Origin: an uncultured Hyphomicrobiales bacterium
GTDB taxonomy: Bacteria; Pseudomonadota; Alphaproteobacteria; Rhizobiales; Beijerinckiaceae
NCBI GenBank assembly: GCA_903931945.1
Contig: CAIZEI010000171.1
Location: forward strand, 1-64,000
Length of the DNA: 64,000 bases
Reading direction: 5' to 3'
Shown: positions 1 to 64,000 of the stretch, piece by piece
Layout: every line of letters starts with the position of its first letter
How positions within the stretch are numbered: the first letter of the stretch is position 1
Position numbers and translations under genes: made by a program
Notes under the pieces: model-generated
Database searches by the model: none
Told to the model about the DNA's origin: nothing
Seen by the model: the letters and a program-made list of their open reading frames with translations, nothing else

Positions 1-112
1 CCGTTATGGAGTCCGTCGCGTCAAAGCCATCGTCCTGCACGATGACGACGGGGCGCGGCTTGCCCGCGTAGTCCTTGCCGCCAGAGACGGTCCAAATGTC
101 GCCGCGCTTCAT
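1..112 (-). CDS. MazF/PemK-type toxin, N-terminal part (cut by window edge)
   Basis: Only the first 37 codons are inside the window. The reading frame starts with ATG at 112 and runs leftward off the edge. The visible protein begins MKRGDIWTV and then shows GKPRPVVIV, which matches the first two beta strands of the MazF/PemK endoribonuclease fold (basic start, then K-x-RP-VV). The start ATG overlaps the stop of the upstream antitoxin gene in an ATGA arrangement, the usual layout for translationally coupled toxin-antitoxin pairs. By family the product would be a sequence-specific mRNA interferase. The catalytic region is outside the window, so activity cannot be judged. Confidence 0.8.
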   Translation of the reverse strand, partial: MKRGDIWTVSGGKDYAGKPRPVVIVQDDGFDATDSIT

Positions 113-333
113 TCGTCGCCCCAGTCAGACACCGCGTCGATGAACGCCTGATCGTCATGCGCGTGAGGGCTCGTCGCGATCGCCAGTGACTGGCGATGCG
201 CTTCGGAGCGGAAGGCCGGGGATCGCACGTCGGGCACCCAAATCTGGATCGCGCGAAGACCCTGTTCGCGCAGGCGCTCGCGATGTTCCCGGACCTTCAC
301 GCGGGATGACTTGGGGCGTGTTTCCGACGCCAT
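109..333 (-). CDS. MazE-like (DUF3018-type) antitoxin
   Basis: This 74-residue protein has a basic N-terminal half (SSRVKVREHRERLR) followed by IQIWVPDVRSPAF and an acidic tail ending SDWGDE. That layout is typical of the DUF3018 'antitoxin MazE family', in which the N-terminal part binds DNA and the C-terminal part covers the toxin. It overlaps the MazF-type toxin gene by 4 bp (ATGA), so the two are almost certainly one operon. A perfect 18-bp palindrome lies 16 bp upstream of the ATG and is the obvious autoregulatory site. The family name is recalled from sequence pattern, not from a search. Confidence 0.85.
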   Translation of the reverse strand: MASETRPKSSRVKVREHRERLREQGLRAIQIWVPDVRSPAFRSEAHRQSLAIATSPHAHDDQAFIDAVSDWGDE

Positions 334-348
334 GGCGAACTCTCCAAT

Positions 349-366
349 TAGGTTACATGTAACCTA
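349..366. promoter_or_regulatory. Palindromic operator of the MazEF-like pair
   Basis: TAGGTTACATGTAACCTA is an uninterrupted 18-bp palindrome located 16-33 bp upstream of the antitoxin start at 333. The position overlaps where the leftward promoter should lie. Toxin-antitoxin operons are usually repressed by the antitoxin on such palindromes. The binding protein is inferred from position only. Confidence 0.7.
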
Positions 367-604
367 TCATCAGCGCGGCCCAATGCCCAGCACTTTTCAT
401 TGGACAGGGTCATTTCCCCTTTCCGGCAAGAGCCGACTTCCCGAGGCACAGTGCCGGAAAGAGGATTGAAATCGTTCAACAATCTTCCCTGGGCGGCTCG
501 CGCCCTGACCGGACGGCACGGAGAAAGACAAGCCTTGTCAAGGGCTTGGATGGCGACCGAAGAGCCGCTTTTATCTAGCCGTCGCTTCCCGGTTCGCCGC
601 ATGA
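367..604. other. Intergenic region without a recognised gene
   Basis: Open frames exist on both strands here, but none has a convincing ribosome-binding site or family resemblance. The segment separates the leftward toxin-antitoxin operon from the rightward HNH gene, so it should hold the 5' ends of both transcripts. No repeat or RNA gene was recognised apart from the regulatory sites listed separately. Confidence 0.5.
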
Positions 605-634
605 TATATTGTTCATGCTAATTTTGGCATGAAC
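605..634 (+). promoter_or_regulatory. -10-like box and inverted repeat before the HNH gene
   Basis: TATATT at 605-610 resembles a -10 hexamer. It is followed immediately by a perfect inverted repeat, GTTCATGC (611-618), an 8-nt spacer, then GCATGAAC (627-634). The repeat ends 25 bp before the ATG at 660. The position suits an operator overlapping the transcription start. No convincing -35 box is visible, and the binding protein is unknown. Confidence 0.45.
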
Positions 635-659
635 TTCTTCACAAAACCACCGCAAGAAC

Positions 660-1598
660 ATGACGGAATCGCCAACACGCCAGCCCTTTGTTTTTGAGTT
701 GGATCGTCTCGCGGAATACTCTGATGAGGCAATGCTCGGCGAACTCCGTCGAGTCGCCGACGTCGCGCCGGATGGTCCCCTGACGACCCGCTTATTTCAA
801 CGCTATTCGAGGGTGTCCTTCGGGACAGTGACGCAGCGGTTTGGTTCATGGGAAAAGGCGATGAAGGCGGCTGGGCTAAGCGATCGGTGGCTTGGCTCTC
901 GTGCCGCTAAGCTGGCCGCAACAAAGAGTCTAACCGATGAGTCGATCCTTGAAGCTCTCGTCGGTCTATCCAGCCGCCTCGAAAGGACCGAGCTGACATG
1001 GCGCGATGTGTCGGCGCACCTCCCTTTCGGAGGGGATACGCTGAAAAAGCGATGGGGATCCATAAGAGCGGCATTTGAGGCTGCCGGACTTACATCAACC
1101 CGTCGCGGGCACCGCTATTCAGATGATGAGTGTTTCGACAACCTGTTGACGGTTTGGACGCACCATGGTCGCGCCCCGAGATTCCGTGAGATGGGTCAAC
1201 CGCCATCAAGGGTCGGAGCCACGCCGTACATGGAGCGATTCGGCACATGGAAGAAGGCATTGGCGGCTTTTGTTGAGCGCGTGAATTCCGACCTGAATAC
1301 GTCTTCCTCTGATACTACTGCGGTTGACGTAGCCCCTGTTGTTGAATCGAGTTCGGCAGTCATTCGCGAATCTGGCAGAGATACGCGCGTTATTTCCTTG
1401 GGCGTGCGGTTCCAAGTTCTCAATCGGGACAGGTTCAAGTGTGTGTTGTGCGGCGACAGCCCTTCATCGAACCCTGTCTGCGTGCTTCACGTTGATCACA
1501 TCGTCCCCTGGTCGAAAGGCGGACGGACGAATACCGAAAATCTTAGGTCGCTTTGCAATTCATGCAATATCGGACGGGGTAATCGGTACGATGACTAA
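660..1598 (+). CDS. HNH endonuclease with three homing-endonuclease-associated repeats
   Basis: The 312-residue protein has three related N-terminal units of about 55 residues, each ending in a W-K/R-x-A-hydrophobic pattern (FGSWEKAMKAAGL, WGSIRAAFEAAGL, FGTWKKALAAF). These resemble the HNH-repeat found in homing-type endonucleases and are probably DNA-binding. The C-terminal 60 residues form an HNH nuclease with zinc cysteines (CVLC and CNSC) and the catalytic core HVDHIVPW. It is free-standing: no intron or intein host gene is visible next to it, and it sits beside a toxin-antitoxin pair. Its base composition is lower in GC than the operons further right, which suggests acquired DNA. The target is unknown. 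A defence or mobility role is possible but unproven. Confidence 0.85.
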   Translation: MTESPTRQPFVFELDRLAEYSDEAMLGELRRVADVAPDGPLTTRLFQRYSRVSFGTVTQRFGSWEKAMKAAGLSDRWLGSRAAKLAATKSLTDESILEALVGLSSRLERTELTWRDVSAHLPFGGDTLKKRWGSIRAAFEAAGLTSTRRGHRYSDDECFDNLLTVWTHHGRAPRFREMGQPPSRVGATPYMERFGTWKKALAAFVERVNSDLNTSSSDTTAVDVAPVVESSSAVIRESGRDTRVISLGVRFQVLNRDRFKCVLCGDSPSSNPVCVLHVDHIVPWSKGGRTNTENLRSLCNSCNIGRGNRYDD

Positions 1599-1626
1599 AC
1601 CTTGCCGACGGTAGCATCCAAGAACT

Positions 1627-1812
1627 TCATAGTGCTGTGGCGTAGACATAGTGCTCATCATCGTCGGGCATGGCCCGCCAGAAGCCTTTAAAACCCAATT
1701 CTCCGGCGCGATAGACCCCAGCGAAATAAGCCAATATTCGCAACGGTTTTGACGATCGGCCCTGACTGCAACGTTCGGTCAATTCAGCGAATTTTCTCTG
1801 CGCCCCGATCAT
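1627..1812 (-). CDS. Possible small protein coupled to yihY
   Basis: A 61-codon frame starts at an ATG that overlaps the yihY stop codon in a TGATG arrangement, with AAAGG just upstream. It ends at 1627 with residues YVYATAL. Codon choice looks coding-like, but I do not recognise a family, and the ribosome-binding spacing is short. No signal peptide or membrane segment is evident. It could be a translationally coupled small partner of YihY or a chance frame. The next gene to the left is the convergent HNH gene. Confidence 0.3.
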   Translation of the reverse strand: MIGAQRKFAELTERCSQGRSSKPLRILAYFAGVYRAGELGFKGFWRAMPDDDEHYVYATAL

Positions 1813-2720
1813 CACCTTTGCTTCAGCGGGCCGCATACCGGAGGCCTGTCTTTTGCGTCCCGCTCGGTCTCCGCGTTGAGTTCGGCGCCGACCATGATGA
1901 CCGTGGCGGAAACCCAGATCCAGGTCATAAAGCCGACGGCGGCGCCCAGCGCCCCGTAGGTTTTATTGTAGCTGGCGAAGTTTTGCGCATACCAGGAAAA
2001 ACCTGTCGATGCAGCAAGCCATGCAACGGATGCGAAGACAGTGCCCGGGGCGACCCATCGCCAAGCCGGTTTCTCGCGCGCCGGTCCGTAGCGATACAGC
2101 AGGGACAGCGCGAGCACCAAGACTATGATGAGCAACGGCCATCGAGACCATGCGAAAAGGGTCGCCAGCCACGGCGTTTCCAGATGGACATATTCGAGCG
2201 CCAGGGGAACCCCGATCGTGGCGGCGAAGGCAGCAAAGCTGAACCCGACCATCGCAACAGTGAAAAGCAGGGATATCGCGTTGAGAGCGAAAAACCCCCG
2301 GGATTCAGTTCCTTCATAGGCGACGTTCAGCGCATCGAACATCGCCTTCATTCCCGCGTTGGCGCTCCAGATTGAGGAGAGCAGACCAATCGCGAAGGCA
2401 AAGCCGAGCGTGTCGCTCCCCTGGTTGACGATCCGATTGACCTGATCGCCGATGACTTCAATGGCCCCGCCGGGAAAAATGCCGGTCAGCAAACTCAGAT
2501 GCCTTTCGATACGGCTGGCGTCCGCGAAAAGACCGTAGATCGAAACAAAGGCCGTGATCGCTGGAAAGATGGCAAGAATGGCGTAGAACGCGAATCCCGC
2601 CGCTACCGCCAGGATTCGGTGTTTGCCGATCTTGACCCAGACGTTGCGAGCGATGTTCACCCACCCGCCCGCGGGAATGAAGCCGCCTCCTGCAACAGCT
2701 TGTTTCCTGGCGTTAATCAA
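1812..2720 (-). CDS. yihY: YihY/BrkB family inner-membrane protein
   Basis: The protein has about six hydrophobic segments, including the family-typical first helix (AGFAFYAILAIFPA) and a last helix ending GAELNAE, as in YihY/BrkB proteins. The family is annotated as a virulence factor or putative transporter, but its biochemical function is not settled. A longer frame opens at 2810, but that would overlap the upstream gene by nearly 100 bp. The TTG at 2718-2720 overlaps the upstream TAA stop by 8 bp and gives 302 residues, so I prefer it. The choice is uncertain because the ribosome-binding site is weak. It is the last large gene of a leftward envelope/stress operon. Confidence 0.85.
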   Translation of the reverse strand: MINARKQAVAGGGFIPAGGWVNIARNVWVKIGKHRILAVAAGFAFYAILAIFPAITAFVSIYGLFADASRIERHLSLLTGIFPGGAIEVIGDQVNRIVNQGSDTLGFAFAIGLLSSIWSANAGMKAMFDALNVAYEGTESRGFFALNAISLLFTVAMVGFSFAAFAATIGVPLALEYVHLETPWLATLFAWSRWPLLIIVLVLALSLLYRYGPAREKPAWRWVAPGTVFASVAWLAASTGFSWYAQNFASYNKTYGALGAAVGFMTWIWVSATVIMVGAELNAETERDAKDRPPVCGPLKQR

Positions 2721-3393
2721 ACAGGTCTTTCTGACGTTGCGAGGTTGATGGAAATTGATTGGCGACCACCGCCATGAAGACCAGCCCCGCTGCGGCGAGC
2801 CGGGATACACCGAACAGGTTTGCCGCAGTCTTCTTCATGCCCATGGCATATGCGTCGACGAAACGGTCGAGGCTGTGGCGCAATTCATTCGAGGGCTGGC
2901 CGGGCTGGTGTCTTTCAACAGTCGCCGGGGCGATGGCTGCGCCCAGAAAATAGCCAGTCGATATACCCATTATGGAAAGCAACAAGGTTTTGATGTTTCG
3001 CCCGATCTCCGCCTTGCCGTTCGTCTGCGTGTCAGCCGAAGGCTTCTGGCAAGCATTGGAACCATTCTCTGCTGAGCGCGCTTCGTGCGCAAGTGCTTCA
3101 GGCCTTGACGCTGGTTGTGCGGACGCAGCTTCCCGCGACCGCTTTCCCATCTGGAAGAATGTTACGGCTCCGATTAATCCCGTCACCACGAGGGCGCTTC
3201 GGTCAACCATTCGTTCCGAAACCGGGACCCGCAAAGAGGCGGACCTTTCCTGAACCGCATGTAAGACCGAGGCAGCGATTGCTTCTGGGCGCGATCTGGC
3301 GCGCAATGCGGCTGCGGTTGCTCTCAGGCGCGATCGGGCGATCGCGGCTGCGGCTTCAATCTCACCGGCAGTTTCAGGTTGTTGGGGGGACAT
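2713..3393 (-). CDS. DUF3618-like membrane protein
   Basis: About 226 residues. The N-terminal 45 residues form an Ala/Arg-rich amphipathic stretch with an E-I-E-x-R-x-R-L-x-x-T pattern resembling DUF3618 domains. Two or three short hydrophobic segments follow (around LVVTGLIGAVTFF, LLLSIMGISTGYFLGAA and AAGLVFMAVVA). The start was set at the ATG at 3393, which overlaps the 3' end of the holin-like gene by 20 bp. A longer frame to 3516 would lie wholly inside that gene. DUF3618 genes are commonly found beside YqjE-type proteins. Function is unknown. The operon suggests a role in envelope maintenance or stress response. Confidence 0.75.
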   Translation of the reverse strand: MSPQQPETAGEIEAAAAIARSRLRATAAALRARSRPEAIAASVLHAVQERSASLRVPVSERMVDRSALVVTGLIGAVTFFQMGKRSREAASAQPASRPEALAHEARSAENGSNACQKPSADTQTNGKAEIGRNIKTLLLSIMGISTGYFLGAAIAPATVERHQPGQPSNELRHSLDRFVDAYAMGMKKTAANLFGVSRLAAAGLVFMAVVANQFPSTSQRQKDLFD

Positions 3394-3784
3394 TGCTGAA
3401 ACCCGCCTTGAATGTCGCCAAATTCTGGTTGATTTGCGCCCATGTTCGCTTCGGCGTGAACGTCGAGCGTTGAAAGCGCTCGATGACCAGCCATGACAAA
3501 AGCGCCGATATTGCAATACATACGAACGCCAGCGAAAGTGCGGCGACAGCGGGCGCTACGCCGAACGCCACCAGCAACAGGAACAGGCTGTCAACCAGAA
3601 ACGCCAGTCCAAAGAAGAGAAGCGCGACGGCGCCCAGGGCGATCGCGCAGGAAATCAGAAGATTTTTGAAGCTCGCCTTGATTTCAGCCTTGAATAACAG
3701 CGCGTCAAGTCGGGCGAGCGTTTGAATATCCGCAAGGGCCTCAAAGACCAGGTCAAAGAAGTCGCGCGGGCCGTTCTGGGTCAT
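3374..3784 (-). CDS. YqjE-like phage-holin-superfamily membrane protein
   Basis: About 136 residues with a short amphipathic N terminus (FFDLVFEALADIQTLARLD) and two long adjacent membrane segments (near LLISCAIALGAVALLFFG and APAVAALSLAFVCIAIS). This layout fits the 'phage holin family' (DUF1469) that includes E. coli YqjE. It is chromosomal and not evidence of a prophage. The start at 3784 is preceded by GGAAGG at good spacing. A longer frame to 3868 would overlap the upstream gene. Position second in the operon, directly after a YqjD-like gene, mirrors yqjD-yqjE order in enterobacteria. Confidence 0.8.
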   Translation of the reverse strand: MTQNGPRDFFDLVFEALADIQTLARLDALLFKAEIKASFKNLLISCAIALGAVALLFFGLAFLVDSLFLLLVAFGVAPAVAALSLAFVCIAISALLSWLVIERFQRSTFTPKRTWAQINQNLATFKAGFSNVPPTT

Positions 3785-3807
3785 GCCTTCCACCAACCGA
3801 TACGGTT

Positions 3808-4353
3808 TCAGCTGCGATCGGACGCGCTGAACAGCCTTGACAGGATCAGGCCGCCGAGGATTCCACATCCGAGGAATGCAAGTGGCTGCCGATGTGCAAA
3901 AGCCGATACGGAATCCATCAACTGATTGACGCTCCGGTCCTTGATGTCGTTGGAAGCACGCTCAATGCTGCCTGCGACGCTGCGGACGGCGTTGGCGACC
4001 TGCGGCGCCTGGTCCTTGAATCCGTCTGCAGATTCACGCGCCGAGCGGGCGACATCGGCAATCGCGCCAGCGCCAGCTGTCTTTTGTTCTGCGACAGCGT
4101 CGGTGAAGGCCTTCGCAGCATCCGAGGCCATTCCAGTCAACGTTGACTTCGCTGAGCCGGCGACAGTGCCGGCAGCGTCCTTCATGCCATCGAACGTCGA
4201 CTTTGCGGTGTCTGCGGCGGTCGAGGCCGCATCCTTGATGCTTTCCATCGCGGCCTCGGCGTTCGACCTCAGATTTGCAGAGGCGGAAGGATTGCCTTGA
4301 GCTGGTTGGGGCGCTTTGGCGCCGCGATTGTAGTCATTGAAATTTTGCGACAT
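3808..4353 (-). CDS. YqjD/ElaB-like membrane-anchored helical protein
   Basis: About 181 residues. Most of the protein is a low-complexity Ala/Ser/Lys/Asp helix with repeats such as AADTAKST, GMKDAAGTVAG and SAKSTLTGMASDAAK. It ends with a single C-terminal membrane helix (PLAFLGCGILGGLILSRLF). A tail-anchored helical rod is the hallmark of YqjD/ElaB (DUF883) proteins, which in E. coli bind ribosomes at the inner membrane in stationary phase. Sequence identity cannot be tested here, so orthology is inferred from layout plus the neighbouring YqjE-like gene. The ATG at 4353 has GAGGA upstream. Upstream DNA should hold the operon promoter, but I could not identify a general-stress-sigma motif. 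Confidence 0.7.
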   Translation of the reverse strand: MSQNFNDYNRGAKAPQPAQGNPSASANLRSNAEAAMESIKDAASTAADTAKSTFDGMKDAAGTVAGSAKSTLTGMASDAAKAFTDAVAEQKTAGAGAIADVARSARESADGFKDQAPQVANAVRSVAGSIERASNDIKDRSVNQLMDSVSAFAHRQPLAFLGCGILGGLILSRLFSASDRS

Positions 4354-4830
4354 GGCGACGGTCCTCGGTCGGCAATCAGGCGGAGACAGTGTCAAGACCT
4401 TTTTGTCCTGCCTATCGCCGATATCATTCCGCCGTCCGTCAAAGGTAGCCTCGGAAACTACTCAACCCATAGTCGTCTGTCGGTCGTTAACGGCGCTGCT
4501 TGTATTTCTGCGTGGTTTTGCGCCGCTTGGCCATCGCTCTGGCCACACGTGGGCGGCCTTTAGTCAGGCGATGGCTAATCGATGGCAAGAAGGTGCGGCG
4601 TCATTGTTTGTATGTGTGCGTTTGCGCGTGCGCATGACTGTCGACAAACAGGTGCGTAGATTCCGAGGCTGGCGCGCATACAGACACGTCAGTCAAATCA
4701 CGCCCGGCGAACAAGCATTTTCTCCCAATGAATCGAAACGAACCCCTACGTTGGCTTGTAGCGCGCGGTCAGCAGGACTTCGGGCGCGAAAAAAACGTAT
4801 GGAACAATTCCCGAATCCAAAGGCGATCTG
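4354..4830. other. Intergenic region between divergent genes, no recognised gene
   Basis: This stretch of about 480 bp lies between the leftward YqjD-like operon and the rightward DUF1488 gene and is less GC-rich than the flanking operons. It should carry both promoters. I saw no recognisable operator, RNA gene or repeat. Open frames here lack family resemblance and good ribosome-binding sites. Confidence 0.5.
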
Positions 4831-5094
4831 ATGGCCCTGAACTTTCCCAACCCCAGTCGAACCTACAATCCCGGGAAGCAATCCGTGAACTTCTGGGGTT
4901 ATGATTCTGCGTTGGAAATTATCATTGAGGTGCGGGAGGAAGCACTTTACGCCCTGTGTCCGACCGCACAGGCTGGCAAGGAATGCATGCTGAAGGCATT
5001 CGACGACAATCGTTTGAAAATTGAACAGGTTGCTGGGAAACTTTATAAGCAACGGCGGCAATCGTACTTTCGACTTGCCGCCAAGGATTTCTAG
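4831..5094 (+). CDS. DUF1488 family protein
   Basis: An 87-residue protein beginning MALNFPNPSRTYN and containing VNFWGYDSALEI followed by a K-A-F-D-x-N-R motif. This pattern is typical of DUF1488, a small conserved family of proteobacteria. Family length is about 85-90 residues, so the gene looks complete. Function is unknown. It stands alone, rightward, after a long intergenic segment. No signal peptide or membrane helix is visible. Confidence 0.8.
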   Translation: MALNFPNPSRTYNPGKQSVNFWGYDSALEIIIEVREEALYALCPTAQAGKECMLKAFDDNRLKIEQVAGKLYKQRRQSYFRLAAKDF

Positions 5095-5201
5095 ACTCGT
5101 CGCCCCGATCGCGGCCTCCAGCGTCTGCGGCTTAATTTCCGGAGGCATGGATTGCTGAGCCGCGATCTATTTCGCATGCCCTACCAATCGCGAGAAACTC
5201 T

Positions 5202-5402
5202 ATGGCGCCGGATCGGTTTGACATGATTGTGGAACAATTGATTGGACACTATGCGCGGCTTTTGGGCGAAGGCCAAATTCGCTGGCCCGAGGTGCAACAA
5301 TCCATCGATCAAATCGTCGATGATTATGTTGGCGAGGTTGGCGATGACCATGGCGGCATCATTCGACTGAGGGCATATGCCATTGGCGCGGGAAACGAGT
5401 GA
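5202..5402 (+). CDS. Possible small hypothetical protein
   Basis: A 66-codon frame encodes a mostly helical, acidic peptide (MIVEQLIGHYARLLGEGQ and later IDQIVDDYVGEVGDD). I do not recognise a family. The ribosome-binding site (GAGA upstream of the ATG) is weak. It follows the DUF1488 gene by about 100 bp on the same strand. The competing open frame on the other strand looks less protein-like. It may be real, but support is limited to amino-acid composition and position. Confidence 0.35.
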   Translation: MAPDRFDMIVEQLIGHYARLLGEGQIRWPEVQQSIDQIVDDYVGEVGDDHGGIIRLRAYAIGAGNE

Positions 5403-5513
5403 ACGTGAGAAGTTGCCAAAATCCGGGTTGCGTATAGCGTCAGGGCATACGGCGAATAAAGAATGAGCGATATGACGTCGATAGCTTGGGATCAACATAC
5501 GTCAGAGCTTGTC

Positions 5514-6395
5514 ATGCTTACCCTCAAGATACATCACCAGACGGTCTACCGGTACCGAACGCCTGTGACGCTTGGCCCGCACAGGCTCATGCTGCGGCCG
5601 CGTGAAAACCGCGACCTTCAATTGATCTCGTTAGATGTCAGTGTGACGCCTGCAGCAAAACTGTCCTGGGCGCAGGACGTTCACGGCAACGCAGTTGCGA
5701 CCGCCACCTTTGCGAAGGCGGCGGACTGTCTCAATATCGAAAGCACCGTGGAGATTGAACTCAATTCGTCGCCGTGGCCCGTATTCGACATAGAAGCCTC
5801 GGCCATTTCCTATCCATTTCGGTATTCGCGGGACGAGTGGACCGATCTCGGAGCATTTGCGATTTCACAATACGCAGATCCGGAGGGAAGGCTGCGCAGC
5901 TGGGCGCAATCCTTCATCGCCCGCGCATCCACTGACACGCTTTCGCTTCTCAAGGATCTTGGCGCGGGCGTCTCGCAGTGGATTTCTTATCAAAGTCGTG
6001 AAACGGAGGGGACCCAGACACCGATCGAAACCTTAAACAGGGGCTGGGGCTCTTGCCGCGATTTTGCCGTTCTGTTTGTTGAAGCGGCGCGCTCCCTGGG
6101 TTTTGGAGCTCGCCTGGTTTCCGGCTATCTCTACAATCCCGATCTGGACCTTGCCGGATCTTCCGGGGCAGGATCGACCCATGCCTGGGCGGAGGTTTAT
6201 TTGCCGGGAGCCGGCTGGATTACGTTCGACCCGACAAATCGGAGCGTGGGCGGATTCAACCTGATCTCCGTGGCAGTCGCCCGCGACATAAAACAGGCAA
6301 TTCCGGTCGCCGGCTCCTTTTTGGGAATGACCGACGACTTCCTGGGAATGTCCGTGGATGTCCGCGTCACGTCGAAAGCTCAAGCCCAGCCATGA
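5514..6395 (+). CDS. Transglutaminase-like cysteine protease family protein
   Basis: About 293 residues. The N-terminal region starts MLTLKIHHQTVYRYRTPV, the usual opening of the bacterial transglutaminase-like N-terminal domain, which is why the start at 5514 is preferred over the in-frame ATG at 5463. The core domain carries the catalytic triad: Cys in GWGSCRDF (residue 181), His in STHAWAEV (223) and Asp in TFDPTNR (239). The family includes probable peptidases and cross-linking enzymes. The substrate cannot be inferred here. No signal peptide is visible, so a cytoplasmic location is likely. It is monocistronic by context. Confidence 0.88.
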   Translation: MLTLKIHHQTVYRYRTPVTLGPHRLMLRPRENRDLQLISLDVSVTPAAKLSWAQDVHGNAVATATFAKAADCLNIESTVEIELNSSPWPVFDIEASAISYPFRYSRDEWTDLGAFAISQYADPEGRLRSWAQSFIARASTDTLSLLKDLGAGVSQWISYQSRETEGTQTPIETLNRGWGSCRDFAVLFVEAARSLGFGARLVSGYLYNPDLDLAGSSGAGSTHAWAEVYLPGAGWITFDPTNRSVGGFNLISVAVARDIKQAIPVAGSFLGMTDDFLGMSVDVRVTSKAQAQP

Positions 6396-6488
6396 GGTCC
6401 ATTGCCAGGGCCGGATCTGTTTGGCGCAGGCGTTCGAAGCCGAAAATTCAACTGGCTCGCAGTCGAGAATTACGGGCCCCTGCAAACT

Positions 6489-7193
6489 CTATTTCGCCGC
6501 CTTGAAAATGCGGTGATCGTAGAGCGCCCCCAGCAGCGGCGCGATCTTCCGACGGAACTCCAGGGCTTGCGCCGAGCGTTCATGGGCAAGAAAGTCGGCC
6601 TCGCTCGCCCAGCCTTCCGACAGCGTGTAGTGATTGCGGCAGGGCAGCAAGCATTGAATCACGTCGAAATTCAGCGCGCCTTTTTCCGTCCGGCTGTAAT
6701 CGACATAGGGCTTCAGCGCCGCCTCCAGCGCGGCCACATTCGGCGGATTGACATCGATATGCGTGTAACCGAACACCGCCTTCGCAGTCGTCGCAGGCCT
6801 TGCGGCGACGGACCATTCGCGCTGCACGCGAATATCGAGCGGCGCGATGGCGCCTGCCTTCAACGCGTCTGCGAGTTTCGATGTTGCGGCATGCGCCTGT
6901 TGCGCAGCGTAATCGCGCCAGGTTTCATCGACAACGAACCGACTGAGCGGCGAGATCTCGCGATAAAGATCGACGCGGACCGCTCCGGTCTCGGCTGTGG
7001 TCGTGTCGCGATAGGCGCGCAAGGCCGCGATCGCCTGCTTCGCCCAGGCGGGATTGTTGTCGAAATAGGTCAGGACGTGGATCGGGCCGTCCGGCGGCGG
7101 TGGTGGCGGCGCAGCGGGAGCTGGCGTCTGGGCGGGCGCTGGAGTTGTCATGACAAGGGCTGCAAGACAGAGTGTGGCGAGGGTTATACGCAT
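6489..7193 (-). CDS. Exported protein with two antibiotic-biosynthesis-monooxygenase (ABM) domains
   Basis: A 234-residue protein with a clear signal peptide (TLCLAALVMTTPAPAQ) and a Pro-rich linker. Two related dimeric alpha/beta-barrel units follow. The first contains VLTYFDNNP and FVVDETWRDYAAQQAH. The second contains FGYTHIDVNPPN, GALNFDVIQ and YTLSEGWASEADFLAHE. The E-x-W-x-x-x-x-x-x-x-x-H pattern is characteristic of ABM domains. Catalytic role is unknown. Exported ABM proteins are often of unknown substrate. Directly upstream lies the remnant of a haem-binding protein gene, so its present 5' region may derive from that gene. Confidence 0.85.
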   Translation of the reverse strand: MRITLATLCLAALVMTTPAPAQTPAPAAPPPPPPDGPIHVLTYFDNNPAWAKQAIAALRAYRDTTTAETGAVRVDLYREISPLSRFVVDETWRDYAAQQAHAATSKLADALKAGAIAPLDIRVQREWSVAARPATTAKAVFGYTHIDVNPPNVAALEAALKPYVDYSRTEKGALNFDVIQCLLPCRNHYTLSEGWASEADFLAHERSAQALEFRRKIAPLLGALYDHRIFKAAK

Positions 7194-7225
7194 GGCGACT
7201 GCTTTCTCTCGAAGGAACGATTATG

Positions 7226-7466
7226 TCATCTCTGCGGAAATGGCGGCCAAGCCGCGTTGGCCCGCGCCGAAAGACGCACAAGACCATTGCGATCCACAAC
7301 GACGACCGAAATATCGAAAGGGCTATTTTTGCAGGCTTCGATCGTTGCTGGCGCAATCTTGCAAGCGGCCTCTTCGGAGATGTTTTTTCTCCGCAATACA
7401 GGCCCGCGCGTGGACAGCGGATGCGTCCGGCGCCAGCGCCTGCAGGGCGCCCAGGGCATACTTCAT
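7226..7466 (-). pseudogene. Truncated, frameshifted HbpS/GlcG-type haem-binding protein gene
   Basis: The remnant keeps a strong ribosome-binding site (GGGAGGAAACT) before ATG at 7466 and the start of a signal peptide (MKYALGALQAL). The homology then continues in a different frame (NISEEAACKIAPATIEACK, then DISVVVVDRNGLVRLS) and stops at 7226. Intact proteins of the GlcG/HbpS (DUF336) family are about twice as long, so the C-terminal half is missing. The two frames differ by one base. It abuts the ABM gene by 33 bp. Family assignment rests on the characteristic V-V-D-R-N-G-x-x-x pattern after a conserved Ala-rich helix. Confidence 0.75.
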
Positions 7467-7577
7467 AGTTTCCTCCCGGCGGGGCCAACGAGGGCCTTTG
7501 ACGGAAGATAGCAGGTTCCAGCGACAGGCAAAGCTGTTTTGGAAAACGTCCGCGGGCCAGAACGATTTCTGACTTCG

Positions 7578-8045
7578 CTACGTTTTTGTTCCCCGATCCG
7601 CAAGGAACCTGGCGAAGGCTTTCAACGTCGCTTCGGAGGCGTGATGCTCCATGCCTTCGGCATCCGATTCGGCGGCTTCCGCTGGCACGCCAACCGCAAC
7701 AAGCATGTCCACAACCAACCGGTGGCGCGCGCGCACGCGATCGGCCAATTGCCGGCCCGCATCGGTCAGGAAGATGCCGCGATAGGGGCGCGACGTCGCA
7801 AGCCCTTCGCGCTTCAGACGCGCTACGCTTTTGACAGCGGTCGGGTGCGAAACGCCAAGGCGCTTGGCGACCTCCGTTGCTCGGGCTTCGCCGTGGACGG
7901 CGATGAGATCGGCGATCAGCTCCACATAGTCTTCAAGCACAGCGGAGGCCTGCGCTGTGCGCGCCTTGCCGAAACGCAAGGCATGCGTTGGTTCTTCAGG
8001 CATTTCGATCGTCGCCGCCGGCGCATGGGAAGGCGAAGCTGGCAT
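7578..8045 (-). CDS. mntR: Manganese-responsive DtxR-family regulator MntR
   Basis: A 155-residue protein whose core closely follows proteobacterial MntR: DYVELIADLIAVHGEAR, a winged helix (AKRLGVSHPTAVKSVARL), wing residues RGIFLT and the metal-site helix DAEGMEHHASEATL. Family members bind Mn(II) and then repress Mn-uptake genes. An AAGGAG ribosome-binding site lies 10 nt before the ATG at 8045. It is divergent from the Nramp-like transporter gene, whose promoter contains a 16-bp inverted repeat that is a good candidate binding site. Confidence 0.93.
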   Translation of the reverse strand: MPASPSHAPAATIEMPEEPTHALRFGKARTAQASAVLEDYVELIADLIAVHGEARATEVAKRLGVSHPTAVKSVARLKREGLATSRPYRGIFLTDAGRQLADRVRARHRLVVDMLVAVGVPAEAAESDAEGMEHHASEATLKAFARFLADRGTKT

Positions 8046-8235
8046 CGATCAGGTTTCTCCTTTGGAGCCCCCGCCCCGGCGCAAGGCGAATCGTCCGCCC
8101 CGGGCAGAAAAGCAGTGTCGCATATTTTGGCGCGAAGTCGAAAACGCGGGCCTTCGCACACCAAATATCGACGCCGGGCATCGCCTTCCTTGACGCGGCG
8201 TCAATTCCGAAGCATGGACATTTTATTATAGCTGG

Positions 8236-8263
8236 TTGACATAAATGTAGCATTAGCTACACT
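8236..8263 (+). promoter_or_regulatory. Promoter of the Nramp-like gene with MntR-box-like operator in its spacer
   Basis: TTGACA at 8236-8241 and TACACT at 8258-8263, spaced 16 bp, form a plausible sigma-70 promoter. An inverted repeat TGTAGC-ATTA-GCTACA (8246-8261) occupies the spacer and overlaps the -10 box. A repressor bound here would block polymerase. The divergent mntR gene makes MntR the natural candidate. The consensus was not checked against known sites. Confidence 0.7.
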
Positions 8264-8320
8264 CACGATATCGCCCGCGATTTCACCCGACTGTTCGGGG
8301 GGCGGAGGGATGGCGCCTGC

Positions 8321-9712
8321 ATGAGCGAAGCCTCGATCGATTCCGAACCTTTATTGGACTGCGCGCCTGCGATCGAAGCCCTGACGCGCGAAGATGTTTT
8401 GCGCGCTACGGACCGTTTGAATGTCCAGAAGTCCCGCGCCGCCAAAAGCCCGTTGCGGCTGCTCTGGCTACTTTCCGGTCCGGGAATACTCGTCATGATT
8501 GGCGAGAACGATGGTCCCAGCATGGTCTCCTATGCGACGACGGGCGCAACTTATGGCATCGGCTTTTTTGCGCCTTTCATCCTGCTGACATTCCTTATGG
8601 CTTTCGTCGTTCAGGAAATGGCGGTGCGGGTCGGCGTCGCGACGCATCGTGGACACGCCGATCTGATTTTTCAGCGCTTCGGTCCCTTTTGGGGATACTT
8701 CGCGATGGGCGATCTGGTGTTCGGGAATTTGCTCACTCTGGTCACGGAATTCATCGCGATTCAGGCAGGCGGCCTGTATTTTGGCGTTCCCGCGTGGCTT
8801 TCGGTTGCTGGCGGCGTGGTTGTTGTCATAGGGTCGCTCGCGTTCCGGCGTTACGCGACCTGGGAGCGCGCGCTCATGGGACTCGCGGCTTTCAACCTGC
8901 TGTTTGTTCCCGCCGCGCTCATGGCGCATCCAGATCCCCAGGCTCTCGGGCGCGCCTTCGCGACCTGGGGGCCTTTGCCGGGGGGCGTCAGCGCATCGTT
9001 CCTGACCTTGCTGCTCGCCAATATCGGCGCAACTGTCACTCCCTGGATGATCTTTTTCCAGCAGAGCGCCGTCGTGGACAAGGGCTTGACAGCAGCCGAT
9101 ATGCCGCAAAGCCGGGCTGATACAGGCATTGGCGCTGTTCTCGCCGCCGTTGCCGCGATTGCGACTCTGGTTGCGACCGCGCCGCTCTTTGTCGCGAAAG
9201 CCGATGTGTCGCAATTCGCAAACGGCGCCGATTTTGCCACAGCTTTGGCGCCGCTGATCGGCCCGACCGGCGCCACCCTGTTCGCGCTTGGCATTCTGGA
9301 GGCCGGGCTGGTCGCAGCCATGACCATTTCAACGAGTTCATCCTATGCGCTCGCTGAAACCATGTCCGCAGCGCGAATGGCCGGGACGGCGCATAGCCTC
9401 AATCTCGATTTTGCGCAGGGCAAATTGTTCTATGGGGCGGCAATTGTCTCAACGATATTGGCCGCAGGCGTCGTGCTGATTCCGGGGGCGCCGTTGCTGG
9501 CGATGACGCTGACTGTCAATGTCATCGCAACGCTGCTGATGGCGCCGGCGTTGCTGCTGCTTCTGTTGCTGGCCAATGACCGCGAGATCATGGGCGAACT
9601 TGCCAATGGCCGGCTCGGCAATCTGACAGGCGGAGCCATCGTCATCGCCATTTCGGTTGTCGGCGCCGTCTATGGCGCAATGACAGCCTTCCCCGGTCTG
9701 CTGGGCAAATAG
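8321..9712 (+). CDS. Nramp-like divalent metal transporter with altered metal-site motifs
   Basis: A 463-residue membrane protein with about 11 hydrophobic helices and the Nramp layout after a roughly 45-residue cytoplasmic N terminus. In helix 1 the canonical DPGN motif reads D64-G-P-S. In helix 6 the canonical A-x-x-M-P-H reads A-T-V-T240-P-W. The conserved Asp is therefore kept, while the usual Asn and Met ligands are Ser and Thr. Divergent Nramp-related proteins with changed ligands are known, some moving Mg(II), so ion specificity should not be assumed. Linkage to mntR and the operator-like promoter argue for Mn. A small membrane-protein frame follows directly. Confidence 0.88.
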   Translation: MSEASIDSEPLLDCAPAIEALTREDVLRATDRLNVQKSRAAKSPLRLLWLLSGPGILVMIGENDGPSMVSYATTGATYGIGFFAPFILLTFLMAFVVQEMAVRVGVATHRGHADLIFQRFGPFWGYFAMGDLVFGNLLTLVTEFIAIQAGGLYFGVPAWLSVAGGVVVVIGSLAFRRYATWERALMGLAAFNLLFVPAALMAHPDPQALGRAFATWGPLPGGVSASFLTLLLANIGATVTPWMIFFQQSAVVDKGLTAADMPQSRADTGIGAVLAAVAAIATLVATAPLFVAKADVSQFANGADFATALAPLIGPTGATLFALGILEAGLVAAMTISTSSSYALAETMSAARMAGTAHSLNLDFAQGKLFYGAAIVSTILAAGVVLIPGAPLLAMTLTVNVIATLLMAPALLLLLLLANDREIMGELANGRLGNLTGGAIVIAISVVGAVYGAMTAFPGLLGK

Positions 9713-9742
9713 GAGAGCTCCCTGATTGACGATCGCGAACTG

Positions 9743-9913
9743 ATGGACGCTCTTGAGCCCGGGCAACTGGTCTCGGCAACCCGTCGCCCTCTGCCGCGCC
9801 GGGCATTGTCGCAGGGCATTCTGGCTTTGCTGTGGGGTCTGCGCATCTATGTTTTGATTGCGATCCCGGTCGTCGTCTACGCCTTTGTGCAGGCCCTGCT
9901 GACGCCACAGTGA
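9743..9913 (+). CDS. Small single-pass membrane protein downstream of the Nramp-like gene
   Basis: A 56-codon frame from ATG at 9743 (or a few codons longer from CTG at 9722, which has AGGAG at 9712-9716 at good spacing) ends with TGA at 9913. It has a basic segment (RRPLPRRALSQG) and then one hydrophobic helix (ILALLWGLRIYVLIAIPVVV), a typical positive-inside topology. It starts within 10-30 bp of the transporter stop on the same strand and is probably co-transcribed. I do not know a named family. It may be a small accessory subunit of the transporter. Confidence 0.55.
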   Translation: MDALEPGQLVSATRRPLPRRALSQGILALLWGLRIYVLIAIPVVVYAFVQALLTPQ

Positions 9914-10018
9914 GGGGACGCGCGCCTCGTCTACCGAATGCCGATCTTTGTCATCGGTTTGCTCTTGCCCGCGCGTTTGCCTATTTTCCCGCGGCGCGCA
10001 TCGCGGGGATGAAACACA

Positions 10019-12346
10019 ATGACCAGATACTCGATCAGCCAGCCCGTCCGTCAGGTTGAAGCGCCGCGGCTGATGACCGGACTGGGGCGCTTTACCGACG
10101 ACAATTTCCTCGACCGGCAGTGCCATGCCGTGTTTTTGCGCTCGCCGCACGCCCATGCCGAGATCGTCTCGATGGACGTTGCAACCGCCAGCCAGGCGCC
10201 AGGCGTGCTGGCGATTCTGACCGGCGCCGACTATGCCGCCGACGGACTTGGGGACGTCGCTGGCGTCTCGCCCGCCAAACGGCGCGATGGTTCGCCCATG
10301 TTCCGCCCGCCGCGTCCCGGCGTCACCCGCGACCGCGTGCGCCACATTGGCCAGCCTCTCGCTGTGGTAATTGCTGAAACCATCGCCGAAGCGAAAGACG
10401 CCGCCGAACGCATTGAGGTCGAATACCGGATTCTGCCCGCCGTGCTGGCGACCGCGAGCGCCAATGAACCGGGCGCGCCCGCAATCTGGGAGGGCTGCGC
10501 CAATAACGAGCCGGTCTATGCCTCGCGCGGCAATCGGCCGGCGACGGACAAGGCCTTCGCCAGCGCCGCGCATGTGGTCCGCGACCGTTTTGTCGTCAGC
10601 CGGGTCGCAGCCTGCACGATGGAGCCGCGCGCCGTTGTAGCGAGTTACGACCGGGGTCGCGACCATTATCGCATTCTGGCCTGTCATCAGCGCCCCTACG
10701 TCTGGCGCTCGGTCATGGCCGAATATGTGTTCAGAATTCAGGAGCAGCAGATCACTCTTGTCGCAGGGGATGTCGGCGGTTCCTATGGCATGAAGGGCGG
10801 CCTCTATACCGAAGTGCCTGTGGTCGCCTGGGCGTCGAAGCGCGTGGGGCGCCCGGTGAAATGGGTGTGCGAGCGCAGCGAGGCGCTGGTCGCCGACGAT
10901 CAGGGTCGCGACATGGTGGTGGATGCGGAACTCGCCACCGATCAAGACGGCGGGTTTCTTGGTTTGCGCTTTTCCTCTCGCAACAATGTCGGCGCCTATA
11001 TTTCGATGCTGGGCTTTCTGTCCACCGGCAATATCATCAAGGACCCGGCAGGGCCGTATCGAACGCCAGCCGTCTTTTCCGAAGCCTGCGCTGTGCTGAC
11101 CAACACGCTGCCGGTCTCGAATTATCGCGCGCCCGGCGGCGCGCCGAGCGCCTATATTTGCGAGCGCCTCGTCGATATGGCGGCGCGCGAAATCGGCATG
11201 GACCCCGCCGAAATCCGTCGCCGCAACCTGATCCCCGCCAGCGCCCTGCCGTTCAAATCGGCGACCGGGGAAACCTATGACTGCGCCAATTTTCCCGCCT
11301 TGCTGGAAAAGGCGCTGGCCAAATCCGATTACGCCGGCGCCGCACGCCGGAAAACCGAGGCGCAAGCGCGCGGATTCTTACGCGGCGTCGGTCTGTCCTG
11401 CACCATCGACCCCTCTGCCGGGCCTTCGCCTGAAGCTGCTGAACTCAGGTTCGATCCGGGCGGCAATGTCACCATTCTGGTGGGCTCAACCGCAGGCGGG
11501 CAAAGCCACGAAACCATCTATACGCAGATCGTCTCGCAAATGCTCGGTCTGGAAGCAGAAAACATCCGCGTTATTGAAGGCGACACCGACAAGCTCTCCT
11601 GGGGCACAGGCACCGGCGCGGCGCGCACCGCCACCATTGGCGGCTCCGTCGTGTTCAAGGCGGCGGAAAAGATCATCGCCAAGGCCAAACGTATTGCCGC
11701 GCACCGGCTCGAGGCGGGCGTTGGCGATATCGCGTTCGATCATGGCGTGTTCAGCGTCGCGGGCACGGACAGGCGGATCGCCATGGCTGATGTGGCGCGC
11801 GCGGCGTTCAACCCCGCCATGCTGCCAAAGGACATCGAAATCGGCCTTTACGAGACCGCGACATGGTCGCCGGACACGGGCAATCTGCCGAACTCCTGCC
11901 ATGTCTGCGAAGTCGAGATCGACCCCGATACCGGCGTTGTGCGGATCGACCTTTACACAGCCGTGCATGATGTCGGCGTTGAATTGAATCCGCTGCTCGT
12001 TGAGGGCCAGGTGCATGGCGGGGTCGCGCAGGCGGCGGGTCAGGCGCTGATGGAGCGCATCGTCTATGAGGAAGACTCAGGCCAGATGCTGACCGGCTCG
12101 TTCATGGATTACGCCATGCCGCGCGCCAGCGACCTGCCCATGTTCAGCCTCGACCGCGCGCCCGTGCCCGCCACGAGCAATCCGCTGGGCGTCAAGGGCG
12201 CAGGCGAGTGCGGCACGGTGGGCGCCCTGCCTGCGGTGATGAACGCCATCAATGACGCATTGGCGCCGCTCGGCGTGAAAAACTTCCAGATGCCGGCGAC
12301 GCCGGACCGGGTTTGGAAGGCGATCCGGGAAGCGGGGAGGGTGTGA
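10019..12346 (+). CDS. Xanthine-dehydrogenase family molybdopterin-binding (large) subunit
   Basis: A 775-residue protein with the two large-subunit regions of molybdenum hydroxylases. The N-terminal a/b hammerhead starts with RLMTGLGRFTDD. The molybdenum-cofactor-binding region contains DVGGSYGMKGG, a substrate-loop segment NYRAPGGAP, and near the C terminus GVKGAGECGT with the conserved catalytic Glu. The substrate-loop does not match the AYxCSFR of true CO dehydrogenase, so CO oxidation is unlikely. No FAD (medium) or [2Fe-2S] (small) subunit gene is adjacent, which is unusual because these enzymes normally need both. A complete mod operon lies about 2.6 kb downstream. Confidence 0.9.
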   Translation: MTRYSISQPVRQVEAPRLMTGLGRFTDDNFLDRQCHAVFLRSPHAHAEIVSMDVATASQAPGVLAILTGADYAADGLGDVAGVSPAKRRDGSPMFRPPRPGVTRDRVRHIGQPLAVVIAETIAEAKDAAERIEVEYRILPAVLATASANEPGAPAIWEGCANNEPVYASRGNRPATDKAFASAAHVVRDRFVVSRVAACTMEPRAVVASYDRGRDHYRILACHQRPYVWRSVMAEYVFRIQEQQITLVAGDVGGSYGMKGGLYTEVPVVAWASKRVGRPVKWVCERSEALVADDQGRDMVVDAELATDQDGGFLGLRFSSRNNVGAYISMLGFLSTGNIIKDPAGPYRTPAVFSEACAVLTNTLPVSNYRAPGGAPSAYICERLVDMAAREIGMDPAEIRRRNLIPASALPFKSATGETYDCANFPALLEKALAKSDYAGAARRKTEAQARGFLRGVGLSCTIDPSAGPSPEAAELRFDPGGNVTILVGSTAGGQSHETIYTQIVSQMLGLEAENIRVIEGDTDKLSWGTGTGAARTATIGGSVVFKAAEKIIAKAKRIAAHRLEAGVGDIAFDHGVFSVAGTDRRIAMADVARAAFNPAMLPKDIEIGLYETATWSPDTGNLPNSCHVCEVEIDPDTGVVRIDLYTAVHDVGVELNPLLVEGQVHGGVAQAAGQALMERIVYEEDSGQMLTGSFMDYAMPRASDLPMFSLDRAPVPATSNPLGVKGAGECGTVGALPAVMNAINDALAPLGVKNFQMPATPDRVWKAIREAGRV

Positions 12347-12431
12347 AAGCTCACGCGTCAAAACGCGCGATGGCTTGCCAATCGGTCGTGAATTGGTTCA
12401 TCTGCGCGCAGAACACGCGGGGGAATGCGCA

Positions 12432-13400
12432 ATGAGAATTTTAGCCACACGAGTCTCGTTGGCGCTTTGCGCGCTGGCGATATCGATCATGCCGGCTTTC
12501 GCCCAATATCCCGATCACGTCGTCAAAATTGTATCTCCCGCGCCTCCCGGCGGCAGTCCCGATATCATGGCGCATCTGTTGCAACCCGGCATGACTGAAC
12601 TGCTCAAGCAGACAACCATTGTCGAGGCGCACGGCGGCGCCGGGGGATATATCGGCTCCGATTACGTCGCCAAATCTGCGCCCGATGGCTACACGCTGCT
12701 GCTGGGCGGGGCATTCACGGCCATTACTGCAAGCTTGCAGAAAAACCCCGCCTATCGACCTGCCGAAGATCTTGTCCCGGTTGCGATTTTCGCCATCGTG
12801 CCAAATATTCTGGTCGCCGGGCCGCATTTGAAAGCCAACAGCGTGGCCGAACTTGTCGCCGAGGCGAAGGCGGCGCCCGGAACATTGAACTTCGGCTCCA
12901 ACGGCGTGGGAACCACGCTGCATCTGTCCTCAGAATTGTTCAAGCTGCGCAAGAGAACCGCGATCACGCATGTGGCGTATCGCGGCTGGTCCGAATGCGT
13001 GGTTGGACTTTTGAGCGGCGAAGTTGATTTTATGTTCGACAATCTCAATACTGCGTTGCCCAACATTCGGGCGGGAAAAATCCGGCCTCTGGCTGTCGCC
13101 GCAAGCGCGCGTCATCGCACTTTGCCCGATGTGCCAACACTCGCTGAACTTGACGTGAAGAACGCAGAGGTCTCCTCGTGGTTTGGCATTCTTGTGCCGG
13201 CGCGCACGCCGCCCGCCGTGATTGAAAAGCTCGCCGCAACCTTCAGGACGATCGCCGATTCAGAAGACTTCAAGCGGCTCGTCGATCAGCAAGGTATGGA
13301 TTCGCTGTACTTTGGGCCGGAAGAAGCCAAGACCTTCTGGCTTGGCGAAATCAGCAAATGGCAGGACGTGATCGCCGCCTCGAAACTTGAGAAGCAATAG
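12432..13400 (+). CDS. Tripartite tricarboxylate transporter (Bug-type) solute-binding protein
   Basis: About 322 residues. The start at 12432 gives a clean signal peptide (LALCALAISIMPAFAQ), whereas the upstream in-frame start would not. The mature protein opens YPDHVVKIVSPAPPGGSPD and contains GSDYVAKSAPDGYTLLLG, as in the TctC/Bug family that bind carboxylates in the periplasm. No TctA or TctB membrane partner is nearby, so it is an orphan. It follows the molybdenum hydroxylase gene by 85 bp on the same strand and could supply or sense its substrate. Confidence 0.92.
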   Translation: MRILATRVSLALCALAISIMPAFAQYPDHVVKIVSPAPPGGSPDIMAHLLQPGMTELLKQTTIVEAHGGAGGYIGSDYVAKSAPDGYTLLLGGAFTAITASLQKNPAYRPAEDLVPVAIFAIVPNILVAGPHLKANSVAELVAEAKAAPGTLNFGSNGVGTTLHLSSELFKLRKRTAITHVAYRGWSECVVGLLSGEVDFMFDNLNTALPNIRAGKIRPLAVAASARHRTLPDVPTLAELDVKNAEVSSWFGILVPARTPPAVIEKLAATFRTIADSEDFKRLVDQQGMDSLYFGPEEAKTFWLGEISKWQDVIAASKLEKQ

Positions 13401-13422
13401 CGCCGCGAGGCCTCACGCCGCC

Positions 13423-14520
13423 TCACCGCAAGCCGGCGATATCGAGCGCCGCCAGATGGTCGCGTAGGATTGCTGGCATTTCGGCTGGCGGCGTTCGGCC
13501 AAACCCGCAATAGGCGGCAAGGCCAAAATCGGGCAGGTATTTTCGCGCGACAGCGAGCCGCGCGCCCAATGTCGCCATGTTGTGAATGGCGCCAAGGTAA
13601 ATTCGGGCGCCCTTTGCATCAAGATTCGCAAGCGGCGCGTAGAAAGCGTCATCAGTCGTGTCGAGCGTCGGAATATGTACCCAGTCGACACGGCGGCCCG
13701 TCGCGACCACAGCGCCATTGGCCAGATCGACGGTCCTGCCGAGATCTCCAGGCGCAAAAGCTGGCCAACCGCCAAATGTGCCGAAACAAAAATGAAACCC
13801 GAGCTGGACGGCGTCGGGAATGTTGCGCGACATGCGTGCGATGGGCGCGACATGCGTGGCGATGTCCTGCTCGCCCGCGATCACGTCCGCCCCACGTCCA
13901 CCGTAGACAGCGGAAATCTCGTAGGCGCAATCCCATTGGATGGCGAGGTCTTCATTGGGAATGCGCGCCAGAATGACGGCGAGTTCGGCGGACAGCGCTT
14001 CTTCGTAGCCAGGACGGACCTTTGCAAGGTCTTCGCCATTGGGGAAATACAGCGGTCGCACAACGCTATTGACCATCGGAAGCGAAATCTGGAATCGCAT
14101 ATTGGCGGGAAAAATGCCCTTCTCGCGCAGCGTTCGGAACACAAAATAGGATGCGACCGCGTCGCGCGCGTAGCCGAGGCGCGATCCCAGATTTCCAAAG
14201 CGCACAATTTCGACGCCGGGCCTGACGCGAAACTCCCAGGCGTCATCGCGCGAACGCGGCAGCAGTTGCTCGACGCCATTCACGCGGCGCGGTCGCTTGA
14301 TGGTTTCAAGGTCAGGGTGCCCGTTGAATATTTGATAGGAGAGACGATTGACCCACGAACGGCGCTCGCCAACTTCTCCATCGGGCGTTGCGGGCAGGTG
14401 TCGCGCGAGCGCGCCGCCAAAAATGCGCATGACCTCCTCGACCGAATCCAGCGGAACACTGCCCACAAGTAGAATATTGTTTCCCACCCCTGTCTCCCGA
14501 CCGAACTGAATTGTAGCCAT
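13423..14520 (-). CDS. Conserved protein resembling the UROD/MetE-like barrel superfamily
   Basis: About 365 residues. Visible features are an N-terminal LLVGSVPLDSVEEVM, a central IQWDCAYEIS, HFCFGTFGGWP and a late AAYCGFGRTP. The pattern of a buried acidic strand and late Cys/Gly loop recalls methionine-synthase (MetE-like) or UROD-like barrels, but I cannot name a specific enzyme. The start is uncertain: ATG at 14520 and an in-frame GTG shortly after it (the V of GVGNNILL) are both possible. It is convergent with the Bug-type gene and transcribed leftward from the gap before modE. Confidence 0.65.
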   Translation of the reverse strand: MATIQFGRETGVGNNILLVGSVPLDSVEEVMRIFGGALARHLPATPDGEVGERRSWVNRLSYQIFNGHPDLETIKRPRRVNGVEQLLPRSRDDAWEFRVRPGVEIVRFGNLGSRLGYARDAVASYFVFRTLREKGIFPANMRFQISLPMVNSVVRPLYFPNGEDLAKVRPGYEEALSAELAVILARIPNEDLAIQWDCAYEISAVYGGRGADVIAGEQDIATHVAPIARMSRNIPDAVQLGFHFCFGTFGGWPAFAPGDLGRTVDLANGAVVATGRRVDWVHIPTLDTTDDAFYAPLANLDAKGARIYLGAIHNMATLGARLAVARKYLPDFGLAAYCGFGRTPPAEMPAILRDHLAALDIAGLR

Positions 14521-14900
14521 GCGCAAAGATGGCGCGAACATGCGCCGCTTGGCAAGGTTCCGCAACCGGATCGAGGCGCACCGGATGCAGGCGCGGGCCA
14601 AATTCGTTCGACGCCGTTGCTGTCCCCTAAAATTATTGCCCAAGGTCGTTTTGCTATGATCGATTCTGAATGGTTCAGCGCATTGAATAACCAGAACGCC
14701 AGTTTACGTCTGCGCGCGATTTTTAATCCGTCGATGGGTTCGCTTGTGATCGAGACCGTTCTCACCGCGCCGCCTGCACCGATATGGACAAGCGATGTGG
14801 TTTTGTACTTTATAGCGTTTGGCTTGCGCTATTGACGGCGATTGTGGCGTTTATATTGATTTTTTGTTCTATTTTCTACTTTCGCCGGGCCGCCAAATTG
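14521..14900. other. Intergenic region before modE, no recognised gene
   Basis: About 380 bp, relatively AT-rich toward modE (for example near 14820-14880). It separates the leftward UROD/MetE-like gene from the rightward mod operon and should contain both promoters. A frame at 14617-14835 has no family resemblance and is ignored. The ModE-box-like site is listed separately. Confidence 0.5.
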
Positions 14901-14925
14901 CGTAATATAAACCGATTATATGTCG
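14901..14925. promoter_or_regulatory. ModE-box-like inverted repeat upstream of modE
   Basis: CGTAATATA (14901-14909), 7 nt, then TATATGTCG (14917-14925) form an imperfect inverted repeat 17 bp before the modE start. ModE sites are typically CG-N-TATATA inverted repeats with a 6-7 bp spacer, so this fits well. It implies autoregulation of the whole modEABC operon by molybdate-bound ModE. Confidence 0.65.
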
Positions 14926-14941
14926 GATCGAGCGACCCCCA

Positions 14942-15733
14942 ATGTCCGTTGAGGCGAAAATCGTGCTTCGAAGCGACTCCGTTCATGGAGTCGGACACGA
15001 GCGTATCCATTTGCTGCAGGCCATTTCGCGCGAGGGCAGCATCACCGCCGGCGCGAAAGCGGCTGGCATTACCTATAAAGCCGCGTGGGATGCGATTGAG
15101 GCGATGACGAATCTGTTTGGTCGCCCGTTGCTGGATACGCGCACGGGCGGCAAGGCCGGCGGCGGCGCGGTGCTGACGCCGGCGGGCATGCAGGTCATCG
15201 AAGCGTTCACACGACTGGAAACCGAGATGCAGCGCGTTCTGCGGGCGCTCCAGCCGGCGCTCGAAGGCAGCGGCATATCGCCGATCAGTCTGGTTTCTGG
15301 CCTGTTCATGAAGACCAGCGCGCGCAATGCGCTGCGCGGCGTCATCACCGACATCCACGCCGACACGCTCAATGCCGAGGTTTCGGTCGCCGTTACGCCC
15401 AAAATCGAAATTAACGCCATCGTCACCACGGAAAGTCTGCGCGACCTTGGTCTGCACGTTGGGCGTCAGGCGATCGTTCTCATCAAGGCGCCCTTTGTCA
15501 TGATCGCGCCGGGCGAAACGCCGCCAGCGCTCACCGCCCGCAATTGCATTCCCGGAATTGTCTCGCGATGCGAGACCTCCACGCTCAATGCGGAAGTTGT
15601 GCTCGATATCGGCAACGGGAAGACAATCCCCGCGAGCGTGACAACCCGCGGCGTGCAATCGCTGGGAATTTCGCTCGGCAAGCCGGCGTACGCCATTTTC
15701 GACGCCGCGCATGTCATCATCGCCATCGACTGA
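14942..15733 (+). CDS. modE: Molybdate-responsive regulator ModE
   Basis: A 263-residue protein with an N-terminal LysR-like winged helix (LLQAISREGSITAGAKAAGITYKAAWDAI, then DTRTGGKAGGGAVLT) and two C-terminal molybdate-binding TOBE/Mop repeats, each with the SARNALRG- or TARNCIPG-type start and a LNAEV strand. This is the full-length ModE arrangement. It binds molybdate and controls Mo-uptake genes. It is the first gene of modE-modA-modB-modC, and its upstream DNA carries a ModE-box-like repeat. Confidence 0.93.
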   Translation: MSVEAKIVLRSDSVHGVGHERIHLLQAISREGSITAGAKAAGITYKAAWDAIEAMTNLFGRPLLDTRTGGKAGGGAVLTPAGMQVIEAFTRLETEMQRVLRALQPALEGSGISPISLVSGLFMKTSARNALRGVITDIHADTLNAEVSVAVTPKIEINAIVTTESLRDLGLHVGRQAIVLIKAPFVMIAPGETPPALTARNCIPGIVSRCETSTLNAEVVLDIGNGKTIPASVTTRGVQSLGISLGKPAYAIFDAAHVIIAID

Positions 15734-15747
15734 TGCTGGAGCCATTC

Positions 15748-16533
15748 ATGAAACCACATAACGTGTCCGCGCTTCTTGTCGGGTTTTTTGTCGCGGCCGC
15801 AATGTCCCGTTATGGGTTCGCGCAGGCGCCTGGCGCGTCCGCCCCGGTCAAGACTGTCAATATCGCCGTCGCTGCAAATTTCACCGAGCCGGCCAAAGAA
15901 ATCGCCGCGTTGTTCAAGCAGAAGACCGGGCAGGACGCGATCCTGAGTTTTGGTTCGTCCGGTCAATTCTACACGCAGATCACTCAGGACGCGCCCTTCC
16001 AGATCATGCTGTCGGCGGACGACGAGCGACCGAAAAAGCTCATTTCGGATAGCCTTGGCGTCGCCGGAAGCGCGTTCACCTACGCCATCGGCAAGCTGGT
16101 CTTGTGGAGCAAGACGGCGGATTTCGTGAAAGGCGAGGCGACGCTGAAAGCTGGCGCCTTTTCGAAAATATCGATCGCCAATCCCGCCGCAGCGCCCTAC
16201 GGCGCCGCCGCCATTGAGGCGATGAAAGCCTTGAACGTCTACGAAACACTGAAACCGAAAATCGTCCAGGGCGGCAGTATCGCGCAGGCGTTCCAGTTCA
16301 TCGACACCGGCAACGCGGAGCTTGGTTTTATCGCCCTGTCGCAATTGGCGGGAAACAACGCGGGGTCGCGCTGGATCGTGTCGCAAAGCCTCTACAGCCG
16401 CATCGCGCAGGATGCAGTTCTCCTGAAAAAGGGTGCGGCGAACGAGGCCGCGACGGGATTTCTGACGTTTCTCAAAGGGCCCGAGGCGCGCGCCGTCATC
16501 GAAAAATTCGGCTATGAGATCGCAAAAAACTAG
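15748..16533 (+). CDS. modA: Molybdate ABC transporter substrate-binding protein ModA
   Basis: About 261 residues. A signal peptide (SALLVGFFVAAAMSRYGFAQ) precedes a ModA-type mature protein starting VNIAVAANFTEPAKEIA and containing ILSFGSSGQFYTQI and FQIMLSADDERP. The start at 15748 has GGAG upstream. An ATG at 15733 overlapping the modE stop is an alternative. It ends in TAG at 16531-16533, and the modB frame continues in the same phase directly after, so the two genes are separated by a single amber codon and a short spacer. Confidence 0.93.
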   Translation: MKPHNVSALLVGFFVAAAMSRYGFAQAPGASAPVKTVNIAVAANFTEPAKEIAALFKQKTGQDAILSFGSSGQFYTQITQDAPFQIMLSADDERPKKLISDSLGVAGSAFTYAIGKLVLWSKTADFVKGEATLKAGAFSKISIANPAAAPYGAAAIEAMKALNVYETLKPKIVQGGSIAQAFQFIDTGNAELGFIALSQLAGNNAGSRWIVSQSLYSRIAQDAVLLKKGAANEAATGFLTFLKGPEARAVIEKFGYEIAKN

Positions 16534-16548
16534 TCGGGGAACGCTACG

Positions 16549-17226
16549 CTGCAAGACGATATCTGGACTCCCGTTCTCCTCACCGCTGAATTCGCGGCGC
16601 TGACCACAATCATCCTGCTGCTTCTGGGCACGCCGATCGCGTGGTGGCTGGCGCGGTCGCGCGCCTGGTGGAAAGAGGGCGTCGCGACCATTGTCGCGCT
16701 GCCGCTGGTGTTACCGCCGACGGTGCTGGGCTTCTACCTTTTGGTGGGGTTGGGACCGAACGGGCCGGGCGGCGCGCTGGCCTCGCTTTGGGGCGAGCGA
16801 ACCCTCGCTTTCACCTTTGGCGGGCTTGTGATCGGCTCAGTGCTCTATTCCATGCCCTTCGTTGTGCAACCCATCCGCAACGCCTTCGAGGCCATGGGCG
16901 AACGACCGCTGGAGGTGGCGGCGACGTTGCGGGCGTCGCCGTTCCGCGCCTTCTGGACGGTGGCGGTCCCCTTGGCGAAACCAGGCTTTCTGACGGGGGC
17001 GGTGCTGGGCTTCGCGCATACAGTTGGCGAATTTGGCGTCGTGCTGATGATTGGCGGCAATATTCCGGGCAAAACCAAAGTGCTGTCCGTCGCGATTTTT
17101 GACTATGTCGAGACCTCGCAATGGCGCGAGGCGAATATTCTTGCGGCGGGAATGCTTGTGTTCGCCTTCGTCGTCATTTTGACCATGACGGTGATGGAAC
17201 GGCGCTTCGCCAGCGTGACGCCATGA
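16549..17226 (+). CDS. modB: Molybdate ABC transporter permease ModB, apparent CTG start
   Basis: The product is about 225 residues with five to six membrane helices and the permease EAA-like segment [20 protein letters not shown]. Alignment by eye with ModB places the N terminus at DDIWTPVLL, but no ATG, GTG or TTG exists in frame between the modA stop and GTG at 16708, which would delete the first helix. CTG at 16549 is preceded by GGGGA at an 8-nt spacing and is the best start. Length then matches the family. It overlaps modC by 4 bp (ATGA). Confidence 0.85.
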
Positions 17227-18305
17227 ACGCGCCCGGTATCGACGTCGCATATCGCGGGCAGCTTGGGGCCTTCGTCCTGGACGCGGTTTTCACGGCGCCC
17301 TCGACTGGCGTCACGGCGCTTTTCGGCCCCTCGGGCTGCGGCAAGACTGCCGTCCTTCGTTGCATCGCGGGATTGAACCGACAGGTGTCGGGCCATTGCG
17401 TTGTGGCCGGCGAGATTTGGAACAGCGAAACCGTATTTCTCCCGCCATGGCGACGACCGGTGGGCTATGTGTTTCAGGAGGCGAGCCTCTTCCCGCATCT
17501 GTCGGTGCGGCGAAACCTCTTGTACGGCGCGCCATCGATTGCGTCGGCGGAGGCTGTTTCGTTCGATGAGGCGATCGAGTTGCTCGCCATTGGCCGGCTT
17601 CTCGATCGATCGCCGAAAAATCTGTCCGGCGGCGAGCGTCAGCGCGTGGCGATCGGTCGCGCCCTGTTGTCGCAACCGAAGTTGTTGTTGATGGACGAAC
17701 CCCTGTCGGCGCTGGACCGCGCGACCAAGGACGAAATCTTGCCGTTTCTAGAACGTCTGCATGAGCGGCTGTCCATACCGATAATCTACGTCAGCCACGA
17801 CATCAGCGAAATCGAGCGTCTCGCCGACACCATCGTGTTGATGCAATCCGGCCGCGTCATCGCCGCTGGCCCGCTGTCGGCAATCCAAAGCGATCCTGCG
17901 TTGCCGCTCGCTGCTGGTCGCGACGCCGCCGTGAACCTTGAGGCCGCTGTCGACGGCTATGACGCGACCTATGGCCTTCTCACATTGCGCGTGAAAGGCG
18001 GTGAATTGCTTGTTCCTGCGCCGCCCTCGCCGCCGGGAACGCATCGGCGTCTGCGCATTGGCGCCGGCGATGTCAGCCTCCTCGTCGAGCCACAGCAAAG
18101 AAGCTCCATCCTCAATGCTCTGGAGGCCCGGATTCTAAGCCACGATGTGCTTGGAACCGGCGAAATCCTGATCGTGTTAGGGCTTGGCGACGACGGCGCC
18201 CGGTTGCTGGCGCGCATCACGCAGCGCTCGTGGGACCATCTGGAGCTTGCTGACGGCGCCCGTGTCTGGGCCCAGGTCAAGGGCGTCTCGCTGGCGCAGC
18301 AATAG
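17223..18305 (+). CDS. modC: Molybdate ABC transporter ATP-binding protein ModC
   Basis: About 360 residues. The nucleotide-binding domain shows Walker [10 protein letters not shown], signature [10 protein letters not shown], Walker B LLLMDEP followed by the D-loop SALD, and the switch His in YVSHD. The C-terminal portion ([11 protein letters not shown], and [13 protein letters not shown]) is a TOBE/Mop regulatory domain as in ModC. The ATG at 17223 overlaps the modB stop (ATGA). It is the last gene of the mod operon, followed by a convergent ModE-like gene. Confidence 0.95.
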
Positions 18306-18418
18306 CTGCTACTGCAGCGATTTATCGATATCCAGCTAAATATGTCGGGTTGACCGGGCCCTGTCGCATTCGGGTTGCAACGCCCTGCGAGCAGCTCAAA
18401 TAAATTCGACAGTCGCGA

Positions 18419-18811
18419 TCATACCTTACGCGCGCGTTTCGGCTTTTTGGCATCTGTGACGCCAGCCGTCCGATCCTTGCGCAAATGGCGTTCGAGTTCA
18501 TCGAGCCGGACTGCGGATGTTTCATGCGCTTCCTTTTCAAGCGAGCGATAGAGTTGAACCACCGCCCGGCCGAGAATGCTGAGCCGGGCGTTGAGACCGC
18601 CCCGTCCCCCCGCGCGCGTCTCCACCAACGGCGCCTCGAACATTTTGTTGAGGTCGTCGATCAGCAACCAGGCCCGCCGATAGGTCATGTCCATCATTTT
18701 GGCCGACGCAGTGATGGAGCCCTGGGTATCGACCAGTTCGAGCAACCGGATCTTGCCGGGGCCGAGTTGACAGTTTTCTCCAAAATCGATCCTGATCGTC
18801 AGACGTTTCAT
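18419..18811 (-). CDS. Second ModE-type winged-helix protein lacking molybdate-binding domains
   Basis: A 130-residue protein homologous to the N-terminal DNA-binding part of ModE (LLELVDTQGSITASAKMMDMTYRRAWLLIDDL, LVETRAGGRGGLNARLS is its key region). It lacks TOBE domains and ends in a basic tail (KKPKRARKV). Such single-domain ModE-like HTH proteins occur as paralogues in Mo-using proteobacteria, and their effector is unclear. It is convergent with modC, so it has its own promoter to the right of 18811. Confidence 0.85.
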   Translation of the reverse strand: MKRLTIRIDFGENCQLGPGKIRLLELVDTQGSITASAKMMDMTYRRAWLLIDDLNKMFEAPLVETRAGGRGGLNARLSILGRAVVQLYRSLEKEAHETSAVRLDELERHLRKDRTAGVTDAKKPKRARKV

Positions 18812-18969
18812 CCCACCTACCCCGGCCCCGCGCTCATGGCGACGACTTTATTGCAAAGAATGACGCCTTTCCAAGCGCCTCCTGACAATCGTTGCGGAAC
18901 GGCCAACGCTCAATCCCATGTCTGGAGCCCGGTTACGACCGGTCGTTCGTCGATGATCGGAGCTGTTGC

Positions 18970-19989
18970 ATGATCGTAAAACAACTGCTGGCCTGCGCGC
19001 TGCTGTGGCTGCTGACAGCGATCCTGCCGACGGAAGCTTGCGCGCAGGACGATGCGTCCTACGCCGGAAAGACGATCACGATCATCATTCCGATCGGACC
19101 GGGCGGCGCTTATGACGCCTATGCAAGGCTCGTCCAGCGCCATATCGGCAAGCAGCTTCCGGGCAATCCGGCGGTTATCACGCGCAACATGCCTGGCGCC
19201 GGCGGCATCATCGCCTCCAACTATCTCTACAGCGTTGCGCCACAGGATGGAACGTCGCTGGAGATCATCACCTCGTCATTCGCCAACGAGCATCTTTTCG
19301 GCAACCCACAGATCAAATATGACGCGCGGAAATTTCTCGCGGTGGGTCGTCTGCTCGACACGACGTCGGTGCTTTTCTTCTGGCACGCCTCGCCCATCAA
19401 GACGCTCGAAGACATGCTGACAAAACCCAGCACGATCGCGATCTCCTCGGTCAATGAAATTCCGAGTTACCGAATACGAGCGATGAACATGTTAATGGGC
19501 GCATCGTTCAAGATGATTCCTGGCTATCCCTCTGCGCAGGATTACGTGCTGGCGGTCGAGCGCGGCGAGACCGATGGAGGGACGTCGACCTTCATCGGCC
19601 TGTCGCAACAGTTCTCGCAATATATCCGCGAAAAGAAGCTCAACATTCTGGTGCAGTTCTCGAGCGAACGCGACCGGGCGATGCCCGATACGCCAACTGT
19701 GCTCGAATTGACCAAAGATACGGAAGCAAAAGAAATCTTTCGTCAGCTTGTCAGCAACGACGAGATCGGTCGCGCCCTGTTTACAACGCCCAATACGCCG
19801 GCGGCCCGTCTGCGCCAGTTGCGGACGGCCTTCCAGAACATGCTCGCCGATCCCGAATTTCGCGCTGACGCGCAGCGTTCGCAACTGCCGCTCGCTCCTG
19901 AATCGGGAGAGGAGATGCAGACGAAAATCGCCGATATGTTCAATGTCTCGTCAGAGACGCTCGCCAAAGTGAGGGACCTGAGCAAGTAG
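18970..19989 (+). CDS. Bug-type solute-binding protein (TTT family)
   Basis: About 339 residues with a signal peptide (ALLWLLTAILPTEACAQ) and the family opening YAGKTITIIIPIGPGGAYD, followed by NMPGAGGIIASNYLY. The start at 18970 was chosen for the signal peptide. It has no TctA/TctB neighbours. It is convergent with the leftward hydantoinase cluster. It belongs to a subgroup of longer Bug proteins whose ligands are poorly known. Confidence 0.9.
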   Translation: MIVKQLLACALLWLLTAILPTEACAQDDASYAGKTITIIIPIGPGGAYDAYARLVQRHIGKQLPGNPAVITRNMPGAGGIIASNYLYSVAPQDGTSLEIITSSFANEHLFGNPQIKYDARKFLAVGRLLDTTSVLFFWHASPIKTLEDMLTKPSTIAISSVNEIPSYRIRAMNMLMGASFKMIPGYPSAQDYVLAVERGETDGGTSTFIGLSQQFSQYIREKKLNILVQFSSERDRAMPDTPTVLELTKDTEAKEIFRQLVSNDEIGRALFTTPNTPAARLRQLRTAFQNMLADPEFRADAQRSQLPLAPESGEEMQTKIADMFNVSSETLAKVRDLSK

Positions 19990-20016
19990 GTGGATCGCTT
20001 CGGCTGGAGTCTCAAC

Positions 20017-21009
20017 TCACTCCGCCGCGACGGCGGTCGCATTCATTGCTTTTGCGGGCGTTGGCGCCTGTGCGCCAGTCCAGAAGCATTCGTCGAGATC
20101 CATCCGGCGCCCCGTATAGCCCTGCTGGAAAGCGTAACCCATGAATGTATCGAGCGTATGCCGGTTTGGCTCCAGCCCGTGCGTCCACGGATCCTTGCCG
20201 AAGCGCTTTTCCTCTTCCTCAAGAATCAGGACCGCCGTGGGGAAGGACAATCGTTTCGGGTAGTCGTATTGTTTGCGGCAGAGGTCGTTGGCGGCCACAA
20301 AGCCATCGACAAGGCTCTGGACAATCCATGGTTCTTTCACAAGCAATTCTTCACGCGCGACGAGGGTATGGGTAATCGGGAATATGCCTGTCTTGTCAAA
20401 ATAGTTTCCGATTGTGTCCCTGCATCCCGCAAACATGCGGCGTACGCGCGGATCGCCAGCGCGGATGGATTTAAGCACATTGGGCGCGATGACAGCGTCT
20501 ATTTCGCCGCTAAGCAACAGCTCTTCGACGTTCCGACCGGTTGCGGTGATTTTCACATTTGCAGGCGCCTCAAAGCCTGCGCCTTCCGCTTCGCTGGTAA
20601 ACCAGTGAATCTGGTCCGGCGTCACGCCATAATGCTCTTCGAAAATGCCGCGCGTCCACAGGCCAACCGTCAGGCGGTACAGATCCATTCCAACTCTTTT
20701 CCCTCTCAGGTCTTCGGGCTTTTCGATCCCCGTGTCGGTTCTGCAATAGACATAGGCGTGGACGAACATCCGCAAAGGAAAGATCGGAAGCGCGTAGACC
20801 GGCTCCTTGCGAAACCGGGCCATCGCGTACCAGGACAGCGACATTTCCGCGACATCGAACTCTTCGTAGATCGGCCGCAGACAAGCCTCGCCGGGCGCCG
20901 CCGCATAATAGTCGGGCGCAATGCCCCTGAATTTGACATCGCCTTTCAGCAGCGGCGCTGTTCTGTGATAGTCGGCCAGACTGATCTTAAGTTCGAGATC
21001 TTTTGTCAC
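20017..21009 (-). CDS. Solute-binding protein, NMT1/4,5-dihydroxyphthalate-decarboxylase-like
   Basis: A 330-residue protein with a two-lobed binding-protein pattern: LKISLADYHRTAPLLKG, FDVAEMSLSWYAMAR, FPLRMFVHAYVYCR and KPEDLRGKRVGMD. This resembles proteins annotated 4,5-dihydroxyphthalate decarboxylase or ABC-type binding proteins. No signal peptide is visible, which argues against a simple periplasmic role. It lies 154 bp downstream of hyuB on the same strand and is probably part of that operon. Function is therefore open between enzyme and binding protein. Confidence 0.75.
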   Translation of the reverse strand: MTKDLELKISLADYHRTAPLLKGDVKFRGIAPDYYAAAPGEACLRPIYEEFDVAEMSLSWYAMARFRKEPVYALPIFPLRMFVHAYVYCRTDTGIEKPEDLRGKRVGMDLYRLTVGLWTRGIFEEHYGVTPDQIHWFTSEAEGAGFEAPANVKITATGRNVEELLLSGEIDAVIAPNVLKSIRAGDPRVRRMFAGCRDTIGNYFDKTGIFPITHTLVAREELLVKEPWIVQSLVDGFVAANDLCRKQYDYPKRLSFPTAVLILEEEEKRFGKDPWTHGLEPNRHTLDTFMGYAFQQGYTGRRMDLDECFWTGAQAPTPAKAMNATAVAAE

Positions 21010-21163
21010 GATCTGCTCCCCGGTCTGCGCTCGCGTCGAGCGAATTTGATGGTGAGTTTATCCGGAGGGCAGAGGCCGTCAAATCGCCAGAAAACCCCGC
21101 CCCCGGTTCGGTCAGAACCGCCTGCCTGCGCCGGCTGTTCTGTCTTGAAAAGACTCGCGCGCT

Positions 21164-22891
21164 TCATGCGCTTTTTGGCGCGACGCGTCCCCTGTCATCG
21201 ACGTTAAAACCATAGTCTGCGCGCGCCGCTTCAATCGATACATACCCTTCGTCGATATCGCGTTGCATGAGCGCGGGGTCCCGCTCTTGCGGCGGGCCAT
21301 AGCCTCCGCCGCCGCCCGTTTCCAGGATCACGATGCTGCCCGCGGCGAGCGACTCGCCATGCGCCTTGTATTTCGGCGTGGTCGTTCCCGTCTTTTCATC
21401 GATGACAAGCACACGGCCGGGACGCGCTTGCTTGCCGCCCAGGACGCCCCACGCGGGATGATTGGTGCGATCGAGGTTCGTCTGAAGCTGGCAGTCTTCA
21501 AGGATGCGATATTGTTTTGCAAAACCCAGACCGCCGCGGAATTTGCCGGGCCCGCCCGAATCCTGCCGCAAGGCAATCGATTCGACACGGAACGGCAGAA
21601 GTCGTTCCTGCAACTCGATCGGGATCAATCTGGTGTCGCCATGCGCCATCGTGCGGAAAGGCCCGGCCCCATCATGGGTCGCGCAGGCGCCCCATCCGCC
21701 GTGCCCGCTGTCATGGCCGTTGAATGGGCGGCCATTGGCGCGGCGCCCAAACAACCGAAATCCGGAATGCGTGGCGAAATGTCCGCCGGTCACGCGATCG
21801 GGGAGCGCTTTTTCAAGCGCCTTGATCACCGCGTCGATGACGGTCGGGAATGGCATGGGATAGTTCGCCATTGGCGCTGTGGGATCGGCGCTGAGGATTG
21901 TGCCTTGCGGCAAAATCAATTTCAGCGGACGGAAAAGTCCTTCGTTGGCAGGCTCGTCCGGCGCCACAAGATAGCGGAACGCGACGCGCGCGGTTGTCAG
22001 TCCGCCGCCATGATAACCGGAGTTGATCGATCCCTTCGCCTGCCCGGCGATGCCTGTGTAATCGACAGTGATTTCGTCATCCTTGATAATCACACGCACC
22101 TTGATGGGAACAGGCGCATCGTCCTGACCGTCGTTGTCGAGCCAGGTTTCGTGCTGGTATTCGCCATCGGGAAGATTGCGGATATGCTGGCGCGCGGCGG
22201 CCTCCGCCTGATCGAGAATGATTTCGATGGCGCGTTCAAACGTGGATGTGCTGTATTTCTCGACAAGGCGCGCGATGAGATCGCGTCCCAGAAAGCAACC
22301 GGAAAGTTGCGCCTGGATATCGCCCATGAGCTCTGTGGGGAGCCGGGTGTTGGTTTCGATAATCCGGTAGACTTCCTCGATCGGCTCGCCTTTCGACCAC
22401 ATCTTGATGGAGCGCAGTTGCAACCCCTCCATGAATATGTCGTGCGAGTTGTTCATCGTGCCGCCGATATCGATCCAGTGCACGTTGATCGCAAAGAAAC
22501 CGATCAGCCTGCCCGAGCCATCCGCGTGTTCGGCGATCGGCGTATACATCACGGTGTTGTTCAGATGCTGCCCCTGCACCGCCGCATGGTTGCACACCAG
22601 CACGTCGCCATAGTGCAGGCGCTCCATGCCGTAGATCTTGATGCCATCGCGCACGGCGGTTCCAACGGAATCGGCGACGAAGGGCGGCATTCCGCCGGTG
22701 CATTGGGCGACGAGCCGCCCATTGATATCTGTCACGCCAACGGCGAAGTCGTTGTATTCATAAATGTAGGGGCTGAAGGCCGTCCGTTTGATGTTAGCGT
22801 CGATCTGATTGGTGGTCGAAATGAGTCCATAGCGAATCACTTCAAGCGTGATCGGGTCGATGGCGTCCGGAAGAGCTGATGATTGCGACAT
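21164..22891 (-). CDS. hyuB: Hydantoinase B/oxoprolinase family subunit
   Basis: About 575 residues. Motifs typical of HyuB include DPITLEVIRYGL, the central NVHWIDIGGTMNNSHDIF segment and the C-terminal GGGGGYGPPQERDP. The family, with HyuA, opens cyclic amides or related rings (hydantoins, 5-oxoproline, N-methylhydantoin or acetophenone carboxylation) in an ATP-dependent manner. The start at 22891 lies 11 bp after the hyuA stop. A longer frame to 22918 would overlap hyuA. Exact substrate cannot be inferred. Confidence 0.9.
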   Translation of the reverse strand: MSQSSALPDAIDPITLEVIRYGLISTTNQIDANIKRTAFSPYIYEYNDFAVGVTDINGRLVAQCTGGMPPFVADSVGTAVRDGIKIYGMERLHYGDVLVCNHAAVQGQHLNNTVMYTPIAEHADGSGRLIGFFAINVHWIDIGGTMNNSHDIFMEGLQLRSIKMWSKGEPIEEVYRIIETNTRLPTELMGDIQAQLSGCFLGRDLIARLVEKYSTSTFERAIEIILDQAEAAARQHIRNLPDGEYQHETWLDNDGQDDAPVPIKVRVIIKDDEITVDYTGIAGQAKGSINSGYHGGGLTTARVAFRYLVAPDEPANEGLFRPLKLILPQGTILSADPTAPMANYPMPFPTVIDAVIKALEKALPDRVTGGHFATHSGFRLFGRRANGRPFNGHDSGHGGWGACATHDGAGPFRTMAHGDTRLIPIELQERLLPFRVESIALRQDSGGPGKFRGGLGFAKQYRILEDCQLQTNLDRTNHPAWGVLGGKQARPGRVLVIDEKTGTTTPKYKAHGESLAAGSIVILETGGGGGYGPPQERDPALMQRDIDEGYVSIEAARADYGFNVDDRGRVAPKSA

Positions 22892-22902
22892 TTTGAGCCC
22901 GA

Positions 22903-24951
22903 TCACTTCGCGTCGCAATGGATGCGGATTTCATGCAAAGGTCCGACTTCGAAACGATCGGACGGACCCACGAGCGTTGTCGAACCGTATTCCTCGATCA
23001 CAGCGGGACCCTGGGCGGAAAAGCCCGTCGTGAGCGCTGATCGCTGGTAAACCGCGGCGTCCACGAAGCCATTCTTTTCCTTGAAGTAGATGCGTCGCGA
23101 CGTGGGCTCGCTCCGACCGGCGCCAGCCGTCAGGAGGCTCGACAGATCAGGCCGCTGCTGCCGCGCGAATGCCGACAGATGCAAGGCCTGCAATTCGGCT
23201 GGATTGCTGGAATCGGAATGCCCGTAGCGGCGTTTGTAGTCGCGTTCGAAAGCTTGCCTTATGGCGCCGAGATTCCCCGCGCCGCCGACGGGCACCTTGA
23301 TATTGTGGCGCTGACCCAGATATCGCATCTCGGCGTGGCGCTCGAACACTACCTCGCGTGCGCCGAATTCCTTGCGCAGCGATGCGGCGGCTTCAGCTTC
23401 CATGGCGCCAAAGGCGTCCTGGATTGCGCCCATCGCATCCTCGGTGAGAATTCCGGTAAAGGTCTTCGACAGATCGATGCGCGCATCGGCAAGCAACATG
23501 CCGATCGCCGAAAAATTTCCGGGCGCGGGTGGAATGACGATTGTGGGGATGGAAAGTTCGCGCGCCAGCGCAGCGCCATGCAGCGGTCCGCCGCCGCCAT
23601 AGCTGAACAGGACGAAGTCACGCGGATCGAGGCCATGCTCGACTGAAACCTGACGGATGGCGCCGGCCATCGTCACGGTCGCCAGCGACAGAATGCCATC
23701 CGCCAGACGCAACAGTCCATCTTCGCCCGTGTAGCCCAGCGGCGCCGCAAGTTCGCCAATGGCGCGGCGGGCGCCCTCCACGTCGAGTTTCAATTCGCCG
23801 CCCAGAAAGCGATCTGCATTCAGGCGACCGAGCACGAGATTGGCGTCGGTGACTGTCGCTTCTGTTCCCCCGCGCCCGTAACACACCGGGCCGGGCGTCG
23901 AGCCGGCGCTGCGCGGTCCGACATGCAGCCGGTTTTGCGAATCCAGCCACGCCACCGAGCCGCCGCCCGAACCAACTTCGACAATGTCGATAACAGGCGA
24001 CTTGATCGGGAACCCATGAACGTATCCACCTGCGTAATAGATGGTTTCGACGTTGAACCGGCCGTCTTCCACAAGGGCGCATTTGGCGGTTGTGCCGCCC
24101 ATATCGAATGCCACAACGTTCTTGAAGCCGAGTTGCTCGGCATAGGCGCCTGCGCCGATACAGCCGCCAATCGGGCCGGATTCGACAAGGCTCACCGGCT
24201 GCCGGCAGGTGCGTTCGACCGAGAGAAGTCCACCGTTCGAGCCCATCATGAAAAGCGAGCCTGCAAAGCCGCGCGTTTTCATATCGTCTTCAAGGCGGCG
24301 GATATAGGTGTTGACCTGCGGCCCGACATAGGCGTTTGCCGCTGCGGTCGAGGAGCGCTCGTATTCATACCATTCGCGGGTCAGATCCGTGCTGCATGTC
24401 ACGTAGACGCCGGGCAGGCGCTCGCTCAGACGGCGTGCGGCTTTTTCCTCGTGTTCAGGATTCGCGAAGGAGTTCATGAAGAAGACGGCGACAGCTTCGA
24501 CTTTCTGCGCGCGCAGCGTTTCGGCGAGCCGGTCAAGAGCCGCCATATCGAGCGGTGTAATGACCTTGCCGAACGTGTCCATCCGCTCGGGAACCTCAAA
24601 ACGCAGCGAGCGCGGGATCAGCGGCGGGTCGCGCTGATAATGCAGATCGAAAGGATCGGGCCGGTTTGCGCGCGCGATTTCCAGAACGTCCCGGAACCCT
24701 TCGGTTGTGACCAGCGCCGCCTTCGCGCCGCGCCGCTGGATAAACGCATTGATGACAAGCGTCGTGCCGTGGTTCAGGAACTGCGCCTGCGCCGGCGTCA
24801 GTCCAGCCTTGGTGAAACAGTCAAGAATGCCATCGACAAAATTTTCATAGGTCGTGGCGCTCTTTGTCAGGACAACCTTGCGCGTCTCGCGATCGTAGCC
24901 AACAAGATCTGTAAACGTCCCGCCGATATCCACCGCGACGGCATATGACAT
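22903..24951 (-). CDS. hyuA: Hydantoinase A/oxoprolinase family subunit
   Basis: About 682 residues. The N terminus has the actin-like phosphate-binding start AVDIGGTFTDLVGYD. The central part has VAFDMGGTTAKCALV and EVGSGGGSVAWLD, and a later FSYGGGGPLHG, all typical of HyuA. It partners HyuB. The ATG at 24951 has GGGAG upstream. A longer open frame to 25041 is not supported by homology. The operon order is hyuA, hyuB, then the 20017 binding-protein-like gene. A perfect AT-rich palindrome lies about 210 bp upstream. Confidence 0.92.
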   Translation of the reverse strand: MSYAVAVDIGGTFTDLVGYDRETRKVVLTKSATTYENFVDGILDCFTKAGLTPAQAQFLNHGTTLVINAFIQRRGAKAALVTTEGFRDVLEIARANRPDPFDLHYQRDPPLIPRSLRFEVPERMDTFGKVITPLDMAALDRLAETLRAQKVEAVAVFFMNSFANPEHEEKAARRLSERLPGVYVTCSTDLTREWYEYERSSTAAANAYVGPQVNTYIRRLEDDMKTRGFAGSLFMMGSNGGLLSVERTCRQPVSLVESGPIGGCIGAGAYAEQLGFKNVVAFDMGGTTAKCALVEDGRFNVETIYYAGGYVHGFPIKSPVIDIVEVGSGGGSVAWLDSQNRLHVGPRSAGSTPGPVCYGRGGTEATVTDANLVLGRLNADRFLGGELKLDVEGARRAIGELAAPLGYTGEDGLLRLADGILSLATVTMAGAIRQVSVEHGLDPRDFVLFSYGGGGPLHGAALARELSIPTIVIPPAPGNFSAIGMLLADARIDLSKTFTGILTEDAMGAIQDAFGAMEAEAAASLRKEFGAREVVFERHAEMRYLGQRHNIKVPVGGAGNLGAIRQAFERDYKRRYGHSDSSNPAELQALHLSAFARQQRPDLSSLLTAGAGRSEPTSRRIYFKEKNGFVDAAVYQRSALTTGFSAQGPAVIEEYGSTTLVGPSDRFEVGPLHEIRIHCDAK

Positions 24952-25041
24952 CTGCTCAACTCCCAATCTCCGGCAATCCAGCGTTTCACGCCGACGCCGC
25001 GCTTCCATCGCCTCGACCATTCGAGTCGTGGCGATCGTCAC

Positions 25042-25163
25042 AGGCGCTATTCCAGATTCTCATTTTGGCCAGTGCGCCCCACCGGGGCTCTCTGGAGAGC
25101 TGGACTTTCGAACGTGTCGTGACCACCCTTTGCCGCAACGCCAGAGCCTTGGCAACATTTTTG
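25042..25163. other. Leader/intergenic region upstream of hyuA
   Basis: No gene recognised. The DNA between the hyuA start and the palindrome at 25164 probably forms the 5' untranslated region of the leftward operon. A TTGACA-like hexamer reads leftward at 25224-25229, to the right of the palindrome, but no convincing -10 box was found. Confidence 0.4.
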
Positions 25164-25184
25164 TTTTTCTGATAATCAGAAAAA
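25164..25184. promoter_or_regulatory. Perfect AT-rich palindrome upstream of hyuA
   Basis: TTTTTCTGAT (25164-25173), a single central A, then ATCAGAAAAA (25175-25184) are exact reverse complements. The repeat has no GC-rich stem, so it is an operator rather than a terminator. It lies between the 3' end of the ssu operon and hyuA. A GntR- or MarR-type repressor is plausible, but none is encoded nearby. Confidence 0.6.
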
Positions 25185-25360
25185 TAATTTATATTTCAGA
25201 ACGGTAGTTGTGGCATAAAGGCTTGTCAACACGCTGGCGGCGCATCGTGCCGCAGAGTGAAGATGTCGAAGGGCTTCACAAGTCCGGCAAAGGGCGCCCC
25301 GCGCATTTATCTGCCGAGGCTGGTGTGAATATCGCGTTCGGCCTCCGGAAGCGGGGCCTC

Positions 25361-26170
25361 CTAAATCACATAGTCCGGCGCGTTGGCGTCTTCGTGAAGC
25401 AGGCGTGACAAAATCCGCTCTTCAAGCAAGGCCAGATCGACCGACCCGCGTCGGCGTGGGCGCGGCAGGTCAATATCGATGTCAAGGCTGATCTTGCCAT
25501 CGTCGATCATCACAACGCGGTCGGCCAGCGTCAGCGCCTCGGCGACGTCATGCGTGACCAGAATCGCCGTAAAGCGTTCGCGAAGCCAGACGCGTTCCAG
25601 CAATTGCTGCATTTCGATGCGCGTCAGGGCGTCGAGCGCGCCGAGCGGTTCATCCAGCGCGAGAAAGCGCGGACGGCTGACCAGCGCGCGCGCCAACGCC
25701 ACGCGCTGCTTCTGGCCGCCGGAGAGAATGGCGGGCCAGTCGCCGCCGCGATCGCCAAGCCCAACCGCACGCAAGGTGGCCTCGGCTCGCGCTCGCGCGC
25801 CAGGCTGCTTGCCGTCCGCGCCCAGGCCGACCTCAACATTGGCGAGGACCCGCCCCCAGGGAAGAAGCCTCGGTTCCTGGAACATGACGCGGGTGTTGGC
25901 GCGACGGTCGAGGCGATCGCCAAGAATGATAGTCCCTGAATCAGCGATGTCGAGATCCGCGAGCAGGCGCAGAAGCGTACTCTTGCCGCAGCCGCTGCGT
26001 CCGACAATGGCGAGGAACTGGCCAGCGGGCACATGCAGATCGAGCTCCCGCAACACGACCTTGTCGCTAAAACTTCGCGACAGGCCGCGCGCGGTGACCG
26101 AGGCGCCAAAGGGCTTTTGCTCGCGGAAAAGGTGATCGAAGTTCGGGATCGCGGCTGCGGTTGTCGCCAT
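25361..26170 (-). CDS. ssuB: Aliphatic sulfonate ABC transporter ATP-binding protein SsuB
   Basis: About 269 residues with Walker [11 protein letters not shown]-loop [10 protein letters not shown], signature [15 protein letters not shown], Walker B ALDEP and switch His VTHDVAEAL. Sequence style matches SsuB/TauB-type importers. The start at 26170 is preceded by AAGGG. A much longer open frame to 26593 runs into the frameshifted permease gene and is not a real N terminus. It is the last gene of the leftward ssu operon. Confidence 0.93.
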
Positions 26171-26175
26171 TGTTT

Positions 26176-27011
26176 TCAACCCTTGCGTTGAAAGGCGGGA
26201 TGCCAGCCGAGGGAGAGCCGCTCCAGGAATCGCGCGCTGGAATCCGCCAGCTTGCCCAGCAGGGCGTAAATCAGGATGGCGAAGACGACGATATCCACAC
26301 GCATGAATTCGCGCGCGTGCATGGCCATATAACCGATGCCTGATTGCGCGGCGATTGTTTCGGCGACGATCAGCGTCAACCACATCACGCCGAGCCCGAA
26401 GCGGATCCCGACGAAAATCGAAGGCAGCGCGCCGGGAAAAATGACGCGCCGGAAAAGGTCGATATTCGACATGCCGTACGAGCGACCCATTTCGACCAGT
26501 TGGGGGTCGACATTGCGCACGCCATGCAGCGTGTTGATATAGACAGGAAAAAAACGCCCAGCGCGACAAGGAAGAGCTTGGCGCCCTCATCAATCCCGAA
26601 CCACAGAATGACGAGCGGGATCAGCGCAAGATGTGGTATGTTGCGCGCCATCTGAAGCGTCGAATCCGTCAGTCGCTCGCAGAGATGTGACAGGCCATTG
26701 GCGAGTCCAAGCGCGAAACCGACGCCGCCTCCCACAGCGAATCCGGAAAACGCGCGCAGAGCGCTCACTTCGACATTTTCAGCAAGCTCCCCGCTCAGCG
26801 CGAGTTTCCACGCGGCCGCCGCCACTGCGGAGGGCGGCGGCAGCACGCCGGGCGTCAGCCAGCCGAGGCTTGCAGACGCCTGCCAGGCTGCAATCAGCGC
26901 TCCTGGCAGAAGCCAGGGCAGCGCGATTGGCGATAACGCGCCGCCACGAAATACGCACCGTGACGCAAGTCGCGGCGCCTGGGCTTTTTCTTCGATTGCA
27001 AGGCTCGTCAT
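26176..27011 (-). pseudogene. ssuC: Sulfonate ABC permease SsuC, frameshifted at a T7 run
   Basis: The N-terminal part (from ATG at 27011) reads normally through [25 protein letters not shown]. It then goes out of frame at a homopolymer (seven A on the + strand, 26548-26554). The rest ([19 protein letters not shown], then the EAA-like permease segment and a last helix) is intact in another frame down to 26176. Adding one T to the run restores an SsuC of about 278 residues with [13 protein letters not shown] at the junction. Options are mutation, sequencing error, or slippage on the run. Confidence 0.85.
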
Positions 27012-27018
27012 GACGACC

Positions 27019-28173
27019 TCAGGACGCCGCTATACGGACACCGGTGCCGCTTGTGCCAAACTCGGCGAAAGCCTTGCTGCGAAGAACTTTTGACTGAACG
27101 CCGACGCCCAGTTCCGGAAACAGCAGTTCGCCGACGCGGTAGGCTTCTTCCAGATGCGGATAGCCCGAGCCGATGATCGTCTCGACGCCAATGTCCTGAT
27201 ATTCTCGCAGGCGTCTGGCGACCGTTTTGGGGTCGCCAACCAGCGCGGTGCCAGCGCCGCTCCGCACAAGTCCCACGCCGGCCTAGAGATTTGGCGCAAT
27301 GACGAGATTGTCGCGTCTGCCGCGTCCGTGCAACGCACTCATGCGTTGCTGGCCCACGGAATCTGATTGCTTCGCAAAGTTTGCTTGCGCCGCAGCGATA
27401 ACGTCATCGCTGAGGTCGGCGATCAGGCGATCCGCCGCCGACCATGCTTCGTCCTCTGTTTCGCGAACAACGAAATGGACGCGCAGGCCGAAGCGCAGCT
27501 TGCGGCTGCGCGCCTTCGCCTTCTGGCGCACACGCGCGATTTTCTTCGCGACCTGATCGACGGGCTCGGCCCAGGACAGATAGACATCGACATGTTCGGC
27601 TGCGACATCAAGAGCGGGCTCGGAAGAGCCTCCAAACCAGACCGGGAAATGTTGCTGGACGGGCGGAAATCCGAGCCGCCCGCCTGTCACCTTGATATGC
27701 CTGCCGTCGAAATCGACCTTGTTTCCGGCAAGCAGTCCATTGAACACGGTCAGGAATTCAGCGGTGTGGGCGTAGCGCTCGTCATGCGGCAGAAAGATGC
27801 CGTCGCCCGCGAGCTCCGAGGGGTTGCCGCCGGTAACGACGTTGACGATGAAGCGGCCATTGCTGATCCGGTCGATCGCCGCAGCCTGACGTGCGAAATA
27901 GGTTGGAGAGGCATTGCCGGGGCGCAGCGCGGCGAGAAATTTCAATTTCTCTGTATGCGAAGCAAGCGCAGCGGCGATCGCCCAGGGATCGTCGCAATTG
28001 CGACCGGTGGGAATCAGCACCCCACCGAAGCCGAGGCGATCCACCGCTTGCGCGATCTCCTTGAGATAACGGAAATCGGGCGGACGGTGACCCTTCTCAC
28101 TGCCAAGATAGGGGCCGTCGCCGCTGACGGGAATGAACCAGAAGAGGTCGAGAGGCTTTTGAAACGTTGTCAT
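27019..28173 (-). pseudogene. ssuD: FMNH2-dependent alkanesulfonate monooxygenase SsuD with in-frame amber codon
   Basis: The frame starts at ATG 28173 ([20 protein letters not shown]) and shows SsuD hallmarks: [49 protein letters not shown] at 27283-27285 interrupts it at NL[22 protein letters not shown]. The frame continues unchanged to 27019, giving the expected total of 384 residues. Related proteins carry Trp (TGG) at this place, so one base change explains the stop. Without readthrough the last about 88 residues are lost, which should inactivate the enzyme. Confidence 0.88.
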
Positions 28174-28199
28174 GTGAAAGTCTTTCCACCGGGAGGAGG

Positions 28200-29153
28200 T
28201 CAGGAGTTGGGAGTCCATTTCCAGACGATGTCGCGCACGACGATCGGGTCCGGGATGAGACCAAGCTTTTGAAAGCGGTCGGCGACGGCCTGTTGCTCGG
28301 AGGCAATGGCGTCAGTCAGCGGCGAGATTGCGAACTCGGAACGAGCGACAATTTTGCGCTGAATATCGACGGGTATTCCCGTTGCCGCAGCGAACAGGCT
28401 CGCCGCTTCGTCGCGATGCGCGCTGGTCGAGATTTCGGCTTTTGCGAGTTCGTCGTTCACTGCCGAAACGATGTGCGGAAACCTGGTTGTGAAATCGCGG
28501 TTGGCGAGGAAATAGGAATTTTGCCGGACGATGTCCTCGCCCCTGGCCAGTACGCGGGTCCCGGGTTGCGCCTCGGCGATGGCGAAATAGGGGTCCCAGA
28601 TCGTCCAGGCGTCGATGGCGCCGCGCGTGAACGCGGCGCTCGCGTCCGCCGGTTGCAAATAGACCGGCGTGATATCGGCATATGTGAGGCCAGCCTTTTC
28701 AAGCGCCGCGATCGTAACGTTGTGCGCGCTCGACGCCTTGGTGAAGCCGACCTTTTTGCCTTTTAAATCGGACAGCGAGCGGATGGGCGACGCATCGCGC
28801 ACCAGAATCGCCGATGTCGATCCGGATCCCGGCTGCGCCGCGACATACAAGAGATTGGCGCGCGCGGCCTGCGCGAAGATGGGCGGCGCGTCGCCCGTTG
28901 TGCCGAAGTCGATGCTGCCGGAATTCAAGGCCTCCAGCAATGGCGGCCCTGACGAGAATTCAACAAAGCGGACGTCGAGGCCAAGATCGGCAAAGCGCGT
29001 CTCGAACAGCTTTTGCTGTTTGGCGATCAGCAGGACGCCATTCTTTTGATATCCAATTCGAAGTTGCTTCGGGCCCTCGGCGGCCAACGCCGGGCGAGCG
29101 ATTGCAAATGCTGCGCTTGCGATCGACGCGCCAAGAAAATGTCTGCGATCCAT
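28200..29153 (-). CDS. ssuA: Aliphatic sulfonate ABC transporter substrate-binding protein SsuA
   Basis: A 317-residue protein with a signal peptide ([23 protein letters not shown], possibly Tat-like). The mature part shows [37 protein letters not shown] and FGTTGDAPP, typical of SsuA. It is intact, unlike the downstream ssuD and ssuC. It follows the 74-residue small gene by 17 bp. Periplasmic sulfonate capture is the expected role. Confidence 0.95.
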
Positions 29154-29170
29154 AATGCTCTCCTGTTGGC

Positions 29171-29395
29171 TTATCGGCGACGTGAAGCGACCGCGTCAGA
29201 CGCGCTGTATCCGCGATGCCTTTTTTGATGAGCGAGTACGGCGATCTCCGCCTGCCGGGGCGTCGCGAAAATCGCGCCTTCAAGACGGGCGTAGGGCTTC
29301 GCCGCCGAATAGAAGCGGTAACCCCGCCCCTCGGCGATGACGATTCCAGCGGCCCCTGTTTCAATTTCGATGATGTAACTCTTTTCCGTGGTCAT
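29171..29395 (-). CDS. Small conserved protein, first gene of the ssu operon
   Basis: A 74-residue protein (TTEKSYIIEIETGAAGIVIAE, then GYRFYSAAKPYARLEGAIF and PRQAEIAVLAH). It looks soluble, with alternating beta strands and one helix. I do not know a named family, though the context suggests a sulfur-starvation-linked role. The start is firm: AGGAG lies 4 nt before ATG at 29395. That ribosome-binding site can be paired by an anti-SD strand at 29503-29508 in the leader, so translation is probably regulated. Confidence 0.7.
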   Translation of the reverse strand: MTTEKSYIIEIETGAAGIVIAEGRGYRFYSAAKPYARLEGAIFATPRQAEIAVLAHQKRHRGYSASDAVASRRR

Positions 29396-29399
29396 GGCT

Positions 29400-29508
29400 C
29401 TCCTGCCGCCGGCGCGAACCGGCGTCCCTGGTGCTATCCGAAAGGAGGTGTCGTCAGGCGCGGGGGAAGGGACACGCGCCTGTCGCGGACGACATCCGGC
29501 GACAGGAG
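29400..29508 (-). promoter_or_regulatory. Structured leader RNA with SD-sequestering stem and pseudoknot potential
   Basis: On the leftward RNA, CTCCTGTCGCCGG (29508 to 29496) can form 13 consecutive pairs, one a G-U wobble, with CCGGCGGCAGGAG (29412 to 29400), hiding the Shine-Dalgarno of the 74-residue gene. A competing hairpin, CGCCGG/CCGGCG (29424-29419 with 29412-29407), uses part of the same strand. Inside lies a long hairpin (TGTCGT/ACGACA plus CAGGCGCG/CGCGCCTG). Its loop GTCCCT (29473-29468) is complementary to downstream AGGGAC (29429-29424). A second anti-SD, CACCTCCTTT, lies at 29450-29441. Confidence 0.65.
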
Positions 29509-29561
29509 AAGACGGAAATTGGCGAGGCGATTTCAGGCCGTTCGGGGCAAGCGTTGGTCAT
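29454..29561 (-). CDS. Putative Cys-containing leader peptide of the ssu operon
   Basis: A 35-codon frame starts at ATG 29561 with GGAG 8 nt upstream and ends with TGA at 29456-29454. The peptide has three Cys codons, in NACPER, FSCRRM and GACPFPR. The second Cys codon (TGT) lies inside the CTCCTGTCGCCGG strand that can hide the next gene's Shine-Dalgarno. A ribosome slowed there for lack of Cys-tRNA would keep that site open. This is an attenuation model inferred from sequence only. The peptide itself matches no family I know. Confidence 0.45.
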   Translation of the reverse strand: MTNACPERPEIASPISVFSCRRMSSATGACPFPRA

Positions 29562-29687
29562 GGTTCCGACTCCAGCAAGGAGCCCACGAACTCCCTTCGT
29601 GGCGCTTTTAGCATTTGTTGACGCGGCGCAAGCTGCTCAATCAAAATCCGCGACTGGTCGGCCTTTTTAATTCCGATCAGTTTAGTA

Positions 29688-29715
29688 AGAATAAGAGACG
29701 CCGAGAAATTGTCAA
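29688..29715 (-). promoter_or_regulatory. Sigma-70-like promoter of the ssu operon
   Basis: Reading leftward, TTGACA (29715-29710) and TATTCT (29693-29688) are separated by 16 bp. Transcription would start near 29681, about 120 nt before the leader ORF. The sequence just after (CTAAACTGATCGGAATT) is AT-rich and might bind a sulfur regulator, but I cannot assign one. Confidence 0.65.
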
Positions 29716-30022
29716 GTGCGGAAGCCTCAATTTCAGCGCGGTCGTGCGATTTTTTTTCGCGCGCGGAACGAGTCACGGCGCGCAAAGCCGCGTTGGTCAA
29801 GGCCCATGCGCGTGGACGAACAAAAGGAAGAGCGGGATAACCTGCGACTCTGCACGTTCGCGTCCCAAAAAACAGCCGGATCGGCAATGTCCAACCGTCG
29901 CCGGAGTTGGATCGTGAATTGTGGTCATGACGCTCGCTTGCCAAATCTCCCGCGCCGGTTCTATCCTGCCGCAAATATCGTCGGCGCCTGAAGCGAGCGT
30001 CTGACTGCAGGGAGGATGCGCG
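29716..30022. other. Intergenic region between the divergent ssu and GMC operons
   Basis: About 300 bp without a convincing gene. It holds a T8 run near 29750 and must contain the rightward promoter of the gluconate-dehydrogenase-like pair. The candidate TTGCCA / CTATCC around 29938-29966 is weak. A leftward open frame reaching from here into the leader is judged a chance frame. Confidence 0.4.
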
Positions 30023-30727
30023 ATGGGCGAACATGACGAGGCGCGAAGAGCGTTTTTGCTGAAATCGGCGGTTGGCGTTGGCGCTATGGCGGGGACAGCC
30101 TTGCCCGGCGAAGCTTTGGCGCGAGCGCGCGGTCGTCATGGCGGCGAAGCCAAAGCGGTCGAGAGCGCCCCCGCCAAAACAACGTCCGCACATGGCGGAA
30201 CAGAAAATCGCGGGCTGTTTCTCAACGAGGATGAATTTGCCACGGTCGCCGCCTTTGCCGAGCGCCTAATGCCCGGCGCGCCGGGCAAAGCGGGTGCGAA
30301 AGAGGCGGGCGTCGCCAATTATATCGATCAGGCTTTGGCGGGCGCCTATTCAGACCAGCAGGAGTTTTACCGGCATGGTCTGAAAGCGCTCGACGCCCAG
30401 AGCAACGAACTGCATGGAGACGCATTCCTCTATCTGAAGCCCGAGCAGCAGGACGCTGTCGTCACAGCGCTCGAAGCAGGCAAGGCCCCCGCTTTTTCAT
30501 GGCCGGCGGCGCAGGCGTTTTTCAACACTCTGCGCACGCATACGATGGAAGGCATGTTCAGCGATCCCGTTTATGGCGGCAATCGCGATTTTGCGGGCTG
30601 GAAACTGGTCGGTTTCCCCGGCGCACAACGGCTTTACACACAGGCCGATATGTTGAGCACAGAACCATTCAAGCGCGCCGCCATCGGTTTGCAATCGGTG
30701 GAAAAAACGTCGAACCGGAGGGGTTGA
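30023..30727 (+). CDS. Gluconate 2-dehydrogenase subunit 3 family protein
   Basis: A 234-residue exported protein. The N terminus has a twin-arginine-type leader (EARRAFLLKSAVGVGAMAGTA). The body matches gluconate 2-dehydrogenase subunit 3: FLNEDEFATVAAFAERLMPG near residue 70, a central helix bundle, and the late GMFSDPVYGGNRDFAGWKLVGFPG. This subunit accompanies membrane-bound GMC dehydrogenases and is exported with them. GGGAGG precedes the ATG. The GMC flavoprotein gene begins 3 bp after its stop. Confidence 0.92.
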   Translation: MGEHDEARRAFLLKSAVGVGAMAGTALPGEALARARGRHGGEAKAVESAPAKTTSAHGGTENRGLFLNEDEFATVAAFAERLMPGAPGKAGAKEAGVANYIDQALAGAYSDQQEFYRHGLKALDAQSNELHGDAFLYLKPEQQDAVVTALEAGKAPAFSWPAAQAFFNTLRTHTMEGMFSDPVYGGNRDFAGWKLVGFPGAQRLYTQADMLSTEPFKRAAIGLQSVEKTSNRRG

Positions 30728-30730
30728 GCC

Positions 30731-32452
30731 ATGGCCACGCAAAAAGCGGATGTTGTGATTGTCGGCGTTGGCGCGGCTGGCGGGATTATCGCTGCGGAAC
30801 TCGCAAAAGCGGGAATGAAGGTCATCGGACTTGAACGCGGACCCAAGCTGTCGACGGCGAGTTTTCAGTCGCTCGATGAATTGCGCTATTTTCAGAGGCA
30901 GGAGACACGCCCTCACCCCAAAAAGCAGCCGGTGACCTGGCGGGCCAACGCCAGCGTGCGCGCCACCCCGATCGCTCAACAGAACAATGGCAATCAGGCA
31001 GGCGGCGGCACTGTGCATTACGGCACCTTGTCCTGGCGGTTTCACGAGGACGATTTTCGCGTTCGATCGCAGACGAGCGAACGCTATGGCGCAAAGTCTA
31101 TCCCCGAGGAGTCCTCCGCCATCGACTGGCCCATCAGTTATGCCGATCTGGAGCCCTATTACGACCAGGCGGAGCGCGAAGTCGGCGTTTCGGGCAAAGC
31201 CGGAAACATCAAAGGCCAGAAAATTGAGGGCGGCAATATTTTCGAAGCGCCGCGCGACCGCGACTATCCCATGCCGCCCCTGTTCGTTGATCAGGCGGGA
31301 CGAATTTTTGAAGAAGGGGCGAAAAAGCTTGGCCTGCATCCGTTCGCATCGCCGCGCGCGATTGCATCCGAGCCTTACAAGGGCCGCGCGGCTTGCACCT
31401 ATTGTACTTTTTGCCAATCCTTTGGCTGTTTTGTCGGCGCCAAAGGCAGCATCATGGTCACCAAACTGCCGGAAGCCGAAGCCAGCAATAATTTCACGCT
31501 CATCACCGGCGCGATGGTCAACAAGGTCAACACTGATACAGCAGGCAAGGCGACAGGGGTCACATATTGGGGCATCGATGGATCAGAAAATGTCGTCGAG
31601 GCGGATATCGTGATTCTTGGCGCCTTCATTTATGACAATATCAGATTGCTGCTCCTCTCGAAGACGGCAAAGCACCCCGATGGCCTTGGCAACTCAACCG
31701 GCCACGTCGGCAAGCATTTGATGGCGCATATCGGCGCGCGCGCGTTCAGTATCTACGATGATCGCCATGTCAATATCTTCATGGGGCCAAGCGCGCAACG
31801 CCATACGATCGATGATTTTAATGCTGACAATTTCGATCATAAGGATCTCGGCTTTATTCGCGGCGCGCAGATTTCCGTGTCGCCGGCCGATCTTGCCGCC
31901 GGACCGATCGGCGCGGCTGGCAGCCTGACGCCGCCGCCCGGAACGCCGCGCTGGGGCGCCGCCTATCGCGATTTCCTGTCCACCTATTACACGCGGTTTG
32001 CGGCCATCAACGCGCAGACGGAAAATCTGCCCTATGCGGATCAGATGATCGATCTCGATCCGAATGTGCGCGATATGTATGGCCTGCCGGCGCCGCGCCT
32101 CACTTATGACTGGCGGAGGCCGGCCGAAAGCAAACGCCTGGCATTCATGCAGCAGAAGCTTCTTGAGATCGGCAAAGCGATGGGCGCCTCGAAAGTCTGG
32201 CTTGGCGCATCGAGCCCCGGCTCGCCCGGGGCGCATCATCAGGGCGGCGCGCGCATGGGGTCCGACCCACGCGATTCTGTCGTCAACTCGTTTGGGCAGA
32301 CGTGGGATATCCCCAATCTGTTCGTCGTTGGCAGCGCGACGCATCCGACGATGAGCGGTTTCAATCCAACGCTGACCATAGAGGCCCTGGCCTTCCGCAC
32401 CGCTGAAGCCATTGCAACCCGCTACCGCAAAAGTCCGGGGCCGCTCGTTTAG
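30731..32452 (+). CDS. GMC family oxidoreductase (gluconate-dehydrogenase-like flavoprotein)
   Basis: A 573-residue protein starting with the FAD-binding dinucleotide fold DVVIVGVGAAGGIIAAELAKAG, with a later GGGTVHYG and the C-terminal GSATHPTMSGFNPTLTIEALAFR typical of GMC dehydrogenases. A Cys cluster (CTYCTFCQSFGC) near residue 225 is seen in this subfamily. With the subunit-3 gene upstream it should form a periplasmic sugar or polyol dehydrogenase. The usual cytochrome c subunit gene is not adjacent, so the electron acceptor is unknown. The stop overlaps the convergent pdeM stop by 4 bp. Confidence 0.92.
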   Translation: MATQKADVVIVGVGAAGGIIAAELAKAGMKVIGLERGPKLSTASFQSLDELRYFQRQETRPHPKKQPVTWRANASVRATPIAQQNNGNQAGGGTVHYGTLSWRFHEDDFRVRSQTSERYGAKSIPEESSAIDWPISYADLEPYYDQAEREVGVSGKAGNIKGQKIEGGNIFEAPRDRDYPMPPLFVDQAGRIFEEGAKKLGLHPFASPRAIASEPYKGRAACTYCTFCQSFGCFVGAKGSIMVTKLPEAEASNNFTLITGAMVNKVNTDTAGKATGVTYWGIDGSENVVEADIVILGAFIYDNIRLLLLSKTAKHPDGLGNSTGHVGKHLMAHIGARAFSIYDDRHVNIFMGPSAQRHTIDDFNADNFDHKDLGFIRGAQISVSPADLAAGPIGAAGSLTPPPGTPRWGAAYRDFLSTYYTRFAAINAQTENLPYADQMIDLDPNVRDMYGLPAPRLTYDWRRPAESKRLAFMQQKLLEIGKAMGASKVWLGASSPGSPGAHHQGGARMGSDPRDSVVNSFGQTWDIPNLFVVGSATHPTMSGFNPTLTIEALAFRTAEAIATRYRKSPGPLV

Positions 32453-33192
32453 TTGCGTTCCGGCGGACAGCGCGACATCGGCACGCGGTAAATCTTGTCG
32501 CGTCCGATGGTATGGGCATACGGTTCGGCATTGCCGAACAGGACATGAAACGCGTCGTCGCGAATATTCAGTCCGCCAGCGTATGCGCCAAAGGCGGGCA
32601 TGACGCAGCGCTCGCCATCGGAGACAAAACACCGGCGCCGGATCGAGCCGGATTGTGACCAGACCCGCGCGACAGGATGGAGATGTCCAGCAATCTCGCC
32701 GGGTGACGCGCCCGGCAAGGGCTCGTGGCGCAACGTGAGCGCCCCGAACCGCAGCTCGGCGACGGCCTCGCCGCCAATCGCTTCGGGCGGGGCAGGATCA
32801 TGGTTGCCAGCGATCCAGATCCAGTCGCGGCCGGTGGTCAGGCTGCGCAATCCCTCCCGATCGAGGCCCGCCATGCGGGCTTCCGCACGGCGGTCGTGAA
32901 ATGAATCTCCCAGCGCGACAACAACACGCGGGTTCCATCGCGCGATGACCGCAGTCAGCCGCGCCAGCGTTGCGGCTGTGTCGTAGGGCGGCAGCATCAC
33001 GCGGCGCTCGGCGAAAGCGGACCCCTTTTCGAAATGCAGGTCCGAGACCACAAGGGCTTGTTCGGAGGCGATCCATAACGCGCCAGAGGGATCGGGCGTC
33101 ACAGTGACATCCGCCAGGGAAAAACCGGCGCATCCCATGTGAACGATATTGGCGTCGGCCGGAAGCGCGTTGGCTGTCACACTATGTTCCAT
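32449..33192 (-). CDS. pdeM: Ligase-associated DNA damage response endonuclease PdeM
   Basis: About 247 residues with a complete metallophosphoesterase signature: VVSDLHFEKG, VALGDSFHD, IAGNHDP and AGHLHPVARVW. The family is annotated as ligase-associated endonuclease PdeM and normally sits beside a Lhr-like helicase and a DNA ligase. Here the helicase is about 24 kb away (57150-59705) and no ligase gene is in the window. The start at 33192 is preferred. A longer frame to 33273 lacks homology. It overlaps the GMC stop tail-to-tail. Confidence 0.88.
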   Translation of the reverse strand: MEHSVTANALPADANIVHMGCAGFSLADVTVTPDPSGALWIASEQALVVSDLHFEKGSAFAERRVMLPPYDTAATLARLTAVIARWNPRVVVALGDSFHDRRAEARMAGLDREGLRSLTTGRDWIWIAGNHDPAPPEAIGGEAVAELRFGALTLRHEPLPGASPGEIAGHLHPVARVWSQSGSIRRRCFVSDGERCVMPAFGAYAGGLNIRDDAFHVLFGNAEPYAHTIGRDKIYRVPMSRCPPERN

Positions 33193-33313
33193 TTCGGGTC
33201 GCTCGGTTGTTCCGGGTTTGCGGTATCGAGGCGGCTCGCCTAAATCTGTGCGCCAGAAACTGACTGATTCCATAAAGGTCGTCCAGACCGGACAATATCC
33301 AGGAAAACCTCAT

Positions 33314-34195
33314 ATGCCTGAGCAAGACGTTTCCTTCAGTTCCGAAGGGCTCAAGATTGCAGGAACCGTCGGGATTCCCGATGGCCTGAAACCGGGAGAA
33401 AAACGTCCGGCGTTTCTGGTGTTGCATGGCTTTGGCTCAACGCGCAACGCGGGCAATGTGCGCGGCCCCTGTGACATGCTGGAAAAGCTCGGCTATGTCA
33501 CGTTGCGGTTCGATATGCGCGGCTGCGGCGACAGCCAGGGCGCGCGGGGACATCTGATCTGCCTCGAGCAGGTCGCCGACACGCGCAATGCCCTCACCTT
33601 TCTGGCCGGCCATCCCAACGTCGATGGCGTGCGCATTGGCGTTCTTGGCAGTAGCTTTGGCGCGGCTGTTTCAGTCTATACGGCGGGCGTCGATCCGCGC
33701 ATTGCAGCATGTGTTTCCGCTTCGGGCTGGGGCAATGGCGAAACCAAATTCAGGGGCCAGCATCATGGTCCTGGCGAATACGAACGCTTTCTTGAGATGC
33801 TGAGGAATGGCCGCGCCTATCGCGAGCGCACAGGTCAATCCATGATGGTCTCACGTTATGACATTGTGCCGATTCCTGCGCATCTGCGGAGCCATGTGGT
33901 CGAGAAATCCGCGCACCAGATGACGGTTGAAACGGCCCAGGGGATGTTTGATTTTCGCGCCGAGGATGTGATCGGCCAGATCGCGCCAAGGCCCTGCCTG
34001 CTCCTGCATTCGAGCGTCGATTCGGTGACGCCGACGCAGCAATCCATCGACATGTTTGCGCGCGCGGGCCAGCCGACGGAATTACATCTGTTTTCGGGGA
34101 CCGACCATTTTATGTTCGCTGAAGGCAATACACGGGTGCATCGTGTTGTCGTCGATTGGCTTGCAAAATTTTTTCCCGTTAAATCCGTAAGTTAG
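33314..34195 (+). CDS. Alpha/beta hydrolase (dienelactone-hydrolase or S9-like)
   Basis: About 293 residues. The oxyanion-hole region FLVLHGFGSTRN and the nucleophile elbow GVLGSSFGAAV (Ser) are clear. The acid is probably Asp in HSSVDSVTP and the base His in SGTDHFMF near the C terminus. The start at 33314 follows an AGGAAAA stretch. The longer upstream frame overlaps pdeM. Substrate is unknown. It is followed by an MDR dehydrogenase and a DUF1330 gene on the same strand. Confidence 0.88.
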   Translation: MPEQDVSFSSEGLKIAGTVGIPDGLKPGEKRPAFLVLHGFGSTRNAGNVRGPCDMLEKLGYVTLRFDMRGCGDSQGARGHLICLEQVADTRNALTFLAGHPNVDGVRIGVLGSSFGAAVSVYTAGVDPRIAACVSASGWGNGETKFRGQHHGPGEYERFLEMLRNGRAYRERTGQSMMVSRYDIVPIPAHLRSHVVEKSAHQMTVETAQGMFDFRAEDVIGQIAPRPCLLLHSSVDSVTPTQQSIDMFARAGQPTELHLFSGTDHFMFAEGNTRVHRVVVDWLAKFFPVKSVS

Positions 34196-34228
34196 GCTCA
34201 GGAAGCCGATATTTTCAGTCATACATTC

Positions 34229-34248
34229 CGGGCGGGCCATGCCGCCCG
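34229..34248. other. GC-rich hairpin between two genes
   Basis: CGGGCGG (34229-34235), 6 nt, CCGCCCG (34242-34248) can form a 7-bp stem. It follows the alpha/beta hydrolase gene, but no T-run follows, so termination is doubtful. Confidence 0.3.
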
Positions 34249-34296
34249 CGCAAGCCGCGCTTTAAAGTTCAAACATCGGAAACAGGAAAACCCGCC

Positions 34297-35304
34297 ATGC
34301 GCGCCTACCAACTCAAAAGCCAGACCGGACTCGATGGGCTCGAACGGATGGAGTTGCCCGAACCCAGGCCCGCGCGCGGGCAGATCGCCATCCGCGTCGC
34401 CGCTTGCTCTTTAAACTATCGCGACCTTGCGATCGCGACCGGCGCCTATCGGCAACCCGCAAAGCCGTCGGTTATTCCGCTTTCGGACGGCGCCGGCGAG
34501 GTCATTGGCGTCGGGCCGGATGTCGCCCGATTCAAGGTGGGCGACAGGGTCGCCGGGTGTTTCTTTCAGGACTGGGACGCGGGCGAGCCCAACGCCTATG
34601 TGCAAAACAGTGCGCTCGGCGGCGCGCGCGATGGAATGCTGGCGGAAGTCGTCGTGCTGGAAGAGCGCGGCGTGGTTCATATTCCGGCCCATATGAGCTT
34701 TGAGGAAGCTGCGACCCTGCCTTGCGCCGCGTTGACGGCCTGGCACGCATTGATCGAGCACGGTCGCCTCATTCCCGGGCAAACCATTCTTGTTCAGGGC
34801 ACCGGCGGCGTATCGATTTTTGCGCTTCAGATCGCACGCATGATGGGCGCAGAAGTCATCGCGACCTCTTCAAGCGACGAAAAGCTGGCGCGCGCAAAAG
34901 CCCTTGGGGCAAACCATCTCATCAATTACAGGATGCAACCTGACTGGGAGAAGCGCGCGGTCGAAATCACCGGCGGGCGCGGCGTCGACCAGGTGGTGGA
35001 AGTCGGCGGCCCCGGAACGTTCGCGAAGTCTCTCGCCGCCATCAGGGTTGGCGGTAAAATCAGCCAGATCGGGGTGCTTGCCGGAATGGCGGAAGTTAAC
35101 CCGGCGATGATTCTCGCCAAACGAGCCAATGTTCAGGGAATCAGCGTGGGCTCAACACGCATGTTTGAAGCGATGAACAGAGCTTTTTCGGTAAATGGTC
35201 TGAAGCCGGTCGTCGATCATGCCTTCTCGTTCGATCAGACTGTTGAGGCCTATCGGCATCTGAAAGCCGGCGCGCATTTTGGCAAGGTTGTGATCCGGAT
35301 TTGA
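34297..35304 (+). CDS. Zinc-independent MDR-family alcohol dehydrogenase / quinone oxidoreductase
   Basis: A 335-residue medium-chain dehydrogenase. It has the GroES-like N-terminal half (SLNYRDLAIATGAYR, DGAGEVIGVG) and a Rossmann half (TILVQGTGGVSIFALQIARMMGAEVIATSSS). The catalytic zinc Cys and the structural four-Cys zinc loop of classical alcohol dehydrogenases are absent, which points to a quinone-oxidoreductase-type enzyme. Substrate is unknown. A 90-bp gap separates it from the hydrolase. Confidence 0.88.
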   Translation: MRAYQLKSQTGLDGLERMELPEPRPARGQIAIRVAACSLNYRDLAIATGAYRQPAKPSVIPLSDGAGEVIGVGPDVARFKVGDRVAGCFFQDWDAGEPNAYVQNSALGGARDGMLAEVVVLEERGVVHIPAHMSFEEAATLPCAALTAWHALIEHGRLIPGQTILVQGTGGVSIFALQIARMMGAEVIATSSSDEKLARAKALGANHLINYRMQPDWEKRAVEITGGRGVDQVVEVGGPGTFAKSLAAIRVGGKISQIGVLAGMAEVNPAMILAKRANVQGISVGSTRMFEAMNRAFSVNGLKPVVDHAFSFDQTVEAYRHLKAGAHFGKVVIRI

Positions 35305-35421
35305 GCCGCAATTCTGCTGGTTCGGGCGCCTCCGCGCGCTCACGACGTCTTGCTTCGCAGCGCCGCGCCTGTCATTTTCGTCCCGGCGCGCAAGAGGCGC
35401 GGCGCAACAGGAGGACATTTC

Positions 35422-35712
35422 ATGGCGAAAGCCTATTGGATCGCAGCCTATCGATCGATTTCCGATGCCGAGAAACTCGCCGAATACGCCAAACTTGCCG
35501 CGCCTGCGATCGCCGCCGGCGGCGGCAAATTTCTGGCCCGCGGCACAGCGGCCAAGACCTATGAAGCTGGCGTTTTGCAGCGCACTGTCATTATCGAGTT
35601 TGAATCGGTCGCCGCCGCAATCGCCACACATGACAGCCCCGGCTATCAGGCTGCTTTGAAGGCGTTGCATGGCGCCGCGGAACGCGATCTGCGGATCGTC
35701 GAAGGCGTTTGA
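35422..35712 (+). CDS. DUF1330 family protein
   Basis: A 96-residue protein with the DUF1330 layout: AKAYWIAAYRSISDAEKLAEYA, GGKFLARGTAAK, and VIIEFESVAAAIATHDSPGYQAAL. These small dimeric alpha/beta proteins resemble ABM-type folds. AGGAGG precedes the ATG, which supports the start at 35422. Function is unknown. The upstream in-frame extension to 35350 is not conserved-looking. Confidence 0.88.
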   Translation: MAKAYWIAAYRSISDAEKLAEYAKLAAPAIAAGGGKFLARGTAAKTYEAGVLQRTVIIEFESVAAAIATHDSPGYQAALKALHGAAERDLRIVEGV

Positions 35713-36029
35713 TCCGGTTGCGCATCGTGTTCGAGCGCTGGGCGAGACGCGCAGATTCTTTTTGGGCGGCAGATCGCATTTCCGGCTTTCCGCGCTGGAT
35801 GTCCGAAAAGCGTTTCGAAATCTTCGGTCATATTCTACCTCACTCATGAATTGGGGCGGGCATGCTTTGGAAAAGCCTCGACTGCCCGCTTGCAGCTCCA
35901 TGGCGTCGCACGTCTGCGTCCGATTGCCATGCAGCACCCGGGTCTGGACAGGATGGCTTGTCCATGCTGCAATCTTCAAACAAGTTTGAAAAAGCCTGAT
36001 CGGGCGCAATGGAGGAAATGGATCCGGCG
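35713..36029. other. Intergenic region before the catabolic cluster
   Basis: About 315 bp, no recognised gene, repeat or operator. It probably holds the promoter of the rightward cluster that starts with the Bug-type binding protein. Confidence 0.4.
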
Positions 36030-37067
36030 ATGAAAAAGCACAGTGTGGCTTTGACGTTTCTTTTGGCGGCTGTGTGCGTATTGTCGTCTCAAACTTTTGC
36101 GCAAACGCCGGCCGAATTCTATAAAGGCAAAACGGTCTTTATGTTGATCGGCTCGGCCGTCGGCGGCGTTTATGATATTGTCGGACGAATAGCCGCGCGT
36201 CACATGGGCAAATTCATCCCCGGCGAGCCGAAGATCGTGCCTCAAAACGTGCCGGGCGGCGGCAGTCTGGCGCTTGCCAATCAATTCGCCTCGATTACTC
36301 CGCGCGATGGCACGGCCATCGGTATTTTCAACAATGGCATGCCGACGACGCCGCTGCTGGATCCCCAGGCCGGTCATTTCGACGCGCGAAAATTTCAATA
36401 TCTCGGTAGTCCCAGTCGTGAAACGCATATTCTCGTCGTCTGGCGCGATGCGCCGACGAAAAGCTTTGATGACCTTTTTACAAAAGAACTCATTCTTGGC
36501 GCGACGTCGCCGGGCGCCGCTCCCTATGACTTTCCTCTCCTCACCAACGCGTTGATTGGCACGAAGTTCAAGATTGTCACCGGCTATCCGGGCGGGCAGG
36601 AAACGCAACTTGCCATGCGGCGTGGCGAGATTCAGGGCAACGCCGGCGTTGCGCTTGGCTCGTACAGGACCGATTACCAGGACGCCGCGCGCGATGGCGA
36701 TGTGCGGATTGTCGCCAGTTTTGGCATGCGTCCCCGCCCGGAATTTCCTGAACTCAAGGATATCCCGATCTTTCCCACCGGCAAGAATGACGAGGAAAAA
36801 CGCCTGTTCGAACTAATGTATGCGCGGCAGGATTTCGGTCGCCCCTTCGCCGTGCCCGAGGGCGCGCCCGCCGCGCGCGTCGCCGCGCTGCGCGAGGCGT
36901 TCGTCAAGACCATAAATGATCCGGACTTTCGCGCCGATATGGCGCGCGCTGGCGCCGACATCGATCCGGTCTCCGGCGAGGAACTGGACACGCTCACGCA
37001 ACGCCTCTACGCGACGCCGCCCGCCACCGTCGATCGCATGCGCGCGATCATGAGCGCCCACAAGTAA
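36030..37067 (+). CDS. Bug-type solute-binding protein (TTT family)
   Basis: About 345 residues with a signal peptide (VALTFLLAAVCVLSSQTFAQ) and the opening TPAEFYKGKTVFMLIGSAVGGVYD. GGAGGAA lies upstream of two in-frame ATGs (36018 and 36030), and I chose the second because it gives a normal signal peptide. No membrane partners are encoded nearby. It is the first gene of a rightward cluster with a ThDP enzyme, a deacetylase-like enzyme and another Bug protein, so its ligand is probably the substrate of that pathway. Confidence 0.9.
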   Translation: MKKHSVALTFLLAAVCVLSSQTFAQTPAEFYKGKTVFMLIGSAVGGVYDIVGRIAARHMGKFIPGEPKIVPQNVPGGGSLALANQFASITPRDGTAIGIFNNGMPTTPLLDPQAGHFDARKFQYLGSPSRETHILVVWRDAPTKSFDDLFTKELILGATSPGAAPYDFPLLTNALIGTKFKIVTGYPGGQETQLAMRRGEIQGNAGVALGSYRTDYQDAARDGDVRIVASFGMRPRPEFPELKDIPIFPTGKNDEEKRLFELMYARQDFGRPFAVPEGAPAARVAALREAFVKTINDPDFRADMARAGADIDPVSGEELDTLTQRLYATPPATVDRMRAIMSAHK

Positions 37068-37087
37068 TTCAAACCGGGGAAGCCAGG

Positions 37088-38755
37088 ATGCCAACAGTCG
37101 CACAAGCGATCGCCAGGACGCTCGCCGCTTACGGAACCGAGAAGTTTTTCTGCATGTGTGGCGGCGACCATGATCTTTGGTACGCTCTGGAAGATGAGAA
37201 AATCGAAATCGTCAATTGCCGAACGGAGAATGCAGCTGTCTATATGGCCGATGGCTATGCGCGTGTGACCGGTAAGCCGGGGTTTGTCTATGGCCAGCGC
37301 GGTCCGGGCGTCGCCAATCTTGCTGGCGCTTTGGCCGATCCCCTTTGGGCGAAAAGTCCCGTGATATCATTGACATCTTCCATTGCGCTGACATCGCGCG
37401 ACCGCTTTGAATACCAGGAGCTTGACGGTCTGCCGTTGCACGTCGGGCTAACGAAATGGAACAAGACCCTTTCATCTCCGGATCGGGCGGCGGCGATGAC
37501 GCGCGCCGCCATCCGGATTGCGCTTTCACCATCGCCGGGCCCGGTCCATCTCGAAATTCCTGCTGACATGTTCGATCTCGAGTCGGGCGAAGACATCTTT
37601 TGCGAGGAGGGTCTGAGCCATGTCAACGCCATGCGCGCGCCGCCTGACCGTCAGCGCCTCACGGCCCTGCTGGATGCTTTGCTGCGCGCCGAACGCCCGT
37701 TGATCGTCGCTGGCAAAGGCGTCGTCATTTCAGAAGCCTGGGATGAACTGACCGCCTTTGCCGAAGCGCTGTCGATTCCGGTGGCGACATCGCTTGGCGG
37801 CAAGGGTTCGATTGACGAAGCCAGCGACCTTGCAATGGGCGTCATCGGTCGCAATTCCCGCAAACTCGGCAACGACTGCGTGCGCGAGTGCGACGCCATT
37901 CTCGCCATCGGAACGCGGCTGGGCGGGCTTGCCACGCATCGCTACAGTCTGCCGTTCGGCGAAAAAGCGCTGTTTCATATCGACGCGGACCCACATATTC
38001 TGGGGCACAACTTCCGCACGCAGATCGGTCTCGCCTCCGACGCAAAACTTGCATTGGCCACCGCGCTTGAAATGATCGAGCAACGCGGACTGGCGCGCAA
38101 GCGCACGCCATGGGCTCAGGACCGCGCCGTCCGGCTGCATCAATGGCGCGGCCATGCGGCAGCGTTGCCGGATGTTCAGAAGGTCGATGGCGTTCATCCC
38201 GCCGAAGTCATCGCCGCAGCGCGTCGCGTGATGGGGCCACGCGATATTATTGGCGCCGATACGGGCGCGCACGGCGGTTGGGTCGGAGCGCTCTTTCCGG
38301 TTGCAGCAGGGAAAACCATGATTCGGGCTAACGGCTCGCTCGGATGGGTCTTTCCCGGCGCGCTGGGGGCAGCTCTGGGAGCGCCGGACCGTCGCGTCGT
38401 TGCGATCACGGGCGACGGCGGGATGCTTTATCATATCGCAGAATTTGAGACGGCTTTGCGCATCGGTATTCCGGTCGTCGTGATTGTTCTCAACAACGCC
38501 TGTCTTGCCTCGGAATATCAGACCCAGAAGCGTCATCAGCGGATCGTCAAATCGGTCCTCGATTATCGCGATGTCGATTTTGCCGCCGTCGCGCGTTCAT
38601 TTGGCGCCTTTGGAATCCGTGTCACACAAGCGGGCGAGCTGGACGCTGCAATTTCCGCCGCGCTGGCGAATGGCGGTCCCGCGCTGGTAGATGTCGTCGT
38701 CAGCCGCGAGGCGCAATCGCCATCCGCCAATCGCGACAAGACGCGACTGGTTTGA
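37088..38755 (+). CDS. ThDP-dependent enzyme of the acetolactate-synthase/decarboxylase family
   Basis: A 555-residue protein with three domains. The N-terminal PYR domain has the catalytic Glu in VNCRTENAAVYMADGYARVTG. A middle domain follows. The C-terminal PP domain has the cofactor motif GDGG followed after about 25 residues by NN (VVIVLNN). It is a single-subunit enzyme and not obviously biosynthetic, as no ilvN follows. Oxalyl-CoA decarboxylase, sulfoacetaldehyde acetyltransferase or benzoylformate-type activity cannot be told apart here. The start lies 20 bp after the binding-protein gene. Confidence 0.88.
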   Translation: MPTVAQAIARTLAAYGTEKFFCMCGGDHDLWYALEDEKIEIVNCRTENAAVYMADGYARVTGKPGFVYGQRGPGVANLAGALADPLWAKSPVISLTSSIALTSRDRFEYQELDGLPLHVGLTKWNKTLSSPDRAAAMTRAAIRIALSPSPGPVHLEIPADMFDLESGEDIFCEEGLSHVNAMRAPPDRQRLTALLDALLRAERPLIVAGKGVVISEAWDELTAFAEALSIPVATSLGGKGSIDEASDLAMGVIGRNSRKLGNDCVRECDAILAIGTRLGGLATHRYSLPFGEKALFHIDADPHILGHNFRTQIGLASDAKLALATALEMIEQRGLARKRTPWAQDRAVRLHQWRGHAAALPDVQKVDGVHPAEVIAAARRVMGPRDIIGADTGAHGGWVGALFPVAAGKTMIRANGSLGWVFPGALGAALGAPDRRVVAITGDGGMLYHIAEFETALRIGIPVVVIVLNNACLASEYQTQKRHQRIVKSVLDYRDVDFAAVARSFGAFGIRVTQAGELDAAISAALANGGPALVDVVVSREAQSPSANRDKTRLV

Positions 38756-38769
38756 AAGGGGAGCAGCGT

Positions 38770-39699
38770 ATGTACAAGGCTGATTTCAAATGGCCGGGCG
38801 ACGCCAACATTGCCGTCGTTTTCAATATGTCATGGGAGATACCCGAACACGCCGTGGGCGCGCGCCCCAAAGCAAAATATACCCGAGCCATGCGGCCCAT
38901 CTATGAAGCAGCCTTTGCGGACACAGGCGGGATGCAGCGGTTGCTTGATCTGTGGAAAAGGCATGCGATCAGAACGAGCTGCTATGTGGACGGGTTGACA
39001 GTGACGTTGTTTCCCGACCTTGCCCGCGCAGCGCATGACGCCGGCCATGAACTGATCGTGCAGGGCTGGACGCATGAGTTTCTGCATGATCTGTCCGTTG
39101 CAGAACAGGAAGACACAATCGCGCGGAGCAATGCAGCCATATTGGCTGTCACCGGTCAACGCGCGTTCGGCTTTTCAAGCGCCGGCGGCCATCTCACCGC
39201 AGAGACATTTTCCATTCTCGCAAAGCTTGGATTCAAATACTCCTGCGGGCTCAGAAATGCGGATGTTCCTTTCGTCATTCCTGTTGAAGGACAGAAACTT
39301 GTCGGGATGACCAGCTACGCCATCTCGGACACGCCTGCGATGCGGCAAACCCTGTCGCCCCGGCAGATTATCCAGCAATGGCGCGATTGTTTCGATGCGC
39401 TGTACGATGAGGGCGCCCGGGGATTTCCCAAGATGCTGGCTTATGGGTCGCACCCTCATAACGCGCACGGCCATCGTGTGAGGCCGCTGGAAGAGCTGAT
39501 CGAATATGTTCGTTCCCGTGGCAAGGTCTGGATCGCGACGCGTGGCGAAATTGCCGACTGGGTGTTGCAAAACTATCCTGAGATGACGCTTGCGAAATTT
39601 TATCCAGAGGCTGTCAATTCGGACCGGCTCTATGGCCTCGGGATTGGTCTCGGCGGTCAGGAAGCGCTGGACAAGGCGCAGTCCTACCGTCAGGGTTAG
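38770..39699 (+). CDS. Polysaccharide deacetylase / PuuE-like cyclic-amidase family protein
   Basis: About 309 residues. The NodB-type barrel opens with NIAVVFNMSWE and contains HELIVQGWTHEFLHDLS, FGFSSAGGHLTAET and AYGSHPHNAHGHRVRPLEELIEYV, matching the allantoinase-like (PuuE) branch of the family rather than peptidoglycan deacetylases. No signal peptide is present, consistent with a cytoplasmic amide or ester hydrolase. ATG 38770 has GGGGAG upstream. An earlier TTG overlaps the ThDP gene. It lies between the ThDP enzyme and a second Bug protein. Confidence 0.85.
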   Translation: MYKADFKWPGDANIAVVFNMSWEIPEHAVGARPKAKYTRAMRPIYEAAFADTGGMQRLLDLWKRHAIRTSCYVDGLTVTLFPDLARAAHDAGHELIVQGWTHEFLHDLSVAEQEDTIARSNAAILAVTGQRAFGFSSAGGHLTAETFSILAKLGFKYSCGLRNADVPFVIPVEGQKLVGMTSYAISDTPAMRQTLSPRQIIQQWRDCFDALYDEGARGFPKMLAYGSHPHNAHGHRVRPLEELIEYVRSRGKVWIATRGEIADWVLQNYPEMTLAKFYPEAVNSDRLYGLGIGLGGQEALDKAQSYRQG

Positions 39700-39721
39700 G
39701 GCGATCCTGGAGGACATGTGA

Positions 39722-40756
39722 ATGCGATTGCCAAGGTTTTTGGTGTTTTTGCTGCTGGCGGGGCTTTGTTCGCCAGTCCGGGCGCAAAATGCGGCGGAGT
39801 TCTATCGGAACAAACAAATCACCCTGGTGATCGGTTCAGACGCCGGCTCTGGCTATGATCTTTATGCCCGGCTGCTCGCGCGCTTTATGCCGAAACATAT
39901 TCCGGGAAGCGCGAATATCGTTGTCCAGAACCTGCCCAACGCGGGCAGTGTGATGATGGCCAACAACGTCGCCAATACCGCGCCAAAGGATGGAACGGTG
40001 ATCGGCGCCCCGCAATCGAGCGTCGCGGTCGAGCGATTGTTATGGCTGTTGTCGCCGGGCGGTAAAACCGCTGCGTTTGAAGCGGACAAGCTGCAATGGC
40101 TTGGCACGATGGCGCAGGATGTCTTCGTTGTTCTTGGTTCCACCGACGCAAAGGCGAAATCGGTCGACGATCTCAAGATCATGGATTTTGTCGCGGGCGT
40201 AGCAGGCCCCAATACAGATGGGTCTCTCGTTGTTGCTTCAATGAACAAACTGCTTGGGACGAAGATCAAACTCGTGCTTGGCTATGCCGGTACGTCAGCC
40301 GAATTGCTGGCGATGGAGCGCGGCGAGATAGACGGCGCGCCAATGGCCTATTCCACTGTGACAACCCTTCGCCCCAACATGCGCGCTGAAGGTAAAATCC
40401 GCGTCCTGTTGCAGATGGGCGGTCATGCGCATGCCGACATTCCGGAGGTTCCATTTTTTGCAGATCTTGTAAAAACGCAGGATGAGCGCGACATGCTGTC
40501 GCTGATTTTCGCCAAGTACCAGATGGGACGCCCGTTTTTTACGGCCGCAGGCGTTCCTGCCGATCGCGTGGAATTCCTGCGCAAAGTCTTCGATGAAACA
40601 TTGGAGGATCCCGAACTGATTGCCGAGGCAAAAGTTGAAAAGCTGGAGCTCAGTCCATTGGGCGGGCGCGATGTGCAGGACCTGGTGAACCGCCTTTACA
40701 GTGCGCCGCCCGATCTCGTGCATCGCGCGCGGCAGTTGCTGGGGACTGAAAAATGA
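39722..40756 (+). CDS. Bug-type solute-binding protein (TTT family)
   Basis: A 344-residue protein with a signal peptide (FLVFLLLAGLCSPVRAQ) and the mature start NAAEFYRNKQITLVIGSDAGSGYD, closely resembling the 36030 protein in layout. Two such proteins in one cluster suggest two related ligands or affinities. GGAGG lies just before the ATG. It ends 10 bp from the convergent enolase-superfamily gene. Confidence 0.92.
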   Translation: MRLPRFLVFLLLAGLCSPVRAQNAAEFYRNKQITLVIGSDAGSGYDLYARLLARFMPKHIPGSANIVVQNLPNAGSVMMANNVANTAPKDGTVIGAPQSSVAVERLLWLLSPGGKTAAFEADKLQWLGTMAQDVFVVLGSTDAKAKSVDDLKIMDFVAGVAGPNTDGSLVVASMNKLLGTKIKLVLGYAGTSAELLAMERGEIDGAPMAYSTVTTLRPNMRAEGKIRVLLQMGGHAHADIPEVPFFADLVKTQDERDMLSLIFAKYQMGRPFFTAAGVPADRVEFLRKVFDETLEDPELIAEAKVEKLELSPLGGRDVQDLVNRLYSAPPDLVHRARQLLGTEK

Positions 40757-40766
40757 AAGGCGGCGG

Positions 40767-41864
40767 CTATTCGATGCGGTAACGCGCCAGAAGCGCTTCA
40801 TCGATATCCACGCCCAGTCCCGGTCCCGACGGCACAGTGAACATGCCGTCGCGCGGCGTCCCCAGGGGCCCAACCGGCGTGTGTTCAAGATCAGCAAAAT
40901 AGAACTCGCACAAAGTGTCTTCCGGCGTTGCGGCCAGAACATGCAGTGTCGCGATCAATGCAGGACCAAACAGCGGCGAATGCGGTTCGAGCCGGACGTT
41001 TGCGCGGCGTGCAATGTCGAGCGCTTTCCACATTTCGGTAATACCGCCCATTTTCGCAAGGTCGGGCTGTGCAATATCGAATGCGCCGAGCGAAATCGCG
41101 TGCTGCAGATCCATCGTGTTGCCGAGATTTTCGCCCGCAGCAATGGGAATGCCGCCGTCGCGGCGAAGGCGCGCAAGGCCGGCAAAATCGTCAGGTGGAA
41201 AGATTGGCTCTTCCAGCCAGGCGAGATTGTAGGGACGCAATTGCGCGCACATCTCAAGCGCCCGCGCTATGTCCCAGGTGCAATTGGTGTCGAGCATGAC
41301 GCCGATGTCAGGCCCAAGCGCAGCGCGCGCTGCAGCGACAGCTTCAGTTGTGCGTTCATGCAGTTTGATATGTTGATAGCCACGCGCCCGGGCGATGTTG
41401 CAGACCTTCGCCACCATGTCAGGCGCGCCGATGCGCAACAGGCTTGCATAGGATTGTATTGTCTGTCGCCGGGCTCCGCCCAGCAAGGCATGGATCGGCT
41501 TGCCCGCGATCTTGCCGGCGATGTCCCACAGGGCGATGTCGAGACCTGACAGCGCAAAGCCCACGGGACCATTGCGCGACATGCCCTGCGTGCGGCGATA
41601 GAGGTCAGTCATCAATGCGGGGATATCCCGGGGATCGCAACCGATCGCCAGCGGCGCTATCACGCGTTTCATCGCAAGATGGCTCATCAGGCAGCCGCCA
41701 AAACCAAAGGCCTCGCCCCAGCCTGTTATTCCGGCGTCGGTTGCAACGCGGATGTAGACCGCGTCCTGCGTCAACCGCCCATCCGATGTCGCCAGCGCTG
41801 ATTTTGGCGCGCCGTGTTCATAGGGAATGCCGATCAGAAATGATTCGACGCCGGTGATTTTCAT
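40767..41864 (-). CDS. Mandelate racemase / muconate-lactonizing enzyme family protein
   Basis: A 365-residue enolase-superfamily protein. The barrel carries IKLHE (Lys on the usual K-x-K strand, second Lys replaced by His), the metal ligands Asp in VMLDTN, Glu in LEEP and Glu in AAGENLG, and a late HSPLFGPALIA. The Lys-x-His pair is unlike racemases with K-x-K and may indicate a dehydratase. It is convergent with the Bug/ThDP cluster and probably belongs to the same pathway. Substrate is unknown. Confidence 0.88.
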   Translation of the reverse strand: MKITGVESFLIGIPYEHGAPKSALATSDGRLTQDAVYIRVATDAGITGWGEAFGFGGCLMSHLAMKRVIAPLAIGCDPRDIPALMTDLYRRTQGMSRNGPVGFALSGLDIALWDIAGKIAGKPIHALLGGARRQTIQSYASLLRIGAPDMVAKVCNIARARGYQHIKLHERTTEAVAAARAALGPDIGVMLDTNCTWDIARALEMCAQLRPYNLAWLEEPIFPPDDFAGLARLRRDGGIPIAAGENLGNTMDLQHAISLGAFDIAQPDLAKMGGITEMWKALDIARRANVRLEPHSPLFGPALIATLHVLAATPEDTLCEFYFADLEHTPVGPLGTPRDGMFTVPSGPGLGVDIDEALLARYRIE

Positions 41865-41907
41865 GCTGGCGGTCTCCCTGTTCGTCCGTTCTGGCGCGGA
41901 GATGCGA

Positions 41908-43659
41908 CTATTCCTCGAAGCGTTCGGCCCCGCCCACTATTCGGGCGGGCGCAATGCCGGCGTCGGGCAATGTGGCCGGCGCGCCGGAATCCCTGAAGCG
42001 GTTGACGATGGGATAGCGGCGATCACGGCCAAAATTCTTCCTCGTGACCTTGACGCCCGGCGCTGACTGCCGACGCTTGTATTCGGCTATATAGAGAAGG
42101 CGTTCAACCTTTTTCACCGTCTCGATGTCATGCCCCCGGGCGACAATGTCGGACAGGCGCATTTCTTTTTCAACAAGGCATTCCAGAACGTCGTCGAGCA
42201 CGTCGTAGGGCGGCAGCGAATCCTGATCTTTCTGGTTTTCCCGCAATTCGGCGCTCGGCGGCTTTGTGATGATGTTGGGCGGGATCACAATGCCCTCCGG
42301 GCCCTTGGCGAAGACGGGCTTCCATTGGTTACGCAATGCGCACAGGCGAAAAACCTGCATCTTATAAAGGTCCTTGACCGGATTGAAGCCGCCATTCATG
42401 TCGCCGTAAATGGTCGCGTAGCCAACTGACATTTCCGATTTATTGCCTGTTGTCACCAGCATCGAACCGAATTTGTTCGACATTGCCATCAGCAACACGC
42501 CGCGAATCCGGCTTTGCAGATTTTCTTCTGTGATATCGGGCGGTTTGCCGGCAAACAGTGGCGCAAGCGCGCTCTCTGCGCCTTCGACAGCCGGCGCGAT
42601 GGGCATTCGATCGTAGTGAACGCCCAGCGCGCGCGCGCAATCTTCGGCGTCAGATAATGATTCGTCCGATGTGAACCGGTAGGGCAACATAACGCAATGC
42701 ACACGCCCGGGGCCCAGCGCATCGGCGGCAAGCGCCGCGCAGAGCGCCGAATCAATGCCGCCGGAGAGGCCCATAACGACGCCGGGGAAACGATTCTTGT
42801 CGACATAGTCGCGCAAGCCCATCACACAGGCGGCATAATCAGCTTCATCGCCCGCCAGTACTTTGGAATGGGGCGCTTCGACGCAGATCCAGGCTCCACC
42901 GCGCCGCTCCCACACAGTGGCCGCAATGCATTCGGCGAAATCAGGCAATTGCGCCGCGAGGGATCGATCGGCGTTGAGCGCAAAAGAGCCGCCGTCGAAG
43001 ACAAGCTCATCCTGCCCGCCGACCTGATTGAGATAGATCAGCGGCAGTCGGCTCTCGACCACGCGCGCCAGCGCAACCTGCAAGCGCTCGTCATGTTTGC
43101 CGCGCCAATAGGGCGACCCATTGGGGACCAGCAGGATTTCGGCGCCTGTCTCAGCGAGGCATTCGACGACGTCCTCGTTCCAGATGTCCTCGCAAATGGG
43201 CACGCCCAGACGGACGCCGCGAAAGGCCATCGGTCCGGGCGGCGGGCCCGGCGCAAAGACCCGCTTTTCATCGAAGACACCATAGTTCGGCAAATCGACC
43301 TTGAAGCGGACGGCCTCAATCCGCCCGTGATCCAGAAGCGCAACGGCGTTGTGACAACGGCCGTCTTCGACCCAGGGCAAGCCCAGTAATATGGCCGGGC
43401 CGCCGTCCGCGGTTTCCCGCGCCAGCGCTTCAAGCGCGCTTCGACAGGATTCCTGGAACGCCGGCTTCAGCACCAGATCTTCGGGCGGATAGCCGGCAAG
43501 GAAAAGCTCGCTGAACGCCACCAGATCGGATTTCAGGTCTGCCGCCGTCCTGCGGGCTGCGCGCACGCGACCGGCGTTGCCCTCGATATCGCCAACGATG
43601 CAATCGATTTGCGCCAGAGCGATAACGAGGCGATTTGCGGGAGAGGTCTGTGTTGTCAT
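41908..43659 (-). CDS. nadE: Glutamine-dependent NAD+ synthetase
   Basis: A 583-residue protein. The N-terminal nitrilase-type glutaminase domain shows the triad Glu (FSELFLAGYPPEDL), Lys (KVDLPNYGVFDEKR) and Cys (GVPICEDIWNED). The C-terminal synthetase domain has the ATP-binding MGLSGGIDSALCAALAADALG and PKKKPSAEL-like EIR segment. It converts deamido-NAD to NAD using glutamine. It is a normal-length housekeeping enzyme, transcribed leftward. Confidence 0.95.
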   Translation of the reverse strand: MTTQTSPANRLVIALAQIDCIVGDIEGNAGRVRAARRTAADLKSDLVAFSELFLAGYPPEDLVLKPAFQESCRSALEALARETADGGPAILLGLPWVEDGRCHNAVALLDHGRIEAVRFKVDLPNYGVFDEKRVFAPGPPPGPMAFRGVRLGVPICEDIWNEDVVECLAETGAEILLVPNGSPYWRGKHDERLQVALARVVESRLPLIYLNQVGGQDELVFDGGSFALNADRSLAAQLPDFAECIAATVWERRGGAWICVEAPHSKVLAGDEADYAACVMGLRDYVDKNRFPGVVMGLSGGIDSALCAALAADALGPGRVHCVMLPYRFTSDESLSDAEDCARALGVHYDRMPIAPAVEGAESALAPLFAGKPPDITEENLQSRIRGVLLMAMSNKFGSMLVTTGNKSEMSVGYATIYGDMNGGFNPVKDLYKMQVFRLCALRNQWKPVFAKGPEGIVIPPNIITKPPSAELRENQKDQDSLPPYDVLDDVLECLVEKEMRLSDIVARGHDIETVKKVERLLYIAEYKRRQSAPGVKVTRKNFGRDRRYPIVNRFRDSGAPATLPDAGIAPARIVGGAERFEE

Positions 43660-43785
43660 GGACCCGGTCTAGCGCGAATTGCCGGGGAATGAAAAGTCGC
43701 AATGCCGCGCGCCGTCTGACCGCATTGCGCCGGCAACGGTCGCGGCGTAATCTGCGAATCGCGCGTGAAAGTGGAGATTTCGACA

Positions 43786-44574
43786 ATGCGGCTGTCTTCA
43801 AGAACGATTTGTGTCGCCCTTGCCACGGTTTTTTCACCCGTGGCCGTTCAGGCCGCGCAATGCGGCGGCGATATGGGCGCTTGGATGCAGGGCGTCCGGC
43901 AGGAGGCGCAGAGCCGTGGCGTGGGCGCCAGAGGCATCGCGGCCCTTGACGGCATGACACCCGATCCGTCGGTCATCAGCCATGATCGCGGGCAGGGCGT
44001 TTTCCGTCAGACATTTGAACAATTCGGTCCGCACCGGGTGGCGCCGCTGCTCGGCGCCGGCGCAAACAAGCTGCGCGCGCTGGGGTCTTTCTTCGATCGT
44101 ACGGAACAGCAGACAGGCGTGCCCGGCCCGGTTCTGGTGGCCATCTGGGGGCTTGAAACCAGCTTTGGCGGCGACAACGGCAATTTCGGCACGATCCGGT
44201 CTCTTGTGACCCTGGCGCACGATTGCCGCCGCGCGGACAAATTTCGCGACGAACTTTTCAATGCGTTGAAGATCATAGACTCCGGCGCCTATTCCGTTGC
44301 ATCGATGCGGGGCGCATGGGCCGGCGAAATCGGCCAGACACAGTTCATGCCCTCATCCTATCTCAAATATGGCGGCGGTCGCGACATCATCCATTCCTCG
44401 CAGGATGCGCTAACCGCGACCGCCAATTATCTGCGCGGCTATGGCTGGTCGAAAGGCGCGGGGTGGGAGCCGGGTCAGCCCAATTTTGGCGTGATCAAGC
44501 AATGGAACGAATCTGACGTTTACGCGAAGACGATCGCCTATTTTGCGACCAAGCTGAACCAGATGGTGAAATAA
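43786..44574 (+). CDS. Lytic murein transglycosylase (MltB/SLT_2 family)
   Basis: About 262 residues with a signal peptide (ICVALATVFSPVAVQA). The catalytic segment VAIWGLETSFGGDNGNF carries the Glu, and GEIGQTQFMPSSYLKYG follows, both diagnostic of the MltB-type SLT_2 domain. No peptidoglycan-binding domain is attached. GGAG lies 9 nt before ATG 43786, which is preferred to the GTG at 43765. It cleaves peptidoglycan in the periplasm. Confidence 0.92.
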   Translation: MRLSSRTICVALATVFSPVAVQAAQCGGDMGAWMQGVRQEAQSRGVGARGIAALDGMTPDPSVISHDRGQGVFRQTFEQFGPHRVAPLLGAGANKLRALGSFFDRTEQQTGVPGPVLVAIWGLETSFGGDNGNFGTIRSLVTLAHDCRRADKFRDELFNALKIIDSGAYSVASMRGAWAGEIGQTQFMPSSYLKYGGGRDIIHSSQDALTATANYLRGYGWSKGAGWEPGQPNFGVIKQWNESDVYAKTIAYFATKLNQMVK

Positions 44575-44605
44575 CGTCGACGCAAGGAACAGAGGGAGGT
44601 TTGGC

Positions 44606-45796
44606 GTGGCGGCGCAATTGCCGATTCTGGTCGTCGGCGCGGGGCTTGGCGGCGCAGCTGCGGCTCTGGGTCTGGCCCGCAAGGGCTTTGCCGTTCGGCT
44701 GATTGAAGAGGCTGTGGAGCTTGGCGTCATCGGTTACGGGATCCAGCTTGGCCCCAACGTGTTCCCGATGTTCCGGGAGCTCGGGGTCGAGCAGGCCGTG
44801 CTTGCCAAATCACATTTTCCGCCAGATGTTCTGATGCTCGACGCCCTGAGCGGCGAGCGCGTGACGCGCGTGCATACCGGCCCCGCGTTCAAACAACGCT
44901 TCGGCGATCCCTATGTCGCCATTCACCGGGTTGATTTGCATGGCTGCCTGCTCGACGCCTGCCGCGCTCTGCCCAATGTCGAAATTATGCCCGCGACCGC
45001 CTTTCAATCGGTTGAGGACAAAGGCGATCACGTCGCAATGACCACGGCGGACGGGCGCGTCCTCACCGGGTCCGCGCTCATCGGCGCTGATGGCTTGGGC
45101 TCGGCGGTGCGCAAACAGCTTGTGGGTGAAGAAAAGACGGTTCCCATTGGCTATGTCGCCCATCGCACCATTGTGCCGATGGCGATGGCGCCCGAGCGCG
45201 TCCGCCACGACGATGTCATTCTTTGGGGCGGCCCGGGCTTTCACATCGTCCAGTATCCGCTGCGCGACAAAACCCTGTTCAACATTGTTGCGGTTTTTCG
45301 CACCGAAAATATCCATCAACGCGCCGACGAGGACGCCTATCGCGCGATCCTGATGAAAACCTATGCCGGGGCGCATCCCGCGATGCATGACATGCTTGCC
45401 ATGATGGACCTCAAGCGCCGCTGGGTGATTGCCGATCGCGATCCCATTCGTCACTGGAGCTGCGGGCGGGTGACGCTGCTTGGCGACGCCGCGCATCCTA
45501 CTCTGCAATCCTATGCGCAAGGCGCCTGCATGGCGATTGAGGACGCCGTGGTGCTGGCGCGCTGCATTGAACTCTCGAAGGGCGATTTTGTTGCCGCGTA
45601 TCGTCGCTATGAGCAGGAGCGGGTGTTGCGCACGGCGCGCATCGTTCTGGATTCGCGCAAACTGTGGGAATTCTACCACCTTGGCGGCGTCGCGCGGGAT
45701 GCGCGCAATCAGGCTGAAGCTGAAAAAACCGACGACGATATGTATCGTTGCGTCGCCTGGATTTACGACGGGGTGAAGTTGCCGACGGAACTGTAG
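44606..45796 (+). CDS. FAD-dependent aromatic-ring hydroxylase (salicylate/3-hydroxybenzoate type)
   Basis: A 396-residue group A flavoprotein monooxygenase. It has the Rossmann motif VVGAGLGGAAAALGLARKG, the DG motif LIGADGLGSAVRK and the FAD-ribityl motif LLGDAAHPTLQSYAQG. Sequence style is close to 3-hydroxybenzoate 6-hydroxylase or salicylate hydroxylase. Translation starts with GTG at 44606 after GGGAGG. It stands alone between a transglycosylase and the tRNA, so its pathway is not encoded here. Confidence 0.88.
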   Translation: MAAQLPILVVGAGLGGAAAALGLARKGFAVRLIEEAVELGVIGYGIQLGPNVFPMFRELGVEQAVLAKSHFPPDVLMLDALSGERVTRVHTGPAFKQRFGDPYVAIHRVDLHGCLLDACRALPNVEIMPATAFQSVEDKGDHVAMTTADGRVLTGSALIGADGLGSAVRKQLVGEEKTVPIGYVAHRTIVPMAMAPERVRHDDVILWGGPGFHIVQYPLRDKTLFNIVAVFRTENIHQRADEDAYRAILMKTYAGAHPAMHDMLAMMDLKRRWVIADRDPIRHWSCGRVTLLGDAAHPTLQSYAQGACMAIEDAVVLARCIELSKGDFVAAYRRYEQERVLRTARIVLDSRKLWEFYHLGGVARDARNQAEAEKTDDDMYRCVAWIYDGVKLPTEL

Positions 45797-45945
45797 CTTT
45801 CGCCCCGCCCTGCTTTCAAAGCACACGAAAAAATGGTCCCACTGCGCTTTTGCGCGTCCGGCGTTGGTTTCCGGTCGCCCTCAATTGAAATGGAGGGGCA
45901 GCGAGCTCTGTCCTGACAGCACTATCGCCATGTCCGGATCGACAC

Positions 45946-45960
45946 GCGTTCCAGGAACGC
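45946..45960. repeat. Short perfect inverted repeat
   Basis: GCGTTCC-A-GGAACGC is a 15-bp palindrome with a one-base centre in the gap between the FAD monooxygenase and tRNA-Gly. Role unknown. Confidence 0.35.
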
Positions 45961-45989
45961 CTGCGCCATTGCGGCGCGGGGATAACGCC

Positions 45990-46016
45990 ATCCCGGTCGA
46001 TACAATCGACCGGGAT
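45990..46016. terminator. Strong 12-bp hairpin next to tRNA-Gly
   Basis: ATCCCGGTCGAT (45990-46001), loop ACA, ATCGACCGGGAT (46005-46016) is a perfect stem-loop. It lies about 30 nt past the tRNA 3' end on the leftward strand, where a terminator is expected. No T-run follows on either strand, so intrinsic termination is only possible. It may also serve as the 3' end of the monooxygenase mRNA. Confidence 0.45.
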
Positions 46017-46045
46017 ATAGCATTTTCAGGTATTTTGGAGAAATC

Positions 46046-46120
<75 letters not shown>

Positions 46121-46327
46121 ATCCCTGACAGAACGGCTGCGCCGCCCGTCGTGGGGCGCATATTGCGCATATCGATGACGATTGCAATAGTCTCTTTGCA
46201 GGCCTGGATGGAATGCGGCGAACGTCCTTTGCGGGCCAAATTCCGCCTGCCCAACCCGCCCAAATCTGATTTCATGCGCGCAAGCCTATGCTACTGTGCC
46301 CGGCAGGCAAACAAAGTCAAAGGGGAT

Positions 46328-47242
46328 ATGATGGCCGGACCGATGGAACCAGCGCAGACAAATGGACCGCAGGGCGGAGCAATCGTGATTGCGACGACAT
46401 CCGCCAGTTTCCGCGAGGATGTCATTGCGCGCTCAGCCCGGCAGACTGTTCTGGTCGAATTCTGGTCGCCGCGCAACGCGCAAAGCAAGCAACTCGCGCC
46501 TCTTCTGCAAAAAGTCGCCGAACAGGCCGAAGGCAAGATCCGGCTGGCGCGGATGGATATCGACGCATATCCCGAAATTGCCGGGCAATTGGGAATTCAA
46601 TCCGTTCCCGCAGTTGTCGCCTTCCAGAAGGGGCAGCCGCTCGATGGATTCAACGGCCTTTTGCCGGCGGGCCAGATCAGGGGCTTTGTCGAACGGTTGG
46701 TTGGGCCGATCGGCGGCGAAGGCGATCAATATGTCGCCGACGGGGACGCGCTGCTTGCTGCTGGCGAAGCTGAGGCGGCCGCTGAAGCTTTCACGGAAGC
46801 GCTGGGGTTCGATCCCGCCGACAAACGCGCCATCGCGGGTCTGGCCCGCGCGCAGCTCGCGCAGGGCGATCTGGCTGCAGCGGAGCACACTTTGGCGCAA
46901 GCGCAATCGGGCGATGACGCCAGCGGCCCATTGGCTGCGGCCAGAGCGGCGCTGGACCTCGCCCGCCAGGCGGAAAAGGTCGGCGATTTCAGCGCGCTGG
47001 AACGCCAGATTGAAGCTGACCCCGCCAATCATCAGGCGCGTTTCGATCTGGCTCTGGCGCTCAACGCCGCCGGCCAGCGCGATGCGGCGGCGGACGCCCT
47101 TCTGGCCATCATGAAACGCGACCGCGCGTGGAACGATGACGCCGCGCGCAAGCAATTGCTGCAATTGTTTGAGTCCTGGGGCCAGATGGAGCCGGAAACC
47201 AAGACCGCGCGGCGCAAACTCTCTGTGCTTCTATATTCCTGA
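46328..47242 (+). CDS. CnoX/YbbN-like thioredoxin-fold co-chaperone without active-site cysteines
   Basis: About 304 residues. A thioredoxin domain (VLVEFWSPRNAQSKQLAPLL, then IDAYPEIAGQLGIQSVPAVVAF) is followed by a TPR-type C-terminal region (ALLAAGEAEAAAEAFTEALG, ARFDLALALNAAGQ). That is the CnoX/YbbN layout. At the site of the usual WCxPC the sequence reads W46-S-P-R-N-A-Q, so no redox-active Cys pair exists and the protein probably acts only as a holdase or chaperone partner. The start was placed at MMAGPM behind AGGGGA. Confidence 0.9.
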   Translation: MMAGPMEPAQTNGPQGGAIVIATTSASFREDVIARSARQTVLVEFWSPRNAQSKQLAPLLQKVAEQAEGKIRLARMDIDAYPEIAGQLGIQSVPAVVAFQKGQPLDGFNGLLPAGQIRGFVERLVGPIGGEGDQYVADGDALLAAGEAEAAAEAFTEALGFDPADKRAIAGLARAQLAQGDLAAAEHTLAQAQSGDDASGPLAAARAALDLARQAEKVGDFSALERQIEADPANHQARFDLALALNAAGQRDAAADALLAIMKRDRAWNDDAARKQLLQLFESWGQMEPETKTARRKLSVLLYS

Positions 47243-47266
47243 ACAATCGAAAAGAGGGGGCGGGTC

Positions 47267-47935
47267 ATGCCAATCAATCGACGGTATGAAAATCTTGCCG
47301 AACTTCCGGCGGTTGCGCCGGTGTTTCCGCTGTCCGGGGTCCTCTTGTTGCCGCGAGGCGAATTGCCGCTGAATGTTTTCGAGCCGCGTTATGTCGCCAT
47401 GATTGACGCGGCCATGAAAACCAATCGCCTGATCGGCATGGTTCAAATTGCAGGCAGTCAGGACCCGGGAGCCCGGAAGCCGGACCTCGCCAGAACCGGG
47501 TGCCTCGGACGCATCACCCAGCTTGGCGAGACCGGCGACGGGCGATATATCCTCAATCTCACAGGGATCGTCCGGTTTCGGATCCTTGAGGAATTGCCGG
47601 TCATGACGCCCTATCGCCAATGCCGGCTGGGTCTGGATGACTACGAGCGCGATCTCTCGCGCGACCCTACATTGAATTCGGTGAATCGGGCGGAATTGCT
47701 GCAATGCTTGCAAACCTATGCGGCGGCGAAGGATTTGAAAGTCGATTGGTCCGGCCTCAAGGACGCGCCGCCCGGCGCAGTGATCACCATGTTCTCGATG
47801 ATGTTGCCGTTCGACGCCCTTGAAAAGCAGGCGCTGCTGGAAGCCGAAAGCATGGCTGACCGCGTGCGCCTGCTGATCGCCATGACGGACCCGGCGAAAG
47901 CGGCGAGCGACGACACGCCCAAGACGCTGCATTGA
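47267..47935 (+). CDS. LON peptidase N-terminal (substrate-binding) domain protein
   Basis: A 222-residue protein with the Lon N-terminal domain only: VFPLSGVLLLPRGELPLNVFEPRYVAMIDAAM, then GCLGRITQLGETGDGRYILNLTGIVRFR is its core. No AAA or protease domain follows. It lies between cnoX-like and Trm112-like genes, an order often conserved in alphaproteobacteria. A protein quality-control role is inferred from the neighbours. Confidence 0.92.
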   Translation: MPINRRYENLAELPAVAPVFPLSGVLLLPRGELPLNVFEPRYVAMIDAAMKTNRLIGMVQIAGSQDPGARKPDLARTGCLGRITQLGETGDGRYILNLTGIVRFRILEELPVMTPYRQCRLGLDDYERDLSRDPTLNSVNRAELLQCLQTYAAAKDLKVDWSGLKDAPPGAVITMFSMMLPFDALEKQALLEAESMADRVRLLIAMTDPAKAASDDTPKTLH

Positions 47936-47947
47936 CCGGGTCTGGCC

Positions 47948-48205
47948 ATGAGCGCTGAAAATGACGAACACGATCAACCGCTTTGCGCGGCGGCGGCGTC
48001 TCCCAACGCGCCACTGAGAACGGACCGGCGACTGCTGGAGATTCTGGTGTGCCCGGTCTCGCGCGGACCGCTCGAATATGTCAGCAGCCGCAACCTTTTG
48101 ATTTCGCGCTCAGCTGGCGTCGCCTATCCCATTCGGGAGGGAATCCCGATCATGATTCTGGACGAGGCGATCCCGCTGGATGTTGTGGAGTCGACCCGGT
48201 CGTGA
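47948..48205 (+). CDS. Trm112 family protein
   Basis: An 85-residue protein. The Trm112-type core is [20 protein letters not shown], then [20 protein letters not shown] and DEA. It has a 20-residue polar N-terminal extension. Trm112 proteins are small partners of methyltransferases. It follows the Lon-N gene by 12 bp and is probably the last gene of that operon. Confidence 0.9.
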
Positions 48206-48221
48206 ACGGGCTATCGACAGT

Positions 48222-48443
48222 CTATTTTTTTGCGGCGGCCATGCCGAAATAAAGCGCTCCGCCAAGCCCGCCGACAATCGCTCCCAATGGCATGAACGTG
48301 AAAAACACGAGCATCCCGCTGTAACCTTCAAAGTCGCTGACATTGAAGACATTGGTGTAAGCGAGGCCAAGACCAACGCCGAGCGCAGCGCCCAATAGGG
48401 CGCCCAGAAACAATCCCGCAATCGCGGCAAGACACCCTTGCAT
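48222..48443 (-). CDS. Small hypothetical membrane protein
   Basis: About 73 residues with two hydrophobic helices (CLAAIAGLFLGALLGAALGVGLGLAY and LVFFTFMPLGAIVGGLGGALYFG, given as positions near the N and C termini) rich in Gly and Ala. GAAGG lies before the ATG at 48443. No family recognised. It is convergent with the Trm112 gene, 16 bp apart. Confidence 0.6.
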   Translation of the reverse strand: MQGCLAAIAGLFLGALLGAALGVGLGLAYTNVFNVSDFEGYSGMLVFFTFMPLGAIVGGLGGALYFGMAAAKK

Positions 48444-48684
48444 TGGAACCGCCTTCGCCGGACGCCACAATCCGCCAGCGCCCGTCTGGTCGATCCAAAT
48501 ATTCCCAAAAACAGGGGGCGCCTAGTTCCGCCGGATGCAGAAAACGACCACCATCATGCAGCGCCGCGAGGCGGCAAGTCTCGCTCCCGCCAAATCCTCC
48601 GGCGCTTCTGTGCGCGGAGCGCTGGCGATGCTATAGGGGCGCCATTGCCGCGCCGGCAGCCGCTGGACCATCCACGTGAGAGAC

Positions 48685-50262
48685 ATGCCAATTTTTACCC
48701 GTCGATCCATTCTTGCCGCGATGGCCGCCTCTGGCGCTGCGCCCGCGCTCGCCCAGCAAGCCGCCGCGCCCGCCGAGGCCGCGGTCCTGTGGTCCTATAA
48801 CGAGCTTGTCAAAAGGGCCGCGAACCTCGCCGCCGCGCCTTTTGACGACACAGTGGCGCCTTTGCCCGAAGCTTTGGCGAAGCTCGACTTCGACGCGTGG
48901 CGAGACATCAGGTTCCGGCCCGAAAAAGCCGCCATCGGCAAAGCCGGATCGCCGTTCACGCTGCAAACGTTCCACCTTGGCCATCTGTTCAAGCGCCCGA
49001 TCAAAATCAACATCGTGCGCGACGGGCAGGTTTCGGCCTTTCCCTATTCGGCGGGGCTTTTCGACTATGGCAGGACAAAGTTCGACAAGCCGCTGCCGGC
49101 CGATCTGGGTTTTGCAGGCTTTCGCATCCACTATCCGCTCAATCATCCCAAATTCAACGACGAGTTGATTTCCTTCGTTGGTTCCAGCTATTTCCGCGTG
49201 CTGGGGCGGGGCCAGCAATACGGCCAGTCGGCGCGCGCCATTTCGGTCAATACGGGCCTACTGGACAATCATGAGGAATTTCCATTTTACCGCGAGTTCT
49301 GGATCGACCCGAATGGGGCGGACGGCGATCGCGTCATCATCGACGCATTGCTGGATTCGCCTTCGTTGACCGGCGCCTATCGATTTGAGGCGCATCCGGG
49401 CGAAAATACTTTCGTCGAGGTGACCGCCAATGTCTTCACGCGCTCGCCGCAGAACGGACTTGGCCTGGCGCCCCTGACATCGATGTTCTTCATGGGCGAG
49501 AATGACCGGCACTATAATGACCGCAATCACTATGATGATTTTCGGCCCGAAATGCATGATTCTGATGGTCTTCTGATGCGCACTTCCGCAGACGAATGGG
49601 TTTGGCGGCCCCTGAAAAATCCCTTCATCCAGAAGGTCAGCGCATTCAACGCGACCGACATCAAGGGTTATGGGCTGATGCAGCGCGATCGGGCGTTCGA
49701 TCACTATCAGGATATCGAACTCGCGTATGAATCGCGACCCGCCTACTGGATCGAGCCGCGCGGCAAATGGGGCGAAGGCCATCTTGAACTGATCGAACTG
49801 GCCACAAAGGACGAGACGGCCGACAATGTCGTATTGTCGTGGCGACCCGGCGGCCCCACGCCGCTAGGCAAGCCGCTGGCATTTGGCTACCGTCTGACCG
49901 CCCTTCTCGAAGACGCGCAACTTTCTCCCGCCGGTCGGGCCGTCAACACATTCTCGGCCCCGGTGGGAGCGCTCGGCGCGGGCGAGGACACGGGGCCCGG
50001 AACCCGCCGCTTCATGGTCGATTTTGCGGGCGGCGATGTTGCTTTTTATCTGCCCCAACCCGGTCTTCTGGCCATCGACGCGAGCGTCTCCACCGGCAAG
50101 ATCATTCGCGCTTTCCTGACGCCAAATCCAAGAATCCAGGGATTCCGCGCGACGCTTGATGTTCGTATCCCGCCAGGCGGCGCAACGGACATGCGCATGG
50201 CCCTGCGGGCCTATGGCCAGCCGTTGACGGAAACCTGGGTCTATACGTGGAATGACGAATAG
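48685..50262 (+). CDS. opgG: Periplasmic glucan biosynthesis protein OpgG/MdoG
   Basis: About 525 residues. The N terminus carries a possible Tat signal (TRRSILAAMAASGAAPALAQ). The mature protein shows OpgG-type segments such as LDFDAWRDIRFRPEKA, HYPLNHPKFNDELISF, GSSYFRVLGRGQQYG and FFMGENDRHYNDRNH. The family acts in osmoregulated periplasmic glucan synthesis. No opgH glucosyltransferase is adjacent here. ATG 48685 is preferred to GTG 48676. Confidence 0.93.
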   Translation: MPIFTRRSILAAMAASGAAPALAQQAAAPAEAAVLWSYNELVKRAANLAAAPFDDTVAPLPEALAKLDFDAWRDIRFRPEKAAIGKAGSPFTLQTFHLGHLFKRPIKINIVRDGQVSAFPYSAGLFDYGRTKFDKPLPADLGFAGFRIHYPLNHPKFNDELISFVGSSYFRVLGRGQQYGQSARAISVNTGLLDNHEEFPFYREFWIDPNGADGDRVIIDALLDSPSLTGAYRFEAHPGENTFVEVTANVFTRSPQNGLGLAPLTSMFFMGENDRHYNDRNHYDDFRPEMHDSDGLLMRTSADEWVWRPLKNPFIQKVSAFNATDIKGYGLMQRDRAFDHYQDIELAYESRPAYWIEPRGKWGEGHLELIELATKDETADNVVLSWRPGGPTPLGKPLAFGYRLTALLEDAQLSPAGRAVNTFSAPVGALGAGEDTGPGTRRFMVDFAGGDVAFYLPQPGLLAIDASVSTGKIIRAFLTPNPRIQGFRATLDVRIPPGGATDMRMALRAYGQPLTETWVYTWNDE

Positions 50263-50295
50263 GGGGCGGAGGCGTCGCGTCCGGATAGCCGGAGC

Positions 50296-51087
50296 CTAGA
50301 CCCGCAGCCGACGCGTATTGGAGCCCGGCTCTGGCGCAACGCCCTCGCGCTTGACCGCAATCAGCGATTTTGTCAAACCAAAGACGATTTCGCTGTAAAT
50401 CGCAGAGGATGCGAAAAGCGTCGCGAATTGCTTGCGATCCAGCAGATTATTCGATTGCACCATTCGCATTGCAGTGTCGACGTCGGGCGCCTTCGACCAG
50501 AAACCGAGCGACCTCGACATCACCAGTTGGTAGCGCCACTGCTCGGGAAGCCAGTGAAACAGTGGTGTCCTGTTGTGCGGCTCGACGGGAAAGCCCCAAT
50601 AGGGCGTCTGAATGAAATGCGCCGGAGCTACCCGGCGCGCTTCATTGGCCATCGCCACCATATCCGGCCATCGTCCGACATGTTCAATGACGGAATTTGA
50701 ATGCGCGATATCGAAAGACTGGTCCGCAATCTCGGTCAGCGAGCAGGCGTTGCCTGTTAAAATCCTGAACGAAGGCGTTTCCTGGGGCGACGTGGAACGT
50801 TCCTCGTCGGCGTAGGAAATATTGACGAGAGAGATCTCGATCCGTTCATCGGCGATCATGTCCGGGCCAAACGCCCGCCAATAGTCGGGAGCGCCGCCAA
50901 TATCGATGATGCGGCAATGGCCTTTGCGCGCAAGAACCTCGTCTACCATGACACGGAAAAGCGCAAATCTGGCAGAGCGAAACCGGTTACGGGGATTGCC
51001 CGAGGCAAGATGATCGTCGGCTGGCGCGCTATGCCATTTTGGCAACTTGAGAAACCCCTCGACCATTCCGGCGCCCGCCTCCGACAT
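50296..51087 (-). CDS. Class I SAM-dependent methyltransferase
   Basis: A 263-residue protein with motif I CRIIDIGGAPDYW, an acidic ISLVNISYADEE and the post-I segment FDIAHSNSVIEHVGRWPDMVAMANEARRV, typical of class I methyltransferases. The FIQTPYWGFPVEPH loop recalls enzymes acting on lipid- or sugar-linked substrates, but the target is unknown. It is transcribed leftward, away from the following intergenic region. Confidence 0.8.
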   Translation of the reverse strand: MSEAGAGMVEGFLKLPKWHSAPADDHLASGNPRNRFRSARFALFRVMVDEVLARKGHCRIIDIGGAPDYWRAFGPDMIADERIEISLVNISYADEERSTSPQETPSFRILTGNACSLTEIADQSFDIAHSNSVIEHVGRWPDMVAMANEARRVAPAHFIQTPYWGFPVEPHNRTPLFHWLPEQWRYQLVMSRSLGFWSKAPDVDTAMRMVQSNNLLDRKQFATLFASSAIYSEIVFGLTKSLIAVKREGVAPEPGSNTRRLRV

Positions 51088-51510
51088 ATTGCGTCTTTAA
51101 CCTGTGCGCGAATTCACACTGTAAAGTTCATTACGCAAAGATTCGAAATACCGTAGTGCAAGAAAAAGCAAGTAGTATCCAGCATTAGCGACGTTAAACG
51201 TCTAGACGACGGCTACGGCGAATGCAAGCGCAGGCGCTGTGACTCCAAAACGGGAACAAGCGGATTTTGCGCCCGACAGCGGCGGGCATGATCGCTGCGA
51301 ATCACGCGCAAAGAGGACCAAACGGACCCGCCGCCCGTTCGATCTGAAGGCGCTTCCCCGCAGGATCGGAGAGCTGGCGCTGGAGACTGATTTTCTGGAA
51401 GGCCCCTGCATTGCTGGCCGGGACATTTCCCCCGCAACAACCCGTTGCCTTTGCGTGAAAACCCACTAGCATTCCTTCGTTCGCCGGTTGGGGCGGCAGG
51501 GGAGGATGGC
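51088..51510. other. Intergenic region between divergent genes
   Basis: About 420 bp, no recognised gene. The left part (51110-51220) is AT-rich and may carry the methyltransferase promoter. The right end has a strong GGGGAGG ribosome-binding site for the next gene. No operator or RNA gene recognised. Confidence 0.4.
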
Positions 51511-52500
51511 ATGACAATTGACCGGCGCGCGGCTGCGTCGCTTTTCGCGGCGGGCGTTCTGGCCTCTCTGACGCGGGCCATGGCGCAGCAGGCCTATCCG
51601 TCTTCAACCGTCACGATTGAATTGCCTCTGGCGCCCGGCACCGGCGGCGACGCGATGGTGCGCCTTTATGCGGACGCCTTGCAAAACGTGTTCGGCAAAC
51701 CTTTCATCGTCAAGAACGCGCCGGGCGCAGCCCTGATGATTGCCGCGATCGATGTGTCGAAGGCCGCGCCCGATGGACTGACACTGGCCATGACCGTCAG
51801 TTCGACGCTCACAATCAATCCGACCATGTACAAGGTCATGCCCTACGATGCGTCGAAAGATTTCGCCCCTATTTCGCTCTATGTGAAATCGCCCTTCGCG
51901 CTTGTCGTGGGCGAGAACTCGCCGATCAAAACGGCGAAAGACTTCATTCGAATGGCCAGGGAGCAGCCGGGAAAACTGAATTTTGCATCGCTCGGCATCG
52001 GTACGATGCAGCATTTGTCGATGGAGCTTGTGATGGACCGGTTTGGCGTCAAGCTCAATCATGTGCCCTATCGGGCGACGCCCGAGCAGATGACCGATAT
52101 CGCCGCCGGCAATGTCCAGATCGGCTTTGTTGAAGCCGCCGCGCCGCAGGGACTGATCAGGGATGGCAAGCTGCGTCCGCTCGCCGTCTCATCCGGCCAG
52201 CGGTTTACCATTTATCCGGACGTTCCCACAATGGCCGAAGCCTTCGATGCGCCGGGGCTTGAGGCGGTCTCATGGCATGTGCTGATGGCGCCAGCAGCTA
52301 CGCCCAAAGCGATCATCCAAAGGCTGCATGATGCGATGCAGACAATCACCTCGACGCCAGACTTCAAGGCGAAGGCGTCGAATCTTGGGCTGTTGCCAAT
52401 TGAATCGCCCGATCTTGAGGGCATCGCAAGCTTCGTCAAATCCGAACAGACGCGCTGGAGCGCGCTGCTCATCAAGATCGGCCTTGCCGGAACGCAGTGA
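51511..52500 (+). CDS. Bug-type solute-binding protein (TTT family)
   Basis: About 329 residues. A signal peptide (RRAAASLFAAGVLASLTRAMAQ, possibly Tat-like) precedes YPSSTVTIELPLAPGTGGD and ISVAKAAPDG-like ligand-loop residues (VSKAAPDGLTLAM). GGGGAGG precedes the ATG. It overlaps or abuts the downstream binding-protein gene (a GTGA junction is possible at 52497). No permease genes are present nearby. Confidence 0.92.
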   Translation: MTIDRRAAASLFAAGVLASLTRAMAQQAYPSSTVTIELPLAPGTGGDAMVRLYADALQNVFGKPFIVKNAPGAALMIAAIDVSKAAPDGLTLAMTVSSTLTINPTMYKVMPYDASKDFAPISLYVKSPFALVVGENSPIKTAKDFIRMAREQPGKLNFASLGIGTMQHLSMELVMDRFGVKLNHVPYRATPEQMTDIAAGNVQIGFVEAAAPQGLIRDGKLRPLAVSSGQRFTIYPDVPTMAEAFDAPGLEAVSWHVLMAPAATPKAIIQRLHDAMQTITSTPDFKAKASNLGLLPIESPDLEGIASFVKSEQTRWSALLIKIGLAGTQ

Positions 52501-52538
52501 GCGGCGACGAACGCAGGATTGAATTCATGGGGGACAGG

Positions 52539-53585
52539 ATGGGCGTGAAATTCCAGCATCTTTTCGCCGCCGCCTGCATGGGGCTCTTGGCCGTTTTTGC
52601 CGCCGCGCAACCGGTCATGGCCGCAGATCGGGTCAACATTGCAATCTCCAATTCAACGGCTGATTTTGCCATCCTGATCGCCATGAAGCGTGGCTATTTC
52701 TCCGAAGAAGGGCTTGAGGCCAACCCCACCGTCTTCGATTCCGGCGGCAAGATGATGGCGCCACTTGGCGCGGGCGAGATCGATGTCGCCACCGGCTCGG
52801 CCAATGCCGCGCTTTACAATGCTGTCGCGCGCGGCATCGGTATCCGGATTGTGGCCGGCAACGGCAATGCGGCGCCCGGCTATGGCCACCAGATTCTCAT
52901 CGTCCGCAAACAGCTTGTGGACAGTGGCCGTTACAAGACCATGGCTGATCTGAAAGGCATGAAGGTTGCGTTGCCAGGCGCTGGAACAGGCGCCACCTCA
53001 ACGCTCAATCAGGGTCTGTTGAAAGCCGGCCTGACTTACCGGGATATCGAGCCTGTGTATCTGGCCTATCCCAACCATGTCACTGCGATCGCCAATGGCG
53101 CGATTGATGCGGCCTTTGCGACCGAGCCCTCGGCCACATACGCCGTCCAGCAGGGCTATGCTGTTCGCATCGCCAGCAGCGACACATTTTATCCGTGGTC
53201 CGATGCGACGCACATCATATTTTCCACGATCTTTTCAGGCAAAAATCCCGACGCCGGTCGCCGTTTCATGCGCGCCTTCATGAAAGCGATGCGCTTTTAC
53301 GATGGCGCGCTGGCCGATGGCGGGTTGAAAGGCCCCAATGCAGACGCTGTCATCGATGTGCTCACCGAATTCACCGACTTGAAGGATCGCGCGTTGTACA
53401 AATCGATGAATACGCAGGGCGCCAATCCCGATGCCAAACTCAATCTCGACAGTCTGCGAACCGATTTTGCGTTTTTCAAACAACAGGGCTGGATTGAAGG
53501 CGATATTTCCGATCCGCTGAAGTCGGTTGATACGAGCTTTGCCGACAAGGCGCGGGCGGAACTGGCACCTTACGTCCGGAAATAG
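52539..53585 (+). CDS. ABC-type solute-binding protein (NMT1/SsuA-like)
   Basis: About 348 residues. A signal peptide (FAAACMGLLAVFAAAQPVMAA) precedes VNIAISNSTADFAILIAMKRGYFSEEGL and GAGEIDVATGSANAALYNAV, the usual opening of NMT1/TauA-like binding proteins. No permease or ATPase is adjacent. It is followed by a convergent Rieske oxygenase gene, so it might deliver an aromatic substrate. ATG 52539 has GGGGGACAGG upstream; 52527 is an alternative. Confidence 0.88.
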   Translation: MGVKFQHLFAAACMGLLAVFAAAQPVMAADRVNIAISNSTADFAILIAMKRGYFSEEGLEANPTVFDSGGKMMAPLGAGEIDVATGSANAALYNAVARGIGIRIVAGNGNAAPGYGHQILIVRKQLVDSGRYKTMADLKGMKVALPGAGTGATSTLNQGLLKAGLTYRDIEPVYLAYPNHVTAIANGAIDAAFATEPSATYAVQQGYAVRIASSDTFYPWSDATHIIFSTIFSGKNPDAGRRFMRAFMKAMRFYDGALADGGLKGPNADAVIDVLTEFTDLKDRALYKSMNTQGANPDAKLNLDSLRTDFAFFKQQGWIEGDISDPLKSVDTSFADKARAELAPYVRK

Positions 53586-53586
53586 C

Positions 53587-54786
53587 CTACTCCGCCGGCG
53601 TGGCGTCCAGCCGGTCGAAATGCGTATCGTAACGCGATTCAAACGTCTGCAAATTCAAGCGCTCGCGGCGAATGTCAATCATCGGCTCGTTTTCGCGGGG
53701 ATCGCGAATCACCGCCATCGGCTCCTCGCCGCGCTCGACCTTGTCCATCTCCTCATTCAACATGCGGTGATAGAGCAGCACGCCCTTGTCGCTGGCCGAC
53801 AGATGTTCGTTCTCGCGGTCGCAGACAGGCCCCTGCATGACCCAGGCGACCATATCCTGCGCGGGGATATTGTCCGGCACGATCTTGCCTTCTTCGTTGA
53901 ACAGCTTCGTGCGTTGCACGACAACCGGGCGCGGCGCGGCGCCTGGCGCGCGTTTGCGCGTGCGGTAGGCGAACTGGATCGTGTGCGTGTCATCGACCGG
54001 CACACGAAACTGCAGCGTTGGGCCGGCGGAGCTGCCGACCGCCAAAATGTTCGGAAACAGCAGCGGGTGGCCCGTCGTCCAGTCATCGACCGTTTCGGGT
54101 TCGCCTTCAAGCAGGCGGCGCTTCATGATGCCATAGGCGAAGCGGTCGAACTCGATCTTGATGTGTTTGGCGACCACCATCGCGGGCGGCTTGCCCTGCT
54201 TTTTCAAAGTGTAATTGCCAAGCGCGGCGTGCAGATATTCAAAATGCATGGGGTCGGCGGCGTTATCCATGCATTGCAGCCAGTTGCAGGGCAGGGCGTG
54301 AATCTCGACGATCACGTCGGAGCCCTCGCGCGCCAGCACGTCCCAGCGCGGCAGCAGCGGTTGGGGTTGCGGCCCCAGATAGGCGAACAGCAAGCCGCCC
54401 AATTCCTGCACCGGATAGGCCGTGATGCTGACCCGATCCTTGTGGGTCGAGCCCGGATTGATCCGGTCGTCAAACGGCATTTCCAGGCATTGCCCGGCCT
54501 TGTTGAACAGCCAGCCATGGTAAGGGCAGCGCAGCCCCTTTTCGTCCGGAATGCCATATTCCATATCGACCCGGCGATGCGGGCAGCGGTCTCCGATCAG
54601 GCCATATTCGCCGGATTCGGATCGGTAAAGCGTCAGGTTCTCGCCCAGGATGCGCACGCGGCGAACCGGCGTCTTGTCCAGTTCCGGCACGACGCCAACC
54701 GGGTGCCAATAGCGCCGCAGCAGCTTGCCCATGGGCGTTCCCGGGCCAACGCGGGTCAAACGCTCGTTCTGTTCTTTCGAGATCAT
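53587..54786 (-). CDS. Rieske non-haem iron aromatic-ring oxygenase, alpha subunit
   Basis: About 399 residues. The Rieske centre is CPHRRVDME with CPYHGW 18 residues on, giving the C-x-H and C-x-x-H ligands. The catalytic domain has the iron-site segment CMDNAADPMHFEYLHA. The sequence resembles phthalate-4,5-dioxygenase or phenoxybenzoate-dioxygenase alpha subunits. No reductase gene is adjacent. The start at 54786 has GGGAGG upstream, and a longer frame to 54843 is not needed. The stop lies 1 bp from the binding-protein stop. Confidence 0.92.
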   Translation of the reverse strand: MISKEQNERLTRVGPGTPMGKLLRRYWHPVGVVPELDKTPVRRVRILGENLTLYRSESGEYGLIGDRCPHRRVDMEYGIPDEKGLRCPYHGWLFNKAGQCLEMPFDDRINPGSTHKDRVSITAYPVQELGGLLFAYLGPQPQPLLPRWDVLAREGSDVIVEIHALPCNWLQCMDNAADPMHFEYLHAALGNYTLKKQGKPPAMVVAKHIKIEFDRFAYGIMKRRLLEGEPETVDDWTTGHPLLFPNILAVGSSAGPTLQFRVPVDDTHTIQFAYRTRKRAPGAAPRPVVVQRTKLFNEEGKIVPDNIPAQDMVAWVMQGPVCDRENEHLSASDKGVLLYHRMLNEEMDKVERGEEPMAVIRDPRENEPMIDIRRERLNLQTFESRYDTHFDRLDATPAE

Positions 54787-54953
54787 TGGAATCTCCCTCC
54801 CGTACGATCGACCTATTTTCGAACGAAACGGCGTTTCGGGCAAGCCCTTCCTTTTGAAGCCGATCGTCTGGATTGTTCAGTTTCGGGAGGCGCTTTCTTT
54901 GGATTGGACCGCGAAATTCGGGGGCCCCCGCGCAAAAATTTTGCATCCAACAA

Positions 54954-55370
54954 TCACTCCCCGAGTCCAACCAACGTCACCGGTTCGCGGCGCCTGACAA
55001 ACTCAAGGACCAATGGCAGAAAAAATCGTTTGCTAAAATGCCCGAGCGGCGGGCCGGGTTCGAGATAAAAGCTCCCGGGGATTGCATCGCCATTGCATTC
55101 GTCAAGCACGATCCATTGCCGGAGCATTGGATCGAGACCGGCGCGCAGCTTCTCGGTTTCAGGAACCTCCACCGCCCAGCGTCCCATATCCGGCGCCTTG
55201 GTAGTGATCGGAAACAAGACCACAAGGTCGGCGCGGCCAGCGCGGGCAACACGGACAGCTAATGCCGACGGACGGTGTTTGCGGCCCTCGGTTTCTCCTT
55301 TTGCGGCCTCACGATTCCAAAGATAGGGATAGACAACAACGGCGCCGGACCGGATAGAATCGAAGTTCAC
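54954..55370 (-). CDS. MazF/PemK-like toxin candidate paired with a Phd antitoxin
   Basis: A 138-residue protein. The start IRSGAVVVYPYLWNREAAKG followed by EGRKHRPSALAV resembles the first strands of the PemK/MazF fold. The middle part VVLFPITTKAPDMGRW and later WIVLDECNGDAIP fit the same fold, but this is a divergent member I cannot place precisely. Its ATG overlaps the antitoxin stop (ATGA). Toxicity is inferred from this layout alone. Confidence 0.6.
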   Translation of the reverse strand: MNFDSIRSGAVVVYPYLWNREAAKGETEGRKHRPSALAVRVARAGRADLVVLFPITTKAPDMGRWAVEVPETEKLRAGLDPMLRQWIVLDECNGDAIPGSFYLEPGPPLGHFSKRFFLPLVLEFVRRREPVTLVGLGE

Positions 55371-55615
55371 GCCGTCCCGTCTTCGCCCGAATAGGCTTCC
55401 ACCCCACGCTTGAAATCCGCGAACACATCGTCCGGCATTGTTTCAACATTGTAGGCTTTGCGCGGGTCGGCGCTCTTTAAAAGCCGTTGGTAATCCTCGA
55501 TATTGAGCAGCACGAGGCGCGGTTTGTTGCGCTGTGTCAACGTGACGGGCCGGCGCAGGGCCTCGGCGATAATGTCGCCGGATTTGCGGCTAAGGTCGCT
55601 GGTGGAAAAGGTCAT
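55367..55615 (-). CDS. Phd/YefM-type antitoxin
   Basis: An 82-residue protein. The N-terminal Phd/YefM fold reads FSTSDLSRKSGDIIAEALRRP, then VTLTQRNKPRLVLLNIEDYQRLL. The acidic tail (PDDVFADFKRGVEAYSGEDG) is the expected toxin-neutralising part. ATG 55615 has TAGGAA upstream. Its promoter overlaps two TTTCCTG direct repeats that probably act as operator. Confidence 0.9.
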   Translation of the reverse strand: MTFSTSDLSRKSGDIIAEALRRPVTLTQRNKPRLVLLNIEDYQRLLKSADPRKAYNVETMPDDVFADFKRGVEAYSGEDGTA

Positions 55616-55637
55616 GGGCAATTCCTACTTTCGCTGT

Positions 55638-55665
55638 TATATACAGGAAATCCAGGAAACTGCAA
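55638..55665 (-). promoter_or_regulatory. Promoter with TTTCCTG direct repeats for the Phd module
   Basis: Reading leftward, TTGCAG (55665-55660) and TATATA (55643-55638) are 16 bp apart. The spacer is made of two TTTCCTG copies (55659-55653 and 55650-55644) with 9-bp period. Repressor binding to such repeats would block the promoter. The site lies 23 bp before the antitoxin ATG. Confidence 0.6.
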
Positions 55666-55914
55666 GAATCAGCATTGCTTCCATCCAAAACACGCATCCG
55701 GCAAGTCCTTCCCTTTCGCGCAGCTTGCAAAACCCTGTCGCAGACGCCGGCATTCATAAATAGATGTGTAGAGGACAAATCGCCCTGACACGCGCCATTC
55801 GCGCTTCTGGACGACGACAGGCGAACCTCGTCGCGAAAAGCTGCGCTATACTCACCGGCGAATCGATGGACGCGCCGCACGGCGCTCCACGACCGGGACC
55901 CGGGATAAAGACCC
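55666..55914. other. Intergenic region between divergent genes
   Basis: About 250 bp separating the toxin-antitoxin module from the GDSL esterase gene. No gene or further regulatory motif recognised. Confidence 0.4.
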
Positions 55915-56646
55915 ATGCGATCAGCCCTCGAAAGTCTGCTGAAGGCCGCGCTTTTCCTCGGGCTCGGTCTTTTCATGGGGCTTTACCGGCTGCCGCCTTC
56001 GACCGATTTCGATGCGCTCATCCGCAAGGCGGAGCCGACGCCCGTGCCTGCGCCGCTGGTTCCTATCCGCTTTTATATGCAGCGGCTCAATCTCTTCAAG
56101 GCTTCGAGCGCGCGGGCGGATATTGTGCTGCTCGGAGACTCCCTCACCGAAGGCGGCCTGTGGGATGAATATCTGCAACGCCTGCCGCTGCTCAATCGGG
56201 GTATTTCGGGCGATCTCTCCGATGGCGTTCTGCAACGCCTGCTGGAGGTCATTGATCGCAAACCCAATGTCGTCAGTCTGCTGATCGGCGCCAACGATCT
56301 TCTGGCCGGCTTCGAAACCAGCCACACGCTCGGCAATATCAGGCAAATCGTCTCGAATCTGCACGAGGCTCATATTCGAACGATCCTGCATTCTGTGTCT
56401 TTCGCCAGTCCAGGATACAAGCCTGCGATCAATCCCGGGGTTGACGCGATCAACCCTGGAATCAGGGCGCTGGCGCAGGAAACGGCTTCAGATTTTCTCG
56501 ACCTCAATGCGCTGACCGCGCTTGATGGGGCTCTTGATCCCTCGATGACCTACGATGGTCTTCATTTCAATCCCAAGGGTTATCTGGTCTGGTCGCAGGC
56601 GCTGCGCCCGAAGCTGGAGGCCGCCCGCGCGCAGCCCTTGCGCTGA
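55915..56646 (+). CDS. GDSL/SGNH-type esterase with N-terminal membrane anchor
   Basis: A 243-residue protein. A single N-terminal helix (LLKAALFLGLGLFMGLYRL) probably anchors it in the inner membrane. The hydrolase has block I LLGDSLTEGGLW (Ser), block II Gly in NRGISGDLSDGV, block III GANDLLAGFE (Asn) and the C-terminal DGLHFNPKGY (Asp/His). It should be a periplasmic esterase, lipase or deacetylase. No family substrate is known. Confidence 0.88.
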   Translation: MRSALESLLKAALFLGLGLFMGLYRLPPSTDFDALIRKAEPTPVPAPLVPIRFYMQRLNLFKASSARADIVLLGDSLTEGGLWDEYLQRLPLLNRGISGDLSDGVLQRLLEVIDRKPNVVSLLIGANDLLAGFETSHTLGNIRQIVSNLHEAHIRTILHSVSFASPGYKPAINPGVDAINPGIRALAQETASDFLDLNALTALDGALDPSMTYDGLHFNPKGYLVWSQALRPKLEAARAQPLR

Positions 56647-56704
56647 GCGCGCTGATCGCCCATATGCGCGCCATTGTATGGAATGGATTGCCAGGGAGCC
56701 CGAT

Positions 56705-57112
56705 ATGGCTGATTTCAAACCGAGCGCCGCCAATCTGACCGGCGTCTGGCAAGGCCTTTACTCTTACGCAAACTCCGGCGAACATACGCCATTCACCGCG
56801 ACGCTGCTGGAAACGGGAAGCCATGTTGGCGGCTCAACGCATGAGATCTGCCTTGTCGAAGGCCGGAGCCGCGCGACCCTTTTCGCCCTCGTCGACGGGA
56901 TCAGGCGCGACCGGGCGGTCCATTTTGTCAAAACCTATGATGGCTCGGCAGGCTGGGATCATTCGGTCGCCTATGAGGGCGCGATCAATGAGGATGGCAC
57001 GGAAATCCAGGGAAGCTGGCGCGTGCGCGGCGGCATGACCGGTCGCTTTTTGATGACGCGGCCAGCGGGCAAGGCGATAGCGGTCAAACGCAGGGCGATG
57101 GCGAAGGCTTGA
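56705..57112 (+). CDS. Conserved hypothetical protein
   Basis: About 135 residues. It begins ADFKPSAANLTGVWQGLYSY and contains TPFTATLLETGSHVGG, TLFALVDGIRRD and VAYEGAINEDGTEIQGSW, an all-beta pattern with repeated aromatic-glycine turns. The G-x-W-x-G pattern suggests a small beta barrel of lipocalin or avidin type, but I cannot name the family. It follows the GDSL gene by 58 bp and is possibly co-transcribed. Confidence 0.65.
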   Translation: MADFKPSAANLTGVWQGLYSYANSGEHTPFTATLLETGSHVGGSTHEICLVEGRSRATLFALVDGIRRDRAVHFVKTYDGSAGWDHSVAYEGAINEDGTEIQGSWRVRGGMTGRFLMTRPAGKAIAVKRRAMAKA

Positions 57113-57149
57113 TCGCCAATTTGGGCGGACCGCGTGCATTGCCTTGAAC

Positions 57150-59705
57150 TCAGCGCGCTGCATCCCCGATCAGCACGCTGGCGGCCTCCGCCAGGATCTG
57201 GTCCTGCGCCTCGCCGAACACTGATTCGCGGCCAATTTCCAGCATGACAGGCACGGCAAGGGGCGAAATCCGCTCCAGCGGCGCGTGGATCAGCTTGCCC
57301 TCGATTCGCGCCAGCATATCGGCAAGGCGGGCTAGGTCGAGCAGGCCGGTCATGGCGTCGGCGCGCGCCGCGCGCAGCAGGATGTGATCGGGCTGATGGC
57401 GGCGCAGCACGTCATACACAAGGTCGGTGGACATCGTGACCTGCCGTCCGGATTTTTCCTGTCCCGGAAAGCGCCTTTCGATCAGACCGGAAATGATTGC
57501 GCAATTGCGGAAGGTGCGCTTCATCAATGCGGACTCTTCCAGCCATTCCTCCAGATCGTCGCCCAGCATGTCGCGTGCGAAAAGCTGGCTCATGTCGGCC
57601 AGCGCCGGGTCCGCGAGCGACCAGACCGCCAGCGCATATTCATTGGCGACAAAACCCTGCGGCTTGAGGCCAAGCCGCTCCATGCGACGCGTCAGCAACA
57701 TGCCGAGCGTCTGATGCGCGAGGCGGCCTTCAAAGGGATAACAAACCAGGAAAAAACGGGGACCGCGCGGAAACGTTTCGATCAGCAGACGGTCGGCCGG
57801 CGGCAACATGGATTTGTCGCGTTGCAGGGCGAGCCAGTCGCGCACCTGATCCGGCAATCGCAACCAGGTCTCCGGGTTCGAGATGATTTCACGCACGCGG
57901 GCCGCAAGATAGGTCGATAGCGGGAATTTTCCGCCGGCGTAGGAGGGCACATTGGGCGCGTCAGATTTTGCGCGCGCGACATGCGCCTCATTTTCAACGA
58001 TGCCCACCAGCGCCAGAATCTCGCCGCCAAACAGGAAGGTGTCGCCGGGAGACAGCATCTCCAGAAAATATTCTTCGATCTGCCCGAGCACGCGGCCCCC
58101 GCGAGCAACGCGGCCCGTATAGGCGGGCGCAGGCCCGCCGGGCGCGAGATTTGCGGGATAGTTGATCAGGCGCGCGCCGCCGCGCGCCGCGCCTGGACGG
58201 GCCTTGGGCGCGTCGCCGCGCACAAGTCGCACCTTCAGCATTTCCTCTTCGACGATCGTGCCGACATTCATGCGGTAGGTCTGTGCGATTTTGGGATGCG
58301 CAATGCGCCAGCGCCCGTCCTGCATCCGCTTGATTCGCGCGAAGCGATCGTAGGTTTTAAGCGCATAGCCGCCGGTGGCGACAAATTCGAGCGCATCGTC
58401 GAAGTTATGCCGTGTGAGTTCCGCATAGGGCGCCGCGGTGGCGACTTCGGCGTAGAGCGCCTCTGCATCGAGCGGTCCTGCGCAGGCCATGCCCAGAATA
58501 TGCTGGCAAAGCACATCGAGCCCGCCGTCGCGCTGGAGCTGCGTATCCTGCGCGCCAGCCGCCGCTGCGTCGATGGCCGCCCGGCATTCCAGAACCTCAA
58601 ACCGGTTGGCGGGAACGAGAATGGCGCGCGAGGGCTCGTCAAGCCGGTGATTGGCGCGCCCCACGCGTTGCAGCAGCCGGCTTGAGCCTTTCGGCGCTCC
58701 GACATTGACAACAAGATCGACATCGCCCCAGTCGATGCCCAGATCGAGCGTCGATGTGCAGACAACCGCCTTCAGGCGGCCCCCGGTCATCGCCGCCTCC
58801 ACCCTGCGGCGCTGGCTGGCGTCAAGCGATCCGTGATGCAGGGCTATGGCGAGATTGTCGTCATTGATTCGCCAGAGCTGCTGGAACACCGCCTCCGCCT
58901 GCGCCCGCGTATTGACAAATACCAGCGTGGTTTTCGCCTCTTTTATGAATCCGTAGATTTCATGGATGGCGTGAGCGCCGCCGTGCCCGGCCCACGGCAG
59001 CCTTTCCCGCGTGTCCAGCATCGAAATATCGGCAGGCGCGCCGGGCGCCGCCATCACGAGTTCAGCTTTGCCGCGCGCTACCAGCCAGCGACGGAGTTCA
59101 TCGGGGTCGCGCACGGTCGCTGAAAGTCCAGTGAATGTGACGTCGGGGGCAAGCGTGCGCAGTCGCGCCAGCCCCAGCGCCAGGAGATCGCCGCGTTTGG
59201 ATGACACAACGGAATGAAGTTCATCCAGAATGACGCGCTTCAGCGTTGCAAACAGGGACTTGGCGTCTGCGCTCGCCAGCAGCAGGGCAAGCTGCTCGGG
59301 CGTCGTCAGCAGGATATCGGGCGGATCGCGGCGCTGGCGCAGACGTTTGGAGGACGGAGTATCGCCGGTCCGCGTCTCGATGCGGATATCGAGGCCCATC
59401 TCGGCGACCGGATTTTCAAGATTGCGCGCGACATCGCTCGCCAGAGCTTTCAGCGGCGAGAGATAGAGCGTGTGCAAGCCCATCGCGCGCGCGCGGCGAG
59501 GCCGCGAGGAAAGTTCAGTGAGCGTGGGCAGAAACCCCGCCAGCGTCTTGCCTGCGCCCGTCGGCGCAATCAGCAGCGCGCTTCGCCCGGCCCGCGCATG
59601 GGCCAGCAATTCCAATTGATGCGCGCGTGGAGTCCACCCCCGCCTGGCGAACCAGTCGCGGAAAACAGGCGGGAGCGTCGATAGCGGGGCGGCTGGCGCC
59701 GGCAC
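57150..59705 (-). CDS. Ligase-associated DNA damage response DEXH helicase (Lhr-like)
   Basis: An 851-residue superfamily 2 helicase. Walker A reads LIAPTGAGKTLAGFLP, the Walker B box is LDELHS, motif III is GLSATVRD and motif VI is QRVGRANHR. The C-terminal region is the Lhr-like extension of this family. The family normally sits beside PdeM and an ATP-dependent ligase as a DNA-damage module. Here pdeM lies at 32449-33192 and no ligase is in the window. It is followed 3 bp later by a CoA-transferase gene. Confidence 0.93.
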   Translation of the reverse strand: MPAPAAPLSTLPPVFRDWFARRGWTPRAHQLELLAHARAGRSALLIAPTGAGKTLAGFLPTLTELSSRPRRARAMGLHTLYLSPLKALASDVARNLENPVAEMGLDIRIETRTGDTPSSKRLRQRRDPPDILLTTPEQLALLLASADAKSLFATLKRVILDELHSVVSSKRGDLLALGLARLRTLAPDVTFTGLSATVRDPDELRRWLVARGKAELVMAAPGAPADISMLDTRERLPWAGHGGAHAIHEIYGFIKEAKTTLVFVNTRAQAEAVFQQLWRINDDNLAIALHHGSLDASQRRRVEAAMTGGRLKAVVCTSTLDLGIDWGDVDLVVNVGAPKGSSRLLQRVGRANHRLDEPSRAILVPANRFEVLECRAAIDAAAAGAQDTQLQRDGGLDVLCQHILGMACAGPLDAEALYAEVATAAPYAELTRHNFDDALEFVATGGYALKTYDRFARIKRMQDGRWRIAHPKIAQTYRMNVGTIVEEEMLKVRLVRGDAPKARPGAARGGARLINYPANLAPGGPAPAYTGRVARGGRVLGQIEEYFLEMLSPGDTFLFGGEILALVGIVENEAHVARAKSDAPNVPSYAGGKFPLSTYLAARVREIISNPETWLRLPDQVRDWLALQRDKSMLPPADRLLIETFPRGPRFFLVCYPFEGRLAHQTLGMLLTRRMERLGLKPQGFVANEYALAVWSLADPALADMSQLFARDMLGDDLEEWLEESALMKRTFRNCAIISGLIERRFPGQEKSGRQVTMSTDLVYDVLRRHQPDHILLRAARADAMTGLLDLARLADMLARIEGKLIHAPLERISPLAVPVMLEIGRESVFGEAQDQILAEAASVLIGDAAR

Positions 59706-59708
59706 AGC

Positions 59709-60881
59709 CTAGCCGCCCCAATGCGGATCGGCCAGTACGTCCTGTGTGTGCTGCCCCAGCCCGGGCGCGGGGCGCGCGCTGGCCGCCGGCGCGCCATCGA
59801 TCATGATAGCCGAACGCACGCCAAAAGTGACGCCAGCCGCAGCAAGCGGATTTTCAAGCTCAAGCCTCATGCCGCGCGCCAAAACCTGCGGATCGGCGAA
59901 AACATCGGCGACCGAGTTGATGGGGCCGGCGGGAACGCCGGCGAGATCGAGCAGCGGCAACAAATCAGCGCGGGCAAAGCGCCCGGTCAGCGGGTGCAGG
60001 TCGCTGGCCAGTTCAGCGCGCCGCGAAACCCGGTCCTTGTTCGCCGGATATTTTGCGGCCAATTCGGGCGCCCCAAGAATGTCGCAGAGTTTGCGAAATT
60101 GTCCATCGTTGCCGCAAGCAATGATAATATCGCCATCGCGGACCGGAAAGACATCGTAGGGCGCGAGATTGGGGTGGCCGTTGCCCATGCGTCCGCCCGG
60201 TTTGCCGGAGACAAAATAATTCATGGCCTGATAGCCGAGAACCGCGACCTGCGAATCCAGCAAAGCGCAATCGATATAAGCGCCCGCTCCGGTTGCCGCG
60301 CGCCGGATGAGCGCGGCCTGCACCGCATTGGCGGCATAAAGCCCGGTGAAAACATCGGCGATGGCGACGCCCGATTTGGTGGGCGGGCCATCGGGATGAC
60401 CGGTGGCGTTCATGGCGCCGCCCATCCCCTGAATCAGAAAATCATAGCCCGCGCGCGCGGCATAGGGGCCATCCTGCCCAAAGCCGGTGATCGAGCAATA
60501 GATCAACTGCGGATTGATTTTCCTGAGCGGGGCGTAATCGAGACCGTATCTGGCGAGTCCGCCGACCTTGAAATTCTCGATCACCACATCGGCATGGGCC
60601 GCAAGCCGCTCGATCAGGGCGCGGCCTTCAGGCGTATCGAAGTCCGCCTCGATGCAGCGCTTGCCGCGATTGCACCCGTGAAAATAGGCGGCGCCGAGAG
60701 TGCCGCCATCCCTGGCCTCGACAAACGGCGGACCCCATTGCCGCGTGTCGTCGCCTGCTCCGGCGGGCTCAACCTTCACAACATCGGCGCCCAGATCGGC
60801 GAGCAATTGCCCGCACCAGGGCCCGGCCAGGATGCGGGCAAGCTCAAGCACGCGGATATTCTGGAGTGGCGGCGTTTGCAT
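59709..60881 (-). CDS. CaiB/BaiF-type CoA-transferase
   Basis: About 390 residues. Class III CoA-transferase motifs are present: RVLELARILAGPWCGQLLADLGADVVKVE, IENFKVGGLARYGLDYAPL and the nucleophile Asp in GYDFLIQGMGG. Members transfer CoA between carboxylic acids such as carnitine, bile acid, formate or dicarboxylates, and the substrate cannot be told here. The start at 60881 is preferred to 60977. It lies just upstream of the helicase gene on the same strand, probably by chance. Confidence 0.92.
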   Translation of the reverse strand: MQTPPLQNIRVLELARILAGPWCGQLLADLGADVVKVEPAGAGDDTRQWGPPFVEARDGGTLGAAYFHGCNRGKRCIEADFDTPEGRALIERLAAHADVVIENFKVGGLARYGLDYAPLRKINPQLIYCSITGFGQDGPYAARAGYDFLIQGMGGAMNATGHPDGPPTKSGVAIADVFTGLYAANAVQAALIRRAATGAGAYIDCALLDSQVAVLGYQAMNYFVSGKPGGRMGNGHPNLAPYDVFPVRDGDIIIACGNDGQFRKLCDILGAPELAAKYPANKDRVSRRAELASDLHPLTGRFARADLLPLLDLAGVPAGPINSVADVFADPQVLARGMRLELENPLAAAGVTFGVRSAIMIDGAPAASARPAPGLGQHTQDVLADPHWGG

Positions 60882-61028
60882 GATTAAAGTCCCGTTGATC
60901 TGTCCAGCGCTATAGCCGGTTGTCTGGCCCTGCAAGCGCCGGAGACCGCCGGTCACCATCACGTGAATGGATTGCAAAGTATTTCGGGCGTAAATGGCCG
61001 CTGTGCTGTTGATACCGGGGCATCATAC

Positions 61029-61787
61029 ATGACATTCCCATCGCAAGCGCGCAGCTGCGTCCTGGCCTGCGCCGCCGCCGGTTGCGCCTTTCTGCCAATC
61101 GCCGGGGCTTGGGCGCAAAGCGCTTCGCGAGTGATCGAGCTGTTCACAAGCCAGGGATGTTCCTCCTGCCCGCCTGCCGACCGGCTGGCTGAAAAGCTTT
61201 CAAGGGAGCCGGGAACAGTCGTGCTGTCGTTGCCCGTCGATTATTGGGATTATATCGGCTGGAAAGACACCTTCGCCACATCGGCCAATACAGCCCGGCA
61301 GAAAGCCTATGCGCTCGCGCGGGGCGACGGCAATGTCTATACGCCGCAAGCGGTGATCGATGGCCTGCGCCACGCTGTGGGCAGCGATCCTATCGAAATC
61401 GACGATGCGACAAAACTGGCGGCGCTGGACCCCGCCGCCATGAAGGTTTCGCTGACGACGCAGCGTGCGAATGGTCGCCTTGTCGCAGAGGTCGATGGCG
61501 GCCCCGCGAACGGGCCGAAATGGGGCGCCTTCTGGGTGTTTCATGTGACAAAATCCCGCACTGTCGCCATCGCACGCGGAGAAAACGCCGGCCACACTGT
61601 CACTTACACCAATATTGTGCGCAGCGTTGAGAAGGTCGGCAACTGGATGGGCCAGCCCGCCCGGTTTGAAATCGACGATACCGGGCTCAAGGGGCCAGAT
61701 GCGGACGGCTATGTTCTGATTTTGCAGGCGAGCAGCGGCGATAAACCCGGCGCCATTCTCGCCGCCGTCAAGGGGCCGGGTCTCTGA
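61029..61787 (+). CDS. DUF1223 family exported thioredoxin-like protein
   Basis: About 252 residues with a signal peptide (SCVLACAAAGCAFLPIAGAWAQ). The mature part starts VIELFTSQGCSSCPPADRL, where the CSSC pair sits at the thioredoxin-like position, then VVLSLPVDYWDYIGWKDTFA and YTPQAVIDG. This is the DUF1223 layout. A periplasmic thiol-disulfide role is inferred from the Cys pair and is not demonstrated. The start at 61029 is chosen for the signal peptide. Confidence 0.9.
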   Translation: MTFPSQARSCVLACAAAGCAFLPIAGAWAQSASRVIELFTSQGCSSCPPADRLAEKLSREPGTVVLSLPVDYWDYIGWKDTFATSANTARQKAYALARGDGNVYTPQAVIDGLRHAVGSDPIEIDDATKLAALDPAAMKVSLTTQRANGRLVAEVDGGPANGPKWGAFWVFHVTKSRTVAIARGENAGHTVTYTNIVRSVEKVGNWMGQPARFEIDDTGLKGPDADGYVLILQASSGDKPGAILAAVKGPGL

Positions 61788-61902
61788 CAATCGGCACCCG
61801 CCCGCGCGGCGAATGCGCGCGTTCCCTGTTCGCTTTTTTGGGTGCAATGCGGTATGAATCTGCGTCTGGTTATTTTGCCAGGCGCACCTCCGGAGATTTT
61901 TC

Positions 61903-62688
61903 ATGAGCCTGAAGTCCCGCAACGCTGTGGTTACCGGTTCAACGAGCGGCATTGGCCTTTGTATCGCGCGCGCGCTCGCCGCCGAAGGCGCCAACATATT
62001 GATCAACGGCTTTGGCGATCCTGCCGCCATCGAAACGGAACGCGCCAGGATTGAAGCGGATTTTGGCGTCAAATGCGTCTACGATGGCGCCGATATGTCC
62101 AAGCCCGCCGAAATTGCTGCGATGATCAAGAATGCCGAAACGAAACTCGGTTCGTGCGATATCCTGGTCAACAACGCAGTCATCCAGTTTGTTTCTCCGC
62201 TGGAAGATTTCCCTCTGGACAAATGGGACCAGATCATTGCGATCAACCTGTCATCGGCTTTCCACGCGATCCGCGCCGCGATTCCCGGTATGAAGGCGCG
62301 CAAATGGGGCCGCATTGTCAACACAGCTTCGGCGCATTCGAAAGTCGCCTCACCCTTCAAGTCGGCCTATGTCACCGCCAAACACGGCCTTGATGGACTC
62401 AGCAAAACGGCGGCGCTGGAACTCGCAACCTTTGGCGCGACTTCGAACTGCATTTCGCCGGGCTATGTCTGGACGCCTCTGGTCGAGCACCAGATTCCAG
62501 AGACAATGGCGGCGCGCAATATGACCAAGGAGCAGGTCATCAATGACGTCCTTCTGCACGCCCAGCCGACAAAAGAGTTCGTGACGGTCGAACAGGTTGC
62601 AGCGCTCGCTGTATTCCTGTGCTCGGACGCCGCTGCACAGATCACGGGCGCCAACATATCCATCGATGGCGGCTGGACTGCCGAATAA
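61903..62688 (+). CDS. 3-hydroxybutyrate dehydrogenase-like SDR enzyme
   Basis: A 261-residue classical short-chain dehydrogenase. The cofactor motif is GSTSGIG, the catalytic Tyr/Lys pair is in YVTAKHG, and ISPGYVWTPLVEHQIPE follows, matching BdhA-type 3-hydroxybutyrate dehydrogenases. The usual NNAG structural motif reads NNAV, with Val93 replacing Gly. GGAG precedes the ATG. The stop overlaps the patatin start (TAATG), so the two are translationally coupled. A role in polyhydroxybutyrate or ketone metabolism is inferred. Confidence 0.88.
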   Translation: MSLKSRNAVVTGSTSGIGLCIARALAAEGANILINGFGDPAAIETERARIEADFGVKCVYDGADMSKPAEIAAMIKNAETKLGSCDILVNNAVIQFVSPLEDFPLDKWDQIIAINLSSAFHAIRAAIPGMKARKWGRIVNTASAHSKVASPFKSAYVTAKHGLDGLSKTAALELATFGATSNCISPGYVWTPLVEHQIPETMAARNMTKEQVINDVLLHAQPTKEFVTVEQVAALAVFLCSDAAAQITGANISIDGGWTAE

Positions 62689-63725
62689 TGGCGAAATCTG
62701 CGATCGATTGGGACGGCAAGAAGAAGATCAATCTTGCCCTGCAAGGCGGAGGCGCGCATGGCGCCTTCACATGGGGGGTGCTGGATTGCATTCTTGAAGA
62801 TGGGCGCCTCGACATTGAAGCGATTTCCGGCGCCAGCGCCGGCGCGATGAATGCGGTTGTTTACGCCCAGGGTTATCTTGAAAATGGCCGCGCGGGCGCG
62901 CGCAAATGTCTCGCCGCCTTCTGGAAGGCTGTGAGCGACGCAGGCTCGATGTCCAGCGGCGCGTCGTCGGCATTCGACGCCATGTTCAAGCCCTTCGGCT
63001 TCGATCAATGGCCTGCGCAGTGGTGGATGGATACGGTGACGCATTACGCATCGCCCTATGAACTCAATCCGCTCGGCCTCAATCCACTGCGCGATTTGCT
63101 GGGGCGAACGATCGATTTCGAAAAGGTGCGGGCCTGCCAGCACATTCAGATTTTCGTTTCCGCAACCAATGTCCATACGGGCAAGATCGCCCTGTTCGAA
63201 CGCAAAGACCTGACCATCGACCATGTGATGGCGAGCGCTTGTCTGCCGACTGTGTTTCAGGCGGTTGAAATCGATGGCGTGCCGCATTGGGATGGCGGCT
63301 ATATGGGCAATCCCGCCCTCTTTCCTTTGCTTTACAACGGGGCGTGTCCTGACACGATGATTGTCGAAATCAATCCGATCGAACGCATGGAAACGCCCAA
63401 AACCGCCCCGGAAATCCAGAATCGTCTGAACGAGATTACTTTCAATGGCGCCTTGTTGCGCGAATTGCGCGCGATCGAATTTGTGCAACGTCTGATCGAT
63501 CAGAGGAAGATAGGCCCGCCGGATTACAACAGGCCTTTCATTCATCGCGTCGATGGCGGCGAACCGATGAAAACATTTTCGGCGGCGTCAAAAATGGACG
63601 CATCATGGGACAAGCTGACAGCGATGCGCGATATTGGCCGGGCGGCTGCGTTAGTCTGGATTGACACGCATTATGACGATATTGGCGTCCGGGATACGCT
63701 CGATTTGCGCGGTGCGTTTTCGTGA
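62688..63725 (+). CDS. Patatin-like phospholipase family protein
   Basis: About 345 residues. The oxyanion-hole motif is LALQGGGAHGAFTWGVL, the nucleophile elbow is SGASAGAMN (Ser) and the catalytic Asp is in WDGGYMGN. It begins on the A of the BdhA stop (TAATG), a tight coupling. Patatin-like enzymes hydrolyse lipids, and some act on polyhydroxybutyrate granules, which would fit the coupled BdhA gene. No signal peptide is visible. Confidence 0.9.
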   Translation: MAKSAIDWDGKKKINLALQGGGAHGAFTWGVLDCILEDGRLDIEAISGASAGAMNAVVYAQGYLENGRAGARKCLAAFWKAVSDAGSMSSGASSAFDAMFKPFGFDQWPAQWWMDTVTHYASPYELNPLGLNPLRDLLGRTIDFEKVRACQHIQIFVSATNVHTGKIALFERKDLTIDHVMASACLPTVFQAVEIDGVPHWDGGYMGNPALFPLLYNGACPDTMIVEINPIERMETPKTAPEIQNRLNEITFNGALLRELRAIEFVQRLIDQRKIGPPDYNRPFIHRVDGGEPMKTFSAASKMDASWDKLTAMRDIGRAAALVWIDTHYDDIGVRDTLDLRGAFS

Positions 63726-63831
63726 GCGGGAACGCGGCGCCGCGTCGTCGCGCTGCCAGTTGAACTCGCTTTCATCGGCGCCAACAGGCGCGGCCTGGCT
63801 CACGCGCCGGTAACCGATCGCTGCGTTGCGA
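63726..63831. other. Short gap between convergent genes
   Basis: About 100 bp between the patatin stop and the unidentified gene. No terminator-like hairpin with a T-run was seen. Confidence 0.4.
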
Positions 63832-64000
63832 TTACGAAGCCTTGCCCTCGATTTCCGCAACGGCCCTGCGCAATATTTCCGCCACGCGCTTTTGCTCTTC
63901 GGCTGGCGCCCTTCTTTTGCTGTGCATAGTCTGCCTCAGGGCCCGCCGGGCCTGGCGCAATTCGGATGTGTCCCCGTCATCGTCCTCCTGTCCGGCGAAA
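63832..64000 (-). CDS. C-terminal end of an unidentified protein (cut by window edge)
   Basis: A leftward frame enters from the right edge and ends at TAA 63834-63832. The last 55 codons are polar and basic (EDDDGDTSELRQARR, then EEQKRVAEILRRAVAEIEGKAS). No domain can be recognised from this part. Codon phase is open to the edge, which supports a real gene continuing beyond the window. Confidence 0.45.
   Translation of the reverse strand, partial: FAGQEDDDGDTSELRQARRALRQTMHSKRRAPAEEQKRVAEILRRAVAEIEGKAS

Follow-up and report, generated by a model that had tools for sequence, protein, structure and literature searches.

Here, we examined the leader of a sulfonate (ssu) operon in a 64,000-nucleotide stretch of DNA from an uncultured Hyphomicrobiales bacterium (hereafter, the window). 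This leader is probably a two-input sulfur sensor that combines a SAM-II-like aptamer with a leader peptide containing Cys codons. We lean, with less assurance, towards the broader reading that such aptamers form a new SAM-II-type subclass, found almost only in Alphaproteobacteria, which gates a Cys-sensing leader peptide such that the sulfur regulon would be subject to a joint decision on S-adenosylmethionine (SAM) and Cys-tRNA, and within which a subgroup carrying G in place of A47 may differ in ligand. Sequence comparison gives good support for the existence of both the aptamer family and the Cys-rich open reading frame (ORF) and for their spread. Each half of the leader embodies a known principle; in the open-access literature searched, we found no description of a SAM-II-type element paired with a Cys leader.

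On the minus strand, the leader spans from a promoter-like site to the start of the small-protein gene at 29395 (Table 1). The initial annotation had described this region as a candidate Cys-responsive attenuator of the sulfonate operon, and much of what it listed was borne out, namely, the promoter, with TTGACA (29715-29710) and TATTCT (29693-29688) separated by 16 nt; the 35-codon ORF with three Cys codons, MTNACPERPEIASPISVFSCRRMSSATGACPFPRA; the 13-nt strand complementary to the Shine-Dalgarno (SD) region; and the competing hairpins, CCTGTCGC/GCGACAGG (29506-29499 and 29486-29479) and CGCCGG/CCGGCG. A consensus scan of 29150-29900 yielded 2 promoter-like sites against a shuffle mean of 0.2. 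The SD that had been ascribed to the first ssu gene instead serves the 74-codon small-protein gene, which precedes ssuA. Two further proposed parts, the complementarity between GTCCCT (29473-29468) and AGGGAC (29429-29424) and the 16S-like CACCTCCTTT (29450-29441), are present in the window, but CACCTCCTTT was found in none of the 8 relatives compared, and GTCCCT and AGGGAC occurred together only in L002; because of this poor conservation, both are probably incidental, and we set them aside as functional parts. The aptamer element was not described, even though it lies within the annotated interval, upstream of the ORF.

Table 1. Coordinates of the leader, its candidate regulatory parts and the downstream operon in the window
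Feature	Position	Strand	Basis
Sigma-70-like promoter, TTGACA-16-TATTCT	29688..29715	-	Consensus match only
SAM-II-like aptamer with inserted hairpin, whole conserved element	29579..29656	-	blastn; RF00521, 21.7 bits; own model R1, 90.8 bits (window is one of the 12 sequences used to build R1)
P1 5' strand, CGCGG	29648..29652	-	Alignment
Loop 1 with U-rich third strand (SAM-II U10-U12), GATTTTGA	29641..29648	-	UUU kept in 88/89
P2a 5' strand in loop 1, GAGC	29635..29638	-	Pairing permutation tests
P2 5' strand, CTTGC (SAM-II U20 U21 G22 C23 in TTGC)	29628..29632	-	Alignment
P1 3' strand, CCGCG	29622..29626	-	Alignment
P2 3' strand, GCTAA (SAM-II G42 C43 U44 A45 A46; next A = A47)	29608..29612	-	Alignment
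P4 inserted hairpin, CCACGAA/TTCGTGG	29584..29602	-	6/7 pairs changed on both sides
GCTCC, pairs with loop 1 (P2a) or leader Shine-Dalgarno	29579..29583	-	Permutation tests
Leader-ORF Shine-Dalgarno, GGAG	29570..29573	-	Sequence
35-codon leader ORF, Cys codons 5, 20 and 30	29454..29561	-	ORF calling
Anti-Shine-Dalgarno strand, CTCCTGTCGCCGG, containing Cys codon 20	29496..29508	-	Complementarity, accessibility, comparison of loci
GCGACAGG, competitor for the anti-Shine-Dalgarno strand	29479..29486	-	Sequence
Hairpin CGCCGG/CCGGCG directly before Shine-Dalgarno	29409..29424	-	Sequence, folding
CCGGCGGCAGGAG, partner of the anti-Shine-Dalgarno strand (Shine-Dalgarno AGGAG, 29404-29400)	29400..29412	-	Sequence, comparison
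74-codon small-protein gene, first cistron	29171..29395	-	No Pfam or NCBIfam family found
ssuA, aliphatic sulfonate binding protein	28200..29153	-	Above NCBIfam cut-off
ssuD-like alkanesulfonate monooxygenase	27283..28218	-	Profile 1-287 of 346, below cut-off
ssuC-like + ssuB-like region	25361..27011	-	Below NCBIfam cut-offs

As a whole, the window leader folds only slightly better than its shuffles (z -1.09; 30 of 200 shuffles at least as good), and both the minimum-energy and the centroid structures hold the SD of the first cistron in a long helix. The 1:2 hairpin is a possible default ON state, although the predicted equilibrium fold favours a blocked SD instead. A simple consensus scan of 29150-29900 detected no terminator in the leader, the sole terminator-like site (29896-29879; 1.3 expected by chance) being located upstream of the promoter, and a terminator mechanism was rejected for the window because the scan placed no such site between the promoter and the first cistron.

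The aptamer falls below the thresholds of existing models. An Rfam search, which the initial annotation had proposed with an already described riboswitch as the outcome adverse to its attenuator, returned no aptamer in the window at the gathering level, the only match being a tRNA gene (46049-46120, minus strand). At a permissive threshold, the best-scoring match in the leader region was SAM_alpha (RF00521; 29587-29661, 21.7 bits, E 0.02, gathering cut-off 36), which is in part the adverse outcome that had been foreseen. In a scan of the window's own genome, RF00521 recovered this element with an E of 0.026, along with a canonical SAM-II copy (56.4 bits) preceding an O-succinylhomoserine sulfhydrylase gene. 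None of the 48 variant loci scanned (15 + 15 + 18) reached the RF00521 cut-off, the best in the two sets of 15 being L073 with 30.4 bits.

When the leader was compared by blastn with 101 genomes, its own included, matches were obtained in 23, and the most widely shared segment was the aptamer element. With a threshold of E 0.1, the covariance model R1 had matches in 130 of 397 genomes of the order; among the matches listed, 87 in 79 of the 397 genomes were strong (at least 38.5 bits) and separated by a gap from the next score, 31.9, with the weaker matches including canonical SAM-II (e.g., G419 C72, 22.6 bits with R1 vs 83.6 with RF00521). RF00521 exceeded its own cut-off in 301 of 397 order genomes drawn in the same way. 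At the class level, R1 matched 58 of 289 genomes (E 0.001), and at the phylum level 14 of 299, two of which, scoring about 29 bits, were outside the class. A pattern scan likewise found the element in Sphingomonadales, Acetobacteraceae and Azospirillum; among the matches listed (at least 120 stretches from named genomes), which do not translate into frequencies, were Methylobacterium, Microvirga, Bosea, Chelatococcus, Azospirillum, Niveispirillum, Inquilinus, Roseomonas, Novosphingobium, Sphingomonas, Sphingopyxis and others. For one of the locus sets, 92 of 99 matches were taken, those left out (L025, L027, L028, L038, L039, L050 and L067) each being score-equal to an included locus. Some genomes carry at least two copies of the element, at times less than 10 kb apart (L170 and L202 on one contig; G424; G327 C18), and L131, from a Beijerinckiaceae bacterium, is identical to L003, from the window's genus, over the stretch compared.

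Comparison of 89 distinct elements found by BLAST or R1 revealed a covarying structure around a conserved core. In their alignment, which was fitted to the structure being tested, 94.4% of the cells are paired, both partners change in 7 of the 12 pairs, and the covariation score, 0.246, compares with 0.098 in shuffled alignments and at most 0.045 when the structure is slid. The core TTGC...GCTAA is present in 88 of the 89 elements, as is the UUU before it. The SAM pocket of SAM-II is formed by U10-U12, U20-C23 and G42-A47, according to the accessible text of PMC3764141. At position 47, where the A of SAM-II touches the amino-acid end of SAM, A is found in 79 and G in 10 of the 89 elements, with A in the window; in a larger set of 184, the counts are 164 A, 18 G and 2 U, and loop-3 CAA is kept in 177. 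Because the pattern scan fixed part of the core and the 184-element set required the core motif, core conservation in these sets is partly built in.

The departure from SAM-II concerns P2a, which does not directly follow the P2 core in the variant but sits behind P4, a hairpin inserted after the core. The P2a pairs include GGAGC/GCUCC, GGGAA/UUCCC, GAAG/CUUC, GGGGC/GCCCC and GAGAU/AUCUC, and P2a pairing (10.26 vs 9.57 +/- 0.17 permuted) exceeds 1000 of 1000 permutations; the core expression used in this test retained 210 of 212 loci (L111 and L216 were lost), 187 of them with a recognisable P4 and 159 unique. The strand after P4 also pairs with the leader SD (11.63 vs 10.58 +/- 0.20), exceeding 500 of 500 permutations in 105 unique rows from which Sphingomonadales were left out. 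Both alternative pairings reach the threshold in 59 of these 105 rows, and in 47 of the 59 they share at least 3 nt.

It is unlikely, in our estimation, that the aptamer, or its subgroup with A47 replaced by G, has changed ligand and senses another sulfur metabolite. Loop 3 is shorter than in canonical SAM-II, A47 is replaced in 20 of the 184 elements, and inosine at the equivalent position of SAM-V is reported to cause a severe loss of SAM binding (accessible text of PMC6061858), but the other contacts are kept, and the window retains A47. For the subgroup itself (18 of 184), in which GCTAAA is replaced by GCTAAG (L089, L091, L092, L094, L095, L114, L142, L192, L225, L229 and others), an altered ligand or affinity is possible.

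At the other end of the leader, the ORF can form an unbroken duplex of up to 15 pairs, G-U included, with the final 32 nt; of 2000 dinucleotide shuffles, 3 reached 13 pairs or more. Both the window's genus and a second family have the strand CTG[TC]C[GA]CCGG, in which the Cys codon lies, and its pairing partner CCGG[CT]G[GA]CAG in the start region of the next gene. Across 11 loci, there are five distinct strand pairs, in which one pair appears as U-G, C-G or U-A and another as G-C or A-U, with a G-A mismatch at the end of one strand pair; the search pattern admits only the changes counted here, and in L066 and L074 the first strand was found without the second. Within the genus, the window's internal Cys codon (in FSCRR) recurs in the leader ORFs of L002, L003 and L005, and counterparts are present in L024, L026, L030, L031, L033 and L034 of another family; in L004, also from the window's genus, the RNA strands are kept and no matching ORF was found.

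In silico, making 30 nt at the conserved Cys codon unpaired rendered the SD region more accessible in all five loci tested, which had been selected because they possess the anti-SD strand: from 0.00 to 0.21 in the window and, in the others, from 0.00 to 0.62, 0.00 to 0.50, 0.20 to 0.42 and 0.25 to 0.50 (in L030, the site is GCAGC, not a good SD). Blocking the stop codon in these five loci produced no opening (at most 0.02 above base), and blocking other Cys codons had no effect except in L005, which has three closely spaced Cys codons. Extended to 47 loci from many families, blocking of the last Cys codon had no general effect (0.284 to 0.298; random-block control 0.311), and the energy of the leader-SD duplex over 53 loci (-26.2 vs -25.3 +/- 0.43) was reached by at least 1 of 60 permutations. 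These 53 and 47 loci were drawn from 60 with the small protein, the blocking test also requiring Cys within the last 12 residues, and both the SD window and the ribosome footprint were crude. Given these null results, a general Cys-codon/SD switch in all families was set aside; either other lineages work differently or the tests are too crude. A hairpin just before the small-protein SD is in modest excess, with 42 of 60 loci scoring at least 9 compared to 42% of mononucleotide shuffles. In L024, L026 and L030, this hairpin is followed by a terminator-like run of 4-6 T beside the ATG, and the Cys strand could have a different role there.

Thus, the proposed attenuator retained its Cys codon counterparts, its compensated helix changes and the response to blocking in all five chosen loci, but not a general effect over 47 loci or a duplex energy beyond the reach of permutation. 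It would be improbable for Cys-responsive attenuation to be the whole of the mechanism, with the upstream element being a SAM-II relic or a ligand-free structural element. The conserved anti-SD helix and Cys codon would fit, as would L266 and L286, in which a Cys-rich leader ORF and the small protein occur and the 330 nt preceding the small-protein gene contain no aptamer core; nevertheless, no other part of the leader is as widely shared as the aptamer, which keeps the SAM-contact positions and shows strong covariation. The data fit an aptamer together with a leader peptide better, and Cys attenuation is probably one half of a two-input leader, the other half being the SAM-II-like aptamer directly upstream of the ORF.

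Among 200 unique regions, a short SD-led ORF follows the element in 142 of the 167 that are non-Sphingomonadales, against 51 of 167 on average in shuffles, and is lacking in the other 25 of the 167 and in 2 of the 33 Sphingomonadales-type regions. Cys occurs within the last six codons of 110 of the 142 ORFs (77%; shuffle mean 17.8%, maximum 32.1%) and makes up 9.5% of leader-ORF residues outside Sphingomonadales, compared to 3.3% in shuffles. Recurrent peptide tails include CCCCCC, CCCR, CRR and CCMCC; in the comparison of tails, the rule for choosing the ORF failed at a few loci, e.g., L004, L013 and L065. In Sphingomonadales-type loci, a group set by hand with about a dozen of L210-L249 assigned by resemblance of the element, terminal-region Cys is found in 7 of 31 ORFs, and Cys accounts for 1.6% of residues. 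Given that these loci have the aptamer and lack the Cys leader, the two parts are separable. In seven of them (L151, L173, L203, L205, L214, L237 and L239), another small ORF, whose motif resembles LPHPSWR...FWxRLGL, comes after the element.

No short ORF with a Cys close to its end was found in the 13 canonical SAM-II loci checked, of which one comes from the window's own genome and the other 12 were among the best-scoring: 12 run into a long ORF, which in three loci checked by family search is O-succinylhomoserine sulfhydrylase (other downstream genes were assigned by resemblance), and L119 has an ORF of 17 codons whose sole Cys is at position 5. That a SAM riboswitch acts alone, with the Cys-rich ORF as a by-product of the strand TGTCGCCGG kept for pairing with the SD region, is the least probable reading, for although it accommodates the Sphingomonadales-type loci that keep the aptamer without a Cys ORF and the coincidence of window-type Cys-Arg-Arg codons with the pairing strand, pairing alone does not predict the use of both TGT and TGC in Cys tracts of varying length, up to six in L094, the position of Cys near the ORF end (77% vs 18% in shuffles), or the change of CRR to CHR in L024 with a compensating base change and Cys retained.

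The first cistron after the element is often a small protein of about 60-100 residues with a motif like IIEI..AAGI....G.RFF.A.....LEG..F....AERAAR, for which the window copy has no family in Pfam or NCBIfam. It was found downstream in 60 of 92 loci by tblastn and, with a profile, in 55 of 120 named loci (out of at least 120 listed), none of them Sphingomonadales-type, so that the peptide and the small protein tend to co-occur. The alignment of this family has 39 rows, miscut fragments having been left out. A separate search for the small protein matched 148 of 397 order genomes, and some of its loci have neither the aptamer nor a clear Cys ORF. In L267, L269, L270, L274, L285 and L288, with the small protein and without the aptamer core or the shared Cys ORF, a different conserved block, like CATAAAACGGATGAGGTCCCGGCGTAC...TTCGGGGTGGAAAC, is located about 130 nt upstream of the small-protein gene.

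The genes farther downstream point to sulfur metabolism in many of the loci examined. In the window, the operon is indeed a sulfonate operon, as annotated, with SsuA above its NCBIfam cut-off and parts of SsuD, SsuC and SsuB below theirs; within 25361-28218 on the minus strand, the ssuD match covers profile positions 1-287 of 346 and ssuC-like sequence appears in two overlapping frames, and the operon may contain frameshifts or assembly errors. Genes similar to the window's own ssuA and ssuD lie downstream in several loci (tblastn). When 49 downstream ORFs were scanned against NCBIfam, 19 matched families of sulfur acquisition or metabolism, 20 had no family and 10 had other functions, including a GGDEF/EAL protein, a transaminase, a molybdate binding protein and a TonB receptor. 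The sulfur group includes sulfate binding protein (L003, L092, L061, L114, L229), taurine binding protein (L068), serine acetyltransferase (L053), MetQ type (L076, L143), homocysteine synthase (L065), SufS-type cysteine desulfurase (L089), taurine-dioxygenase-like (L137, L176), MetN-like (L172, L155), MsuE-type FMN reductase (L170, L215), SsuA (L215) and CysD (L190), although several of these matches, including the taurine-dioxygenase-like and MetN-like ones, L076 and L170, are below the curated cut-off. Because the limits were strict (E 1e-20 to 1e-40) and the choice of ORFs in this GC-rich DNA was crude, the absence of a family is weak evidence. Since sulfur genes make up 19 of the 49 neighbours scanned, not most of them, we place the odds of both the two-input explanation and the new-subclass reading slightly lower than we otherwise would.

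For the two-input leader, we infer the following course of events from the conserved sequences. The SAM-II-like pseudoknot, with P4 between the P2 core and P2a, probably binds SAM and would control ribosome entry at the short leader ORF, the strand after P4 pairing either with aptamer loop 1 or with the leader SD. A ribosome held up at Cys codon 20 would, in the window's genus, cover the anti-SD strand, and the start of the next cistron, the small-protein gene followed by the ssu genes, would open. Sulfur supply would be read at two points, as SAM and as Cys-tRNA, ahead of operon expression. The SAM step may have either sign. In L114, L260 and L276, GCTAAGGAG runs into the leader ATG, and the P2 strand adjoins the leader SD; therefore, SAM should block leader translation, as these straight GCTAAGGAG-ATG versions suggest. 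In the P4 type, a SAM-stabilised P2a would instead free leader translation. Either sign can provide a sensible logic, with different default states.

If this model is correct, a metabolite-binding RNA and an amino-acid-sensing leader peptide would act as one gate, and sulfur operons of many Alphaproteobacteria would be under an RNA control missed by current Rfam models in the loci scanned. The natural variants, with the aptamer alone, the peptide alone or both, constitute a series for studying how such a gate evolves.

Several described systems share one feature or another with this leader. Cys-responsive short ORFs are known in mycobacteria and other Actinobacteria (Canestrari 2020, via PMC9031893 and PMC13236596; PMC1262725) and, as far as the accessible texts go, resemble the present ones in being short, in carrying runs of Cys codons and in preceding cysteine genes, but belong to another phylum, are leaderless in M. 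smegmatis and are described with no mention of an aptamer. The LEU element of Actinobacteria differs in responding to leucine and in its pseudoknot, as presented in the accessible part of PMC1262725. The uORFC-8-2 motif is likewise an alphaproteobacterial upstream ORF with tandem Cys codons; however, the accessible text of PMC8632094 reports it exclusively upstream of cysS in Rhodobacterales, accompanied by a terminator-like U run, and mentions no aptamer. In the ppe2 B12 riboswitch of M. tuberculosis, a translated leader under riboswitch control also decides the expression of the next gene, whereas the aptamer is a B12 class IIb variant, and the accessible text of PMC11260477 mentions no amino-acid-sensing codon run. 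SAM-II itself (RF00521, SAM_alpha; RF01726) shares with the variant P1, the U-rich third strand, the UUGC/GCUAA P2 core, loop-3 CAA and the occurrence in Alphaproteobacteria. The targets given for SAM_alpha in the accessible text of PMC4239095 are metY, metA, metX, hom, metC and metW. The variant, by contrast, scores below the Rfam cut-off in the loci scanned, has P4 between the P2 core and P2a and a shorter loop 3, and is followed by a Cys leader ORF and, in many loci examined, by genes for sulfur uptake or assimilation.
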